Shown here: positions 1 to 64,000 of the stretch, piece after piece
Numbering within the stretch: the stretch's first letter is position 1
How the letters are laid out: each line of letters begins with the position of its first letter
Assembly: GCF_000002985.6 (NCBI RefSeq)
Contig: NC_003283.11
Span: forward strand, 4,278,001 to 4,342,000
Source: Caenorhabditis elegans
Taxonomy: Eukaryota > Nematoda > Chromadorea > Rhabditida > Rhabditidae
Direction: 5' to 3'
Length of the DNA: 64,000 nucleotides
Position numbers and translations under genes: made by a program
Notes under the pieces: generated by a model
What the model was told of the DNA's origin: nothing
Seen by the model: the letters and a program-made list of their open reading frames with translations, nothing else
Databases searched by the model: none

Positions 1-514
1 TGCTCTGTGATAAACATAGTATGTATGTTTGACTCTTGGTCGAGCCGGTTTGACTCATTATATTTATTTTATTGGATTACGTCTCTAGACAATACTATTT
101 CAATCTCACTATTAGCACATATTTTTTGATTGAAAATGAATAATTTTTGATACTAAACTCAGAGAAACAAATTAGTAAACTTGCCGCTTACGACCGATCA
201 CATCGGGGGAAATGCTTCAATTGGTTTCCTATTATTAGATTTTGTGTTTCAGACAAGAGCAAACATTGCGAACATTCTTTGCGCAAAAAAGGATAACATT
301 TAATTTTGTTTGTAAATAGTTTGCAGTTCGTGCAAAATGTTTGTATTGCTTTTTTTCAAAAAAATAATTTCGTAGAGGGTTCAAAACGAATTTTTAAGAA
401 CGTTTGTTAGGTATTCAAATTTTTAATTATTATTTCTCGCAAACAAAGCTGATACTCCACGAAGTTTAATATATTCAAAAATGAATCAAATCATTTCACC
501 TTCATTCAACTCAC

Positions 515-691
515 CAGCATCACAATTCCAGATCCCAGAAACCACATTCCCCAATACGGCCTTGGAACACTTGGCGGTCTTTTGTGAATTTCTTCCGGAC
601 ACCCGTAGTAGTTCGGATCTAGCTCAAGCCCATTGAGAACCATGTTGGTCAATGTAAGATTGAAGTCGGGGATAATCTTGTCCAGCACCAT
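515..691 (-). pseudogene. Orphaned copy of srt exon 1
   Basis: This 177-bp stretch matches exon 1 of the intact srt gene at 7063-7239 in length, frame, ATG and splice donor, with only a few substitutions. It still encodes the N-terminal segment with NLT glycosylation sites and the start of TM1. Because the copy is inverted and the matching exons 2-5 were not copied, no receptor can be assembled from it within this window. I infer a non-functional duplicate, although a short transcript is possible. Confidence 0.75.
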
Positions 692-1035
692 CGGGATAGG
701 CAAACTGAGAAGTCTTTCAGTCGCTGTTGCTCGAAGAATGAGGGCGGGGCCTCAGTCGTTGGTGAACGGCATTTAGTTTCAATTTACGGGAATTTCTGAC
801 TTGGAGACGGAGAAAACAACAAGTGTGAAGAATTAGAAAAACAACGATTGTCTAGAGACGTAATCCAATAAAATAAATATAATGAGTCAAACCGGCTCGA
901 CCAAGAGTCAAACATACATACATTTATTTATCACAGAGCAATGCACACAGAATGTTTATACAGACTGGCAGTGAGAAAATTAGGAGAAAAAAATGCACCT
1001 AGTTCAAGTTAGTAGCAAAGATTAGGAAACATGTT

Positions 1036-1260
1036 ATGATGGGTTTTCAATGTTTTTGTGCTTTATTGAATATTATATTGGGAGCCAGGGGTGAGCGTCA
1101 AATTTGCCAGAGCTTGGGTGCTTTATGTTTTATGTTACTTCTTCCTGTTTTAAGCCGAAATTTTGTTCCGAAACAAAAAGATGAGTCATTTTGGATAGTG
1201 AATAATATTGATAAGATATCAACAACTCATCAAATTGACTTAACTTTTGTGCAAGCATAG
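1036..1260 (+). other. Copy of the intronic ORF found at 7820-8086
   Basis: A 74-codon open frame starting MMGFQCFCALLN. It is almost identical to an 88-codon frame inside intron 1 of the intact srt gene. This copy stops earlier because an indel creates TAG after the shared ...TFVQA. The similarity is explained by the segmental duplication, so conservation alone does not show that it is coding. I do not recognise the protein. Confidence 0.3.
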
Positions 1261-1847
1261 AATATTTTTCAAACTAATCAGATAGGCAGATATGCAAGTA
1301 GGCATGATGTAGATAGGTAGGCAGCCATTCTCTCACTTAAAATCTACCCCATCACACATGTTCAACTACATTCCCGCCGCCTACTAGGCGCGTACCTGTC
1401 AATCTAGTGGACGGTAGGCACATAGGCACCTACACAAAAAAGCCTATCAAATAATTTTTACTAATTTTTTAAATACTTTTTTCAATTACTTTTCTTGAGT
1501 CTTTATTGATGTTTGTTTAAATTGGTATTTACCATTAAACACAAATAATTATTGGGGAATTCAAAAAATAGTTTTCCAAAGAAAATAAATTCCGTCTGAA
1601 AAAGTGATATGTCTCAAGATTTGTTGTGAACTGCTAACTATCAGTCTGCAATTATCCTATGGCATTTCAACAATTCAGAAAAAAGAAAAAAGCTTATTTC
1701 AATATTTTTTGAACTTCCTAAAAATCAAGTGACCAACAAAAATACTTGCGGCTATAATTTTAAAAGACCAACCAGACTCAATGTGTAATTATCCAATTTA
1801 AAAACAATTAAAATTCAATAAAACAATAAATTTTTATTATTGAATAT

Positions 1848-3799
1848 TCATGAAAATACAGACGGATTCGCTACAAATCGTACAGAAGACCCAACTCCGT
1901 TCCCATGGCACCTTAGCAATTGAAAAAATCGTTTGCGAATTTGTTCATTGAGCCCAATGTAAATGAATACAGGTGCTCCTTGAACAAATTGCCATAGAGC
2001 ATGTCCAATGAGAATTACACACGTTGAAACTTTGAATAAATTCATGAATACATAAATGATACTAGCGATTTGGGTGGCAATACATATAAGAACAGATTGG
2101 ATGAAAACTTGGAGTTTCTGGAAAAAAAAAAGAGGTAAGGTAAAATATTTTAAAAATCGAATAGATTTAATTGATTTTTTATGTTACATTTCAGAAGCGG
2201 CGAATAGTTTTCGGTAAATACATAAACATTTTTTTTTAACTTTTTGACAAATTGTTGTTAAAGAAAAACTATGAAACAAAAAAGGAAAACGTCCTTCTAA
2301 ATATATAGTTGTAAGTGTTTTGCGTATAAAAAATTTGCCCTTAAAAATGTTCTGCAACCGGCAAATTTGGAACGTTCCCAAAAAAAATTATCGGAATATT
2401 GCTGATTAACAAAATTTACCGAACGGAAATTCCGTGTTACATCTGCCAAAGCAAAAAAAAATCATGAAAAATTCGAGGATTTTTTTTTTGAAAAATTAAG
2501 TACATTACCTACATCCGATATTCAACAAGGAACACGTACCATATTTTGAGCCCGTGAATGTGAGTGAGCATCCTTGAGCCTTTTCCTGACAATTTCATAA
2601 AATGGGATGTACAATACACACGTAATTGCGACGATTGAGAAATTGTTGAACGCGTGCGAAAAATTATCATAATCATGAGCCCTGCCGGGAAAAATCATCG
2701 GATCGAAAAACCACGCAAGATGTTTAGAATTGTAGACATGCGGGGTGGTGAACAGGAAATAACCGCCATAGACAAGTGAAAACCCCAGAATAATAAACGT
2801 TTTCCTTCCTTCAAATAGTTGTGCTTCAATATTTGGATTGAAGAAAATCAGCAGCCGATTGCAAACAAGAATTAATGATGTCAAACATGTCAAACACCAA
2901 AGACACATAACAAATAAGCCTGACAGATAAATGAAAGTCGGATATGTGCAAAAAACAGCTCCCTGGATTGCTAATATTCCTGTCAGTACGGAATTTATGG
3001 AAATACCAATAATATCAGTGATTGCCAATTGGAACATAATTTTGAACGATGTCAGTTTATAATTTTCCTTCTCAAGCATGATTAATGCAATCGGAATGTA
3101 AAGTGTCTAAACAAGGAAATGTATTTTGTCAATGGTATCAACTTGAGCATACCAATACGATAATTCCATAAGCAACTTGTAGGGGACCAATAATTGGTTG
3201 AGGTTCCCCAGTTTCAAGTGTCCATTGATCTGGAGTCCTAGCGCTTGAAACATGCAAGGGTTAAAGCAGCAGTGGGCGGCAATTGCTGTTAGGCAAATTG
3301 ACGGATTGCCGGTTTACGGAAAATTTTGATTTTCGGCAAATAGCCAATTTGCTGGAAAATTTTATTTTCAGCAATTTGGCAATTTGCTAGAAGTTTCCAT
3401 TTTTGGAAAATTTTTGGTTTTTTAGATATTTTCATAGAATTTGCTTTTTTTCGAATTAAAAAAAATATCTAAGAAACCACAATTTGCCAAAAATTATCTA
3501 GGCAATTACGAAAATCGGAAATTTCAATTTTGGCAATTTGTCGCTTTGCCGATTTGCCGGAAAATCCTTTATTCCGGCAATTACGGCAAATCGGAAATTC
3601 GCCAAAAATTTTCAATTTTGGCAATTTGCCGCTTTGCCGCTTTGCCGGAAAAAATCGTTTGGGCTAAAGTGTTATTTTCCAAAATACATTTTTACTCTAG
3701 CGGTTATTTTTGAAATTAATAATTAGAATAATTTAAACTTTACCTGCAATTATACATTGGAATTCTGTCAATCGATCCATATCTCAAAATGTGGTTCAT
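1848..3799 (-). CDS. Serpentine chemoreceptor, srt family (intact)
   Basis: Predicted seven-TM odorant-receptor-like GPCR for the plasma membrane or cilia of sensory neurons. Four exons join in phase: 3799-3744, 3243-3153, 3106-2540 and 2117-1848, giving 327 aa. The start MNHILRYGSIDRIPMYNC is the usual srt N-terminus. The central exon carries TM2-TM5, including the family-like stretches YPTFIYLSGL and HLAWFFDPM. The last exon ends in TM7 and a basic tail. Introns use GT donors; intron 1 has an unusual TTTCAAG acceptor. It has a close pseudogene paralogue at 4199-5640. Family assignment is from sequence pattern, and ligand and expressing cell are unknown. Confidence 0.85.
3260..3680. repeat. 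AT-rich dispersed repeat with CGGCAAATTTGCCG motifs (intron 1 of the srt gene)
   Basis: Many interleaved direct and inverted copies of TTTGCCGGAAAA/TTTTCCGGCAAA-like words fill intron 1 of the receptor gene. The same family recurs at about 38.5 kb, 40.7 kb and 48.0 kb. Short frames across it (for example at 3441-3713) are low-complexity and I do not regard them as genes. Confidence 0.65.
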
Positions 3800-4198
3800 C
3801 GGGCAAAGGTCTAAAACAATTTGAAATTTAAGAAAACAGCAAAAACGTCTCTACTAGTTGTGTATAAATACTGATCTCACGAGATTTCGAAGAATTACAA
3901 AGAAAATTAATTTTCAGAAAATCTACACTAAAAAGTTGTGTTGTAATGAGAAAATGAACACATTCTCATGTGAGTCAAAATTTTCATTTCTCAAAATGTC
4001 TTGGTGTTGTCTGATTTTTGACAATGTCTAGCCAACAGAACACTAAACATTCTGCTTTTCTCTTTTTCGGATACGGTGCCTGGCACGAAACATAATAGAA
4101 CAAATTTAACAAAAAATTTAGCTGAAATACATAATCAATTTTCAGACTGAAATTTCAAGAAAACAGTTGTGTCATTTGGCTGAAAAAGTTTCCAAATA

Positions 4199-5640
4199 CT
4201 AAACTTGGAGTTTCTGGGAGAAGAATGTATGGTTTTTGGAATATTTTTCAAATTATAGGAAATTATCGGTCAAATATAACTACAAAATTTAAATTTTTCT
4301 CGATTTTTCGAACTTCTAACTTCACACACATAAAAGAAACGGCTGAATTTATGTGCTTGTAAAATTTTGAAGTACTTCGTCGCAAAAAATCTTTATTTTT
4401 GAAGTGAAAATTTTAATTTTAGAATTTCAAAAACTTTTAGGCCAATTAAAATTATTTTCGAAAAATATCTCTGCAACAAAAAGCTTCAAAAAAACACGGC
4501 AAAAAAGGCAAAAATATAAAAATCGAAAAACTCACTTCGAAAATAATTTTTAAAAAACGAGAAGTTTCCAAAAAAAATTGTTATGGTTTTATTCAATTAT
4601 TTCAGGCTTTTTCTATAATTTAAATTTTCTATAATTTTTTAAAACAAAATCGCAAATCCAATATTAATTTTTTTTTAACTTACCACATTTTGAAGCTTTG
4701 ACAGTGATTGAGCGTCGTTGAGATTTTGTCTGACAATTTTATAAAATGGGATGTACATAACGCATGTAATTGCCACAATTGAAAAATTATTGATAGCATG
4801 TGAAGTATTATCATAATCATGTATCCTATTAGGAAAAATCATCGGATCGAAAAACCATGCAAGGCGTTTAGAATTGTAGACATGAGGTGTGGTGAACAGG
4901 AAATAACCACCATAGACAAGTGAAAACCCCAGAATAATAAACGTTTTTTTCCCTTCAAATAGTAATGCTTCAATTTTTGGTTTGAAGAAAATCAGAAGCC
5001 GATTGCAAACAAGAATTAATGATGTCAAACAAGACAGACACCAGAGGCTCATGGCAATTGAGCCAGATATTAAAGTCGGTATTAAAGTTGGATATTATAT
5101 TAAAGTTGGATATGTGCAATACACTGCTCCTTTGAAAGCTAGAATTCCCGTAAGTATGGAGTTTATGGCAATGACAATAATGTCAGCAAGTGCCAATCGG
5201 AACATAATTTTAAACGATGTCAATTTATAATTTTCCTTCTCGAGCATGATTAATGCAATCGGAATGTAAAATATCTAAATGTGGAAATTGTTTTATCAAG
5301 TGCTAACTAGACTCAGGTTACCAATACGATAATTCCATACGCAACTTGTAGGGGACCAATTATTGGTGGAGGTTCCCCAGTTTCAAGGGTCCATTGATCT
5401 GGAGTCCTAGCGCTAAAAAATGTACATGTGTGCGCAGACTCTATCTGTTGGATTTTTGGATTTTTCAATCAAAGTGTATAGCTTTTGTATTTTTGGTACT
5501 TGAGTAGTATATTTGCCCCAAAAATATTTTCCAATCTATTGGAATTATTTTCTAACTAAATGTTTGAAAAATCACTAAACTCACCTGCAATTATACATCG
5601 GGATATTATCAATCGATCCGTATTTCAAAATATTATCCAT
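4199..5640 (-). pseudogene. srt-family chemoreceptor pseudogene
   Basis: Paralogue of the srt gene at 1848-3799 with the same exon layout. Exon 1 is 5640-5585 (MDNILKYGSIDNIPMYNC), exon 2 is 5412-5322 and exon 3 is 5274-4684. Exon 3 carries an in-frame TAA near 5088, inside a local expansion of a CCAACTTTAATA-type unit, with the frame resuming afterwards. The last exon matches its paralogue only for KLQV and then reaches TAG (4213-4199), so TM6, TM7 and the tail are missing. The remaining exon 3 is well conserved, implying recent loss. A strain with a functional allele may exist. Confidence 0.85.
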
Positions 5641-6049
5641 GACTACAGGAATATCAGCAAAAAACAGATAGAGGTAAAAGTAATAATGAAAAATGTAGCA
5701 CCGAAACTTATAGAAAATTAATTGCCAGGAGAATACTTGTTACGTTGTTTTATGAAGTTACAATCAAAAACTAATGAAAAATAAGAGCCTAGTCAGGTAA
5801 ATATTTCCCAGAAAGTCATCATATTGCACTGAAAAGTTGGGGTTTGAGAAAAAGTTATTATCACAAATTAACACATTTTCACCTGTAAACCTGCATTCTC
5901 GTGTATGCACAAAGTTCACAAGAATACTAAAATAAGCTTCATAAACTCAAAAAGTTTGTTCCTTGTTTTGAACCATAACATTACCGCAAATAGTCTAATT
6001 CAGATACTCAATCCCATGCCTACAATCCACCCTGTGAGCCCTATCCCCG

Positions 6050-6790
6050 CAGGGAAGTATACAGTGCGATAGGTAGTTTTTTAGCAGCGGCCGATACTTT
6101 CAGGGTTCCACACTGCACTACACGGTGGGTCATGGTGGCTAATGACGTGAGGCCGGCGGAACCCCGAAAATGTCGGGGGTGCCAAACAACTACCTATTGT
6201 TGTGACTTGGGCTCCTTTGAGCCCATTCGTCCCAACTTTGCTGATGCATGACTGGTCTGGCTCACCCACTCGCCACCAATCATGATCAGCCTGTTCCATT
6301 CACTCAATAATCCTATTTCGTTCATTAACGATTGCTCTTAATAATTCCCATTTGAATTACCGCCAATATGTGTGTTTACGTGTGCAAGCGCGCTCCGTTG
6401 TACACTCGCGTTACTCCGGAGCATCGTTGCCCGCAAATCCACACAATAATTGCCTCGCCCTTTTAGGCCAGTTCATTCATTCGCATCGACTTCGCCAAGA
6501 CGCATCGCCGGTCGCCAACCGACGATGGATTGACCCGGGATCTTTACCTAATTCTATCCTGTGTGTCTCATTCCTTTTTATTCTACCAATAAATTGGGAT
6601 TCGTCTAAACTGTGTACTGTTATTCCTCATCGCACCGCTCATCTTCACTCGCCGCTTGACAGTTGCCCCGTGTCCTCCGCGCGTATTGGAATACGTCGTT
6701 TTCACCCGATGGGTTGACTCTCCCATTCGGTCTCGGGTGTCAACACCTATCGCACTGCGTTTTTTAACTAGTGTGGTGGTGGGGCTCAGC
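6050..6790. mobile_element. GC-rich unclassified insert flanked by a 13-bp inverted repeat
   Basis: This roughly 740-bp block is visibly richer in G+C than the AT-rich DNA around it and unlike any other part of the window. CAGTGCGATAGGT at 6062-6074 is repeated in inverted orientation as ACCTATCGCACTG at 6745-6757; both are followed on the + strand by a short T run. Frames inside it (6081-6299 minus, 6352-6717 plus, 6583-6906 minus) show no domain I recognise. A non-autonomous transposon or a transferred fragment fits best, but the boundaries and class are uncertain. Confidence 0.4.
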
Positions 6791-7062
6791 CCTCTGCTCT
6801 GACAATTCTGACGATTCTGATATTTATTCTGAAGTTTTATATGACGCATGATCAATGCAACATTTTGTTCTAAATTGTTCGATGCAACATACTTTGATCT
6901 AAACAATCGTTGTTTTTCTAATTCTTCACACTTGTTGTTTTCTCCGTCTCCAAGTCAGAAATTCCCGTAAATTGAAACTAAATGCCGTTCACCAACGACT
7001 GAGGCCCCGCCCTCATTCTTCGAGCAACAGCGACTGAAAGACTTCTCAGTTTGCCTGTCCCG

Positions 7063-9203
7063 ATGGTGCTGGACAAGATTATCCCCGACTTCAATCTTAC
7101 ATTGACCAACATGGTTCTCAATGGTTTTGAGCTAGATCCGAACTACTACGGATGTCCGGAAGAAGTTCACAAAAGACCGCCGAGTGTTCCAAGGCCGTAT
7201 TGGGGAATGTGGTTTCTGGGATCTGGAATTGTGATGCTGGTGAGTTAAATGAAGGTGAAATGACTTTATTCATTTTTGAATATATTAAACTTCGTGGAGT
7301 ATCAGCTTTGTTTGCGAGAAATAATAATTAAAAATTTGAACACCTAACAAACATTCTACGAAATTTTTTTTTGTAAAAAAGCAATACAAACATTTTGCAC
7401 GAGCTGCAAACTACAAACAAAACTAAATTTTATCCTTTTTTGCGCCCAGAATGTTCGAAATGTTTGCTCTTGTCTGAAACACAAAATCTAATAATAGGAA
7501 ACCAATTGAAGCATTTCCCCCGATGTGTTCGGTCGTAAGCGGCAAGTTTACTAATTTGTTTCTCTGAGTTTAGTATCAAAAATTATTCATTTTCAATCAA
7601 AAAATATGTGCTAATAGTGAGATTGAAATAGTATTGTCTAGAGACGTAATCCAATAAAATAAATATAATGAGTCAAACCGGCTCGACCAAGAGTCAAACA
7701 TACATACTATGTTTATCACAGAGCAATGCACACAGAATGTTATTCTGACTGGCATTGAGAAAATTAGGAGAAAAAAATGCACCTAGTTCAAGTTAGTAGC
7801 AAAGATTAGGAAACATGTTATGATGGGTTTGCAATGTTTTTGTGCTTTATTGAATATTATATTGGGAGCCAGGGGTGAGCGTCAAATTTGCAAGAGCTTG
7901 GGTGCTTTATGTTTTATGTTACTTCTTCCTGTTTTAAGCCGAAATTTTGTTCCGAAACAAAAAGATGAGTCATTTTGGATAGTGAATAATATTGATAAGA
8001 TATCAACAACTCATCAAATTGACTTAACTTTTGTGCAAGCTGAGAATATTTTTTTCAAACTAATCAGATATTCATTGTACATTTAGACTGGTGATATCAT
8101 TTTCAAAAAAATACTGCTCATTTTCTTATAATTCGGGTAGTACTATGATTTTAAGAACTGAATTCCTCCAATAAGAAAACAATGTTAGTTGAAAGCCGAA
8201 CTTATTTTTCAGATGCTCTACATCCCATGCTTCTTTGCAATTGTCACTAGTCCACTTCTAAAATCCCCTGCCTACAAAACCATGTTGGTACTTGCGATCT
8301 ACGACATCTCCTCGATATTCATACACTCCATTTCCACTGGGATCTTAGGATTCTTCGGAGTTCCATTTTGCGATTACCCTAGATTAATTGCCACTCTTGG
8401 AGGTGTCGCTCTTGGATCCTGGATGGGATGCTGTATTGCTAGTATGACGTTGGCTGTGATAAGAATCTGCGACTTGAGCATGCAAATGAATATCAAAAAG
8501 TGTTTTGCGGGAAACAAAATCTACTTTTTCCTATTCTCGTTTTTTGTGTACGGAGTTGGAGCCGGAATTCTTACAAAGCCAGTGATATTCACACCAACCC
8601 ACATGTCTTGGTTCTTTGACCCCATGGTTGGAAAAAATGTAAGATAATTTAGATTTTTTATTTGATTATTTAAGTCAATTTATATTATTTTTAAGCCGGA
8701 GTTTTATGTGAACCTGCCACATACTTATAACAACATTATCATGGCTATTTGTACAATTGTCTTCTACGGATTCTTGTCATATCTCGCTTTCCGAACTGCC
8801 GACCCAAATGCTCAGAGAAGCTCGTCGAGAAAAGTTATTGCTAGTTAAAATCATTTTCAGAAGTTTTTTCTTATCAATGTCCTATTTCCAGATCCTCCTC
8901 CAATCCTTCTTCTTCTGCATTTTCCACACAATCGCTTCCGTCTTATACGCTTATATGCAATTCATTGCAGCGCCGCCATTTTTGATTCTTGTCAGTCAGA
9001 TTACCTGGCAAACTAGCAGTGGTAAGTGAGCAAAAGTTTAATCAAAAAAATATTTATTTTTATTCTCAGGTTCCGTGTGCATTGTGTATCTGACGTTGAA
9101 CAAGACCATAAGGACGTCAGTGATGAAAATGGTGTGCCCGAAAGCTTATTTGTATGGGAGAAGAATTTCAATTATGCTATCGATGAATAGTAATAGCACC
9201 TAA
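7063..9203 (+). CDS. Serpentine chemoreceptor, srt family (intact, plus strand)
   Basis: Seven-TM chemoreceptor of 334 aa from five phase-consistent exons: 7063-7239, 8213-8638, 8696-8833, 8892-9021 and 9070-9203. The ATG at 7063 is the first true ATG in the frame. The N-terminus has two NLT/NxT sites and the srt-like YYGC segment before TM1. Exon 2 holds TM2-TM5 with the srt-like HMSWFFDPM stretch, and exons 4-5 hold TM6-TM7. Donors are canonical except GTTATT after exon 3. The 973-bp intron 1 contains a 445-bp segment also copied at the left edge of the window. This is the parent of the rearranged copy at 1-1790. Confidence 0.85.
7820..8086 (+). other. Intronic open reading frame, 88 codons, unknown
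   Basis: Open frame inside intron 1 of the srt gene, on the same strand, starting MMGLQCFCALLN and having a hydrophobic middle (ALCFMLLLPVL). It is mirrored by a 74-codon version at 1036-1260 in the duplicated block. I see no splice or start context that sets it apart from chance and no recognisable domain. It could be a retained remnant of an older exon or mobile element. Confidence 0.25.
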
Positions 9204-10411
9204 TTTGGAACGTTTTTTTCTAGAAACAATTGTTATTTATACTATTGGAAAATAAAAATTTAAAGCAAGTAATGATGTGATTTGAGCTTGGTGGTTTTTG
9301 GCAAGTTAGCCTATAATTTTGTAGGGACATTTAAACAACACCCAGCAATTTATTTTAAATAATTATTCTAGACTTGCACTATGAAACTTCAAGCTGCGCT
9401 TTTGAATTGTTGTTTGCAAAATAAGGACCAGCAATATTGAAAAAAAGTATGTGCAAAAAATAGTATTAGCAAATAGTTCTGTTAAATTTTTTTTCAATTA
9501 TATATATCAAGTTGCCTGGTGGCTCTGTGAGACAAAGCATGCAGAACAGAAAAAAGTAGGCAGGGAGGCATGAAGGCAAGATTCAGGCACAAAAGTGGAT
9601 AGGCGACCAGGCAGGCAGATTTGCAAGTAGGCATGATGTAGGTAGGCCAGTATCTCACATAATATCTACCCCATCATACATTAAACTACTTTTCCGCCTA
9701 CGCCTTTGTTCCCGCCGCCTACTAGGCGCGTACCTGTCAATCTAGTGGTCGGTAGGCACATAGGCACCTACACAAAAAAGCCTATCAAATAATTTTTACT
9801 AATTTTTTAAATACTTTTTTCAATTACTTTTCTTGAGTCTTTATTGATGTTTGTTTAAATGGTGTTTACCATTAAACACAAATAATTATTGGGGAATTCA
9901 AAAAATAGTTTTCCAAAGAAAATAAATTCCGTCTGAAAAAGTGATATGTCTCAAGATTTGTTGTGAACTGCTAACTATCAGCCTGCAATTATCATTTGGC
10001 ATTTCAACAATTCAGAAAAAAGAAAAAAACTTATTTCAATATTTTTTGAACTTTCTAAGAATTAAGTGACCAACAAAAATATTTGCGGCTATAATTTTAA
10101 AAGACCAACCAGACTCAATGTGTAATTGAATGGCTAGAAATCTTTGTTGTAGCTCGAAAAAAATAAATGTTTGGTGCAACTTTTTGGTTCACAAGATCAA
10201 AAGCATTTTGAGCTTTAAAAAGATTTGAAATGTTATGTAAAAAGGAATCACATAAAGGGATTTTTAAATCAAACAGTTTTTCTTCATAAAAAACTAACTA
10301 CATCTCAATTAGCGGGTGAAAGTGGGCTTTTTTAATGTTTGAATAGAAACAATCGCTTAATAATAATTATTTATTTTTCAAGAAAATGTCAAGTTTAAAC
10401 CTTCACCAAGC
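9204..10411. repeat. Intergenic region with a duplicated block and AGGCAGG-type repeats
   Basis: No gene is visible. Around 9520-9780 there are clustered GTAGGCA/GGCAGGCA words, a common degenerate nematode simple repeat. From about 9610 to 10125 the sequence is nearly identical to about 1283-1790, the third piece of the left-edge rearrangement. An AATAAA follows the srt stop codon at about 9250 and is a plausible polyadenylation signal. Confidence 0.7.
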
Positions 10412-12193
10412 CTAAACGGTAACAACTGCAATGGAGGTTTTGGAAGATCGCAAGTTCGTAAACCGACTTTGTGAAACTTCCACCTGGTTGCTCATTTCAG
10501 ATTTATAAAAAAGAGCTTTCACTGCTCTCCGATATGGTCTATGAAGTATGAGCATCGATATTGTTGAAACAATTCCATGCCATGAAGCTATTATAAGTCC
10601 AGTATTAATCATTCCCTGGTTGTAATAATTGAGTAAAACTGACAGTGCTGCAGAAATAAGTGGAAATAGAAAACATATCAATGGAATTGACATTTGAATG
10701 ACTAGGACTATAAAAAACTTTTTCTGAAGTTGAAATGTTTTCGGGGACATCCGTTTTTGCTTCAATTGCTCCAAGCTGTTTGAGGCAAGATATCCAACAA
10801 ATACGCTAATTTCAATACAACAAAGAACAACAAATATGACTGATATGATAAAGTGATAAGTAATATCTTCACTCAAAACGAACACTGGAGCATTATAGAT
10901 GTAGTTAGGTAAACATGGAAGTTGCTGGAATAAGATAACACCTTGTGAAAAATTGCCCATACCTCAAAAGTGTGCTGGACAGCAATAGTTTGTTCAGGAA
11001 CTAAAAACACCATGGGGATCATAAACAAGACCACTATAATGTAGTGAGCAGCTAGCCATAAACGCCTCAAAAATACCCAGTGATGTTTGAATGAAAATGT
11101 GCAAATGTTGAAAAATCGATTTTCAAATATTGATACAATGGATATTACCATGTCTGAAAAATTACGTGAGTCATTCCGGAGGAGGCAGAAATTGGCAAAA
11201 ACTTGAAAAAAGCAAACATTTTCCGAAGATTTTAATTTTTCCCAAAAAAAATCATTTTCCAAAATTTTTTATTCTAATTGTAAGTCAAAATTCATATATT
11301 TTTTGTTGCATATCAATTTTTTGATAATGTGGGAGTTTATGTTCATAACCAAGAGTTTTCATTTGATGATAGTTTCAAATTTCAAAACATTTTGGCCACC
11401 ATAAGTGACCATTTCTAAACATGGTCTATTAAATGGAATAGATCTCATACTAGGTACTAGGTATCTGACAGTTACCTTGTAAAAAGTTTTTCAACATTCC
11501 AAACAGTCAATTTTAAAAATATTAAGTCTGAGAAACTCTCAAAAGCTGAAAATAAAATTACTTTTTCAATCATCATCTAAAGCCTGATAAAAACGAAAAA
11601 GTGGATCCGAGCTAATAGTAAGGAACATTGGGCGATCAAATATTTTTAAAACTCCTAATGAAAAATCATGATTCAAAACAAACATTCCCACATTTTAAAA
11701 TAATTTACACGCAACGAAAAAAATTATAGGGAAACTGTCTCCAGTGGTGCCAAAATATCCTAGTAAAACTTTTCAAACTTTTTTCTAAATTTTTTTCATT
11801 TTGTTTCATAAGTCTTTTTTTATTGCTCTTAAAGTTTTCCAGTTATCTCGAACCCAAAAACTTACACGCAAATAGGGACATCATAATTATTGTTTGATAA
11901 ACTAAAGGGACGTCTGTATATTGTGATACACCAAGAGGATATCCCGCGCCTTTCGGAATGAGCAAAAACGGAACTGTTAAAAGACTCAACGAATAGTCAA
12001 ATACAACAATCCAAGAATGCAAGGCGAACAGGTACCATTTAACTGTTTTCATTCGTTCAGGAGTCTTGTAAATAATACAATAAAGGCCAAGACAATGAAT
12101 TGGAATTGATACTATAGTAACAATGTGCATAAGTAATGATAAATATTCTGGAGTATCGAAATAATTGAATTCTGCAACACATGAGAAATTCAT
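10412..12193 (-). CDS. Serpentine chemoreceptor, srh family (copy 1)
   Basis: Seven-TM receptor of 343 aa from three exons: 12193-11866, 11153-10963 and 10924-10412. Phases agree throughout (328, 191 and 513 nt). Exon 1 encodes MNFSCVAEFNYFDTPEY plus TM1-TM3, with IIYKTPERMKTVKWYL, a typical srh loop. Exon 2 carries TM4. Exon 3 carries the srh-like LPCLPNYIY motif, the MSPKTFQLQKKF loop, the YYNQG segment and the HRPYRRAV end of TM7. It is a tandem duplicate of 13836-15510, including upstream DNA, with a LINE fragment between them. Presumed role is odour or pheromone sensing; the ligand is unknown. Confidence 0.87.
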
Positions 12194-12887
12194 GGTAGTT
12201 CATTTATTGAGAAATTTATGATTTACTCATTTTTCCAGTAACATAAGAAAACAGCTGAATTTTTTGATGTCTAAAAGCATCAGATCTCTTTATTGATTTT
12301 TTCAGTTTCACATTTTTTGCAGCTGGAAAGTAAAAGTCAAGAACAACTTTTGTGCAAAAGCTGACACTACGAACGCTCAAATCGGAAGCGAACACGCGAA
12401 CAAGGTTTCCTGAATTTTTAGAAGAAGGAAACTGACAATTATTGTTTCCGAAAAATGTTAAAAGTCGGTTTTTTGTTGGTATGAAAGTCTTATATGTATT
12501 CCGGTGAGGCGCTTCAGTCGGCCTCACACCGCTACTAACGCCGTCTGTTAAAATTCGCGTAAAACTTCTCAGTTTCTGAAATGAACTTTAGAAATGTGTA
12601 TTTCATTGAAATTGTCATTAAAATCAATTTTCAAAATTCATAATTAATGCATTACCGTTTTCATCGAGAACATCGTCGAATTATGCCATCTAAAACTATG
12701 GTTTTTGAATTATAATACATTAAAGAAATTTAAATACCGAGCTTTAGTCGCCGCAACCAAATTTCTTTTTTTTCCCACATTTGGTGGATACATCGAGCGA
12801 ATTTTGTCGTCTGAATCAACTTCTTTATTTTTAAAATTAATTTTCTCTGTAACATAAACTTTCACTACGCAATCACCGGAGTTATAT

Positions 12888-13749
12888 ATATATTTATTCA
12901 AAAACGTCTTAACAAAACAGAAAGTATAGAGTAATCACCGGGAGAAACAGATTTGAATAATTTGAATGATCCTGTAAACCAGAAGTAGTTAAGGGGATCA
13001 AGTTGGGTGGGAAAAATAATTAAACGGGATAGAATTTAATCGTGAAGCAAACATTTGACGGCTCATTGTCTCCGGAAGTAACTTGGCCATACGGTTCCAT
13101 AGGTGAAGATTGACTAGTAGGAAGCTTTCGTTGATTGATCCACAAGGGCACATCATGTACGGATATCTGGGCGAGCGAGCCTTCCTCACAGTTGATGCGG
13201 CATTTGGAAAGTGGTATTCACCAGACAGGATGTTGTGATATGTTCTCAATATTTGAAGAATCCGCAGGTGTTGAACTGACTTTTGGTTCATCTGAGCTAG
13301 ACGGTTTTCATATGATGAGTATGATAGATTGCAGCGTTGGAAGACTCTTCTCGAGAAAAACTTCAGTGGCGACTCCAGTTGTTTAATCAGATTTTTAGAG
13401 ATCGGGTTGTAGATTTCACATCCGTAGTTTAATTTTGGCTGCACATAATATTGTACAATTTGAAGTAAAGGTTGGCATTTGTTGAGCGGAAGGATCGAAG
13501 CAACTGCCGGCATTTGAGAAGGGCTAAGTTCGAAATGATGTTTATGTGCTTCTGGAAGTTCAGCTTGTCGTCGACGAAGATTCCAAGGTCTTTCACTGAG
13601 TCCTTTTTGGTGATTTTTATTCCGTTTGCATAATATTCATTTTTTGGATTCCAAAAAGTCGAAATGCACAAAACGGCGACGGCGAAGGCCGCCGAAGTCG
13701 TGTCGCTCTCACATGAAAGTCTTATTTTAAATATATTTTTAAAAAACAT
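12888..13749 (-). mobile_element. 5'-truncated non-LTR retrotransposon (LINE) fragment
   Basis: Minus-strand frames at 13749-13429 and 13513-12998 encode the C-terminal part of a CR1/jockey-type reverse transcriptase. The first has the KDLGIFVDDKLNFQKHI block that follows the catalytic palm. The second has QPKLNYGCEIYNP and the LINE C-terminal tail. The two are offset by a frameshift near 13450, and everything upstream of the thumb is missing, the usual 5' truncation. The 3' end probably lies near 12890, where a minus-strand AATAAATATATATATA occurs. It is dead and sits between two srh duplicates. Confidence 0.8.
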
Positions 13750-13835
13750 TCGAGCTTACAACAGACGTTTATTAATTCTCAAATAAACTTCAAATGTTAA
13801 GATTCAACAAAAAATACAGCCTAAACGGCGGTAAT

Positions 13836-15510
13836 CTAAGCGATAGCTGTCTTATAGGTCTTAAAATGCCGTAGCTTGAAAGCCCGACTTTGTGAATCTT
13901 CCGTCTGGTTGCTCATTTCAGATTTATAGAAAATTGCTTTCACTGCTCTCCGATATGGTCTATGAAGTAGAAGCATAGTGACTGTTGAAACAATTCCATG
14001 CAATGAAGCTATTATAAGTCCAGTATTAATCATTCCCTGGTTGTAATAATTGAGTAAAACTGACAGTGCTGCAGAAATAAGTGGAAATAGAAAACATATC
14101 AACGGAATTGACATTTGAATGACTAGGACTATAAAAAACTTTTTCTGAAGTTGAAATGTTTTCGGGGACATCCGTTTTTGCTTCAATTGCTCCAAGCTGT
14201 TTGAGGCAAGATATCCAACAAATACGCTAATTTCAAGACAACAAAGAACAACAAATATGACTGATATGATAAAGTGATAAGTAATATCTTCAGTAAAAAC
14301 AAACACTGGAGCATTATAAATATAGCTAGGTAAACATGGAAGTTGCTGAAAAATATTAATGTTGAAAGTTGGGATCTACTAAACTCCCATACCTCGAAAA
14401 TGTGCTGAGCAATATTTTCTTCAGGGACAAGGAATACCATAGGGAGCATTAAAAATACTACGATGACGTAATGAGCAGCTAACCATAAACGCCTCAAATA
14501 TACCCAGTGGTGTTTAAATGAAAATGTGCAAATTATGAAAAATCGATTTTCAAATATTGATACAATGGATATTACCATGTCTGAAGAAAATTACGTGAGT
14601 CATTCCGGAGGAGGCAGAAATTGGCAAAAACTTGAAAAAAGCAAACATTTTCCGAAGATTTTAATTTTTCCCAAAAAAAATCATTTTCCAAAATTTTTTA
14701 TTCTAATTGTAAGTCAAAATTCATATATTTTTTGTTGCATATCAATTTTTTGAAAATGTGGGAGTTTATGTTCATAACCAAGAGTTTTCATTTGATGATA
14801 GTTTCAAATTTCAAAACATTATTGATATAATGGAAGTCAGTATGTCTGTAATGAATTAAATATTTCACCCTCGGGGGTTTCTGTTTAACAAATTTTCGGC
14901 AAATCGACAAATTTTGCTGAAGTTTAAAAAAACGGAAATTTTTATTCTCATCACACACTGTTTATTGAGTTTTCATTTTTTTTTTCGCTAACTCTAGGAA
15001 CATGGAAGTCAGTATCTTTTGACGTATAAAGGCACCAGCTGTAGTGCAAAAGTATCAAACTCCAACTCCAATCCAGAGCCAAACAAAAAATAATATGCAA
15101 CAGAAAAATTTGATTTTTCTTCCCGGAACTTTTGCACTTTTCTAATATTTTCCAGTTTTCTCCAAAACAAAAAAAAACTTACACGCAAAAAGGATCAAAA
15201 TAATTATTGTTTGATATGCCAAAGAAATATCTGTATATTTAGACAGTCCGAGTGGATACCCCGCAGCTTTCGGAATAAGCAAAAATGGAACTGCTAAAAG
15301 ACTCAATGAATAGTCAAATACAACAATCCAAGAATGCAAGGCGAACAGGTACCATTTAACTGTTTTCATTCGTTCAGGAGTCTTGTAAATAATACAATAA
15401 AGGCCAAGACAATGAATTGGAATTGATACTATAGTAACAATGTGCATAAGTAATGATAAATATTCTGGAGTATCGAAATAATTGAATTCTGCAACACATG
15501 AGAAATTCAT
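13836..15510 (-). CDS. Serpentine chemoreceptor, srh family (copy 2)
   Basis: Tandem paralogue of the receptor at 10412-12193. Exons 15510-15183, 14580-14393 and 14345-13836 give 341 aa with all phases intact. Exon 1 is nearly identical to copy 1. Differences concentrate at the end of exon 2 (one codon shorter) and in the C-terminal tail (RHFKTYKTAIA against SSKTSIAVVTV). Near-identity of about 90 bp upstream of both ATGs shows that the promoter-proximal DNA was copied too, so the two may share expression. No disabling change is seen. Confidence 0.87.
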
Positions 15511-16155
15511 GGTAGTTCATTTATTGAGAAATTTATGATTTACTCATTTTTCCAGTAACATAAGAAAACAGCTGAATTTTTTGATGTTTAAAAGCGCCAG
15601 GTCTTTATCTTGATTTTTTTCACATTTTTTGCAGCTGGAAACTAAAAGAAAGAAATACTATGATATTTGATCAGTGTGGTTTTTAACATTATCCCCACTG
15701 GCGCTATTCCTTTGAGTTTAATTTTCAGATATATTTTGAAATCGGCAGCAAAAATAGCTGCGGAAAATTTGGCAAATCAACTTTAAAAATATTTTTTATA
15801 CTCTTTTTTTGTTTTTTGTTTTTTTTTTAATTTTTTTAAATAAATTTGATACTTTATGATGTTTTTTGGAGCAGCAAAACTAATGAATTCTGATTTTAAA
15901 AAAATCTGGTTTCTGAATAATTTCCGTGTAGTGTGTCTGCTTAAACATTAAAATTACTCAATTTTGTGTCATTTTACTAAATTTTTGGAGATAAAATCAA
16001 TAATTTTTTGAGTAACGAGATCGGCGAACGGCAAGTTCGGCAAATTTGCCGCAAATCTCTGATTTCGACAAAAAAACTTGCAATAACATAAACAGAATCC
16101 GTGAAAATGTTTTATTTTGCTTTCTTGCTTTTTTTTATTGTTTTGGTAAAATGAA
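15511..16155. other. Intergenic, no gene seen
   Basis: AT-rich spacer. The first 130 bp beyond the srh start codon repeats the corresponding DNA upstream of copy 1 at 12194-12330. The rest is homopolymer-rich and includes a CGGCAAATTTGCCG motif near 16040. I see no RNA gene or convincing frame. Confidence 0.6.
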
Positions 16156-18020
16156 TTAAACATTCGACAATTTGTTGTTAATTGCAAAAATCTGAATAAC
16201 ACCCGGGTTCGCTTTGATTTCCGTCCACATGACAACCACTGGAACAAGGAAGAAATCGATACTCACAAATATTGAGCCAATCTTAAAAGTAATACTTTTT
16301 CGTTTTATTATATTTATGAAAATTTCTACCATAGTAGATGCAAATGATGTAAGCGTACTGATCACAAACACGATGAGAATAATCTGAAAAGAAATTCAAA
16401 TTTAGAATAAAAACACATATAATATCCAAACTAACAAGTTTAATGAATCCTATAATCTTTACTTGGCGAACAATTTGAATATCCGCGTGTGTATTTTGAC
16501 CATCAGATGTCATTGTAAATTGGACAATCAGTGCAGTGAAAAGAAGGAGTTGAAAAACAAAAAATGTGACATAATAATAATTGAGCGTTTGTTCAAGCAA
16601 CATGTGGTGAGATTCCAGTAAAGCAAAAGCCATCCAAACTACGAAACTCGACTCCCTCACCAAAACACTCAGAATTATCAAAAACAACAAAATCGTCACA
16701 TTCTTCAGTGTAAGATCCCGACGTAGTTCCATTTTCTGTCGAAAATTGATGAATCGGTGGATCGTCACTATGGAAATTGCAATTTCATAGATAGAAGTAG
16801 AGAGGTGATTGACGAGAGCGTAAATGTTCGATATTGTCATAATATAGAATGCAAACCTAGAAAACCAAATGTGTGGGCGTAATTTTGGCGCGTGTTCTGG
16901 AGATCGCGGAGAACTCTTTAAAAATGAAGGAGCGCCAAGTGAAAATATTATTTTTTTGACCACAAGGCAGCTCTCCGATGCTGCTATAATAATTCACAGT
17001 AAAAACTCAAAGAAAATTAAAGAGTAGTGTTAATTTTTTGCTTTAAATGACATAAAATATACTGTTATTAATGTTCAAAAAATATCTTTGAAAATTAAAA
17101 ATTTTTTGATGATTTATTTCAATTTTGCAAAAATCAAAGAAACGCTCGAAGTGACGTCATTTTTGATATTTTCGCGTTTTCTGACTGTTTATCGGTTTTT
17201 CTTGATTTTTGTTTCAAGACTTGATTTGAAACATCGGTCCTTAGTTTTTTCTGATCTTTTCCCACAAAAAAATGTAAATAAATTTCCGCGAATTTCTTTC
17301 GGGTTATCAAGTTTTCTTTACGAAAAGTTGTTTGAACACTTGACAGGCAGTTTTTCAGAAGAGAAAATTAAGAAAAAACTGGAAAATTTTGCCAGAAAAC
17401 CCGAAAATATCGAAAAATACGTTTTTTTATTTCTGCAAAATTTAAAAAATTGGAAAAAATTCAGAAGAATTTTATAAATTTTTATAAATTTCATTTTCGA
17501 TTATTAGCGTCTATTTTCTGTCATTTAAGGCAGAACACACTTTCTAACTAATTTTCTTAGTGAAACATTAGAAGAGTTTCTTCAACTATTTCAAAATATT
17601 AATGCAGGTTCTAAATAAAATATTCCCAATTTAGTTTGAAAATCAAACAGAAATTCAATTATTACACCTACGAAGGATATGATCGAGTAGTGAATAATAA
17701 TCCCACCAAAACAAAAAACACAAAATAGTTGTATTTGATAGTTCGATACTCAAATGTTATAATTGGAAGAAGAGTGCTCTTAATAGTAATTATTACAGTC
17801 TTTTTGAACTGCTGAAAATGAAAACACTGACCTTTCCGTAAAATACTAGATTATTTTTGAACGACCTCAAGTAAAACGGATAAGCCACAACCATGCACAG
17901 AAATAAAACGGCTACCAATAATCCAGATGCGGCAAGCACAATTAAGTTGTTCTTCAGATCCAATAGTAAGTCCAGTAATTCCTCGACAGGAGCTTCAGTG
18001 GTTACTCGGAGCTTTACCAT
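16156..18020 (-). CDS. Seven-TM chemoreceptor-like protein, unassigned nematode family (A)
   Basis: Four exons, 18020-17832, 17811-17672, 16856-16436 and 16383-16156, give 325 aa in consistent phase. Exon 1 has a hydrophobic TM1 ending YPFYLRSFKNNLVFYGK. Exon 2 adds a short TM2 segment ending FTTRSYPS. Exon 3 spans TM3-TM5 with a ...VRQVKIIGFIKL loop. Exon 4 carries TM6-TM7 with SIDFFLVPVVVMWTEIK. The same architecture recurs at 18773, 20559, 37725 and 39920, so this is a local gene family. It resembles nematode chemoreceptors in size and topology, but I cannot assign it to a named class. The large intron 2 (16857-17671) contains only AT-rich filler. Confidence 0.72.
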
Positions 18021-18772
18021 ATTTGGATATTTATGAAAAGCCTCTTTGAAATTCTGAAATGAAATCTGTCAACAAAGTTTTCACCTTTTATACACAGTCT
18101 CTCAAAGAACTAAGAACTTTCAAAATTTTGCCAATGTCCCCAATTATTTCTCGTGATTTCATGAAAATTGAAACATGCAATTTGGATATCACAAAAGGTT
18201 ATCAAGTGAAACTCCATATAATTTTCGATAAAAAGTACAGTATCCCAGCAAGTAAAATACTCGGCGCCTCTTCATTTTCATTCCGGTATATTTTGAATTT
18301 GTCATTTCTATTAATTTTACATACAGTATATTTTTATAGAAGTTCAACTAGCATAGTTTCCTCCAGAATCACTATATTGAGATGTCGGATTGGCAAACGG
18401 GTAGCCAGAGTGTCCCATTTCTGTTAAGTATAGTCGTACTGTCAGTATGATAATTCTATAAAAAATTTACTCACTGCTTAAAGTACCGGATTTCATAATA
18501 AAATGTTTCAAAAAATTTTCTTTTTTTTAATTTGAAAAATCAAAGAAAGTTTGGAATTTTTGTTATGATTTTTGGGCATGTTGGACAATTAAGTGTATTG
18601 ACCAAATCACCTTCTATATACAAACTGATTAGTGCAAAAAATGGATCATTAAAAAATATGTTATCATGGCTTTATGTATTGACAGGACACTTTTTTTAAC
18701 GAAAACTAATGAAAAATTAACATAAATTCAATTTATTCATGAAAAAAAAATTATTTGGAAAATGGATCGGCT
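18021..18772. other. Intergenic, no gene seen
   Basis: AT-rich spacer between family members A and B. A 122-codon plus-strand frame at 18059-18427 has no recognisable domain, no splice structure and no paralogue next to the related genes, so I leave it uncalled. Confidence 0.6.
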
Positions 18773-20089
18773 TCAGGCCTCTTGGTGAGTCATTTCCACT
18801 TCCTGAAACTCGACATGCTTAGGACGACAGAACACTTCGAATATGAGAACCATCGATGGGACCAAGAATAAATCGGACGTCACAAACATTGAGATGATCT
18901 GAATGAGAAAAAAGTTGAAATTTAAAAAGTTAAGAAAGAACTTACAATCTCATAATTTATGAAGTTTCCGGCAACGAATAGGCAGAAGAGGAGAACCAAT
19001 TTCAAAATTGCGATTGCAAAAGTTTGGGAGTAAATTTGTTTTTCGTGGTGTGTCAGTTCAATTATAGATTTTTCACACATGATCGGAAGCTGGGAAAGGC
19101 CAGCGACACATAGGAAAAGCTGACAGAAAAGATAGATTCCCTGTAAAAATATTTTTTTGTTGTTATAATCAATCTGAGTTTTGGTAGATTGCCAAGTTTT
19201 CTAAATTATGCGGACCCTTTGATTAATTTCGAAAATTTCAAAAGTCTCGAAAAATTTGAACGCAATTGTTAATTAAATATTTTTAAAAAAAGGATTAAAG
19301 GACGATCCGTTCTTCAAGTGCTATGCACTGCGGATCTTGGAGTCAGGTACACTGCTTGGTGGTGCTCCCACTAGGTTATAATTTATAATAATAATAATAA
19401 ATTTTTTGAGCAACTTCCTTGCTGAAGGTACTTTGGCTTTAACTTACACAGTAGTAGTCAAAGATTGTCCCAATTTTCTCAAACTTCTCAGCCTCGGAAA
19501 CAATAATCAACGAAACATACAAAACAAGGTCCTTGAGAACAAGTATACCCAGAACAAATCGAATTCCAGCCTTGACACAGTCTTGCGTAAGCTCTACACT
19601 TGGTTTTGCCAGTGAGAAAAATACGAAGCATCTTGAAATTGAGAAGAAGGAAATGACGATTAAGTACATTTCAGTGAAAACTTTAATAGAGTAAAGAGCA
19701 ATCCACATGGGGTACCACAACACTGTTACAAGCCAACCGACATTGAAAAAATGAGATAATCCGTTTACCAGAGCGATTCCATTGACAACCGTGACAATTC
19801 TCTTGGTGATGTTGCGGTATTTTGAAATTAATGGGGTCAAAAAACTCTGAATTGTAAAAATTAGAAATAATTTATGCAATCTATAAAAACTTACTTGATC
19901 TTCCACAAAATCGGATTTTTTGGAGAAAATCATGTGGATGATCAGCGCCAGTCCATAAAAAGCTACCAACGTGCCAAAGGAAATTCCGAGATATTTAACA
20001 TCACTAACATTTCCAATAAACTCCACAAATTTGTCAAATGATAGAGAATACGGAAAAATGTTCAGTTTGATCATCTGCTCCTGAACCAT
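18773..20089 (-). CDS. Seven-TM chemoreceptor-like protein, unassigned family (B)
   Basis: Four exons, 20089-19895, 19846-19448, 19140-18946 and 18898-18773, give 304 aa, every intron in phase 0. The N-terminus is MVQEQMIKLNIF with TM1 in FGTLVAFYGLALIIH. Exon 2 carries three TMs and ends KIGTIFDYYC. Exon 3 has TM5-TM6 and a LTHHEKQIYSQTFAIAILK loop. Exon 4 has TSDLFLVPSMVLIFEV, the counterpart of the SID.FLVP signature in member A. It is a tandem duplicate of 20559-21817, with long stretches of exon 2 identical. The ATG at 20089 was chosen because the paralogue starts at the same point. Confidence 0.75.
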
Positions 20090-20558
20090 TTTTCTAACAC
20101 ATTTTGGCTTCCGAGCAACTAGTTTTATACTCCACACAGCCCCGCAATTTGTGAGAAGGTTTCCATAGCAACATTTTCACGCGCTCTGAAAAGTTCACAA
20201 GGGTGTTGTTTAGTTTGATGCTTTGAAGAGAAAGTTTGCAGAAAGCATCAATTTCTATTTTGTGTTGAAAATTCGATATTGAAAAAAAAACTTTAAACAA
20301 GCAAAAAACTGATTTCTACTGTAGGGAGTGGTTTTTGGTGAACTCACAATTCTCGAAACCCAAACTTTTCAACTTCAAAAATGAAAACAAAAAACTGAGA
20401 GCTCAAATTTTTCGGAAATTAGATAATTCGTCATTTTCGAGTTTGAAAACTTCTCCATTCGTCCACATTTTTTTTAAAGAATCATATATTTTTAAATACA
20501 TACTCGGTCATGTTGGGCTACAAAATTAACAGAAATCCACTTTATTCATCAAAATAAA

Positions 20559-21817
20559 TTACTTGGAAAATGGATCCGAATTTTCCCAGCTCATTGGTTT
20601 CTTGTTTGAATAAGTCATTTGCACTTCCGGAAAGACGACTTGCTTAGGACGACAGAACACTTCAAAAATAAGAACCACAGTTGGGACCAAAAACAAATCG
20701 GAGGTCACAAAGATTGACATGATCTAAATAAGAGAAAATAAAACTTGAAAACTTATCAAAAGTACTTACAATCTCATAATTTATAAAACTTCCCGAAACA
20801 AATAGAGAAATGATGAGAACCAATTTCAAAATTGCGATTGCAAAAGTGTGGGAGTAAATTAGTTTCTCTTGATGTGGGATTTCAGCCTTCGATTTTTCAC
20901 GCATAATTGGGAGCTGGGAAAGGCCAGCGACAAATAGAAGAAGCTGACAGAACAGATAGATTCCCTATAAATATTGGTATTTTAAACATTGGAGTTTGAA
21001 GATCTGAAGTTTACAGGTATATTGCCAAATGTTCCAAAAATGCGGACTCTTTGAGTAATTTCGAGAATTGCAAAAGGTTCGAACAATTGAAAAGCAATTG
21101 TTAATTGAATACTTTAGCGCTATAGAAGATGTTTTAAACAACTTCCTCGCTGAAGGTACGTTGACTTTAACTTACACAGTAATAGTCAATGATGGTTCCA
21201 ATTTTCTCAAACTTCTCAGCCTCGGAAACAATAATCAACGAAACATACAAAACAAGGTCCTTGAGAACAAGTATACCCAGAACAAATCGAATTCCAGCCT
21301 TGACACAGTCTTGCGTAAGCTCTACACTTGGTTTTGCCAGTGAGAAAAATACGAAGCATCTTGAAATTGAGAAGAAGGAAATGACGATTAAGTACATTTC
21401 AGTGAAAACTTTAATAGAGTAAAGAGCAATCCACATGGGGTACCACAACACTGTTACAAGCCAACCGACATTGAAAAAATGAGATAATCCGTTTACCAGA
21501 GTGATTCCATGAACAACTGTGAAAATTCTCTTGGTAATGGTACGATAAATCGAAAGCAGAGGTTTCAAAGAACTCTGAATTGAAAATTGGAATTATTGTA
21601 TGCAAACTATGATACAACAACTTACTTGGTCTTCCTCACATTCGGATTTTTTGGAGAAAATCATGTGGATGATTAGGATCAATCCATAAAAAACTACCAA
21701 CAAGCCCAAGAAAATTCCAAGAAATTCAACATGGCTGACATTTCCGATAAAATCCACAAATTTGTCTACTGATAGAGAATACGGAAAAATGCTCAGTTTG
21801 ATCTTCTCCCGAACCAT
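20559..21817 (-). CDS. Seven-TM chemoreceptor-like protein, unassigned family (C)
   Basis: Tandem copy of gene B. Exons 21817-21626, 21574-21176, 20964-20770 and 20723-20559 give 316 aa, all introns in phase 0. Exon 2 is almost unchanged from gene B over roughly the last 110 codons, whereas exon 1, exon 4 and the first 20 codons of exon 2 have diverged. That patchwork suggests gene conversion of the central exon. The C-terminus is 13 residues longer and ends ENSDPFSK. No disabling change is seen. The upstream 130 bp also matches gene B. Confidence 0.75.
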
Positions 21818-22888
21818 TTTTTTCTAACACATTTTGGTTTCCGAACAACTAGTTTTATACTCCACACAGCCCCGCAATTTGTGATAAGGTTTCCATAGCA
21901 ACATTTTCACGCGCTCTGAAAAGTTCACAAGGGTGTTGTCTAGTTTGATGCTTTAAAGAGGAAGTCGGCAGAAATCACAGTTGTCTATTTCTATCTTGCG
22001 TGGGTGTTACTTTTGATCTTAAAAAAAGCATTATAAGTTGTCTTGATTTCAGCGAGCATGGCTTCCAGTGATGAAATGTGTGAGCGAGTTGGGAAAACTG
22101 TTTTAAAGTTTTTGAAAGCAGCGCCAATGAGGATTGCGTAATTTATTATTTTAGTTGAAAGCAATTTTTCAGATTTTTCGTATTTGTCTGATTTTTTAAA
22201 AGTGGATTTGATAAATTTTTAGCAATTCTTCACGTTGGGTCGAAGCTAGGAGGCAAACTGTCTTTTTTCAAGATTTATTCAAGTTTATTCAAACCTCTCA
22301 TTGTTTTTATTTTTTCAAATGTATATTTTCATTTTTTTACGAATAAAAAATAGATAAATTTATGGCAAATTGCAGTTTTTCACATTTTCGAGAAATTGTG
22401 TTTTTTTTTCAAAATTTTAAATCAAAAACCGTTTAATGCTACAAATCGCGGCGTTCAAAAATCCAAAAATCTGGGGTTCATAGATCGCACTTTTTTTTTG
22501 AGTAGACAAGAAAAACGGTTTAACGGTATACTTTTTTTTGAAAAATTCACACTTTTGCAACGATAATCCCTTTCGATGAACTTAACTTATGAATGTCATC
22601 GTACAAGTGATTTGTGCCCGAAATCTCTCGAAAAAACCGGGCAAGGCTTTGCGAGAAAGCTATCAACTTAGGTGTAACCTTCTTCACAGCAAAGGAACTC
22701 AGTATGTAATTTTATATAAGCCAATATATAATTTTCCAGTTTTCTCAAATCTCAACTAGAATAAAATTTTCAGATTATTGCCTGCATGGAGCCATCAATA
22801 TAGAACTACACATCTTCTGATGACACCAATGCGTTGATCGGAAGTAAGGAGTAGATTGGAAGGGGAACAGTGAATAAGTTTTTTTCAG
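21818..22888. other. Intergenic region with possible exon relics
   Basis: The first 130 bp duplicates the region upstream of gene B. Further on, the plus strand has coding-looking islands: a 27-codon frame at about 22060 (MASSDEMCERVGKTVLKF) and an open stretch at about 22590-22700 with LSKKPGKALRESYQ. A stretch at 22774-22843 is bounded by TTTTCAG and GTAAGG. I could not join these into one open frame without meeting stops, so I treat them as possible remnants or badly modelled exons of the gene interrupted by the retroelement. Confidence 0.3.
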
Positions 22889-22956
22889 AAGCTACAACAT
22901 GCATAATGTCCAACAGTTTGAGCAAGGCACTTCCCGCAATGTCGCTGTATACTGGG

Positions 22957-23281
22957 TAAACGGTGAGGGCAGTGGGTTTTAACAGCCTGACGGATATTGC
23001 TCGCCAGTTACTTTATTGAGTCTCAGAAATAGTAGACAACAGAAACAGTGGAAGAATATAAGAAACAGTGGAAAAGTATAATATAAGAAACGGATGGATT
23101 GAAAGTGTGTGTGTGTGGAGAGTTGGGGTTGACGATAACTGTGCCCGTCCTTGCGGACGGGCTTCTTTTATACCCCTGCCCCAGGGGGGCGGAGTTTGAG
23201 GGTGAGATTGTAAAGTGGCCGGGGGAGGAAGGAATGTGTGCAATATTATATTGGCGAAAAGGAGAAGGTACGTTGCGTACA
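22957..23281 (-). repeat. 3' LTR of the BEL/Pao element
   Basis: In element orientation the LTR starts TGTACGCAACG and ends CACCGTTTA. It contains a TATAAAA box (plus-strand TTTTATA near 23165), a GC-rich hairpin (CCCGTCC...GGACGGG) just downstream, and AATAAA near 23014. It is 325 bp, one base different from the 5' LTR. Confidence 0.92.
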
Positions 23282-23289
23282 CTCCCCGG
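23282..23289 (-). promoter_or_regulatory. Polypurine tract for plus-strand DNA priming
   Basis: In element orientation a short G-rich run, CCGGGGAG, directly abuts the TGTACG start of the 3' LTR, the position required for the PPT. It is short and interrupted by two C residues, so the exact primer is uncertain. Confidence 0.5.
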
Positions 23290-23292
23290 CAA

Positions 23293-24492
23293 TTAGTGGA
23301 CTCCTGAGATTGGAGCTTGAAGACACCAAGATGAGTGGTGATTTGTCCTGTGACAGTAGTGACATCTCTTCTTCTGGAACTCGTGGAGTTCTTCTTTCTT
23401 CTTGAGGCAGAGCAGACATCGATTGTTGTTCTCCAGGTGAGCTTTTCGGGCTTTCGGATCTTTGATGATCCCACATCTGTCAGACAGGTGTTTTCTGGTG
23501 CAATAAGCACATGATGGGCTTTTCGGTTCGTCTGCAACCGTAAAGCTTCTGTGGAACTTTGCTTTGAACAGCATTTTGTTCCCTTGTTTGGGAATCTTTG
23601 GAATCTGTTTTGACAGATTTTCTCCCTTGGCTTTGAGTGGTTGTGATCCACTTTTTTGAAGAGTTTCGGGCTCTTTGATCTTCGGAATTTTATAATTCCG
23701 AAGATTGAACTGACAGAGATCAGTTCTTGGAAGACGTTCTGATTCTTCGTGATTGATCACTTCCATGGAGATCGCTTCGTTCTGCTTTTGCGGATTGTGA
23801 AGGTCTCTTTTGGAGAGAGTTTCCAGGATAAGGCGAATTGAAGATCGCATCTCCTGTTGATCCTTTTGGAGAATTTGAATCTGGTGTTCCAATCGCAGAT
23901 TGGGCTCCGGGCTTTGTGTCATGTGAGCCTGGATTTGTGTCCATGCTTCTTTCATCTTATCTGAGATGAGTGACATTTTGGATGATGTCCCATCTTTATT
24001 GGCACTTAATGTGTTCAATGCTTGGTGGACATTGAATTGTCTCTCCTTTTGGAGCTTCTCGAGTCTGGAGCGAGCTCTTGGGTCTTTTTGTGCCCATTCA
24101 TTTAATTGATGATGATGGAATATCATCATATCGCTCGCTTCTGTGACAGCGAGCTTGTGCTGCATGACTTTTTCTTTCACTTGTTCTAGCAGCATGTATT
24201 GTTCGGGAATTTCCTTCGTTTCTTTTGGTGGGAACTTGTTGATTGTTTCCACCTGTTCCTCTAGAATATTTTTCATTCTGAGGATATGTTGCTTGGCGAT
24301 TCCATTGTGGAAAATTATCTTTTCCAACGTTCCTTTTATTTTGTCCTTGCTTCTGAAGATCTTTATGAGCTTGATCGCTCCGAGAATGATCTTTTTCTTG
24401 GAGATCTTGTTTGTCCCCTTCGTTTTGACGAGTTGGAGCTTGTTGTGGAAGTTCTTCAAGAATTTCGATGTCCATGGCATCATGTTGGTCAA
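23293..24492 (-). CDS. Extra retroelement ORF after env with CCHC zinc knuckles (nucleocapsid-like)
   Basis: A 399-codon frame between env and the 3' LTR. The N-terminal 230 residues are basic and helical with long coiled-coil-like stretches (for example MLLEQVKEKVMQHKLAV). The C-terminus has a cysteine/histidine array: CAYCTRKHLSDRC (C-x2-C-x3-H-x4-C), a linker containing CLLC, and CHYCHRTNHHSSWC, a canonical C-x2-C-x4-H-x4-C knuckle. That layout mirrors the nucleocapsid end of BEL Gag, including this element's own. The true start is unclear: an overlapping frame upstream (from about 24515, MNPAAQAVDQHDAMDIEI) looks coding and could be the original N-terminus before a frame break. I infer a second RNA-binding or Gag-like protein. 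Confidence 0.6.
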   Translation of the reverse strand: MTNMMPWTSKFLKNFHNKLQLVKTKGTNKISKKKIILGAIKLIKIFRSKDKIKGTLEKIIFHNGIAKQHILRMKNILEEQVETINKFPPKETKEIPEQYMLLEQVKEKVMQHKLAVTEASDMMIFHHHQLNEWAQKDPRARSRLEKLQKERQFNVHQALNTLSANKDGTSSKMSLISDKMKEAWTQIQAHMTQSPEPNLRLEHQIQILQKDQQEMRSSIRLILETLSKRDLHNPQKQNEAISMEVINHEESERLPRTDLCQFNLRNYKIPKIKEPETLQKSGSQPLKAKGENLSKQIPKIPKQGNKMLFKAKFHRSFTVADEPKSPSCAYCTRKHLSDRCGIIKDPKARKAHLENNNRCLLCLKKKEELHEFQKKRCHYCHRTNHHSSWCLQAPISGVH

Positions 24493-24615
24493 CTGCTTGA
24501 GCTGCTGGATTCATGTTGAGCTTGTTACGAGTTTCTGAAAACAATTGATGTTTATTTTTTGTTTTAATGCACATTTTGAATTTTTGTTTTTTGAATTTTG
24601 CCGATGTGGACCGTC

Positions 24616-26640
24616 TTAAGCGGTTTTTGTTTCGGATTTGTACCGATTTTTTCCACACCGGCTGATACAAAAAAAATAAATTTTGTACAAGCTTTTTATT
24701 GGTAGCCCTATTATGAAGACTGTCAATCTGACCGTTTTCCGGATCCCGAGTAGCATGAATGAAGCTACTATTGTTCCAGTTACTGCGAAAACGGCTAATG
24801 TAATGATTATCGTAATCATTAATGTTTTCATGAATGAAAGGTAGCTGGTCCACAAGTGTCCCTGATCTGGCCATGAGATTTCATTTGTTATGGTGGACTT
24901 TCCTTCGATAATTCTGTATATCGATGTCCATATGGATCCAGTAAATTTGAGAATGCCTGTTATCTCAAAGGTCTGGGTTTGTTTTCCACAGCTTATTTGG
25001 CGCAGTTTTCTGAACTGAGCCTTTTCTGTGAAGAAAGTGATGTTCTGTTTGTGACCTTCTGGTGTACAAGGTATAGAGAACATATCTTCTTCGCATACTA
25101 TGTTTCCGATCGTGTCGGTTTTTTGCGAAAAGCATTGTAGCGTTGCTGAGCTTCCAGTTGCACATTTGTAGCATCCTGAAGCATGACTAGCTTTCACGTA
25201 GCACTTTTCGTTGCTTATCCATGCGGACATTGTAACATTATCTTTTAATGTCATGGTAACTCCAGTGGTTACTTCATTAGCAATGGTTGCGGTAATTTTG
25301 TCATCGCTTAGCTGTAATTTCCAGTGGTTTTCCTGGATTGGGAGTCTTTTGTCTAAACTGTTCATATAGTTCTGAAGACTTTCTGTTTGGCACACACAGT
25401 TTATTCTATCTTCTGCGGGTGTGCATACACAGTTCTCTGTGAATGTGCAGTTATTTTGTTCGCTGTCTTTGGTTGAGCAGTTGAACATGGGGTGTTTATA
25501 CGGCTCCCATATTGCTGTATTGTTGGCTCTTTGTATGAACCAAGTCGCCAGGATTGGAGATTCTGGCTTGTTGATGGAGTTCACTGACATTGTGATGTCT
25601 TTGATTGTTGTCACGAAATTCAATGGAATTTTGATTTCTTGACTCTCCATTCTTGGATTTTTTCCGTCCCACTCCGTTATTGAAACTTTGAGGTGGACTT
25701 TTTCAATCCATTCGTTGCATTTCATGATCTCGAAGGAGTCATTGGTGGTGGGAACTGCGTATATGCGGTAAAAGAGGCACCCGCTGGACGGATAGAAACA
25801 TCCGCAGCCAGGCCCCCCGCAGCTCTCACTACACCTTGTTTTTTCCACGTAACCGTTTGTTGGTTCGAGTTCTGGTAGTAGTGATGATAACGAAATGTTG
25901 TTACATTTGTCTTCACCGCAAGAGCCCATGTGTGGGCATCGTTTGGAGCTCCAAACCTTGGTTTGGACGTCTTTTGTGAACGTCACCGTGGTTTTCATGC
26001 ATTCAAGTTGAACGGCCTTGAATTGAACTCTCACTTCTTTTGTCACTTTCCCACTTTTTGTGATCCTGATACAAGATTCTTTCCTGTATGGGTTAATGTT
26101 CATGAATTGTCTGGTCACAAGTTTGCAATAACTTGTTCCGTCATCCGTGGAACATATTTTCTGTGACTGTGTGAGAGAGTCAATTTCCTGACATCCTGAG
26201 CTGACTGTAACGATGATGCACAAAATTGGTATTATTGTTGACCAACTGTGTCTTCGTTGTGCTCGTCTTGTTCTTAGGCATGCTTTTCCCAAATTCCAAA
26301 TGGTGGAGATCGTTCTCTTTATCACGCTCCATGCCATTGATATTGGTGCTCCGATTGGCACTGGTACCCGGAATAGACAATGTATCATCATCATGATGAT
26401 GTACAAAAATATTCCTATTCCCAAGATGGCATAGTTGGGGTGACACTCTGGATTTGAGATATTGGACCAACATATGACACAATCGATTGTGTCACATGTG
26501 GACTGTGCTGGACAACTTGTCTCATGTATTGAGACTTTGTTGTCTTTCAGAATTTTTGTTGTGACTGTGTGGTCTACCGATTTGATAGCTGGCGGCAGCC
26601 AGATCTCGGTGTTGCCTGAGGACCAGTCTATTCATTTTCT
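24616..26640 (-). CDS. Retroelement envelope glycoprotein (phlebovirus Gn/Gc-like), main part
   Basis: Open frame of 602 codons from the first ATG at 26424, with same-frame coding-looking sequence extending back to about 26640. It has a hydrophobic segment near the start (IGIFLYIIMMM), a second one (WSTIIPILCIIVTVSSG) that could be an internal signal, and a large cysteine-rich ectodomain. That contains the SCGGPGCGC cluster resembling phlebovirus-type class II fusion proteins, and many N-x-S/T sites. A C-terminal membrane anchor (TIIITLAVFAVTGTIVASFML) and a basic tail follow. The signal-peptide part lies in another frame (26628-27629), separated by a break near 26635, so the full precursor cannot be made from one frame without frameshifting or splicing. 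Confidence 0.75.
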
Positions 26641-27785
26641 TTGAGTACAGTAATTTGCACTGCAAGTTTCAAAGGTATCGAATTTTTCGTTGATTCGAAT
26701 GCCAGTTGTGTACACTCTATTGGAGCTGTTGCCATCGAAGGACTTATCAACAATGCAAAAAGCGAGAGGAACAATAATTTTGGCATTGTTCTCCCAATAT
26801 CCCATGTTTGAGATCTTGAGACTGTTTGTGCCTGATTATTGTCATCATCTTTCTCCTCGTAGTTGATGGTTTTCTTCTTTCGAAGATTGTACCTTCTGTT
26901 CTGATTTGGCTGATCAATTTCAGTGTTGATCTCGCTTTGCCCATTTGCGACTACTTCTTGGATCTTTTCTGGAATATTTTCCATGTTATCCTCCATGACA
27001 TTTTCCGCGTCTTGAGCGTCTGTTTCATGTTGAATCTCTTCGATCTCTAATGGAGTAATCAAATTTATGGGTCTTCTGATTGTCCTCCCTGTTGCTGTTA
27101 ATAAATGGGCTTCTCTCAGAATTCCATCTGTGGACGGTTTTGTTTCCGTGATTTTTCCCATTTTCCAGTTGTTACGGGGAAGGTTTGGATCGCATATGAG
27201 TACGACCTGGCCAACAAACGGGGAATCGTTTATTTCACGCTTATTGTCCATTCTGAGTTTGTGTGTTTCTCTCAGTTCTGAAAGATAGGTTTTGTTCCAT
27301 ATCTTCCAGATATCTTCAATGATTGCCACTGAGGATTGAAGAGCTTCTATGGTCTCTTGTTTTGTGAGATTTATCTCCTCTGGTGGGATGTATTCATCCA
27401 TCATGTCTTTTGTGACCTGAAGAGGGATTGTCATTCTCATTTCTGGATTTATGAAATCTTTCGGGCAAATTGTTGTTCCTGCACCTTCTGTGACGTATGT
27501 GAGAGGTCTGGAATTTATTATTCCTGAGACTTCTTTCATTACCGTTTCGAGGTCGTCGAGTGTGAGAATGTTTTTGCCGATTGACTTATATATCGCTTGT
27601 TTTATGGATCGCATCATTCTCTCATACATGCCTCCTTGCCAAGGAGCGTACGGAGTGATGAAACTCCATTCAATGGATGTATTTCCAAGATATTCTAGAA
27701 TATCTTTGTCAAGAGCATTTTCTTTGGAAGCCCTTGCTGATACTTCGTTGAGGATTTGTTGTCCCAGAATTGAGGAGCGTTATCA
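26628..27785 (-). CDS. Integrase C-terminus in frame with the env signal peptide
   Basis: The longest ATG-initiated frame is 27629-26628, but in-frame coding sequence runs back to about 27785, where it leaves the main pol frame. It carries the rest of the integrase core (WSFITPYAPWQGGMYERMM, with the presumed catalytic Glu) and a C-terminal DNA-binding-like region (VGQVVLICDPNLPRNNWKMG). A basic tail follows, and then, without a stop, a typical secretory signal peptide starting MPKLLFLSLFALL. It ends at TAG after ...LKENE. Pol and the env leader therefore share a frame. Env is presumably made from a spliced or internally initiated message using the ATG of that leader. Confidence 0.75.
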
Positions 27786-30697
27786 CTGACAATTCTGTCG
27801 GGAATTCCTCTTTCAGATACGAATCTTCGGATTGCATTGATGAATGCTTTTGTTGAGCATTGTTGGACTAACTCTATGTGAGTTAGTCTCGTGGTAGCGC
27901 ATGATAATACGCATCCCCAACATGATTCTGTGGAACCATCTTCTTTCCTGAATGTCATTGGACCGAAGTAATCCAGCCCTGTGTTTTCGAAGGGTCTGGA
28001 CCGACGTACACGGAATGACGGCATGTCTGCCATGTTTGGATATTTCATTGGCGCTCGGTTGTATCTTTGACATTTGACGCACTTTCCAATGATTTTCTTC
28101 ACCTGCCGTCTTAGACAAGGTATCCATGCCTTCTCTCTTGTAGCTTCCATGGTTTGTTGTTCATTGGTATGATACTTTCCATGTGCTTCCCAGATGAGAA
28201 GTTTTGCCAATTGGCTTTGTGGCATGATAAAGACCGGTTGACTGATGTCAATATCTGGTGACATATGAAAGAGTCTTCCTTTACAGCGAGCTAGACCTTC
28301 CACCAGTTGGATATTGAGTTTGCTCCATTTTCGCAAATCTTTGCTTTCGAGATTTGCTTGGTGTTCACGGATTAACCGTTTTTCGTCCCATTGGTGTTCG
28401 GCTGCTGTAATGGGAGGATTTCCTGTGGCTGCTACTGTCAGCTCTGGAATTGCTTTTTCCATTTTTTGTTGTCTCGGTCTTGGTAGCTTTGTGGCCATCT
28501 TTTTTATGGCTCGGAAAGCATATGCTGCTACTCTTCTCATCTTTGGAAGAGAGTTTGTTCGATTAATGTCGAACACTGCTTCGAATTTTTCTGATTCGAT
28601 TGCTTTGCAAATGTTGATGTTTGCCATTTCTGCTTCTGTTCTGTTTATTTTGAACATTTTTTGTCGTGTTTCCCAAGTTGAGGAATCACTCTTTGCATAC
28701 TCTGGTCCTTTCCACCATATGCTGTTTTGGAAGTCTTCTTTTGGAAGCCCTCTTGTGCGTAGATCGGCTGGGTTTTCAAGAGTGTTGACATATCCGAAGA
28801 ACACTTGTACTCCTTTTTGGAGCATTGTCTCATTGGTTTTGCGGATTGATTCAATCCTGTTTTTTATCAGTATGCCAACTTCTTTTTTCCCTGGCTCTGA
28901 CCTGAGCCATGCTAAGGTAATCTCACTGTCAGAAAAGAGGATGACCTTTGTGACTTTGATGTCTCCATCTTGGAGAGCGGTCAGTGTTGAAAGAGCTCTG
29001 TCAGTGGCTACTTTGAGTGCTTGGACTTCCAGTTTTGGAATGGTCCATTTTTCTTTCAAAGACTTGACATTTGACTTTCCAAACAAGAGGTTTACACCAT
29101 ACTTGTTTTTTACATAGATACAAGCTGCAATTGCTTCCTGACTGGCGTCTGCGAATGCTATGATTTCATTCTCGCCAGATTTATCTATGATGTGACGGTT
29201 GAAATCTTTTGAGAATCCTCGGATATTATCCGTGATGGATTTGTACTCTTTTTCGTGCTTCTCTTTTAGCGGTGTGTCCCATCCATACTTCTCCTCTTCG
29301 ATCCAAAGTTTTCTTTGGAATAATTTAAGTGGAAGAAGCAGCGGGACTAGGAGACCCATCGGGTCATATATTGACGCGATTGCACTAGATACTGTTCTTC
29401 TAGAATTTTCGAGTATGTCAATATCAGTAGTTGACGAAGTTATTTGATCTGTCTTGGTTGACCATTTTACCCCCAGGACTTTAACTTCGCTTTCTGACGT
29501 TTTGTCACACTCATCTAGTAGGTCAGTGAATGACTGATCATTACTCTGAAATTCTCTAATATTCATGGAGAGTCCATTGAATACTGTCTTTACTTTGTTG
29601 TAAAGTTTGAACATTGCTTCAGAGTCATCATCTGTTGCGATAATCAAATTATCCACATAAAGATTTCTTGCTATCGTGTTTGCCAGCTTCTTATCTTCCA
29701 TTCTGTCCAAATGAAAAAGAATGGTCGCTCCCAAGAGAAATGGACTAACGTTGAGTCCAAAGAGTACTCTTGTAAATCTTAATACTCTTAAGTTTTCTCT
29801 TGTTGGTGGCAGGTCAGGGTTTTTTACCCATAGGACTCTTGTCACGTCTCTGTCGCTCTCGTTCAGATGGACCTGGAGAAAAGCTTTCTCTACATCGGCC
29901 AAGAGAACCGTTTTGCCTGATCTGAATCTGGTGTCCACACTATCAGGCAGTATTGTAGGGCCTTGATAGATGGCGTCGTTTAGTGACGGCTCGTTTTTGA
30001 AATGTGCCGAGCCGTCGATAACTACGCGACATTTGGTCGTAGTCTTTTGCGGTGTCAGTACGGGAGAATGTGGATTATAATGAATCCTCATCCCTTCTGT
30101 ATCTTTGGATACATCTACTTCTTCCAAGATGTTTTTCGAGATTTGATCTTCGAATACATCGTTCACAAGTTTTTTGACTTGTGGGTTTGCTTTGAGACCG
30201 CTTTGTAGTCTTTTCTTCGCAATGGCGAAGTTTGATGGAAGTTTATCAATGACTTCCTCCTTGAAAGGCAATCGTACGTGGTAGCCGTTTTCTCTTTTCT
30301 CAATCGTATTATTGAAAAACTGAGTTGTTTTCTTTTCCATCTCCAGTTTTTCATCTACGACTGCTCCTGTATACTCGTTAGGAGCGTGCATTATCGTTTC
30401 CTGTTGCTGAAGGAACTCGATGTCGTCGTTTTGCACTTTCACGACTGTGTTCATGACTGAGATGGTTGAATCCATCTCCAATGGTTTGGACCATTTTGTG
30501 TTTTTCCCCATTGTTGTGTAACCAAACACAGTTTTGATCAATAGAATTCCGGATGGTAACTGTATGAAGTCACCTCTCCATATTTCCGCAATGTGATCGC
30601 AACCGATAATGATGTCTGGTTCAACTCTGGTTTCAAAACATTCTTGATTGATTTTCAGTTGCTTTGTCAAAGCGAACTTCAAATCTTCATTTGTCAT
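27695..30697 (-). CDS. Pol: reverse transcriptase, RNase H, integrase (N-terminal part)
   Basis: A 1000-codon frame. In order: A17-type protease tail (IIGCDHIAEIWRGDFIQLP), RT (VLLADVEKAFLQVHL, LRFTRVLFGLNVSPFLLGA, active-site box NLYVDNLIIATDD), an RNase H-like region (IIAFADASQEAIAACIYV), the integrase HHCC zinc finger (HGKYHTNEQQ ... CVKCQRY) and the core up to SDNAPQFW. The RT box reads YVDN where YVDD is the generic form. The frame ends early: after SDNAPQF it shifts relative to the rest of integrase at about 27785 and stops at 27695. It lies in frame with the protease ORF upstream but is separated from it by a TAA at 30709-30707. Confidence 0.85.
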   Translation of the reverse strand: MTNEDLKFALTKQLKINQECFETRVEPDIIIGCDHIAEIWRGDFIQLPSGILLIKTVFGYTTMGKNTKWSKPLEMDSTISVMNTVVKVQNDDIEFLQQQETIMHAPNEYTGAVVDEKLEMEKKTTQFFNNTIEKRENGYHVRLPFKEEVIDKLPSNFAIAKKRLQSGLKANPQVKKLVNDVFEDQISKNILEEVDVSKDTEGMRIHYNPHSPVLTPQKTTTKCRVVIDGSAHFKNEPSLNDAIYQGPTILPDSVDTRFRSGKTVLLADVEKAFLQVHLNESDRDVTRVLWVKNPDLPPTRENLRVLRFTRVLFGLNVSPFLLGATILFHLDRMEDKKLANTIARNLYVDNLIIATDDDSEAMFKLYNKVKTVFNGLSMNIREFQSNDQSFTDLLDECDKTSESEVKVLGVKWSTKTDQITSSTTDIDILENSRRTVSSAIASIYDPMGLLVPLLLPLKLFQRKLWIEEEKYGWDTPLKEKHEKEYKSITDNIRGFSKDFNRHIIDKSGENEIIAFADASQEAIAACIYVKNKYGVNLLFGKSNVKSLKEKWTIPKLEVQALKVATDRALSTLTALQDGDIKVTKVILFSDSEITLAWLRSEPGKKEVGILIKNRIESIRKTNETMLQKGVQVFFGYVNTLENPADLRTRGLPKEDFQNSIWWKGPEYAKSDSSTWETRQKMFKINRTEAEMANINICKAIESEKFEAVFDINRTNSLPKMRRVAAYAFRAIKKMATKLPRPRQQKMEKAIPELTVAATGNPPITAAEHQWDEKRLIREHQANLESKDLRKWSKLNIQLVEGLARCKGRLFHMSPDIDISQPVFIMPQSQLAKLLIWEAHGKYHTNEQQTMEATREKAWIPCLRRQVKKIIGKCVKCQRYNRAPMKYPNMADMPSFRVRRSRPFENTGLDYFGPMTFRKEDGSTESCWGCVLSCATTRLTHIELVQQCSTKAFINAIRRFVSERGIPDRIVSDNAPQFWDNKSSTKYQQGLPKKMLLTKIF

Positions 30698-30706
30698 TTG
30701 AGCTTT

Positions 30707-31432
30707 TTAGATTTTCCCTGTGAGATACTCTGAATGTAGAACTATCATGCTGATTTTTTGTCCATCAGTTTCAAGTTCAATTTTTGATCTTTCAAAGATT
30801 TTCTCTGGTTGAGCTTTTCCACTTCCGAATGTCTGAAGACGGAGTGTTTTTTCATCAACTTTTGGTAGCTTCCAATCTTTTGCAATGTTTGCCTTTATAT
30901 ATGATTGGTCAGCCCCTGTATCTAACATGATTGTTAGATCGGTCCAGTCCCTTTTTTCAGGGTTGAACGCTCTTGCTGAGATGGTTGGCAGACTTATGAC
31001 TTCTTGGTCATTTGATACCTTTTCTGTTTCGTATCTGTCTGGTGTCACCTCGCCAGCTGGTGACCTTGTGCACGCAACGTTCTGTTGCCCTCTTGTCGGC
31101 GTTCCTTTTGGCTTTTCCGACTTTGCTGAGTCAGTAGTCTTTGTCTTGACTTCTTTCTCTTTCTCTCCTCTATCTCTTTTGTTGCAGATAGAAAAGTGAT
31201 GCTTGCCTCCTTCACAGCTTGCACAATGTTTACGAGTGCTTTTACACTCGCCTACAGTATGACCTTTGCTGAGGCAGTTTAAACAACGATTATCTTTAAT
31301 CAATGTTTGATGTAACAAATTTGTCACACTTGTGGAGAGCATGTTTTGTTGACTTACAGTAAAGACACTGACGGTCAAACGTTTTTGCAGATTTGTCTTT
31401 CGACTTTGCTGCTGGATTTGGTTGCGACTCAT
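30707..31432 (-). CDS. Nucleocapsid second knuckles and aspartic protease segment
   Basis: A 241-codon frame whose recognisable part starts near 31315. It holds CLNCLSKGHTVGEC (canonical CCHC knuckle), CASCEGGKHHFSIC, then the aspartic protease with the LDTGADQSYI active-site motif. It overlaps the gag frame by about 137 bp in the next register. The recognisable protein leaves the gag frame just after the gag knuckle CLYCKSTKHALHKC, so a frame change near 31310 is needed. It ends at TAA 30709-30707, after which the same frame stays open into RT. The upstream part of this frame (31432-31320) is probably not translated. Confidence 0.75.
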   Translation of the reverse strand: MSRNQIQQQSRKTNLQKRLTVSVFTVSQQNMLSTSVTNLLHQTLIKDNRCLNCLSKGHTVGECKSTRKHCASCEGGKHHFSICNKRDRGEKEKEVKTKTTDSAKSEKPKGTPTRGQQNVACTRSPAGEVTPDRYETEKVSNDQEVISLPTISARAFNPEKRDWTDLTIMLDTGADQSYIKANIAKDWKLPKVDEKTLRLQTFGSGKAQPEKIFERSKIELETDGQKISMIVLHSEYLTGKI

Positions 31433-32387
31433 TTTGGGACGTCTTCATGAGACTTTGCAGGTCCTCTTCGATCGTCAGGATTTTTTCAATGTCCTTGATT
31501 AGACGATCTGTGGTCCATGTTCCCTGGTCTTTGAGTTTTTGTTCGTAGACTTTTCTTCTGATCTTCTCTGAGAACTTCTTCAATAGAAGATCTTTGAAAA
31601 TTCTGTCTTCGAGATGTTCGCCTAACTGGCGTAACTGATCAATTATGATGACCAAGTTTTCGTATAGCTCTTTTTGAGCTTGAATCGAATCATTTTTCGA
31701 TTTTTCCTTCAGCAGCTTTTCATTCAAGCTATTGATGGTGCTTTCTGAGTTGGTGTACTTGTTTTTAAGTGCCTCAACTGCTTTGGCGTAGTTCTCAGAT
31801 GTGATCTGATACTTGGTTGCCAAGGTTTTGGGTTCACCTTCAAGAGCTCCCAGTAATCTGATAAATTTCACCATGTCTGGCATGTCCGTTTTGTGGACTA
31901 GCTCTTCAAAGAGAACCCAGAAGTTTTGAAACTCCCAACTTTCACCTTTGAACTTTGGGATTTTTATGTCCGGTAGTGACCCTGAATTGTATGTGACAAT
32001 TGGGATTTGAACCGGTTGGTCTGTTGTTCGTGTCATTGTGACTGAACTCTGTTGCTGAGCCCGTTTGAGGGTCGCATGTAGGACATCTCTGATGTCTTGT
32101 GCTGCGACAATTATCTCAACAATTTCATCAATTTTCTCGGTACACTTTTGTGTTTCCGTAACATAATTGTCTAGCAGATCTGCTGCTTCTGTGAGAGCTT
32201 CCATGGCTCTCTCTGTGGTAGCCACTTTGCTTTCAACTTGATCAATTCCCTCTATGATTTCGCCTAACTGGTCTTTGGTCAATTGTGCCCCGGCAAGATC
32301 CTTGGTCTTGCCGGCCCAATAGGCTTTTACTGTCATGAGGGCATTGACTGCTTTTGTGGTTGTAGCTAGCTTATATTGGAGACTCAT
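31296..32387 (-). CDS. Gag polyprotein (matrix/capsid region, first zinc knuckle)
   Basis: A 363-codon frame starting at the first ATG after the PBS and a 141-bp leader. It forms the structural core of the virus-like particle. The first 120 residues are alpha-helical (KAVNALMTVKAYWAGKTKDL). Residues about 140-310 match the BEL/Pao capsid pattern: LPDIKIPKFKGESWEFQNFW, then LLGALEGEP and LLKKFSEKIRRKVYE. The frame ends shortly after the CCHC knuckle CLYCKSTKHALHKC at TAA 31296. The remaining nucleocapsid knuckles are in the +1 register downstream. Whether the change is programmed or a mutation cannot be told from one copy. Confidence 0.82.
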   Translation of the reverse strand: MSLQYKLATTTKAVNALMTVKAYWAGKTKDLAGAQLTKDQLGEIIEGIDQVESKVATTERAMEALTEAADLLDNYVTETQKCTEKIDEIVEIIVAAQDIRDVLHATLKRAQQQSSVTMTRTTDQPVQIPIVTYNSGSLPDIKIPKFKGESWEFQNFWVLFEELVHKTDMPDMVKFIRLLGALEGEPKTLATKYQITSENYAKAVEALKNKYTNSESTINSLNEKLLKEKSKNDSIQAQKELYENLVIIIDQLRQLGEHLEDRIFKDLLLKKFSEKIRRKVYEQKLKDQGTWTTDRLIKDIEKILTIEEDLQSLMKTSQNESQPNPAAKSKDKSAKTFDRQCLYCKSTKHALHKCDKFVTSNID

Positions 32388-32528
32388 GGTTCTCTTGTTT
32401 TGAAATTTTTGAAGTTTCTTTTTTGGAAACTTTTGACTTTTGGAAGAAAAATTTCAAATGAACTTACTTACTTGCTCGCCTTTTTTTTCTTTTTTGATTT
32501 GCCGCGCGGTTGTTGTTTTAGTCGTTTA

Positions 32529-32540
32529 GTCGATGCACCA
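32529..32540 (-). promoter_or_regulatory. Primer-binding site complementary to tRNA-Gly
   Basis: In plus orientation GTCGATGCACCA equals the last 12 nt of the tRNA-Gly copy at 32610-32683 including CCA. In element orientation it follows the LTR end directly, as expected for minus-strand priming. Complementarity stops at 32528 (A against G). The match includes the T (in GTCG) that makes a G:U pair in the tRNA acceptor stem. Confidence 0.9.
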
Positions 32541-32610
32541 TAAACGGTGAGGGCAGTGGGTTTTAACAGCCTGACGGATATTGCTCGCCAGTTACTTTAT
32601 TGAGTCTCAG
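32541..32610 (-). repeat. Extra 70-bp copy of the LTR terminal segment (R/U5)
   Basis: Identical to 32684-32753, the last 70 bp of the 5' LTR in element orientation, including AATAAA. It lies between the PBS and the 5' end of the tRNA copy. Its boundary with the tRNA shares one G. It is not present at the 3' LTR. This second LTR end is the one that actually abuts the PBS. Confidence 0.92.
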
Positions 32611-32683
32611 CATCGGTGGTTCAGTGGTAGAATGCTCGCCTGCCACGCGTGCGGCCCGGGTTCGATTCCCGGTCGATGCACCA
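32610..32683 (+). tRNA. tRNA-Gly (GCC) copy with encoded CCA, captured in the retroelement
   Basis: 71-nt cloverleaf body plus CCA. Acceptor GCATCGG pairs with TCGATGC (one G:U), D-arm GTTC...GAAT, anticodon loop CTGCCAC (GCC), T-arm CCGGGTTCGATTCCCGG perfect. The anticodon stem has one T:T mismatch (32650 is T where a pairing base is expected). Internal A and B boxes (TGGTTCAGTGG, GGTTCGATTCC) are intact, so Pol III transcription is possible. Both ends are the mature tRNA ends and CCA is present. Eukaryotic tRNA genes do not encode CCA, so I interpret it as a cDNA of the primer tRNA rather than an ordinary gene. Confidence 0.85.
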
Positions 32684-33008
32684 TAAACGGTGAGGGCAGT
32701 GGGTTTTAACAGCCTGACGGATATTGCTCGCCAGTTACTTTATTGAGTCTCAGAAATAGTAGACAACAGAAACAGTGGAAGAATATAAGAAACAGTGGAA
32801 AAGTATAATATAAGAAACGGATGGATTGAAAGTGTGTGTGTGTGGAGAGTTGGGGTTGACGATAACTGTGCCCGTCCTTGCGGACGGGCTTCTTTTATAC
32901 CCCTGCCCCAGGGGGGCGGAGTTTGAGGGTGAGATTGTAAAGTGGCCGGGGGAGGAAGGAATGTGTGCAATATTATATTGGCAAAAAGGAGAAGGTACGT
33001 TGCGTACA
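32684..33008 (-). repeat. 5' LTR of the BEL/Pao element
   Basis: 325 bp, one base different from the 3' LTR. The TATAAAA (plus-strand TTTTATA near 32893), the GC-rich hairpin and the AATAAA (near 32741) are the same as in the 3' copy. It drives transcription leftward through the element. It is bordered on the right by the CTGGG target duplication and on the left by the tRNA copy instead of directly by the PBS. Confidence 0.92.
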
Positions 33009-33485
33009 CTGGGCGTAAGTTTTTAAGAAGTAGCAGACGACATATGGCGGTTTCAGACTTGGGAAACGGAAAACAGGAAACTGTCGGTTGCTGTTCACAT
33101 TTTGGAAAAAGCCGAAAATTAATAAACAAAAATGTGACTGAAAATTTTGGAAAAACTGAAAATATTAAAATATTTTGGACTAAATGTATTTATGTATTTA
33201 TGTAAATGTATTTAGATTGAATCCAACTGACGATACTCAACATTTTTTCACCACGGATCAAGTTCTGATCTACCGCCAAGAGCATCTTGAAAAAATTATC
33301 GGTTTCCTCATTGTTTGAAAAATTGGGAAATTGAAAAAACTAGATTTTATCAAGATAAAAATTAAAAAAAGCGATATTTTTGCCCTTGTCCACGAGTCAA
33401 TTTTTCCGATATGCAAAACTTTGTCAGATTTTATAAAATTTCCTGAAACTGAAACTAACTTTTAGTAAACGGCTGCACTGAAATA

Positions 33486-33782
33486 ATGGCTCTTCTCGAC
33501 AAACTGTTGACCCCAGTTATGAATCAATACAAACAACCTATCAACAAGTGTCTCAAAGTGCTCAACAAAAAGAACAACAAGAAAACTGGTGTCGCCAAAC
33601 AAAATGCTTGTATGGATAAAGTTTGGGGACAGGCGTTGGCAATAATCACCAAGCAATTTGTTAACAAGGTCTGCACTGCTGTCGCCAAAAAGATGAATGC
33701 AAAAGAGTGGAATTGTTGTAAAACTTATGTGGTTAAAGTTGTTAATGTAACGCCATACAAGCGTTTTAATATCGTGAAATAA
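33486..33782 (+). CDS. Small basic cysteine-containing protein, unknown
   Basis: Single-exon gene of 98 codons, MALLDKLLTPVMNQYKQPIN..., strongly basic (many K), with five cysteines including a CC pair near the C-terminus (WNCCKTYVV). No signal peptide or TM segment is evident, so it may act in the cytoplasm or nucleus. Codon use and the absence of low-complexity sequence make it look real. An AATAAA overlaps the stop codon region (33779-33784). It starts 478 bp beyond the retroelement's 5' LTR, in divergent orientation, so LTR sequences could influence it. I do not recognise the family. Confidence 0.55.
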   Translation: MALLDKLLTPVMNQYKQPINKCLKVLNKKNNKKTGVAKQNACMDKVWGQALAIITKQFVNKVCTAVAKKMNAKEWNCCKTYVVKVVNVTPYKRFNIVK

Positions 33783-33992
33783 AATTGATTTTTAGTGTTA
33801 TTATTTGTTTGATTAATTGGAAGGATAGTCCACGTGGTTATTTCTTTCATTCAGATAATTATGGGAATTTCTTCACCGTTTCAGAACACTAGAAGTTTCC
33901 CAAAACAAATAATTGTTTATAATACTGTTTTTTGAGTAAATTTCAAAGCAAAAATACATAAATTAGTTCACTGTTTAAAAGAAATTACCATA

Positions 33993-36900
33993 TTATACGG
34001 TTACAACGACATTAGAATGGTTGGAGGAAGACAAATTGGCAATTTGGTTTTGAGATACTTCCACCGGGCTCATTCTTGAAAGTTTTCTCAGCAGATCTTG
34101 TGCGTATTCCCGGTATGGTGCATGAAGTGCAATAAGTGCTATTGTCGATACACTACCATGACAGGAAAATATTGCCAGAGTTGCATTATTCAATCCTTGA
34201 TTGTAATAGTTAATCAAATATGCGAAACCAATATAAATCAATGTAAAAATGAAACAAATCATTGGAATTGACACTTGAATGAGTAGAGTAATAATAAACT
34301 TTTTCTGAAGTTCAAACGTTTTTGGAGACATTTTATGCTCTTTCATTTGCTTGACGATGTTGAAAATAAGGTATCCCACAAATATAAAAGATTCAATCAA
34401 AACTAGAAATATATAAACAACTGAGATAGTAGCATGATAAGTAAGACTTTCACTCAACACCAAAATTGGAGCTTCATAAATATAACTGGGAAGACATGGA
34501 AGTTTCTGGAAAGTTAACAGTTCATAGTATCCGCCAAAGGTATCAGGTTGTCCCATAAGTTTTTGTACTTTTTTTCAAATATTTTTCCAAAACTTCTAGA
34601 AAGTTTTAAAATTTTTTCATCGTAGGTCGTGTCAAGGTCGGGTCGTCCCCTTTCAGAAAAGATTCATTTCATCCATTTCTACTTTGCCACGATGACAATC
34701 ATCAAACTTGAACGTCAAGACGTTAGGTTGCTTCTTCTTTATGAATTTCGTCTTGGTCATTCAGCAATGGAAGCAAAACGAAACATATGCGGTGCGATGG
34801 GTGAGGGAGCACTCTCTTATAATACAGCAAAGAGTTGGTTTCAAAAGTTCAAGAACGGCGACTTCAGTCTCGAAGAAATAGAACGTTCTGGGCGACCGGT
34901 AGAGTTAAATGAAGAAGACCTAGTGAAGCTGGTGGAGGAAGAGCCTCGTCTTAGTCTTCGTGAAATGGAAGAGAAGCTTGAGTGTTGTCATAGCACAATT
35001 GCACGTCACTTGGGTCGCCTTGGTTTTACTTCAAAACTTGGAACTTGGGTGCCTCATGAACTTTCGGCATCACAGAAGCTCACTCGGGTCAACGTTTGTA
35101 CTCAACTTCTAACTTTTCGTCGAAAGTTCGATTGGCTGAACAATCTGGTTACTGGAGATGAGAAGTGGGTGCTCTATGTTAACAATTCCAGAAAACGTCA
35201 ATGGCTTCCGATCGGTGAGAAAGGAATACCGACGCCAAAGCATGATCTTCACCCAAAAAAGATTATGATCTGTGTCTGGTGGGGTGTTCAAGGACCCGTG
35301 CACTGGGAATTGTTGCCAACTAATAAAACTATCACTGCTGATTACTATTGTGCCCAATTGGACCGAGTTGCAGAAAAGACGAACGGAAAATATGAAAAAC
35401 TATATTTTCTTCACGATAATGCTAGGCCTCATGTCGCCAAGAAGACTTTCCAAAAGCTGCAAGATCTTGGTTGGACTGTTTTACCGCATCCACCATATTC
35501 TCCAGATCTTGCACCAACCGACTACCATTTGTTCTTGTCTCTCAGTGACTACATGCGCGACAAGCAATTCGACGACGAAGAGCATCTCAAAACTGAACTC
35601 TCCACTTTCTTCTCATCGCGTTCGCCGGATTTCTTCTCCCGTGGCATCATGATGTTACCTAGTAAATGGCAACAAGTGGTGGACACTAATGGTGAATACT
35701 TGTGTGAATAGTACTACTTGTCGCTTGAGAGAAATAAATTTTTTTCAAAAAAAAAATAGTACAAAAACTTATGGGACAACCTGATAGATAAGTTTTTTTT
35801 TAAATTTTTGGTGAGAAGTTTTCTATTGAATTGTAATTTCCAAGCCTCATCAGAAACTACTGTAGTTATCAAAAAAATTAAATATTTATAAACTAGGGAC
35901 TAAACTAGGGAATATTTATAAACTAGGGAAAATAAAATAAAACCTGGAACATGAGGGGTACTGCAATTTTCTGATCGGGAGTTAGAAAAACAATTGGAGT
36001 CAGGAAAGTTGGAACAATGACGTAATGAGTGGCTAACCAGATACGCCTCAAAACGACCCAATGATTTTTGAACGCAAAATCGCACACAATATAAAATCGA
36101 TTCTCAAAAATTGACACTATTGAAATTCCCATATCTGAAATGTTATTTTAAGTCTATGAAACAATTCAGATCACACAGGGACCAACATTTTCTGTGTGAC
36201 TTTAAAGGTGGATAACCGACATCTCTGAAAGTTTTTTTTTAAGACTTCAAATATGCCTTTAATTCCAAATACCTATGCAAAAAAAAAGTGGATAAAAAAC
36301 AGTGAAAACTGTTAAATCTGGAGGAAATTAGGTATGTAATGACATTGAAAATTTGCAACCTGTAAATCTACGCACCTGTTTAGCAAATAGAAAAAGCGGA
36401 GTGTCGTTGCGCGCGAGTCTTTGGGGTTTGAAAAAGCAAATGCCATTTCAAGCTCAAATATAAAATCAGAAAAAAAAATTGTCGATAGGTAAACAAAAAT
36501 CATCAAAAATGGTTACCTATCGGCTTTTAATGTACTTTAATGGACGAAATTATGTGAGATAAACTATCAAAATATGCAATAAAGGATGATAATTACAAAA
36601 AAGTCAACTTTGGACAGATGCGACACGAAAAAAGGGGCAAAATTTGCTATTTTACCTAAAATCAGTGTATGTAATTTTTCAAAACTTAAGACGGCATAAA
36701 AAATTTTTGAACATTTTTTTGAGCAGTTTCGTTACAAAATTCTTTCATTTGAGAACATTTTAAGTCCATACGCTCATAATCGTCCGAACCGGTAGTCCCC
36801 CTTTAAACAAATATTTTTTCAGAACTTACAGGCACCAATACCCATAACTATACTTGTTAGATAGTCCAGAGGCATACTGGTGTATTTTAAAATACCAAGA

Positions 36901-37157
36901 ATATAACCTCCAAGTTTTGGAATCAATAAAAATGGAGCCGTTAGAAAACTAAACGAATAGTCAAATGCGATAATCCAAACATGCAACGCAAATAGGTACC
37001 ATTTCACTGTTTTCATCACCACCGGAGTTTTATAAATTATACAATACATTCCAAAAAAGTGAATTGGTATTGATATTACAGTAACAATGTGCATGCAAAG
37101 AAGGAAAAATTCTGGATTATCGAAATAATTGGCTTTTGCAATACATGAGTAGTTCAT
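33993..37157 (-). CDS. Serpentine chemoreceptor, srh family (copy 3, mariner in intron 2)
   Basis: Three exons, 37157-36830, 36134-35944 and 34505-33993, give 343 aa. Their lengths (328, 191, 513) are identical to srh copy 1, and the boundaries match. Exon 1 starts MNYSCIAKANYFDNPEFF; an in-frame ATG eight codons upstream (37181) is not shared by the paralogues. Exon 3 keeps LPCLPSYIYEAP, MSPKTFELQKKF, YYNQG and HAPYREYA. Intron 2 (34506-35943) is enlarged by a complete mariner element on the opposite strand; the acceptor lies only 38 bp from it. Coding capacity is intact, so the insertion should be tolerated if splicing is normal. Confidence 0.85.
34543..35784 (+). mobile_element. Complete mariner-family DNA transposon
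   Basis: 1,242 bp with perfect 27-bp terminal inverted repeats beginning TCAGGTTGTCCCATAAG, flanked by the TA duplication typical of Tc1/mariner (34541-34542, 35785-35786). It encodes an uninterrupted transposase. It sits inside intron 2 of an srh receptor, antisense to that gene. Perfect TIRs and an open ORF suggest a young, possibly active copy. Confidence 0.95.
34692..35711 (+). CDS. Mariner transposase (DD34D), apparently intact
   Basis: Cut-and-paste transposase. From the ATG at 34692 the protein is 339 aa, close to the usual mariner length; an upstream in-frame ATG at 34629 would add 21 residues and is less likely. The N-terminus has paired helix-turn-helix regions (LLLLYEFRLGHSAMEA ... 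TAKSWFQKFKNGDFSLEE; TIARHLGRLGFTSKLGTWVPHEL). The catalytic triad is visible: VTGDEKWV, HDNARPH, and PDLAPTDYHLF, with exactly 34 residues between the second and third Asp. The linker has the mariner WVPHEL motif. No stop or frameshift is seen. Confidence 0.93.
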   Translation: MTIIKLERQDVRLLLLYEFRLGHSAMEAKRNICGAMGEGALSYNTAKSWFQKFKNGDFSLEEIERSGRPVELNEEDLVKLVEEEPRLSLREMEEKLECCHSTIARHLGRLGFTSKLGTWVPHELSASQKLTRVNVCTQLLTFRRKFDWLNNLVTGDEKWVLYVNNSRKRQWLPIGEKGIPTPKHDLHPKKIMICVWWGVQGPVHWELLPTNKTITADYYCAQLDRVAEKTNGKYEKLYFLHDNARPHVAKKTFQKLQDLGWTVLPHPPYSPDLAPTDYHLFLSLSDYMRDKQFDDEEHLKTELSTFFSSRSPDFFSRGIMMLPSKWQQVVDTNGEYLCE

Positions 37158-37181
37158 TGAAATCGCTACTGGTGAGCTCAT

Positions 37182-37724
37182 TTTTGGAAGCTCGTCACAT
37201 AATATTTTGTTCCCATGGTTTCAGTAGGAAAACCATCTGCTACATTGAATCCACTAAATTTGTATATTTTCACATTTACACCTGTAATAGTCTCGATACA
37301 ATCAATATCATTTTTTTATTTCCAAAATAAATTATTAAAAATGACCAAATAACATATGTAATAAAACATTGCAAAAAAAAATTGCAAAATTTTATATTTA
37401 GTCAAAAAGCGATGAAAACTGTTTTCATTATTTTTATTGGAAGTTATCGATCAAAAAAATTGTTTTTCTTCCAGTTATGTTCAAAATATTTATATTCTGA
37501 AATAAATTGTAGGGGATCAAATATGCTAAATTTTTGAAAAGTTTCATTGTGATAATCTATTAATCTAGAATTTTAATTGCATGAAACGCATCCGTGATCC
37601 CATGGAAGTATGATCAACTTTATTCAGTTGGCATTAAAAATCTCATAATTGGGAAAATTCTGTAACTACGCTCATACTAACACAGTTGGCCAATTTAGGA
37701 GGGCATTTGAGTTTGAATGAGCAC
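37182..37724. other. Intergenic, no gene seen
   Basis: AT-rich spacer between the srh gene and the next receptor-like gene. No RNA gene, repeat family or plausible coding frame was recognised. Confidence 0.6.
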
Positions 37725-39713
37725 CTATACTTTTGATAGTTTCACTTCGGCAGTCGGACAATATTTGATTTCCGTCATCATAGCTACGATTGGCACTAAA
37801 ACATAGTCAAAACACATAAAAAGCGCGCCAATCTGAAAAATACTTTAACATCAAAAAGGTCTGCAAAAAATTCAAAAACTGACCATAAATTGCTCATAGT
37901 CCATAACAAAGAACATAGCAAGCATGATGAATAGCCACTAAAATTTTTCAAATTTGAAAACAGATTAGTTCAAAGATTTATAGACTTACGAATAACTTTA
38001 TAGATCCAATAATTTTAATTTGACAGGCAAAAATCTGATTTGTTTCAGTAGTAGTTTTGACGTTGAATTGTAGAATCGTAGCAATTGATAGGAAAAGTTG
38101 GGTGCACATATAAACGATGAAGAAACTCAATATCATTGCATCAAATTGATCATGATATCCGCCAGAAGTTATCGAAATTACCCAATTCAAGAAAACGGCA
38201 TTTTTGATTGAAATAGCTGTAATAACTATGCAAACCAAGTGTGTACCAAACCACCAAGAATAAGTAAGTTTTGGAGTTTCGGCAATCTTATATTTGATGA
38301 ACATATAAGTAGATAAAACACAGAGCATCATTAGATCGAGCTGTATGTATGTGTAAAGCGCATAGCCGAGAAAACCGAAAGAAAATCACAATCGTCTTCA
38401 GAAACCCAATTGTTCCTGAAATGTATTATTTTATTTCGATAAAGCGTAGTTGCTAAATACTTACAATGTTCAATCCTAGTTATTTGCCAAAGTTTTTGAT
38501 TTTTGGCAAGTTTCCGAATTAGCGAAAAATTTAAGAAACGACAATTTGCCGATTTGCCGGAAATTTTCGGAGTTTGCCGAACATATTTAAAAGGGTATTT
38601 TTTATAAACAAGACGGTGTGCTTCTGACATTTTCTCCCGGGTTCCCATCATTATTTTACAGAATTTCCTCACTTTTCATAATACTTCGAAATAATAAGAA
38701 TAGCCAGATTTTGTATAATAAAAAAAAATTATTCCTCAAATTTAAAACAAAGTTGCAACAACTTCCGAATATAACTAACAAACGTTTCTAGATATTTTTC
38801 CAATTTTTTAAAATGGTGTTTTTTCCAATTTTCAAAAATAATTAGAAAGGGTCAAATAATTGGTAAACTTTCCGGCTTCTTTAGTCTGGTTTCTACCGAT
38901 TTTTTTGCAAATGTTAGATTATTGGATTTTTTGGGAAATTTTTGAGTTTTAGCGAATTTCTTACTTTACTAATTGCTTTAAATTCTTTTAAAATAATTCA
39001 AATTAATTTTAATTTTTTTTTAATTAAAAAAAATTAGTTTAAGTTTTAAGTCGTCCTCATGAAAAATTGTCTGAAAATCTCGTCAGAAAAATAGGTAAAT
39101 TATTTGCGCGGAAATTCAAAAATAATTCAGCCCTTTTTTACCATATCAAAAAAAATTCCACTTCGCTGTAGCTTTTGGTATATTGAACCTGTTTTACAAT
39201 ACTTGGGACCACAAAATTTAAAAAAAAACTGTTTGCTGTGGAATTTAAAATGAGGATTTTCAATAAAAAATGTTTCAAAATGTAGAATGCAAAAAAAGAT
39301 AAACCAAAAAATCTGCGGTAACTATTTGTAACGAAACTATTAAAACATGACTTACGCTGGAAATCCATAACTAATAAATGTCAGAATAATGAATGCAGGA
39401 TATATGACAACAACTGTTAAAAATATGGAAACTCTCACAGAGAAAAATTGATCCTGAAACTTTGTTTCATTCTTCCAGAAGTTGTTTTCCCAGTACTCAC
39501 ACTGTTAAAATGCTGAAAAGTCTTGTGAAAAGACTTTAAATAAAATGGAAAGAAAATAGTATATAATAAAAATGAGGAGCCAAAAATTGTGCCAAAAAAT
39601 ATCAAAGTTGTTTCATTGTACGATACAATTGTAGAATTTGAAACAGGTGAGAGATTCAATGCAGATGTCTCATTGAAAATAAATTTAAAAACTGTGAAAA
39701 TATCTTCAGACAT
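37725..39713 (-). pseudogene. Seven-TM chemoreceptor-like gene, unassigned family (D), frameshifted
   Basis: Five exons by comparison with gene E: 39713-39501 (MSEDIFTVFKFIF), 39453-39356, 38415-37990, 37937-37884 and 37832-37725 (ending CFDYVLVPIVAMMTEIKY...KLSKV). All boundaries and phases match gene E except exon 3, which is 426 nt where the intact paralogue has 427. Reading from its acceptor, exon 3 reaches TAA at about 38335, while the conserved TM frame (MMLCVLSTYMFIKY) is one register off. I infer a single-base deletion in the first 80 bp of exon 3. An assembly error would look the same. Confidence 0.6.
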
Positions 39714-39919
39714 TAGACTGCAAAATTCTTGTTGAAAATGAAGTCTAACCGCAAGAAGTTGCGATTCGACAAACTTCAGATATTTTATCTTTCTATGTTT
39801 ATAAAGGCTGCATGTTTTTTTGGTTTTTTTTCGCAAAAATTTAAAATATTACGGAAAAAAGTGTGATACAAAAAATTGAATAACATGAGTGGTTTATTTT
39901 AAAATCAAAACACAATTCT

Positions 39920-41836
39920 TCATACTTTCAGTGGTTCTTTTTTGACTTCATCAACTGGAATCGGGTTTGGGCTGTACATAATCTCCGTTAGCATTATGAC
40001 AATCGGCACCAAAAAACAATCGATGCTCACGAAGATTGTTCCAACCTAAAATAAATTGTTTTAATGAGCTGTTAATTTTAAAAAATCTTACAATTACTGG
40101 CATGAATCCTGTAACCGTACCCAAGAGGAATAAAGCAAATAGGATCTTCAAAGAGTAATTAAGTATCGCAAAAGTTTAGTGTAGAGCTTACAATCTTGAT
40201 TGTTCCGATGATTTTCGTTTGACGAGCGATTTGATTATCCGAATGACTATTTCCGGCGTCTGTTTTCATTGAAAATTGAGACATCATTCCAATGAAAAGA
40301 AGCATTTGAAATGAGATGTAGCTAATGTAGTAATAGAAATTTAATTGTCCTAGGATTTCAAGCGGAAATGGCTCGGAAATAAAAAGTATAACAGCCCACA
40401 TGATGAACCCAAAATCCTTGGCGATGACAGACAGAAGAATCACATACAGTAGAACTGCAACGCTTCTCCGAGTGAAGTATCCACGGAGTTCTGCTGGCTG
40501 GCGGGAGTTCATGAATTTGTAGATCGAAAACAAGCCAATCAGAGTCTCATAGGTTGACGAAAACCATTGATTTGCAAATGCGAAAGCTAGTGCCATATTC
40601 GTAGTTGTTGGTGCAATTCTGTGAAAATAGTGTGTAATTTGAACGCCGTGAAACTCATCTAATTTTTTTACAGATGGTCAAATATATTGTGCATTATTTT
40701 TGAGATCATATTAGAGGTGCGTGGCAATCGGAAATTTCCGGCAATCGGCAATTCCGGCAAATTCCAAAATTGCCAATTGCCGGACATTGCCTGCAATTTT
40801 CAAACCTAATTATATTTCGGAAATTTCACCTTTTGAGCTTGAAACGAGACACTTGTTAATTAAAATGCATGTTTAGTAGACTCCTAAATCTACAAAAAGT
40901 ATCAAATTTATATTTCCGGCAATTCTGATTTCCGGCAATCGGCAATCCACAATTGCCGCGCACCCCTGGTCAAGCCATTACTCTATATTTTTCATTTGAA
41001 ATAGAGAGCCTGAATATTTTAATTAAACAGTTTGTAGGCGAAATTTGCGGTTTTTGATTTTTGGAACCTAAAAGTTGGTGCAATTTTGATACAAAGTAAA
41101 TATATTAATTAATCAAAGGAATATGCTAAACAGTTTTCCATTTAATAGATTAGTTTGGTAGGGGCAAATAATTATTTTGATTTTGCGGTTTTTTCATGTG
41201 CATAGAAGATCTCCTTTTCGTATAACCCCTTGTAATATTACCCATTTTCGCAGTCCCCGTTTTCACTAATTCCTCTTTTCGTGGGTTCTCAAAAGTTCAA
41301 GAAAACATCAATCTTTGAAACATACTACGACGACAGTCATTTATGTAGGCTCAAGCTAGGTGAATACCTTTTTCGCCTACGTGAAAACTTAACCAATTCT
41401 AGATGAGCCTCATAGAAAACGTAACATGTCCGACTGGGCCATTCAGCCTCACTTACATTGGATTACTTCTCGTGGAATAGGCAAGCACGCTAAAAATCAA
41501 CATAAATGGGTAGTTGTATTTGATGCTTCTGTATGCATAGGTGATCATCGGAAGGAATGGACTCTAAAAATCAAATATAGATTATGAATTTGCTTTTGTG
41601 TAGCAATGACTTACTGTCCCATAATGCACCAGGTTCTTGTGGAATTTCCGCAGATAAATCGGCCATGAGACAATCATGCCCAGTATCAATGGGATAAAAA
41701 TCACCGCATAGGAAATCAGAAGACTAGGATCTGTCAACTGTTCCATTGCATAATCTGTGTAGGAAATTGGGAGCCGCACTTTGAATGGAAAATGCTCCGT
41801 CGTCGTACGGACCATCTCCGATTGTCGTGCTGACAT
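39920..41836 (-). CDS. Seven-TM chemoreceptor-like protein, unassigned family (E)
   Basis: Five phase-consistent exons: 41836-41615, 41563-41457, 40618-40192, 40145-40092 and 40045-39920, giving 311 aa. TM1 ends SWPIYLRKFHKNLVHYGT, matching gene A's YPFYLRSFKNNLVFYGK. Exon 3 spans TM3-TM5 with the IARQTKIIGTIKI loop. The last exon has SIDCFLVPIVIMLTEI and a charged tail ending KKEPLKV. A second in-frame ATG at 41815 (MVRTTTEH) would align with gene A's start (MVKLRVTTEA) and may be the real one. Intron 2 holds a palindromic repeat at 40716-40965. Confidence 0.74.
40716..40965. repeat. Palindromic CGGCAAT/ATTGCCG repeat (MITE-like)
   Basis: Begins GGTGCGTGGCAATCGG and ends with the near complement CAATTGCCGCGCACCC. 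The interior is packed with CCGGCAATCGGCAAT words in both orientations. The same element recurs at 47913-48266. Confidence 0.7.
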
Positions 41837-42209
41837 TCACGGATTTTCTCAAAAAGAGAAATAAAATGAATATGTTTCCGTGAAGCTGGCTCTTTTTAAG
41901 CACACAATTTTCAGCTGTTTGATCACTAAGCCACTTTTGTGTGCGCAATTGCAGTTTGACAAATGCGCACGTTTCTATGTATCTCTCGTTTTTTTGTTTC
42001 TCTAGTATGGGAAAATGTTGTGCGAAAGTCAGAAGTAACTACACTGAATTTCAAGCAAGCTCTTAGAATGTAATAATATCAGTCTCTATGGAAACACTAT
42101 GACAACCAAATTGAAGTTTAATGTCATGTTTGGATTTTAACATTTCTAATAATACATTTGAAAATAGCCATGCCGTCAGAAGTATATTTCTGGGCAGTTT
42201 GAAGTTCTT

Positions 42210-42264
42210 TTAGGCTTAGGATGATGCTTAGGCTGAGGCTTAGGCTCAAGCTCAGGCTTGGGCT
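42210..42264 (+). repeat. Degenerate interstitial telomere-type repeat (TTAGGC)
   Basis: About nine units related to TTAGGC, the nematode telomere hexamer (TTAGGCTTAGG..., GCTTAGGCTGAGGC...), with single-base changes. It lies downstream of the PhzF-like gene. A second tract of opposite orientation lies in that gene's intron 2. Confidence 0.75.
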
Positions 42265-42509
42265 TTATTCGCTTATATGAAACAGAAAAACAATAAAAGA
42301 TCCAAGTTCCACGGTATGGTTAAAAATGTATTAATTCTTGGATCATGTTTTTAGAATCGTTCCAAATGTGTTAAAAAAAAAAATGAAAAAAAACAAATGT
42401 ATAGACTGTGATGTGATAGCATAATTGAATTGAAGCCATGATTTTTTTTAATTCTTCATATTAATGAAAAGTTAGTCAAGCGAAAAAAGACAGATTTCAA
42501 TTTGAAAGG

Positions 42510-44076
42510 TCAATGAATAATTATCTCTCCTCTCAGAACAGTGACAGAAGATCCGTTCAAAATAACACGACCATCTTGGAGTCTTACTCGAAATTGGGCT
42601 CCGCGAGTTGGAAAAGCCTGAACCAATATTCAACTAGATTTGGCAAAATACATACAGTAATCAATCACCTGTAATGCGTACATATCCTTCTTTCCGAGAA
42701 TCTTCGACCAAAAAGGTCCGAGAGAACATTGTGCGGAGCCAGTTGCAGGGTCCTCATTTACTCCATCCCAGACAGCAAAATAGCGGCACGCGTAGTCATA
42801 TGGTTTTCCGGAAGAATCGATAAATCCCTGTGCAACTGGATTCGATGGGCTCATTGAAACAACAAGTCCCCGGACTATACTTCCATCGTGAAGTTCGAGC
42901 ATTTTTGAGTTGTTGCTTTTAAAAGCTTCAAACTCAAATTTCGTAGTTTTCGGGTCAATCACCACGTTTAATACATTAGCTTTTGGAGCGAAGACGACGG
43001 ATTCAATATTGATCTGAAATTAAGTAAATTAAGGTGTACAATTTCCACACTTCCATGAGTAATTTGGAATTTATCAAGCCTATAATTTACAAACTTATAG
43101 ATAACAGAAAAATGCATTAATCTCATATTTTTAAAATTTTTGCAAATTATTGAAATACTATCGAAAAAACTAAAGATAATACTTTTTGAAAAACTCGCCC
43201 AGGGACAGAATCTTAAAAAATTTAATTTTTTTTGATACTCAGTTAACACCAATTATTTTGCCCCGAACTCGAGAAAATTGGCTGAATATAATTGTATTTT
43301 TACCAAACATGAAATTAAAAAACCCCATGAAACAATCTACTCCAAAAACATGATTTCAACAAAAAATTTTGTAAACTTAGAAATCGCGCATGAATTCAAA
43401 TTAAAAAAAACCACCGGCCCAGTCTGAGCGTAAGCCTAAACCTAGGCCTATGCCTACGCCTAAACCTAAGCATAAGCCTAAGTAAGTGTTATGGCTATTT
43501 TCCCGAACATTAAAAGAACCACATCGTACCTCAATTGGAACCACGCAGCTAATCACATTCTGAAGAAAATCTGGTGCCTCTAATTCAGAAAAGACCCCAT
43601 GAAGCGAGTTTTCAATATTTTTGAACTTGATAGATGTTAACTCATATTCTGGAAAATTCATCTCCACATCTCCAAGCTCATCCTTTCGAACTGTCAGAGT
43701 TCCAGACTTGGTTTCAAATTTGATTTCTGCGTTAACATTTCCAATTTCATTGAACAACACATGAGAAGTTGCCAAGGTTGCATGTCCACATAATGGAACT
43801 TCATTTGTTGGAGTAAACCATCGGAGAGAAAACTGAGAGCATTGTTTGTAGTCTGACGATGCTCCAATTGGTATTGGGAATGCGGTTTCCGATAAATTGA
43901 ATTCTGATGAAATTTTCAAATATTCTCTGTCAGATAGTGCCTGAAAATTTTCCTCAAATTATTATAAAAATTAATAGTAATGCTACCTTTGGAATCAAAC
44001 AAACGGCAGCTGGATTTCCACCGAAGCTCGTTTTTGTGAATGCATCCACAATGAATGATGGGTAGTTTTTTGGCAT
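42510..44076 (-). CDS. PhzF/phenazine-biosynthesis-like isomerase family protein
   Basis: Exons 44076-43987, 43940-43530, 43013-42669 and 42617-42510 give 317 aa, all introns in phase 0. Members have two diaminopimelate-epimerase-like halves. The PhzF hallmarks are visible: FIVDAFTKTSFGGNPAAVCL at the N-terminus (GNPAAV binding loop), the middle RWFTPTNEVPLCGHATLA motif with the GHAT stretch, and YACRYFAVWDGVNEDPATGSAQ near the C-terminus. Length and motif spacing are normal for the family. Substrate in animals is unknown; a cytosolic isomerase or epimerase role is assumed. Intron 2 contains a degenerate GCCTAA telomere-like tract (43431-43482) and an extra AT-rich stretch. Confidence 0.88.
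43431..43482 (-). repeat. Degenerate interstitial telomere-type repeat (GCCTAA)
   Basis: Eight or nine GCCTAA-like units (AAGCCTAAACCTAGGCC...CATAAGCCTAAG) inside intron 2 of the PhzF-like gene, inverted relative to the tract at 42210-42264. Confidence 0.75.
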
Positions 44077-45030
44077 TTTTAGAAAAAACTTTTCGCAATG
44101 GCAAACAATAATTAATGAAACAAGAATGAGAAAAACAAAAAGTAGTGACAAATTTAATCAATGGTCAGGTATATGGCTACAACTTTCTCATCAATGAAAT
44201 TAATTTGATATCGAAAGGCGCTTTATCGAGAACTGTGACTTTTGTAGCTGTAAGATTATTTTGCGAGTTCAAACAATTATTTTTTCTCTGATTTTTGATC
44301 AGTTTATGAAATCAAAATTACACTTTTTGAGCGGCCCACGGCCGTTTGGCCACCAAGTTGCCAAAAATTCCAAAACATTTTTTATATCTGTAATTTTTGA
44401 CCTGCCCATGTATTTTTGCTGCAAAATGTTTATTTTCAGGCTCAAAGGTGTGAAGTTTTACTCTTGCCAAAAAAAGTCTGTGAATTTTTTGTTATACTTT
44501 AAATCGAATATAGCTGTAAAAAAAATTTATATAATTTTTATGAATTTTCAAATAATATTTTTCATTTTTTCAACTAAAATATTAGAAATGGAAATTATTT
44601 TTCTGTCATTTTTAATAGATTTTCGCCTTTTCTGTTTTATAATTTGAAACATACTTTTTCCAATTTTTCAGCCTCTTTTTTAATAATCTGCAAGAAATTT
44701 GTTTTAAAATTGGCTTAAAAGTCAATAATCTTACATTGTTGCGAATTTGTTTTTGCGGAGAAATATCTGAAAACTAAACAAACAATTTTTCAAATTACAA
44801 CACAAAAAAACCAATCAATATAACCCAAAAACTCAAAAATGTCAAAACCAAAAAAAAATTAGAAAAACATATATTACTGTTTTCCGGCTGTGTTCTGTCA
44901 TATAGACGCTCTCAATCTTTTTATTTGGAAGAAAAACAATGAAACTCCAAACTTTAAAACTGAAAAAAAATATTATGCATTTTTTAAATTTATTTTCGAA
45001 ACAAAAATTTCACAAAAAAAAAATTTGAGA
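44077..45030. other. Intergenic, no gene seen
   Basis: Very AT-rich, homopolymer-rich spacer. A 128-codon plus-strand frame at 44261-44647 and a 99-codon frame at 44890-45189 are rich in F, I and K only and overlap no recognisable feature. Confidence 0.6.
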
Positions 45031-47448
45031 TCAGTAATAACCCGAATCTTCGAACATTTCCGGATGGGAGAATTCTATTTTCAAAACATTGAAAACTCGT
45101 CCAAGCTCCATTTTTGGTCGGCTCTCCCAGATGCCTTTCTGATTTTTTTTCTTTTTCTTAATTTCATTTTTATTTTCTCACAAACCTGAATAGCTTGGTT
45201 GATTTTCAGCAGCTGCGTCAAGCGAAGAAAATATCTCGAGTTGTTCATTTCATTCACATAGTAGTCATGCAAGTCGTTTGCTAAACTGTCTAGAAATTGC
45301 TCGGTGACTTTCATTATATCTCCTTGGTTTCGTTTTCCAGCGTGTTCAAAGCATATTTGAGCAAACAAATAGGTTATTTCCAGTTCAGATGGGTTAAGTT
45401 TTCGTAGAGTTCCAAGAATATCAAACTCTCGGCAATGTTGCACAGATAGGTATCTGAAATATTTTTAATCCTCATAGTGTGCCTACACGCGTGCCTACTG
45501 CCTAGGTCTAGGTTTTACAGAGTTTTTTTTAAACCAGAATATGCTTTTACCACATTTTCAGGGTTTTCTTCCAATGTTCTAATAACAAAAGCTGAATCTT
45601 TTCAGATAGAAAAAATATTAATTTTTGATTCAAAAAGATGGATTTTCAAAAAATAGCACAGTTTGCCCGTTACAAAAAAAAGTTACAAAAAAAATGTGTC
45701 GCACAACTCTGTTAGGCATAGAGGTAGGCAAGTTGGAATCCGTGACTAACTGAATTTGTGCTTAAAATGAATTCATAACAGGAGTGATCTGCATTTTCCA
45801 AATTTGGTAAATCTTTGTATTGGAAAATTACCGGCTTGAGGAGTTTTACAAAAATCTGAAATCCGGCACTTGCCGGAAACCTCTTTGTCGAAAAATTTTA
45901 GGTGGCTTTTTATGGGCAAAAAATACTTATATGTTTTTTTGACACTTTTTCCAACTTTTTGTTCGGGTATTTTTGTGGAATTTCATTACATTTTTGGCTA
46001 ATTCCACAGAAATGTAAAGAATGGGTCAATTTAGCAGTTTAAAATTTGATACTTTAAAAATTATAAAAAATTCATAAATTCAAAAAAAAAAAGTACAATA
46101 CGTACCTCCTCACATGTTCCACAGGATAATCACTCAGCCACGTGGAATCAAATTCTACATTTTCAATGTCCACTAGAGTATTATGAATCACAACGTTTGT
46201 TGGTAAGGTATCAGGATTTGCCTTATGATAATCGACAGTTGCAACATATTTATGAAGTCGGCTCCAAACATTCCATACAGATTGAATTAGTGTTATCTTA
46301 ATCAAAATCCTCTAGGTTTATCTAATACTAATTTATTCAAATGTTACCTGAGTATGTGAGTTTAATTTTTGGAATCCTTCAAAATACATCAGCCACCTGG
46401 TCACTGTGAAAAAATAATATTCCCACATGCTGATAATTGCGTCCTTGCTAGCATATTTACTCGAGCTTATATTATTCATATCAACCTTGATGTACTTAAA
46501 TCCTTCTGTTAGATTTTCAAGTTGATTCTTCCCGGAAGCAGGTGTTTCATATCCTTGATTTATGATTCTTCCGGCTTCTTCCAAAAGATAGCGTACGTCA
46601 ATGAGCATTTTCGCATTTGGAGCTTCCGTATCACAAAACAGAAATAATTCAGGACGTCCCACAAATGATGCAAGAGACCGCGGCGGAGGGAGTTGGAATT
46701 GACCAGTTGCGCGGAAACTATCTCGATTGTACTGGAACTCTGAAACAAAAATAACTTATGGTTAGAAAGAACTTGAGCAGGCGTTTTTCAGGAAAACATA
46801 TTTTTCTTTCAATTAACTTTGACATTTGTCGAAATTCATGATCTTTTAGATAATGTTTTTTTAATATTTTTTTTAAAAACAATTCAATGCTGCTAAAATG
46901 TCCAAAAACGTATAAAAAAAATATTACTTACACATTTCACTATTTAACAATTTATTTTTTCACAAATTTATTTTCTAAATATGTATATTAGTTTTTTTTT
47001 TTTTAACTTTCCGGGGTCTACAATGATCTGAATATTTTGAAAACTTTTTTACTGAAAACTAAGTAAATTTTGAAACGTGTTTTTTACAGTTTTTGAGTAA
47101 TTTCAAGTATAATTAGACAAGATCCAACTTTGAATAGAATTACTCAATTGGCTGCTAAAGCTTTTTCACTCACTTGTCGTGTCCATTCCCATCTCTCGAC
47201 ACTTTTTCAAACGGCACCGTTTGCAAAAATTTCTGGAACATCCTCCTTTCTGGCATTTCAATTGAGACCACTTTGAGAATGCAGCTCTTCTGAAATCTTT
47301 TGTATTAGCTCACTGTGTCACCGAGCAAAAACTACCTGAAAAATGAAGCACACGCTCGGCAAGTGAGCACTCCAAAATGATTCCCGTGCGCTTTCTGATT
47401 GCATATTCTACAGGAAAATGGGGAAGTTGAGGTCGAAACGAGATCCAT
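45031..47448 (-). CDS. Nuclear hormone receptor (nematode supplementary NHR type)
   Basis: Ligand-regulated zinc-finger transcription factor, nuclear. Six exons, 47448-47336, 47289-47174, 46739-46348, 46296-46106, 45453-45186 and 45138-45031, give 395 aa in consistent phase. Residues about 14-75 form the DNA-binding domain. The first finger is regular (CRIC...13...CRAC) with P-box [10 protein letters not shown]. The second, [14 protein letters not shown], has only four residues between its second and third Cys instead of about nine, followed by a normal [10 protein letters not shown]. The rest is the helical ligand-binding domain, ending MFEDSGYY, with an aromatic-acidic end resembling AF-2. 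Target genes and ligand are unknown. Confidence 0.87.
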
Positions 47449-49104
47449 TTTTTATTATATGTATTGGAAATTTTAAAACATAGAACAAAGTGAGAATCAA
47501 TTTATTTGTATAAGGGAGTAGTGAAGGAGTGAGAATGTTGACAAAAAGACGCAGACAGTGAAAGTCAAGAGAATGAGTGGCTTACACCTTGATGAGGGGG
47601 AGAATTTTAAAATTGTCTGAAAATCTAATGCATTTACATACGCATGGTGTGAAGAACAGAATAATGCAGATTTGATTTATTTATGATTTAAGGTTTTTAC
47701 TAAAACACCAGCTGTGTCTATAATCTGTGATTCTTAGTGTTTCTAAGCGGGAATTGAAACCTGTAAATTTGTTTCTGATTATTGCACATTTTAAGATCTA
47801 TGGTTTATTTTTCAAAACGGAACCGAATTGCAAATTGTCAAAATTTTGAAAAATGTGAGCTTTTGATGAAATATAAAGCAGTGGCGCATGTTTCGGCCCC
47901 TATATCGAACAGGGTTGCGCGGCAAACGCCGAAATTGCCGATTGCCGGACATTTTTGGCAATTTTCAAACCTAAATATATATCGGAAATAAAAAAATTAA
48001 AAAATTTTCACCTTGTTTTTTTTAGTAATCGGTCAGTAATTTTCTAAAAGAAAACGATCAATCCTAAAAAGATTAAACCATTTTGAGCTTAAAAAAGAAA
48101 ATTGTTTAGTGAAATGCATGTTTAAGCTCCTAAAACTACAAAAAAGTATCGAATTTATATTTCCGGCAATTCCGGCGATTGCCGGTTTTCAAAATTTCCG
48201 GCAATCGGCAATTTTGGCAATTGTCGAAATTGCCGATATTGTCGAAAATTCGATTGCCGCGCACCCCCGATGTCGAATGAATGTGCCGATGGGCAAATTG
48301 ATATTCGAGGCAGTTTTTGAGCAACTTTTCGGAGCATATTTCTATTTAAACTTTGAAAACAAATCTATTTAACAAGAATGACCGGAAAAAAGGGCCGCTC
48401 ATCTCTGGCCCACAAGATGTATTGTGTTATTGCAAAGTGTTTTGCTTACTGTATTAGTTTCCAAACTTGAATCTTTTGAATAATTATAAAAATTACTAAA
48501 AATCGTATTCGAGTTATAGCTCAGCTCACTCAAAAAAACGATAGTTTTCTAATTAAAGGTGAAGTAGCACCAGTGGGGAAAGTGTGAAAAACTACTCCTA
48601 TAATGCCAAAATAACCGACTAACATAATTAAACTTTTCAAAAAAATTATTTTTTTTTTAATTTACTGTCGAAAAGTGGCAATTACTCAGTTTTTGCCACT
48701 CATAATTTTGAAAGTCGACCAGAAAAAAAATTTCTACATTTTTTATATTGTAATTTTGTTTAAAATATTCGTATAAAAACATTGTAGGCATATTGCGGCT
48801 TTGAATCAGATTTTGAGAAAATTCTAAAAACTTTTAAATTAAAGTAAAATTATTCTCAGAAAGAAAAAAATATGTTTCTATACTTTTGTATAACCTTCAC
48901 TGAAAATTCAAAAAGCAAAAAAAAAGTTTTGGCCAATGCTTTTATGTCTGCGCCTCTGTATTTTGTCCATACAACGTGGATGAAATCACACAGGCTACAC
49001 GTGTAGTCTGGTCAACACATTCACACAATTTGTCTCTCCATCTGAGATCAGAAAATCATGTGTAAGAACAACAGGAGCTATCTACACTCTAGCCAGGACT
49101 CGTA
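47449..49104. other. Intergenic region with a palindromic repeat; no gene seen
   Basis: Spacer between the nuclear receptor and the divergently transcribed dehydrogenase. It contains the palindromic repeat at 47913-48266 and a fragment related to the foldback repeat of glrx-3 at about 48556-48640 (GTGAAGTAGCACCAGTGGGG). The rest is AT-rich. Confidence 0.6.
47913..48266. repeat. Palindromic CGGCAAT/ATTGCCG repeat (second copy)
   Basis: Begins GGTTGCGCGGCAAACG and ends CGATTGCCGCGCACCC. The internal structure and the TTTATATTTCCGGCAATTC segment match the copy at 40716-40965, but it is about 100 bp longer. Confidence 0.7.
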
Positions 49105-49111
49105 TATAATG
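49105..49111 (+). promoter_or_regulatory. TATA box of the alcohol dehydrogenase gene
   Basis: TATATAA lies 35 bp upstream of the ATG at 49146. Transcription starting about 25-30 bp downstream would leave only a very short leader, and no TTTCAG trans-splice acceptor separates the two. This suggests a conventional, strongly regulated promoter. Confidence 0.5.
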
Positions 49112-49145
49112 CCGACAAACATTTCATCCGAGTATCTTCTCAACA

Positions 49146-50736
49146 ATGGTTTCATCTGATGTTCCAAAGACTCAACGCGCTCTTATTTTTGAATCATACG
49201 GAGGTCCACTTGAAATCAAGCAACTTCCGATTCCTCAACCCAATGAGGATGAACTTTTGGTGAAAATGGAATATTCTGGAATATGCCATTCGGATGTTCA
49301 TACGTGGCTAGGTGACTTTCATTATGTTTCCAAATGTCCAATGATTGGTGGGCATGAAGGCGCCGGCAGTGTGATCAGCGTTGGATCGAAAGTAAAAAAT
49401 TGGCAAATCGGAGATAAAGTTGGGATTAAGGTAAGCCAAACTCTTAACTCCTCAAGCTTGAACTTTAATATTTTTCAGTTGGTCCAAGGAAACTGCCTTA
49501 ACTGTGAGTATTGCCAAACTGGACATGAACCACTTTGCCCTCATGTCTGGAACATTGGAGTTCAAAAATATGGAACCTTCCAAGAGTACGCTACTATTCG
49601 TGACGTTGATGCTATCAAAATCCCAAAGAGTATGAATATGGCCGCCGCTGCTCCCGTGCTTTGTGGTGGTGTAACTGCGTATAAAGCCCTAAAGGAGTCT
49701 GAAGTGAAGTCTGGACAAATTGTTGCAGTCACTGGAGCTGGTGGTGGGCTGGGATCTTTTGCAATTCAATACGCAAGAGCTATGGGAATGCGAGTTGTTG
49801 CGATAGATCATCCAAGTAAAGAGGCTCACTGTAAGAGTCTTGGAGCAGAATGGTTTGTTGATGCATTTGGAACTGAGGATATTGTGGCACACATTCGAGA
49901 AATTACTGATGGTGGAGCACATGGTGTTGTCAATTTTGCAGCTGCTAAGGTGCCCATGGAGAAGGCTCTAGAGTACGTTAGAAAACGAGGAACTGTGGTG
50001 TTTGTAGGACTTGCGAAAGACTCAAAGGTAAGCATTATCTGATTGTGAGATAGTTGTTTTTTAAACTGAATAGTTTTTTCTGTAGTTTAATATTCGACTT
50101 CTAGATCACAAAAGAGGAATCTAATGCTAGTCGAAATCTATTTAGATTAAATAATAAGTTTTTGGTCTTAATCCATCAGTACCTCGTATACGTCACATCT
50201 TTTAAGTTCTAAGTCAAGAAGTTTCTTTAAAGTTGATTCATAGAACGATGTGTAAAACTCATGAAACTCAATATTTTTCAATAACTCCAAGTAAATGCAA
50301 ATTTTCCCTACAAGATGTACCAGCCGCACAAATATCATTTTTTAACAAAAAAAACACCTAGTTATTTTTACATTTTTGTAATGCATTTCCGACGTCAAAC
50401 TACCAAAAACACGTGTAGCAAACACTTTATACCTTCAATAATATATCAGTAATGTCTGTAAAAATACGGTAGAATTATTTCAGCTAATTGTGCACATAAA
50501 ACTTTTACTATTTTTAGATTCTCGTCGACACAATCCCCCTGATTTTCAACGCTGTAAAAATCAAAGGATCAATTGTTGGATCCCGATTGGATGTCAATGA
50601 GGCTATGGATTTTGTGGCTCGTGGAGCCGTCAATGTCCCATTAGAGTTGGTGAAGCTGGAAGACGTCGCCGAAGTCTACACAAAAATGCACGATGGAAAG
50701 ATAAATTCTCGGGTTGTTGTGGATTTCTCTTTGTAA
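49146..50736 (+). CDS. Zinc-dependent alcohol (sorbitol-type) dehydrogenase
   Basis: Medium-chain dehydrogenase of 350 aa, the family's usual length, from exons 49146-49430, 49479-50027 and 50518-50736. It oxidises alcohols with NAD+ in the cytosol. Catalytic zinc ligands are visible in GICHSDVHTW and GGHEGAG. The structural-zinc lobe CLNCEYCQTGHEPLC has all four cysteines. The Rossmann motif is VTGAGGGLGSFAIQYA, followed by VVAID, with Asp selecting NAD+. The C-terminal exon holds IKGSIVGSRLDVNEAMDF. It resembles the sodh-1/sodh-2 group, and from memory may be the gene called D2063.1. A TATA box lies close upstream. Intron 2 is 490 bp and otherwise empty. Confidence 0.93.
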
Positions 50737-51038
50737 ATATGTATATTTTTCAGCAATTATTGTCGGTTTTTTTAAACCCCATAATTTTTTTATCGGTGAT
50801 ATTATTCCAAGTTAAACATCATATGCCCCATTTGTAATTTTTTCTGAATTTCCAGAATGTTGTTAAACAGGAAACTTTTTTGGGGGATTTTGTAAATTTT
50901 TGTAAGTTCTTCACTCTTTTTGTAAGTTCTTCACTCTTCCCAGAAAAAAGTAATTCTCATTAAAAAGTAATTCAAAAATTTTGTATTTTTATGTGCATGT
51001 ATTGATAAAATTATGAAGCACCAATAGGCGATATAGCT
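50737..51038. other. Convergent intergenic spacer, no gene seen
   Basis: AT-rich sequence between the converging dehydrogenase and acyltransferase genes. A direct repeat, TTTTTGTAAGTTCTTCACTC, occurs twice around 50895-50940. Confidence 0.6.
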
Positions 51039-54000
51039 TCATTTCAAACTTTTTGCAATGGCTGAATAAATTGGTCGTACAAGTTCGATGCCATGAGCAG
51101 ATAGGTGATAAAGTGTGGTGAAATATGAAAAACCACGTGAATCAACGTACTGATACATGTTTGTGATCTTATTAAAAAACAATGGTAGATAATCGATCAG
51201 TTCACATTTCCGACCGCATTCCTTCACTAGAGCCGCGTGCCGCAGTCGTCCGTTTTTGTAGTTGTCAGATGGCAGGAGGGATTTCTGGAAAAGTGGGTAA
51301 ATTTTGTAAGAACAATTATGGCGGGAACATCGAGTTTCATGAGACAAATTTTGCATGGAAATTAAAACTTCCTGAGAAAAATTTTACCGGGAGGTTCAAT
51401 ATCTGTGAGAAAAATTCTAGCGGAAAAATCAAATTTTGTTTAAAAAAAAGTTAGGCGTGAAATTCGAACTTTCGGAATTAATTCCTGGAAATTTCCGAAA
51501 AGTTCGACAAACTTGTTAAAAATTGGTGAAACTTATGAAGGATTCAAGGAATATGGAATATCGAAAAAGTACAAGAAATTTCTGAAAAAAATAGGAAAGT
51601 TTTGGAACAGGTGGAATCGTTTCAGGAACTTTTTAAAAAATTTGTTTCAAAAAAATACTTCATCATGTCGTAATTAAAATGAAGATCCCCTAGAGGTTCC
51701 TTCAACTGACACTAATCTCCTGAATCGATTTCCCATTTCTCAAGTCCTCTGCAATTTTTGGAATGTAAGGAGCGTTGACAAGTGGCATTGAGTCGAGGAT
51801 GTACAGCTTCTTTTTGATATTTGGAAGAAGCTCATTAAGCTGACTTTTCATTTGACAGAAAATTCGGTCATTCTTCAAATCTGGATCGGTTTTGTTCTCA
51901 AATGCATCAGCTATTGAGAAGTATCTGTGAAATTAGAAACAATACGTTTTTTCTGATTGTGAATTGATTAATTACCTAGTAAACATAAATGCATAATCCG
52001 GTTTTGCACTTTCTATGAATTCCACAAACTGCGTAAGCTTATCCATGCAATTTTTGTCATCTTGACGAGCTGCCAAAGGTTCACAGCCTAGAATTATGTA
52101 TCATCATATAAAATCAGAGATCAACTGAAGATTTTTTTAAATTAAAATTGGATGACCTACTCACAGCGCGGTTTTCATTACGTGGGCGTGAAATAAACGG
52201 AGTCCATTTTAAGACCATTTTCGTAAGCTTTCAAAAAAAATCAGTGGCCGAGTTTTTGTGTTTTCTAGGCCACGTAGAAAAACCCGTTTTGTGTACCGGG
52301 CTGGGTTTTCTGTATAGCATAACTTACCCTTTTCCGAGTACATTGTCACATTGTAGACTTGGCTTTCGAACTCTTGAATGAACATTTTGTGATGATTGTG
52401 AGTGTAACTGTTGCCAAATATTGCTATCTTGAATTTGGACCCGGGTAGCTGAAAAACGGGAAATATTGAGTTTTTGAAGTTTTTGATAAGTTAAGTTTGT
52501 GATTAGATTGTATCTAATATATGAATATTAATTTGAATGAAGGTAACTGTAGTCCGCGTGAACAAGCACTAACTTCAAAATCACACCATCGCTTGTGCGT
52601 GGGCGTCCTCTGAACACACCCTGGCTCCACCATGCTCCTCAAATCCATCTGATTCCAATATTTGTTCATTTGATCAACATCTTCTGAAACAATTTATTAT
52701 AGGAAATTTTTAAGGGCTAGTTGGCATAGAAAACTGAAAATTTAGGCCATCCTACCTATGGTCATATTGTTGCTGTTAATCCCGTCAAGTCGGGGATATT
52801 CGATGTCCGGCTCTGGAAATAGCCACTGCTTATTGATAAGCATCCCGCTGAGCATAAAAAACGCTATGATGAGTACACAAATGTTGAGATTGGCGAGTTG
52901 CAGGTACCATTTCTCGAAAGTTTCAAAAATAATAATCGCCAGAAGTACTGATATGAAGAGTCCGCCGGTGAAAGCTGAATTTGAAATAATTTACCCGGGA
53001 GGTTACATCATTTATTTTTGGAGCCAAACTATTACGTCACACCTCATTGACGTCACTTCCCGAGCATCTATTGCGCGTCACGTGGAGTCAGAATGTCTTA
53101 TTTCAGTTTGGTCTTCAAAAAAATGCGGGAGTTGAGACGCAGACATCTCATCTGATTTGACATGGTTAAGAGCGCGCTGACGTCAAAATTTTTCTGGTAA
53201 AATATATCCGCCTTTTTTGTAGATCAAACTGTAATGAGACAGCCTGGAACCACGTGGCGCGGAAGTTACCTACCGTAGTAGTTATCGCCATATGTCAATT
53301 TTGAAAACGCATAAATCGGCCAATGAACAAGATATAAAGAATATGAAATGTCCCCGATGTAGGTCAAAAGTCGATTGCTCAAAATTGTATCATCTGCTGA
53401 AATTAGCATCAACGAAGCGGTTAATATAGTGAATAGGAATCTGAAATAAAATTATTCGTATAGGCTGCAGGCAGGCAGGCACGACCTCACCTTACAATAT
53501 TTGTTGGCAATTGGGTTGGGAACGCTATAGTAATGGGCATGGCAAGAAGTATCACATATTTTAAACGGGAGCCCGAAAATGTCTCGGAATTGTTGGAGAG
53601 CATAAAAGTGAGCATTCCGATCAAAAATTGCCAAATCCGAGCGAACATACTGTTGAAGGCCTCGTCGGCAGGCAATATTGAATAGAAGGCGGCGGAGGTG
53701 AGGGCTGAATTTTTAATTTGGGCAGAACTGACAAACTTGGGCAGTTTGGGAAAGTCTTGTGCAACACTTCGGCAAATCTGGCAAGACGTGGTTAAGGCTA
53801 CGCCCAAGTAGCCCAAGTGTGACCTAACTCTCGAGAAACTCTGGTTCAAAATTTTCTGGGCTTCCTAAACCAAGCCTGCCTAAAATTTTGCCTTTCCTAA
53901 AATTTTAGACGTTACTAAAAAGCAGAAAGCTTGCCCAAAATACCGATTTGTTTTTGAAATACTGTTGTAAAAAACTCACCTATCCCAATATAAAATCCAT

Positions 54001-54550
54001 ATTTCCGTGTCTCCGACAACCAATTCCCCACCAGAAAAACTACAGGCACCACAAAATAGAATTGCACCTCAACCGACAGAGACCATGTGTGAGTGAACAA
54101 GTCCACGGCGACTTGAAGCTTCTCATAATAAGCTTCATCTCCGGTGCTCAGACGATTCGAACGGAAAACCAGTGCCCGCGCCGCGGATTCCTGATTCTGG
54201 AGCACGGCTGCCTCGGGGAAGACTGTGCAAAGGGCCAAAAGTGTGAGGGAAATGAAGAGCAGGTAGAGTGGAAGTATCCGCTTGAGACGGCGAGCGTAAA
54301 AATTTGAAATTCTCGTGAATATTGGAAGTTTTTCGGTTTTCGTCAACAACATGCACATTAGGAAACCGGAGAGTACGAAAAATCTGAAAATTTTTCATAG
54401 GGAGAATTTCAAAAAAGAAACCTACTGATCAACGCCAAGGTAGCCATTTGGAAAGTGAGTCGGGTAGAAGTGAAACCCCAAAACCGAGAGAATCGCTATT
54501 CCGCGGATCCCTTGTAGATCCTGACGCTTTGACGGCGGGGAGGATACCAT
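51039..54550 (-). CDS. Membrane O-acyltransferase (OAC family, acyltransferase-3 plus SGNH domain)
   Basis: Ten exons, 54550-54426, 54383-53980, 53704-53491, 53440-53274, 52974-52756, 52683-52574, 52448-52328, 52087-51976, 51924-51711 and 51284-51039, give 643 aa with all phases consistent. The N-terminal two thirds is an acyltransferase-3 domain. It has the R-x10-H motif in GIRGIAILSVLGFHFYP, then GVDQFFVLSGFLM, FYARRLKRILPLY and the TWSLSVEVQFY block, plus several further TMs. The C-terminal third is a lumenal or extracellular SGNH-like domain with the AIFGNSYTHNHH block and a C-terminal LYHLSAHG block. It probably transfers acyl groups to glycans or other acceptors at the cell surface. The acceptor is unknown, and I do not assign a numbered oac name. 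Confidence 0.88.
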
Positions 54551-54613
54551 GATGACTTGCGGGGTTTCAGTTATAACAGCTCACGTCAGATAGCCAACCT
54601 GCAGAGAGCCAAC

Positions 54614-54896
54614 CTGCAAACTGTCGGCCGCAAAAGTTACTGTTAGGGTAATGTAGAAGATAGCTGTCCTAAAATCACTTGAATGATACTGTAGTGGTGT
54701 AAGGGTACAGTAACTATGCATCACCACTATTGTACCAGTAATTTCTCCATATATAATTTTCTACAGTATTCCCGCAGTATCTTTACAGTAACCCTACAGC
54801 AACCCTACAGTAACTATCTCCCGACAGCTTACGGGTTTCGTAGCTATTTTCTACAGTACCCTCACTACAATAACTTTTGCGGCCGACAGTTTGCAG
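54614..54896. mobile_element. MITE-like element with terminal inverted repeats
   Basis: A 283-bp element whose first 26 bases (CTGCAAACTGTCGGCCGC...) are perfectly inverted at its other end (...GCGGCCGACAGTTTGCAG). The interior contains many TACTGTAG/CTACAGTA words in both orientations. It has no coding capacity. No clear target duplication is visible. Confidence 0.8.
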
Positions 54897-55242
54897 TTTT
54901 GCATTTTTTTTAGAAACCCACGAGACGTAGGTTGCTTAAAAAATGCTTAAATTCTTGTCAGTATTTAGAAAATACTCAATGCGGGAAAATCTGAAAAATT
55001 GTACATATGAACCTTTCAAATTTGTGAGAACGCTCTTATAAATCCCCACAATCAGATTTCAATTCGATTTTTTGAAAAAGTATCAAGACATCCGCTTTCT
55101 TTGGATACATTTTGGAAGATCGGGGTCCCGATAAGTTTTAATTTTGAAAAAATGGCTGGACCGAGATATGGATCTCACGTTTATGATGTTCAGTTTTCTA
55201 GCGGGTTGCTTGTGACGTCACGTCTCTTTGCTCCCGACAGAT

Positions 55243-55254
55243 GGGGGGGGGGGG
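55243..55254 (+). other. Twelve-base G tract
   Basis: An uninterrupted run of 12 G residues immediately beside the minisatellite start. Such tracts can form G-quadruplexes and are replication-fragile in C. elegans lacking the dog-1/FANCJ helicase. Confidence 0.85.
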
Positions 55255-55260
55255 TATACG

Positions 55261-58200
55261 GTGAAGCCAGAGAGTAAAATATTCTGTGAAGCCAGAGAGT
55301 AAAATATTCTGTGAAGCCAGAGAGTAAAATATTCTGTGAAGCCAGAGAGTAAAATATTCTGTGAAGCCAGAGAATAAAATATATGGTGAAGCCAAAGAGT
55401 AAAATATTCTGTGAAGCCAGAGAGTAAAATATTCTGTGAAGCCAGAGAGTAAAATATTCTGTGAAGCCAGAGAGTAAAATATACGGTGAAGCCAGAGAGT
55501 AAAATATATGGTGAAGCCAAAGAGTAAAATATTCTGTGAAGCCAGAGAGTAAAATATATGGTGAAGCCAGAGAGTAAAATATTCTGTGAAGCCAAAGAGT
55601 AAAATATTCTGTGAAGCCAGAGAGTAAAATATACGGTGAAGCCAGAGAGTAAAATATTCTGTGAAGCCAGAGAGTAAAATATTCTGTGAAGCCAGAGAGT
55701 AAAATATCCTGTGAAGCCAGAGAGTAAAATATTCTGTGAAGCCAGAGAATAAAATATATGGTGAAGCCAAAGAGTAAAATATTCTGTGAAGCCAGAGAGT
55801 AAAATATACGGTGAAGCCAGAGAGTAAAATATTCTGTGAAGCCAGAGAGTAAAATATTCTGTGAAGCCAGAGAGTAAAATATTCTGTGAAGCCAGAGAGT
55901 AAAATATTCTGTGAAGCCAGAGAGTAAAATATACGGTGAAGCCAGAGAGTAAAATATTCTGTGAAGCCAGAGAGTAAAATATTCTGTGAAGCCAGAGAGT
56001 AAAATATACGGTGAAGCCAGAGAGTAAAATATTCTGTGAAGCCAGAGAGTAAAATATTCTGTGAAGCCAGAGAGTAAAATATTCTGTGAAGCCAGAGAGT
56101 AAAATATACGGTGAAGCCAGAGAGTAAAATATTCTGTGAAGCCAGAGAGTAAAATATTCTGTGAAGCCAGAGAGTAAAATATACGGTGAAGCCAGAGAGT
56201 AAAATATTCTGTGAAGCCAGAGAGTAAAATATACGGTGAAGCCAGAGAGTAAAATATTCTGTGAAGCCAAAGAGTAAAATATTCTGTGAAGCCAGAGAGT
56301 AAAATATACGGTGAAGCCAGAGAGTAAAATATTCTGTGAAGCCAGAGAGTAAAATATTCTGTGAAGCCAGAGAGTAAAATATTCTGTGAAGCCAGAGAGT
56401 AAAATATATGGTGAAGCCAAAGAGTAAAATATTCTGTGAAGCCAGAGAGTAAAATATACGGTGAAGCCAGAGAGTAAAATATTCTGTGAAGCCAGAGAGT
56501 AAAATATTCTGTGAAGCCAGAGAGTAAAATATACGGTGAAGCCAGAGAGTAAAATATATGGTGAAGCCAAAGAGTAAAATATTCTGTGAAGCCAGAGAGT
56601 AAAATATATGGTGAAGCCAGAGAGTAAAATATTCTGTGAAGCCAAAGAGTAAAATATTCTGTGAAGCCAGAGAGTAAAATATATGGTGAAGCCAGAGAAT
56701 AAAATATATGGTGAAGCCAAAGAGTAAAATATTCTGTGAAGCCAGAGAGTAAAATATTCTGTGAAGCCAGAGAGTAAAATATTCTGTGAAGCCAGAGAGT
56801 AAAATATTCTGTGAAGCCAGAGAGTAAAATATTCTGTGAAGCCAGAGAGTAAAATATACGGTGAAGCCAGAGAGTAAAATATTCTGTGAAGCCAGAGAGT
56901 AAAATATTCTGTGAAGCCAGAGAGTAAAATATACGGTGAAGCCAGAGAGTAAAATATTCTGTGAAGCCAGAGAGTAAAATATTCTGTGAAGCCAGAGAGT
57001 AAAATATTCTGTGAAGCCAGAGAGTAAAATATACGGTGAAGCCAGAGAGTAAAATATTCTGTGAAGCCAGAGAGTAAAATATTCTGTGAAGCCAGAGAGT
57101 AAAATATTCTGTGAAGCCAGAGAGTAAAATATTCTGTGAAGCCAGAGAGTAAAATATTCTGTGAAGCCAGAGAGTAAAATATACGGTGAAGCCAGAGAGT
57201 AAAATATTCTGTGAAGCCAGAGAGTAAAATATTCTGTGAAGCCAAAGAGTAAAATATTCTGTGAAGCCAGAGAGTAAAATATATGGTGAAGCCAGAGAAT
57301 AAAATATATGGTGAAGCCAAAGAGTAAAATATTCTGTGAAGCCAGAGAGTAAAATATTCTGTGAAGCCAGAGAGTAAAATATACGGTGAAGCCAGAGAGT
57401 AAAATATTCTGTGAAGCCAGAGAGTAAAATATTCTGTGAAGCCAGAGAGTAAAATATTCTGTGAAGCCAGAGAGTAAAATATACGGTGAAGCCAGAGAGT
57501 AAAATATTCTGTGAAGCCAGAGAGTAAAATATTCTGTGAAGCCAGAGAGTAAAATATTCTGTGAAGCCAGAGAGTAAAATATACGGTGAAGCCAGAGAGT
57601 AAAATATTCTGTGAAGCCAGAGAGTAAAATATTCTGTGAAGCCAGAGAGTAAAATATACGGTGAAGCCAGAGAGTAAAATATATGGTGAAGCCAAAGAGT
57701 AAAATATTCTGTGAAGCCAGAGAGTAAAATATACGGTGAAGCCAGAGAGTAAAATATTCTGTGAAGCCAGAGAGTAAAATATTCTGTGAAGCCAGAGAGT
57801 AAAATATTCTGTGAAGCCAGAGAGTAAAATATTCTGTGAAGCCAGAGAGTAAAATATTCTGTGAAGCCAGAGAGTAAAATATTCTGTGAAGCCAGAGAAT
57901 AAAATATATGGTGAAGCCAAAGAGTAAAATATTCTGTGAAGCCAGAGAGTAAAATATATGGTGAAGCCAGAGAGTAAAATATTCTGTGAAGCCAAAGAGT
58001 AAAATATTCTGTGAAGCCTGAGAGTAAAATATATGGTGAAGCCAGAGAATAAAATATATGGTGAAGCCAAAGAGTAAAATATTCTGTGAAGCCAGAGAGT
58101 AAAATATACGGTGAAGCCAGAGAGTAAAATATTCTGTGAAGCCAGAGAGTAAAATATTCTGTGAAGCCAGAGAGTAAAATATACGGTGAAGCCAGAGAGT

Positions 58201-58660
58201 AAAATATTCTGTGAAGCCAAAGAGTAAAATATTCTGTGAAGCCAGAGAGTAAAATATACGGTGAAGCCAGAGAGTAAAATATTCTGTGAAGCCAGAGAGT
58301 AAAATATTCTGTGAAGCCAGAGAATAAAATATATGGTGAAGCCAAAGAGTAAAATATTCTGTGAAGCCAGAGAGTAAAATATTCTGTGAAGCCAGAGAGT
58401 AAAATATTCTGTGAAGCCAGAGAGTAAAATATTCTGTGAAGCCAGAGAGTAAAATATTCTGTGAAGCCAGAGAGTAAAATATTCTGTGAAGCCAGAGAGT
58501 AAAATATACGGTGAAGCCAGAGAGTAAAATATTCTGTGAAGCCAGAGAGTAAAATATACGGTGAAGCCAGAGAGTAAAATATTCTGTGAAGCCAGAGAGT
58601 AAAATATTCTGTGAAGCCAGAGAGTAAAATATATGGTGAAGCCAGAGAGTAAAATATTCT
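55261..58660. repeat. 25-bp minisatellite, 136 tandem units
   Basis: Unit GTGAAGCCAGAGAGTAAAAT plus ATTCT. The array is exactly 3,400 bp, equal to 136 units, and every unit start stays on the 25-bp register: no insertion or deletion in the whole array. Variation is confined to a few positions. The last three bases are TCT, ACG or ATG (one CCT), and there are occasional CCAAAG and AGAATA variants. Certain variant orders recur, for example ATATG, then ATTCT, then CCAAAG near 55559, 56609 and 57960. The minus strand contains no stop in any frame, producing frames of over 1,000 codons that are artefacts of the repeat. Confidence 0.97.
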
Positions 58661-58861
58661 TTTTTACAATATTATACTCCAACAAAAAATGAGCCATGGT
58701 TTTTTACGTGAATTTCCAATTTCTAAAAGTTATATTTCATGTGGCACCACGTTTCATATGCTCTTATCACATTTCAAATTTAATTTCTCCCATTTCCCGG
58801 ATTGTTTTCGATAAATTATCGTGTTTCTCGAATTTTCGCAATCCCTTCAACCAAATTTTCA

Positions 58862-60876
58862 ATGCTGTCTGAAGGTTAGTTCTATTCTGTAATTTATATT
58901 CCTTTTTTTTTAATTTTATTCTCCAGTCTATAAAACTCTACTTCTCGCCGTCTGCTGCTTTTCTGCCGTCGATGGATTCCGTAATGTGTGCTCTGGATCC
59001 GATTTGAGCGTGAGATCCAACTTGGACGTTAAGCAGCTCAGTGAATTGCTGAAGGAGGATCCGTGTACTCATGTTGCTGGGGATGTTGTGATTGAGAACT
59101 TGAGTAAGTTTGCATGCTCGAATTCTATGGGGCCTCAGAAGTATGCCCGATTTGTAAACGCGCTTCACGGCTAATTGAAAAAGCTCCGCCCCGCTAGCAA
59201 TGGGTCTCGTTAGGTATTTGGCGGTTTTTAATTAGTTGACAATTTTTCTGTTATATTCGTCGTTGTTTTTAATGAAATTAATGCCGAAATTAGTAAAAAA
59301 TGTTTTTTTTTAACCCCCCCTCCCCCCCCTGAGAATACGTATCGCGCAACACATTTGATTGAAAACATAATTTATTTGAAAATGGAATATAGCTCTCGCT
59401 AAGCGAAAATAAATTAATTTAAATATTCAAAAAATTGAGCCCGTAAATCGACATCAGCGCTACAGTAGCCATTAAAAGAATTACTGTAGTTTTCGCTACG
59501 AGATATTTTGCGCGTCAAATATGTTGTGCAATAAGCATTTTCAGAATTTTGTGTTCCTGTAGGATGTGTACTTCAAGTGGAAGAAAGGCGAGTTGATTCT
59601 CAAAAGTAAAAAAATAGTCTTTGCAACATCGTGTGAAATTTATTTAACAAATCAATAATTCCTCTGGCCTAGGAGCTGAAAATAAGCTGGCCTAGTTTCA
59701 GTATTTACGATTTTGCCGTAAATACCTAATGAGACCCAACGGCTAGGGGCGGGCAATTTCATTTTTCCGTGGAGCGCAATTGCACCTCGATTTTAAAAGA
59801 CGCATTTTTCTACGTCTTCATAATACGTGGCCGCAGTGCATCTTTTTGAAAGTCATCTAATATCAAAAACAAACAAAAATTGTTCGCTGTGAGACCTGGT
59901 AGTTCAAAATTCCGGTTCTTTCTCAGCTGACATCGCAATTCCAATTGAAGTCTACAAACGTGTTCGCCACGTGCACGGATCGATAATCATTGCGAACAAC
60001 ACAAATATCAGCTCTCCAATCCATTTCCCGTCTCTCCGGTCCATCAATGCATCGCTTCTTCCGTGCATTTTGGTCCTCTTCAACGAAAACGTCAAATTTT
60101 CAGTTGGCGGTCAATTTTCGAAGGCTCTGACCCAACATCCGATAAAGTTTGCGGTTCTTAAAAATAAGAATCGTGTTATTGATATGGTATGTGTGATATG
60201 CGTAAGCAAACTCGCTCTACTGAGAATTTCAGAATGATTACAACTTGTGGTATTTGGCGGGACATCCAGCTCGTACATTCCTTATCGACTCGAGTCTCTC
60301 CGCAGAAATTTGCCTGGAGGATGGTAATTTTTGGTTTTTTTTGGGCCAACTTACGGTACCCGGTCTCGAAACGACATTTTTGTTGCATTCAAATGGGTGT
60401 GCGCCTTTAAAGAGTACTGTATTTCAGAACTTTCGTTGCTGCGGTATTTTCATCGATTTTTTATAGTTTTTTGGTCGAAATGTGTAAAACTTGATCAATA
60501 AAACAAGAAACTATGCAAAATCGACGAAGAAGGTTTTCAATTACAGTACTCTTTAAAGGCGCACACCAGTTTGAATTTAGTTTAAAATGTTTCGTGTCGA
60601 GACCGGGTACCGTAGTTTTGGCATAAAAAATGTGTTGCGGCTGGCCAGACCACTTTGAATGTCGTGATATCGTAAAAATTTGCAACATTTGGTACTTATT
60701 TAAAGTAGGTCTCGCCACGATTTCAGCCATAGCCACAGCTTTTCAACAAATCCTTCTACTCAAACACAGTGAAATTAATTTCAGTATTCAAACCACTCGC
60801 CGGAATCATGGGTTTCCTGTTTGTAGCACTTGCTTCCGCGTTGTCTACGATCTTGTTCTATGACCGATCGAACTGA
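58862..60876 (+). CDS. Secreted receptor L-domain protein (irld-like)
   Basis: Five exons, 58862-58874, 58927-59103, 59927-60186, 60233-60323 and 60785-60876, give 210 aa in consistent phase. Residues 1-22 are a signal peptide (KTLLLAVCCFSAVDG). The rest is a single receptor L domain of the insulin/EGF-receptor kind: CSGSDLSVRSNLDVKQL, CTHVAGDVVIENL, VHGSIIIANNTNISSPI and FPSLRSINASLLPC, with paired cysteines and N-glycosylation sites. The C-terminus is hydrophobic (IMGFLFVALASALSTILF) followed by a few polar residues, resembling a TM anchor or GPI signal. The IRLD family is expanded in Caenorhabditis and is thought to bind insulin-like ligands. Intron 2 is 823 bp; intron 4 contains a MITE. 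Confidence 0.78.
60352..60614. mobile_element. MITE-like inverted-repeat element in intron 4 of the L-domain gene
   Basis: 263 bp beginning TACGGTACCCGGTCTCG and ending in its complement CGAGACCGGGTACCGTA. Inner arms also pair (TTTAAAGAGTACTGTA with TACAGTACTCTTTAAA). No ORF. Related words (AAAGGCGCAC, GTCTCGGC) occur in the element at 62618-62872. Confidence 0.8.
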
Positions 60877-61006
60877 TGAACAATCTCTGTACTATTTCAT
60901 ATGGACAATAAAATAGTTTACACACACATAAAGTAATTTGAAAGGCAATTAACGGGGGGTTTCCGGGGAATATATCAAGAAGACAAGTAGCGTGGAATGG
61001 AATTAA

Positions 61007-63307
61007 TTAATCATTTCTAATTCTTGGAATCTGACGAAGGAAATGCGTATCCAAGAGCTCTTCCTTGACGACATCAAGCCCTCCGACGAGCTCTCCGTCG
61101 AGATAGAGCTGTGGATAAGTTGGCCAATTGGAGAATTTCTGTAAAGTTAATTTGTTAAAGGTGAAGTAGTGCCAGTGGGGAAACTGCTTTAAAACACGCC
61201 TATGGTACCACAATGACCAAATATCACCGTAAGAAACTTTATTAAATTTTTTTCTAAATTTTATATGATTTTTTGAAAATTGAAAAAATCTCAGTTTGAG
61301 TCGAATTCCAATTTCAACCTCCCGCCAAGTGATTTTAGCGATGGAGCGCGCTTGCTCGTTTTTATTTTTATTTATTGTGTTTTTCTTCTTCTTATTTTCC
61401 ACCGATTTTTCATGTTTTCAGTGTATTTTTATAGGAAATTTGAAGGAAAAGTCAAGAAAAATGTAATTTATCGATTAAAAATCAAAAATTAAAGGCGTAA
61501 AAGCCTGAAATAGTTCAATTCAAAGATTTAAGCCTTTAATGTTGATTTTTAATCGATAAATCACATTTTTCTTGACTTTTCCTTCAAATTTCCTGAAAAA
61601 ATACACTGAAAACAAGAAAAATCGGTGGAATATAAGAAAAACAATAACAATAAATAAAAACAAAAACGAGCAAGCGCGCTCCATCGCTAAAATCACTTGG
61701 CGGGAGGTTCAAATCGGAATTCGACGAGATTTTTTCAACTGAGATTTTTTCAATTTTCAAAAAATCATATAAAATTTAGAAAATTTAAAATAAAAAAATT
61801 TTACGGTGATATTTGGTTATTGTGGTACCAAAGGCATGTTTTAAAGCAATTTCCCCATATTTTTCGACAACATTTTTTGAGAGCTAACCTTAAGCCCTTG
61901 CCTGACTTCCTCATCCTCCAAGATATCAAAAGTATGATAATCAGCACGAGCCTTGTTCAACAAATCAACGATAGTTCGTGAAAATCCGCACTTTGGTGTC
62001 TCCCGATCTCCTTTCATAAATAGCATCAATCTTTGCGATGAGACAAGCTTTTTGAGTCGATCTTCAAGTGATCCCCCCTCACTATTTTCTCCAACTTTCG
62101 GAAGTTGCTTGATAAATTGTGGATCTGAAAACTCCTCCTTGACGACATCAAGCCCTCCAATCAATTCTCCATCGAAATAGAGTTGAGGATAAGTTGGCCA
62201 ATTCGAGTATTCCTTTAATCCTTGGCGAACTGCTTCATCCGAGAAAATGTCGAAGGATCCGAATTTGATTTTATGTGAATTTAAAAGTTCGACAATAGTT
62301 CTCGAGAAACCACAACGTGGCGCCGATGGATCTCCTTTCATGAAAACCATGACTTTTTGAGAATTGACCAGCGCACCCAATCTGGCATTTAGAGCTTCCT
62401 TTTCTTGTTGTGGAGTCAGTGAAGGTGTGGAAGAGGTTGTAGATGAAGCATCCGATGAGCTCTGGGAAAGGGATCGGCTGGCAACAAGAACAACTTTTGA
62501 TTGGATCTCTTTTGGCACGAAGCCATCGATTCTGTCGACTTCTTTGCCATTCTGAAATTAATCATTTTTTATTATGAATTGGATGTATTGTAAAATTTCG
62601 CTTAAAGGCGCACGGAATTATTCAGATGGGTCTCGGCACGCAGAAAAAGTTTATGGTAGTTATTTCTTGCATTTTTCAACGAAATTACTTTGTTTTAGCG
62701 TATTTTATCGTTTTCTTTTCATTTTTTTCTGTTAAAATTTTTAGAAACCAGTTTTTTAGGTACAAATAAACATTTTTAGCAGAAAAATGGAAAGAAAACG
62801 AAGCAATTTTTATTGAACATTGCATGAAAAACTACCATAAACTTTTTTGCGCGCCGAGACCCATCTGAATAAATATTTTGTAAAATAGGACTTTTTGGTT
62901 TTTTGTTGGTATTTTAACGAAAAAATGATTTCAAAATGTGGTTTTCAGTGGTTTTTAACGTTTTTCAATGACTTTTTTCCTAAAAAAAAGTTCAGAATAA
63001 ATCGAAACTTTTCTTTGTTTTTTTTCACAAATTTCAATTTCTTGTTTTTTCGTTGCTCACTTACACTAAAAAATACAAGCGTCGGCGCAGCAGTAATCTT
63101 GAAATTCAACGAAATTCCGGGCAAAGCTTCAGCGTCAATGAAGGCGGCACGAAGCGGCAGAGCAATTTCAGCGAGCAAATCATCCAGTAGCTGATTAACT
63201 TGCTCACAGCTTGGAGCCCACGATGCGTAGAAATGAAGAACAGCTGGAGATGGTTCCTTAATGAACGCAGCAACCTCCTCTCCTGACTTGATTTCTTGAA
63301 TTGGCAT
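61007..63307 (-). CDS. glrx-3: Monothiol glutaredoxin 3 (thioredoxin-like plus two CGFS domains)
   Basis: Three exons, 63307-63065, 62551-61889 and 61138-61007, give 345 aa. Residues 1-100 form a thioredoxin-like domain whose site reads WAPSC, lacking the first redox cysteine, as is normal for PICOT/GLRX3. Two glutaredoxin domains follow, each with a CGFS site ([13 protein letters not shown] and [13 protein letters not shown]) and a WPTYPQLY(F/L)DGEL(I/V)GG glutathione/Fe-S binding stretch. The role is cytosolic iron-sulfur cluster binding and delivery, with BolA partners. ATTCCAG ends one base before the ATG, a likely spliced-leader acceptor. A gene ending 320 bp upstream on the same strand suggests an operon. 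Both introns hold palindromic repeats. I recall this as D2063.3. Confidence 0.93.
61177..61856. repeat. Long foldback (inverted) repeat in intron 2 of glrx-3
   Basis: Two arms of roughly 320 bp, imperfectly complementary along their length (GGGGAAACTGCTTTAAAACA... against ...TGTTTTAAAGCAATTTCCCC), around a short centre near 61515. Arms include CGAGCAAGCGCGCTCCATCGC in both orientations. No coding capacity. Transcribed intron RNA would form a long hairpin. Confidence 0.85.
62618..62872. mobile_element. MITE-like inverted-repeat element in intron 1 of glrx-3
   Basis: About 255 bp starting TTATTCAGATGGGTCTCGGC and ending GCCGAGACCCATCTGAATAA. Inner arms pair as AAGTTTATGGTAGTT with AACTACCATAAACTT. 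No ORF. Confidence 0.82.
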
Positions 63308-63626
63308 TCTGGAATTTTTTGGCTGGCAATGGTAAAAAGCTAGAAATTTGAATAAAAAAATTAAAAAAATATACGAGAAAGGTAAAATAAACCTTGAAAT
63401 TTCAATAATGAATAATGAAAAATATGTTTAAAAATTGAAAATATATAATAATTTTCAGAAAAAATATAAAAAAAAACAATGAAATACGGATCGTTTTGAG
63501 ATCATAATATAGAAAAGAGATGGAATGCATAATACAGGAGAAGATTTCAATGAAAATAAAAATAAATAAATAGAAGAAGTGGATGGAATTATAGTACACA
63601 TATTCGACAGCTCAATTCTGAAGGTC
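63308..63626 (-). other. Intercistronic spacer, possible operon junction
   Basis: About 320 bp between the stop of the upstream partial gene and the glrx-3 ATG on the same strand. In gene orientation it is pyrimidine-rich near its end and finishes TTCCAG one base before ATG, compatible with trans-splicing. No promoter element or other gene was recognised. Confidence 0.45.
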
Positions 63627-63764
63627 TCAACGGGATATTGAAGGAGGTGGAAGGCAACCGAATTTTTTGTCCCAAGCCGCGTAGGCATCCAATTGAGAAT
63701 CGTCGACTGTTGGCCGAACGACACGAGCTGCTTCGGCGAAATCCATTACAGTAACGGCACGAAT
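63627..63764 (-). CDS. Last exon of a gene running off the right edge (AAA ATPase C-terminus-like)
   Basis: Forty-five codons plus TGA, with a TTTCAG acceptor immediately before 63764. The peptide VTVMDFAEAARVVRPTVDDS, then AYAAWDKKFGCLPPPSISR, resembles the C-terminal tail of VPS4/CDC48/peroxin-type AAA ATPases: an F..A...RPSV stretch followed by Y..W...FG. The rest of the gene lies to the right of the window; the 236 bp remaining contain no second exon I can identify. Function is an inference from this short tail only. Confidence 0.5.
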   Translation of the reverse strand: MRAVTVMDFAEAARVVRPTVDDSQLDAYAAWDKKFGCLPPPSISR

Positions 63765-64000
63765 CTGAAATTTTCATCGATTAGTTGATTAAAACCGGAG
63801 CATTTGATGTTTCAGAGCTCGAGTGTTTATCTAATTTTTATGATGACCGAGTGCAAAAATAGAAAATAAATGTGACAATTCGTACGGCAAATGGTAAATA
63901 AAAAATAATAAGATTCGTCAGTCATGTGAGAGAGTTGCGAAATTGTTTGTTGTTGTGGCATGACATTTCATAAATTTTCGAAAAGTGTTCATTTTCGGAA

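Follow-up and report, generated by a model that had tools for sequence, protein, structure and literature searches.

Reverse-transcribed tRNA between LTR ends has been known since 1986. A circular MMLV DNA with tRNA-Gly between its LTRs was cloned by Colicelli and Goff (1986, as described in PMC12220202), who invoked a primer that was left attached, copied and kept at circularisation. That circle was unintegrated, stemmed from a laboratory mutant, carried a spurious primer and lacked 4 bases at the tRNA 5′ end (PMC12220202). An HIV-1 provirus with 67 nt of tRNA-Gly plus CCA beside its 3′ LTR is likewise a mature-tRNA cDNA fused to an LTR end. In that case the tRNA is external to the provirus, is without its first five bases and is non-cognate, and the authors propose self-priming (PMC12220202).

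Copying of a whole tRNA primer has also been described. In retroviruses, plus-strand copying normally stops before m1A58, and on tRNA that lacks modification it proceeds as far as the 5′ end (review, PMC13191261). With HIV-1, read-through of unmodified tRNA to the 5′ end is found in vitro, and when the A58 methylase is lost plus-strand products run on beyond A58. The corresponding strong-stop product, P1, in which the whole tRNA primer is copied, appears in vitro or upon loss of A58 methylation and is reported to be unable to serve strand transfer (PMC13191261). In yeast Ty1 and Ty3, a change in the primer tRNA is not passed to the primer binding site (PBS) (PMC5371799). A different association of tRNA and LTR is represented by Helenus and TRIMp3, LTR retrotransposons that contain a Pol III promoter resembling a tRNA; both LTRs carry the tRNA-like sequence, which is not complementary to the PBS and is ascribed to a SINE insertion (PMC10886601).

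The locus described here lies in a 64-kb stretch of Caenorhabditis elegans DNA (C5:4278001-4342000), termed the window. As in the circle of Colicelli and Goff, the U5 end of an LTR is joined to a tRNA cDNA that includes CCA. The circle's complete second LTR has no counterpart here: the element is integrated DNA in which the tRNA is followed by just 70 bp of LTR. The window element thus differs from the MMLV circle in being an integrated germline copy that holds the cognate primer with a complete 5′ end and retains the PBS. In comparison with HIV-1 P1, a product of that kind is found here in an integrated element. Unlike Helenus and TRIMp3, there is a single tRNA copy; it is antisense, matches the PBS as the cognate primer and is located outside the LTR. 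With respect to the available accounts of these systems, what is new is the natural integration, the nucleotide-complete copy and the cognate primer. The literature searched, most subscription papers being outside it, yielded no account of an integrated LTR element that contains its complete cognate primer tRNA.

On the reading preferred below, the locus would be a natural integrated record of a reverse-transcription failure that is otherwise seen in laboratory retroviral DNA. Two questions become directly testable: how strong a plus-strand stop m1A58 of tRNA-Gly(GCC) is in a BEL element with a 12-nt PBS, and whether joining end to end can substitute for plus-strand transfer by way of the PBS. 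It carries a warning as well: what scores highly as a tRNA gene in a model genome can turn out to be retrotransposon debris.

Identity and boundaries of the element

The element is ∼10 kb in length and is on the minus strand (22957-33008). Its two LTRs, the 3′ LTR at 22957-23281 and the complete 5′ LTR at 32684-33008, are 325 bp each with boundaries set by inspection, and they are identical at 324/325 positions. The sole mismatch is a G at 23256 and an A at 32983. A 5 bp target duplication, CTGGG, is present at both flanks (22952-22956 on the left and 33009-33013 on the right, also by inspection), a sign of normal integration, which bears out an earlier proposal, made from the letters of the window and termed here the sequence-only reading, that the product had integrated.

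The open reading frames are all on the minus strand. The gag frame (31296-32387) has a DUF1759 match. The pol frame (27695-30697) displays the reverse transcriptase motif YVDN, a Pao-type peptidase A17 (PF05380, E 3.7e-36) and an integrase zinc domain; an RVT_1 match in the frames of the element scores below its cut-off. A frame with DUF5641 (26628-27629) follows, which we take to be the C-terminal side of the integrase, and then an env-like frame with a Phlebovirus_G2 domain (24616-26424, E 8e-92). With peptidase A17, YVDN, LTRs, a PBS and a short target duplication all present, the element belongs to BEL/Pao (Tas/Cer group).

The element is probably Cer7, by fit to published values rather than by accession or coordinates. 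Cer7 is described as having one intact copy with 99.7% LTR identity and one solo LTR (PMC1858694); it has an env gene, and the YVDN motif is given for Cer7-Cer12 (PMC554778). The window element is likewise one intact copy, with LTRs identical at 324/325 positions, one full solo LTR match, env (Phlebovirus_G2) and YVDN. The accessible portions of the two Cer7 descriptions hold no mention of a tRNA insert (PMC1858694, PMC554778). In whole-assembly searches, which spanned 7 contigs and 100,286,401 bases, the family consists of one such element, one solo LTR that is ∼77% identical, and fragments.

The captured tRNA and the duplicated LTR end

Read in element orientation, the 5′ end opens with a full LTR (33008-32684). 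The complement of tRNA-Gly(GCC), CCA included, comes next (32683-32610), and after it the terminal 70 bp of the LTR appear a second time (32610-32541), ahead of the PBS (32540-32529), the leader and gag. The order from LTR to PBS had been put forward in the sequence-only reading, and it is borne out by ARAGORN and by repeat and sequence comparison. The tRNA complement that follows the 5′ LTR opens with TGGTGCATCGACC.

ARAGORN calls one tRNA in the 64-kb window, a tRNA-Gly(GCC) at 32610-32683 on the plus strand. Rfam (tRNA score, 62 bits) and a pattern search also detect it. It represents a complete mature tRNA including CCA, antisense to the element. The exact mature 5′ end and the CCA had both been claimed beforehand and are found as claimed; the CCA is at 32681-32683 and directly adjoins the LTR end TAAACGG (32684). 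The tRNA copy lies outside the 5′ LTR and is absent at the 3′ LTR. Its minimum-free-energy fold is not a cloverleaf and has a z-score of only -1.3; the nuclear gene tested does not give a cloverleaf either.

The PBS (32529-32540, minus strand) is complementary over 12 nt to the tRNA-Gly 3′ end with CCA, and base 32528 is mismatched. This agrees with the previous assignment of the PBS to the last 12 nt of the same tRNA. The 70 bp copy (32541-32610, minus strand) is 100% identical to 32684-32753. Together, the 12 bp PBS and the 70 bp LTR end form an exact direct repeat of 82 bp, at 32529-32610 and 32672-32753. A third match to this repeat, at the other LTR (22945-23026), is only 90% identical because the PBS part is missing there. 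The tRNA 5′ end and the 70 bp copy overlap at G32610. This constitutes one base of microhomology, which is compatible with chance.

The CCA and the exact 5′ end support the derivation of the copy from a mature tRNA. The 12-nt PBS match supports the captured tRNA being the element's own primer.

Nuclear tRNA-Gly genes and other tRNA-like sequences

A pattern for the tRNA-Gly 3′ half, allowing ≤3 mismatches, was found at 18 places in the whole assembly (control, 0). The nuclear tRNA-Gly-GCC gene set accounts for 14 of the 18 (13 full-length, 1 partial). CCA is present in 0/14, in keeping with the earlier statement that nuclear genes do not encode it. Three other places have a CCA context, namely the window locus, C1:11158676 and C3:938241, and the remaining one, C1:12383472, is a decayed variant. 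Alignment to the genomic tRNA-Gly genes, which had been suggested as a check in the sequence-only reading, reveals a single difference between the captured copy and the nuclear genes: a T for a G at the 41st base (standard position 42 by hand count). The G is found in every gene row (L004-L016), where L008/L015 and L009/L010 overlap and each pair is one gene shown twice.

A second whole tRNA-Gly copy with CCA is found at C1:11158627-11158701 (L017:1501-1574), and it has 65/71 bases as in the captured copy. This copy is joined to a dispersed ACATGG... motif on the complement. An LTR was not recognised in the 3,075-base L017 locus, and comparison with Cer7 matched the tRNA part only. The place at C1:12383472 (L098/L099) displays a decayed tRNA-Gly complement, with no LTR recognised there. 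A pattern combining the B box with CCA was found at 16 places in the whole assembly versus 6 in the control; it misses L017, whose B box has changed. Among the 15 places besides the window locus, ARAGORN calls one (L095, tRNA-Val-like) and Rfam is borderline for two (L095, L096).

Shorter sequences of related type are dispersed. The 13-mer TGGTGCATCGACC, the complement of the tRNA-Gly 3′ end plus CCA, occurs 144 times in the whole assembly (G000; control, 0), and ACATGGTGCATCGACC has 95 exact occurrences and 462 with ≤1 mismatch (control, 0). At the 20 loci examined (L022-L041) the motif is in mostly unrelated flanks, often with several per 3 kb, and it resembles an LTR end plus PBS.

The LTR promoter and the predicted RNA start

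The LTR displays a conserved core promoter (32867-32899, minus strand). It consists of TATAAAA at 32899-32893 and a perfect 8 bp GC-rich hairpin at 32889-32870, located between the TATA box and a predicted RNA start near 32867, and then ACAGTTATCGTC. The hairpin is identical in the solo LTR, L003, and is kept in L019, a decayed relative. The block comprising the TATA box, the hairpin and GGGCACAGTTATCGTC is conserved in L003 and largely kept in L019 and L021; over LTR positions 121-150 the window element and L003 are 30/30 identical. Inspection also shows TTCTG at both flanks of the solo LTR.

An RNA start near 32867 would be 114 nt upstream of the 70 bp junction (equivalent position 32753). 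The junction would therefore be 114 nt inside R, and the second LTR-end copy, with U5 and part of R, probably represents R-U5 in truncated form. A 70 bp copy that begins at the RNA 5′ end was considered and rejected, as the conserved promoter block points to the predicted start near 32867. Conservation in L003 is high around the junction too (29/30 and 30/30 in overlapping comparison windows), which leaves room for an RNA start at the junction.

Related elements

An ordinary arrangement is displayed on C1 by the BEL element L048, which is decayed and has a gag match interrupted by two stop codons. Here AATAAAGTAACT...TTTA is directly followed by TGGTGCATCGACTAAAC and then by the leader, i.e. 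the usual U5-PBS-leader order. The 12-nt PBS and the TAAAC of L048 are identical to those of the window element. Its LTR is recognised by similarity only, and a second LTR was not found in a repeat search of L081:8000-9901 and L082. The comparison with other copies that had been advised earlier has thus provided a relative with the ordinary order, but no sister copy in the assembly. ARAGORN, applied to 30 gag-type loci of the assembly whose 1.5-kb flanks may miss some 5′ LTRs, found a tRNA in 1/30, which is the window's own.

L019 (C3:938241-938427) is a decayed relative of the LTR family. It retains the promoter block and the R region, U5 is missing, and an A run and a PBS-like stretch for tRNA-Gly are present. 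A PBS-type match of 18 nt ends at A58. The PBS-like stretch of L019 matches 18 nt with two changes and may thus fit an A58 stop, although the reading is ambiguous. The sequence after this stretch scores 24 versus the tRNA complement (4/1000 shuffles as good), 20 versus the Cer7 leader (68/1000) and 27 versus the L048 leader (4/1000 as good). In view of these scores, L019 as a second read-through event was rejected, and the stretch may represent an 18-nt PBS followed by a leader.

Proposed origin of the arrangement

It is proposed, with a probability of about 0.7, that the locus is an integrated retrotransposon whose DNA precursor was mis-assembled during reverse transcription, by read-through of the whole tRNA and joining to an over-extended minus strand. 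Synthesis of plus-strand strong-stop DNA (U3-R-U5) would have continued along the entire tRNA primer as far as the tRNA 5′ end, with no stop inside. The plus strand holds the tRNA complement to base 1, and therefore the whole tRNA must have been copied; a direct fusion of CCA with the first base of U5 is the outcome expected when a tRNA primer is extended at the PBS. Separately, minus-strand synthesis would have overrun the PBS and reached through U5 some way into R, as the partial R-U5-PBS-gag downstream implies. One example of a route for this overrun would be transfer to a second, unconsumed genomic RNA. A join of the two 3′ ends, made over a single base that is C on the element strand, would then have taken the place of PBS-mediated plus-strand transfer. 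A jump of reverse transcriptase between template ends is favoured for the join, and cellular end joining is a possible means. The completed DNA would then have been integrated by integrase with normal outer ends. LTR identity at 324/325 positions and CTGGG on both sides indicate that the chimera formed before integration.

The sequence-only reading had envisaged a switch, over one base of microhomology, to a cDNA carrying R-U5-PBS. An acceptor with full R-U5 does not agree with the predicted start, and a template switch is indistinguishable from end joining. Several points weigh against the mis-assembly proposed here. The minus-strand end at the junction would not be a natural RNA end if the start is as predicted, and no second clear case was found in an LTR element among the 30 gag loci with their 1.5-kb flanks. 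The LTR of the comparison element L048 is recognised by similarity only, and a single shared base could be fortuitous.

The role of A58 calls for caution. The PBS match is only 12 nt in the window element and in L048, which is shorter than 18 nt. Given the 12-nt PBS, the m1A58 rule being retroviral, and primer changes in Ty1 and Ty3 not being passed to the PBS, A58 as the working stop in this lineage is a presumption.

Cellular DNA end joining offers a variant that retains the same read-through but is clearly less probable. A linear cDNA that kept its copied tRNA at one end would have been ligated to another cDNA whose 5′ LTR had been resected; if the first cDNA was full length, LTR-LTR recombination would have removed the extra body. 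The truncated second LTR end fits resection, and the retained and copied primer invoked for the MMLV circle (as described in PMC12220202) provides a precedent. If the predicted RNA start holds, the minus-strand end at the junction does not correspond to a natural RNA end, and resection with end joining gains weight. However, two cDNAs are required, plus an extra recombination for the full-length form, and the tRNA is complete to base 1 and thus untrimmed on that side.

Unlikely to a similar degree is that a parent element was mis-assembled and that the locus is a descendant after one or more further rounds, not the original event. A leader insert located between the LTR and gag would be replicated along with the rest of the genome, and the one-base difference from the tRNA genes could stem from later rounds. 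Yet the 70 bp copy is still identical to both LTRs, and the assembly, with its one element, one solo LTR of ∼77% identity and fragments, holds no sister copy.

Insertion or capture of a true nuclear tRNA gene, or of a tRNA retrocopy, after integration of the element is highly improbable. The A and B boxes are intact and tRNA retrocopies with CCA do exist (C1:11158627), but the CCA meets the LTR terminus exactly, the cognate PBS is downstream, the LTR end is duplicated and none of the 14 gene matches carries CCA. An assembly or cloning artefact is scarcely credible, for although the arrangement is seen in one assembly and a junction scan of viral_contigs, a set not expected to be informative, gave 0 matches, an artefact would not yield CCA, an exact primer-extension junction and one-base microhomology.

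A possible Pol III unit

The presence of Pol III A and B boxes inside an LTR element, as stated in the sequence-only reading, is confirmed at the level of sequence. Intact consensus matches are at 32617-32627 (A box) and 32659-32669 (B box), both on the plus strand. A TTTT downstream of the tRNA copy (32704-32707, plus strand) might act as a Pol III terminator. The predicted Pol III transcript would be tRNA-Gly with CCA plus ∼24 nt antisense to U5. It is very doubtful that the captured tRNA represents an intact Pol III unit, such that a primer-like RNA capable of pairing with the PBS and U5 of the element's genomic RNA would be encoded by the locus itself, and the leader would carry a 74-nt antisense target for tRNA-Gly fragments.

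Neighbouring features

Other open reading frames of the window also have matches. A frame of 360 amino acids at 34629-35711 on the plus strand, 1.6 kb from the element, matches the Mos1/mariner transposase (Transposase_1, HTH_48). On the minus strand, a frame of 187 amino acids (33993-34556) matches the C-terminal half of the Srh chemoreceptor family, and one of 1159 amino acids (55218-58697) displays an H-type lectin match.
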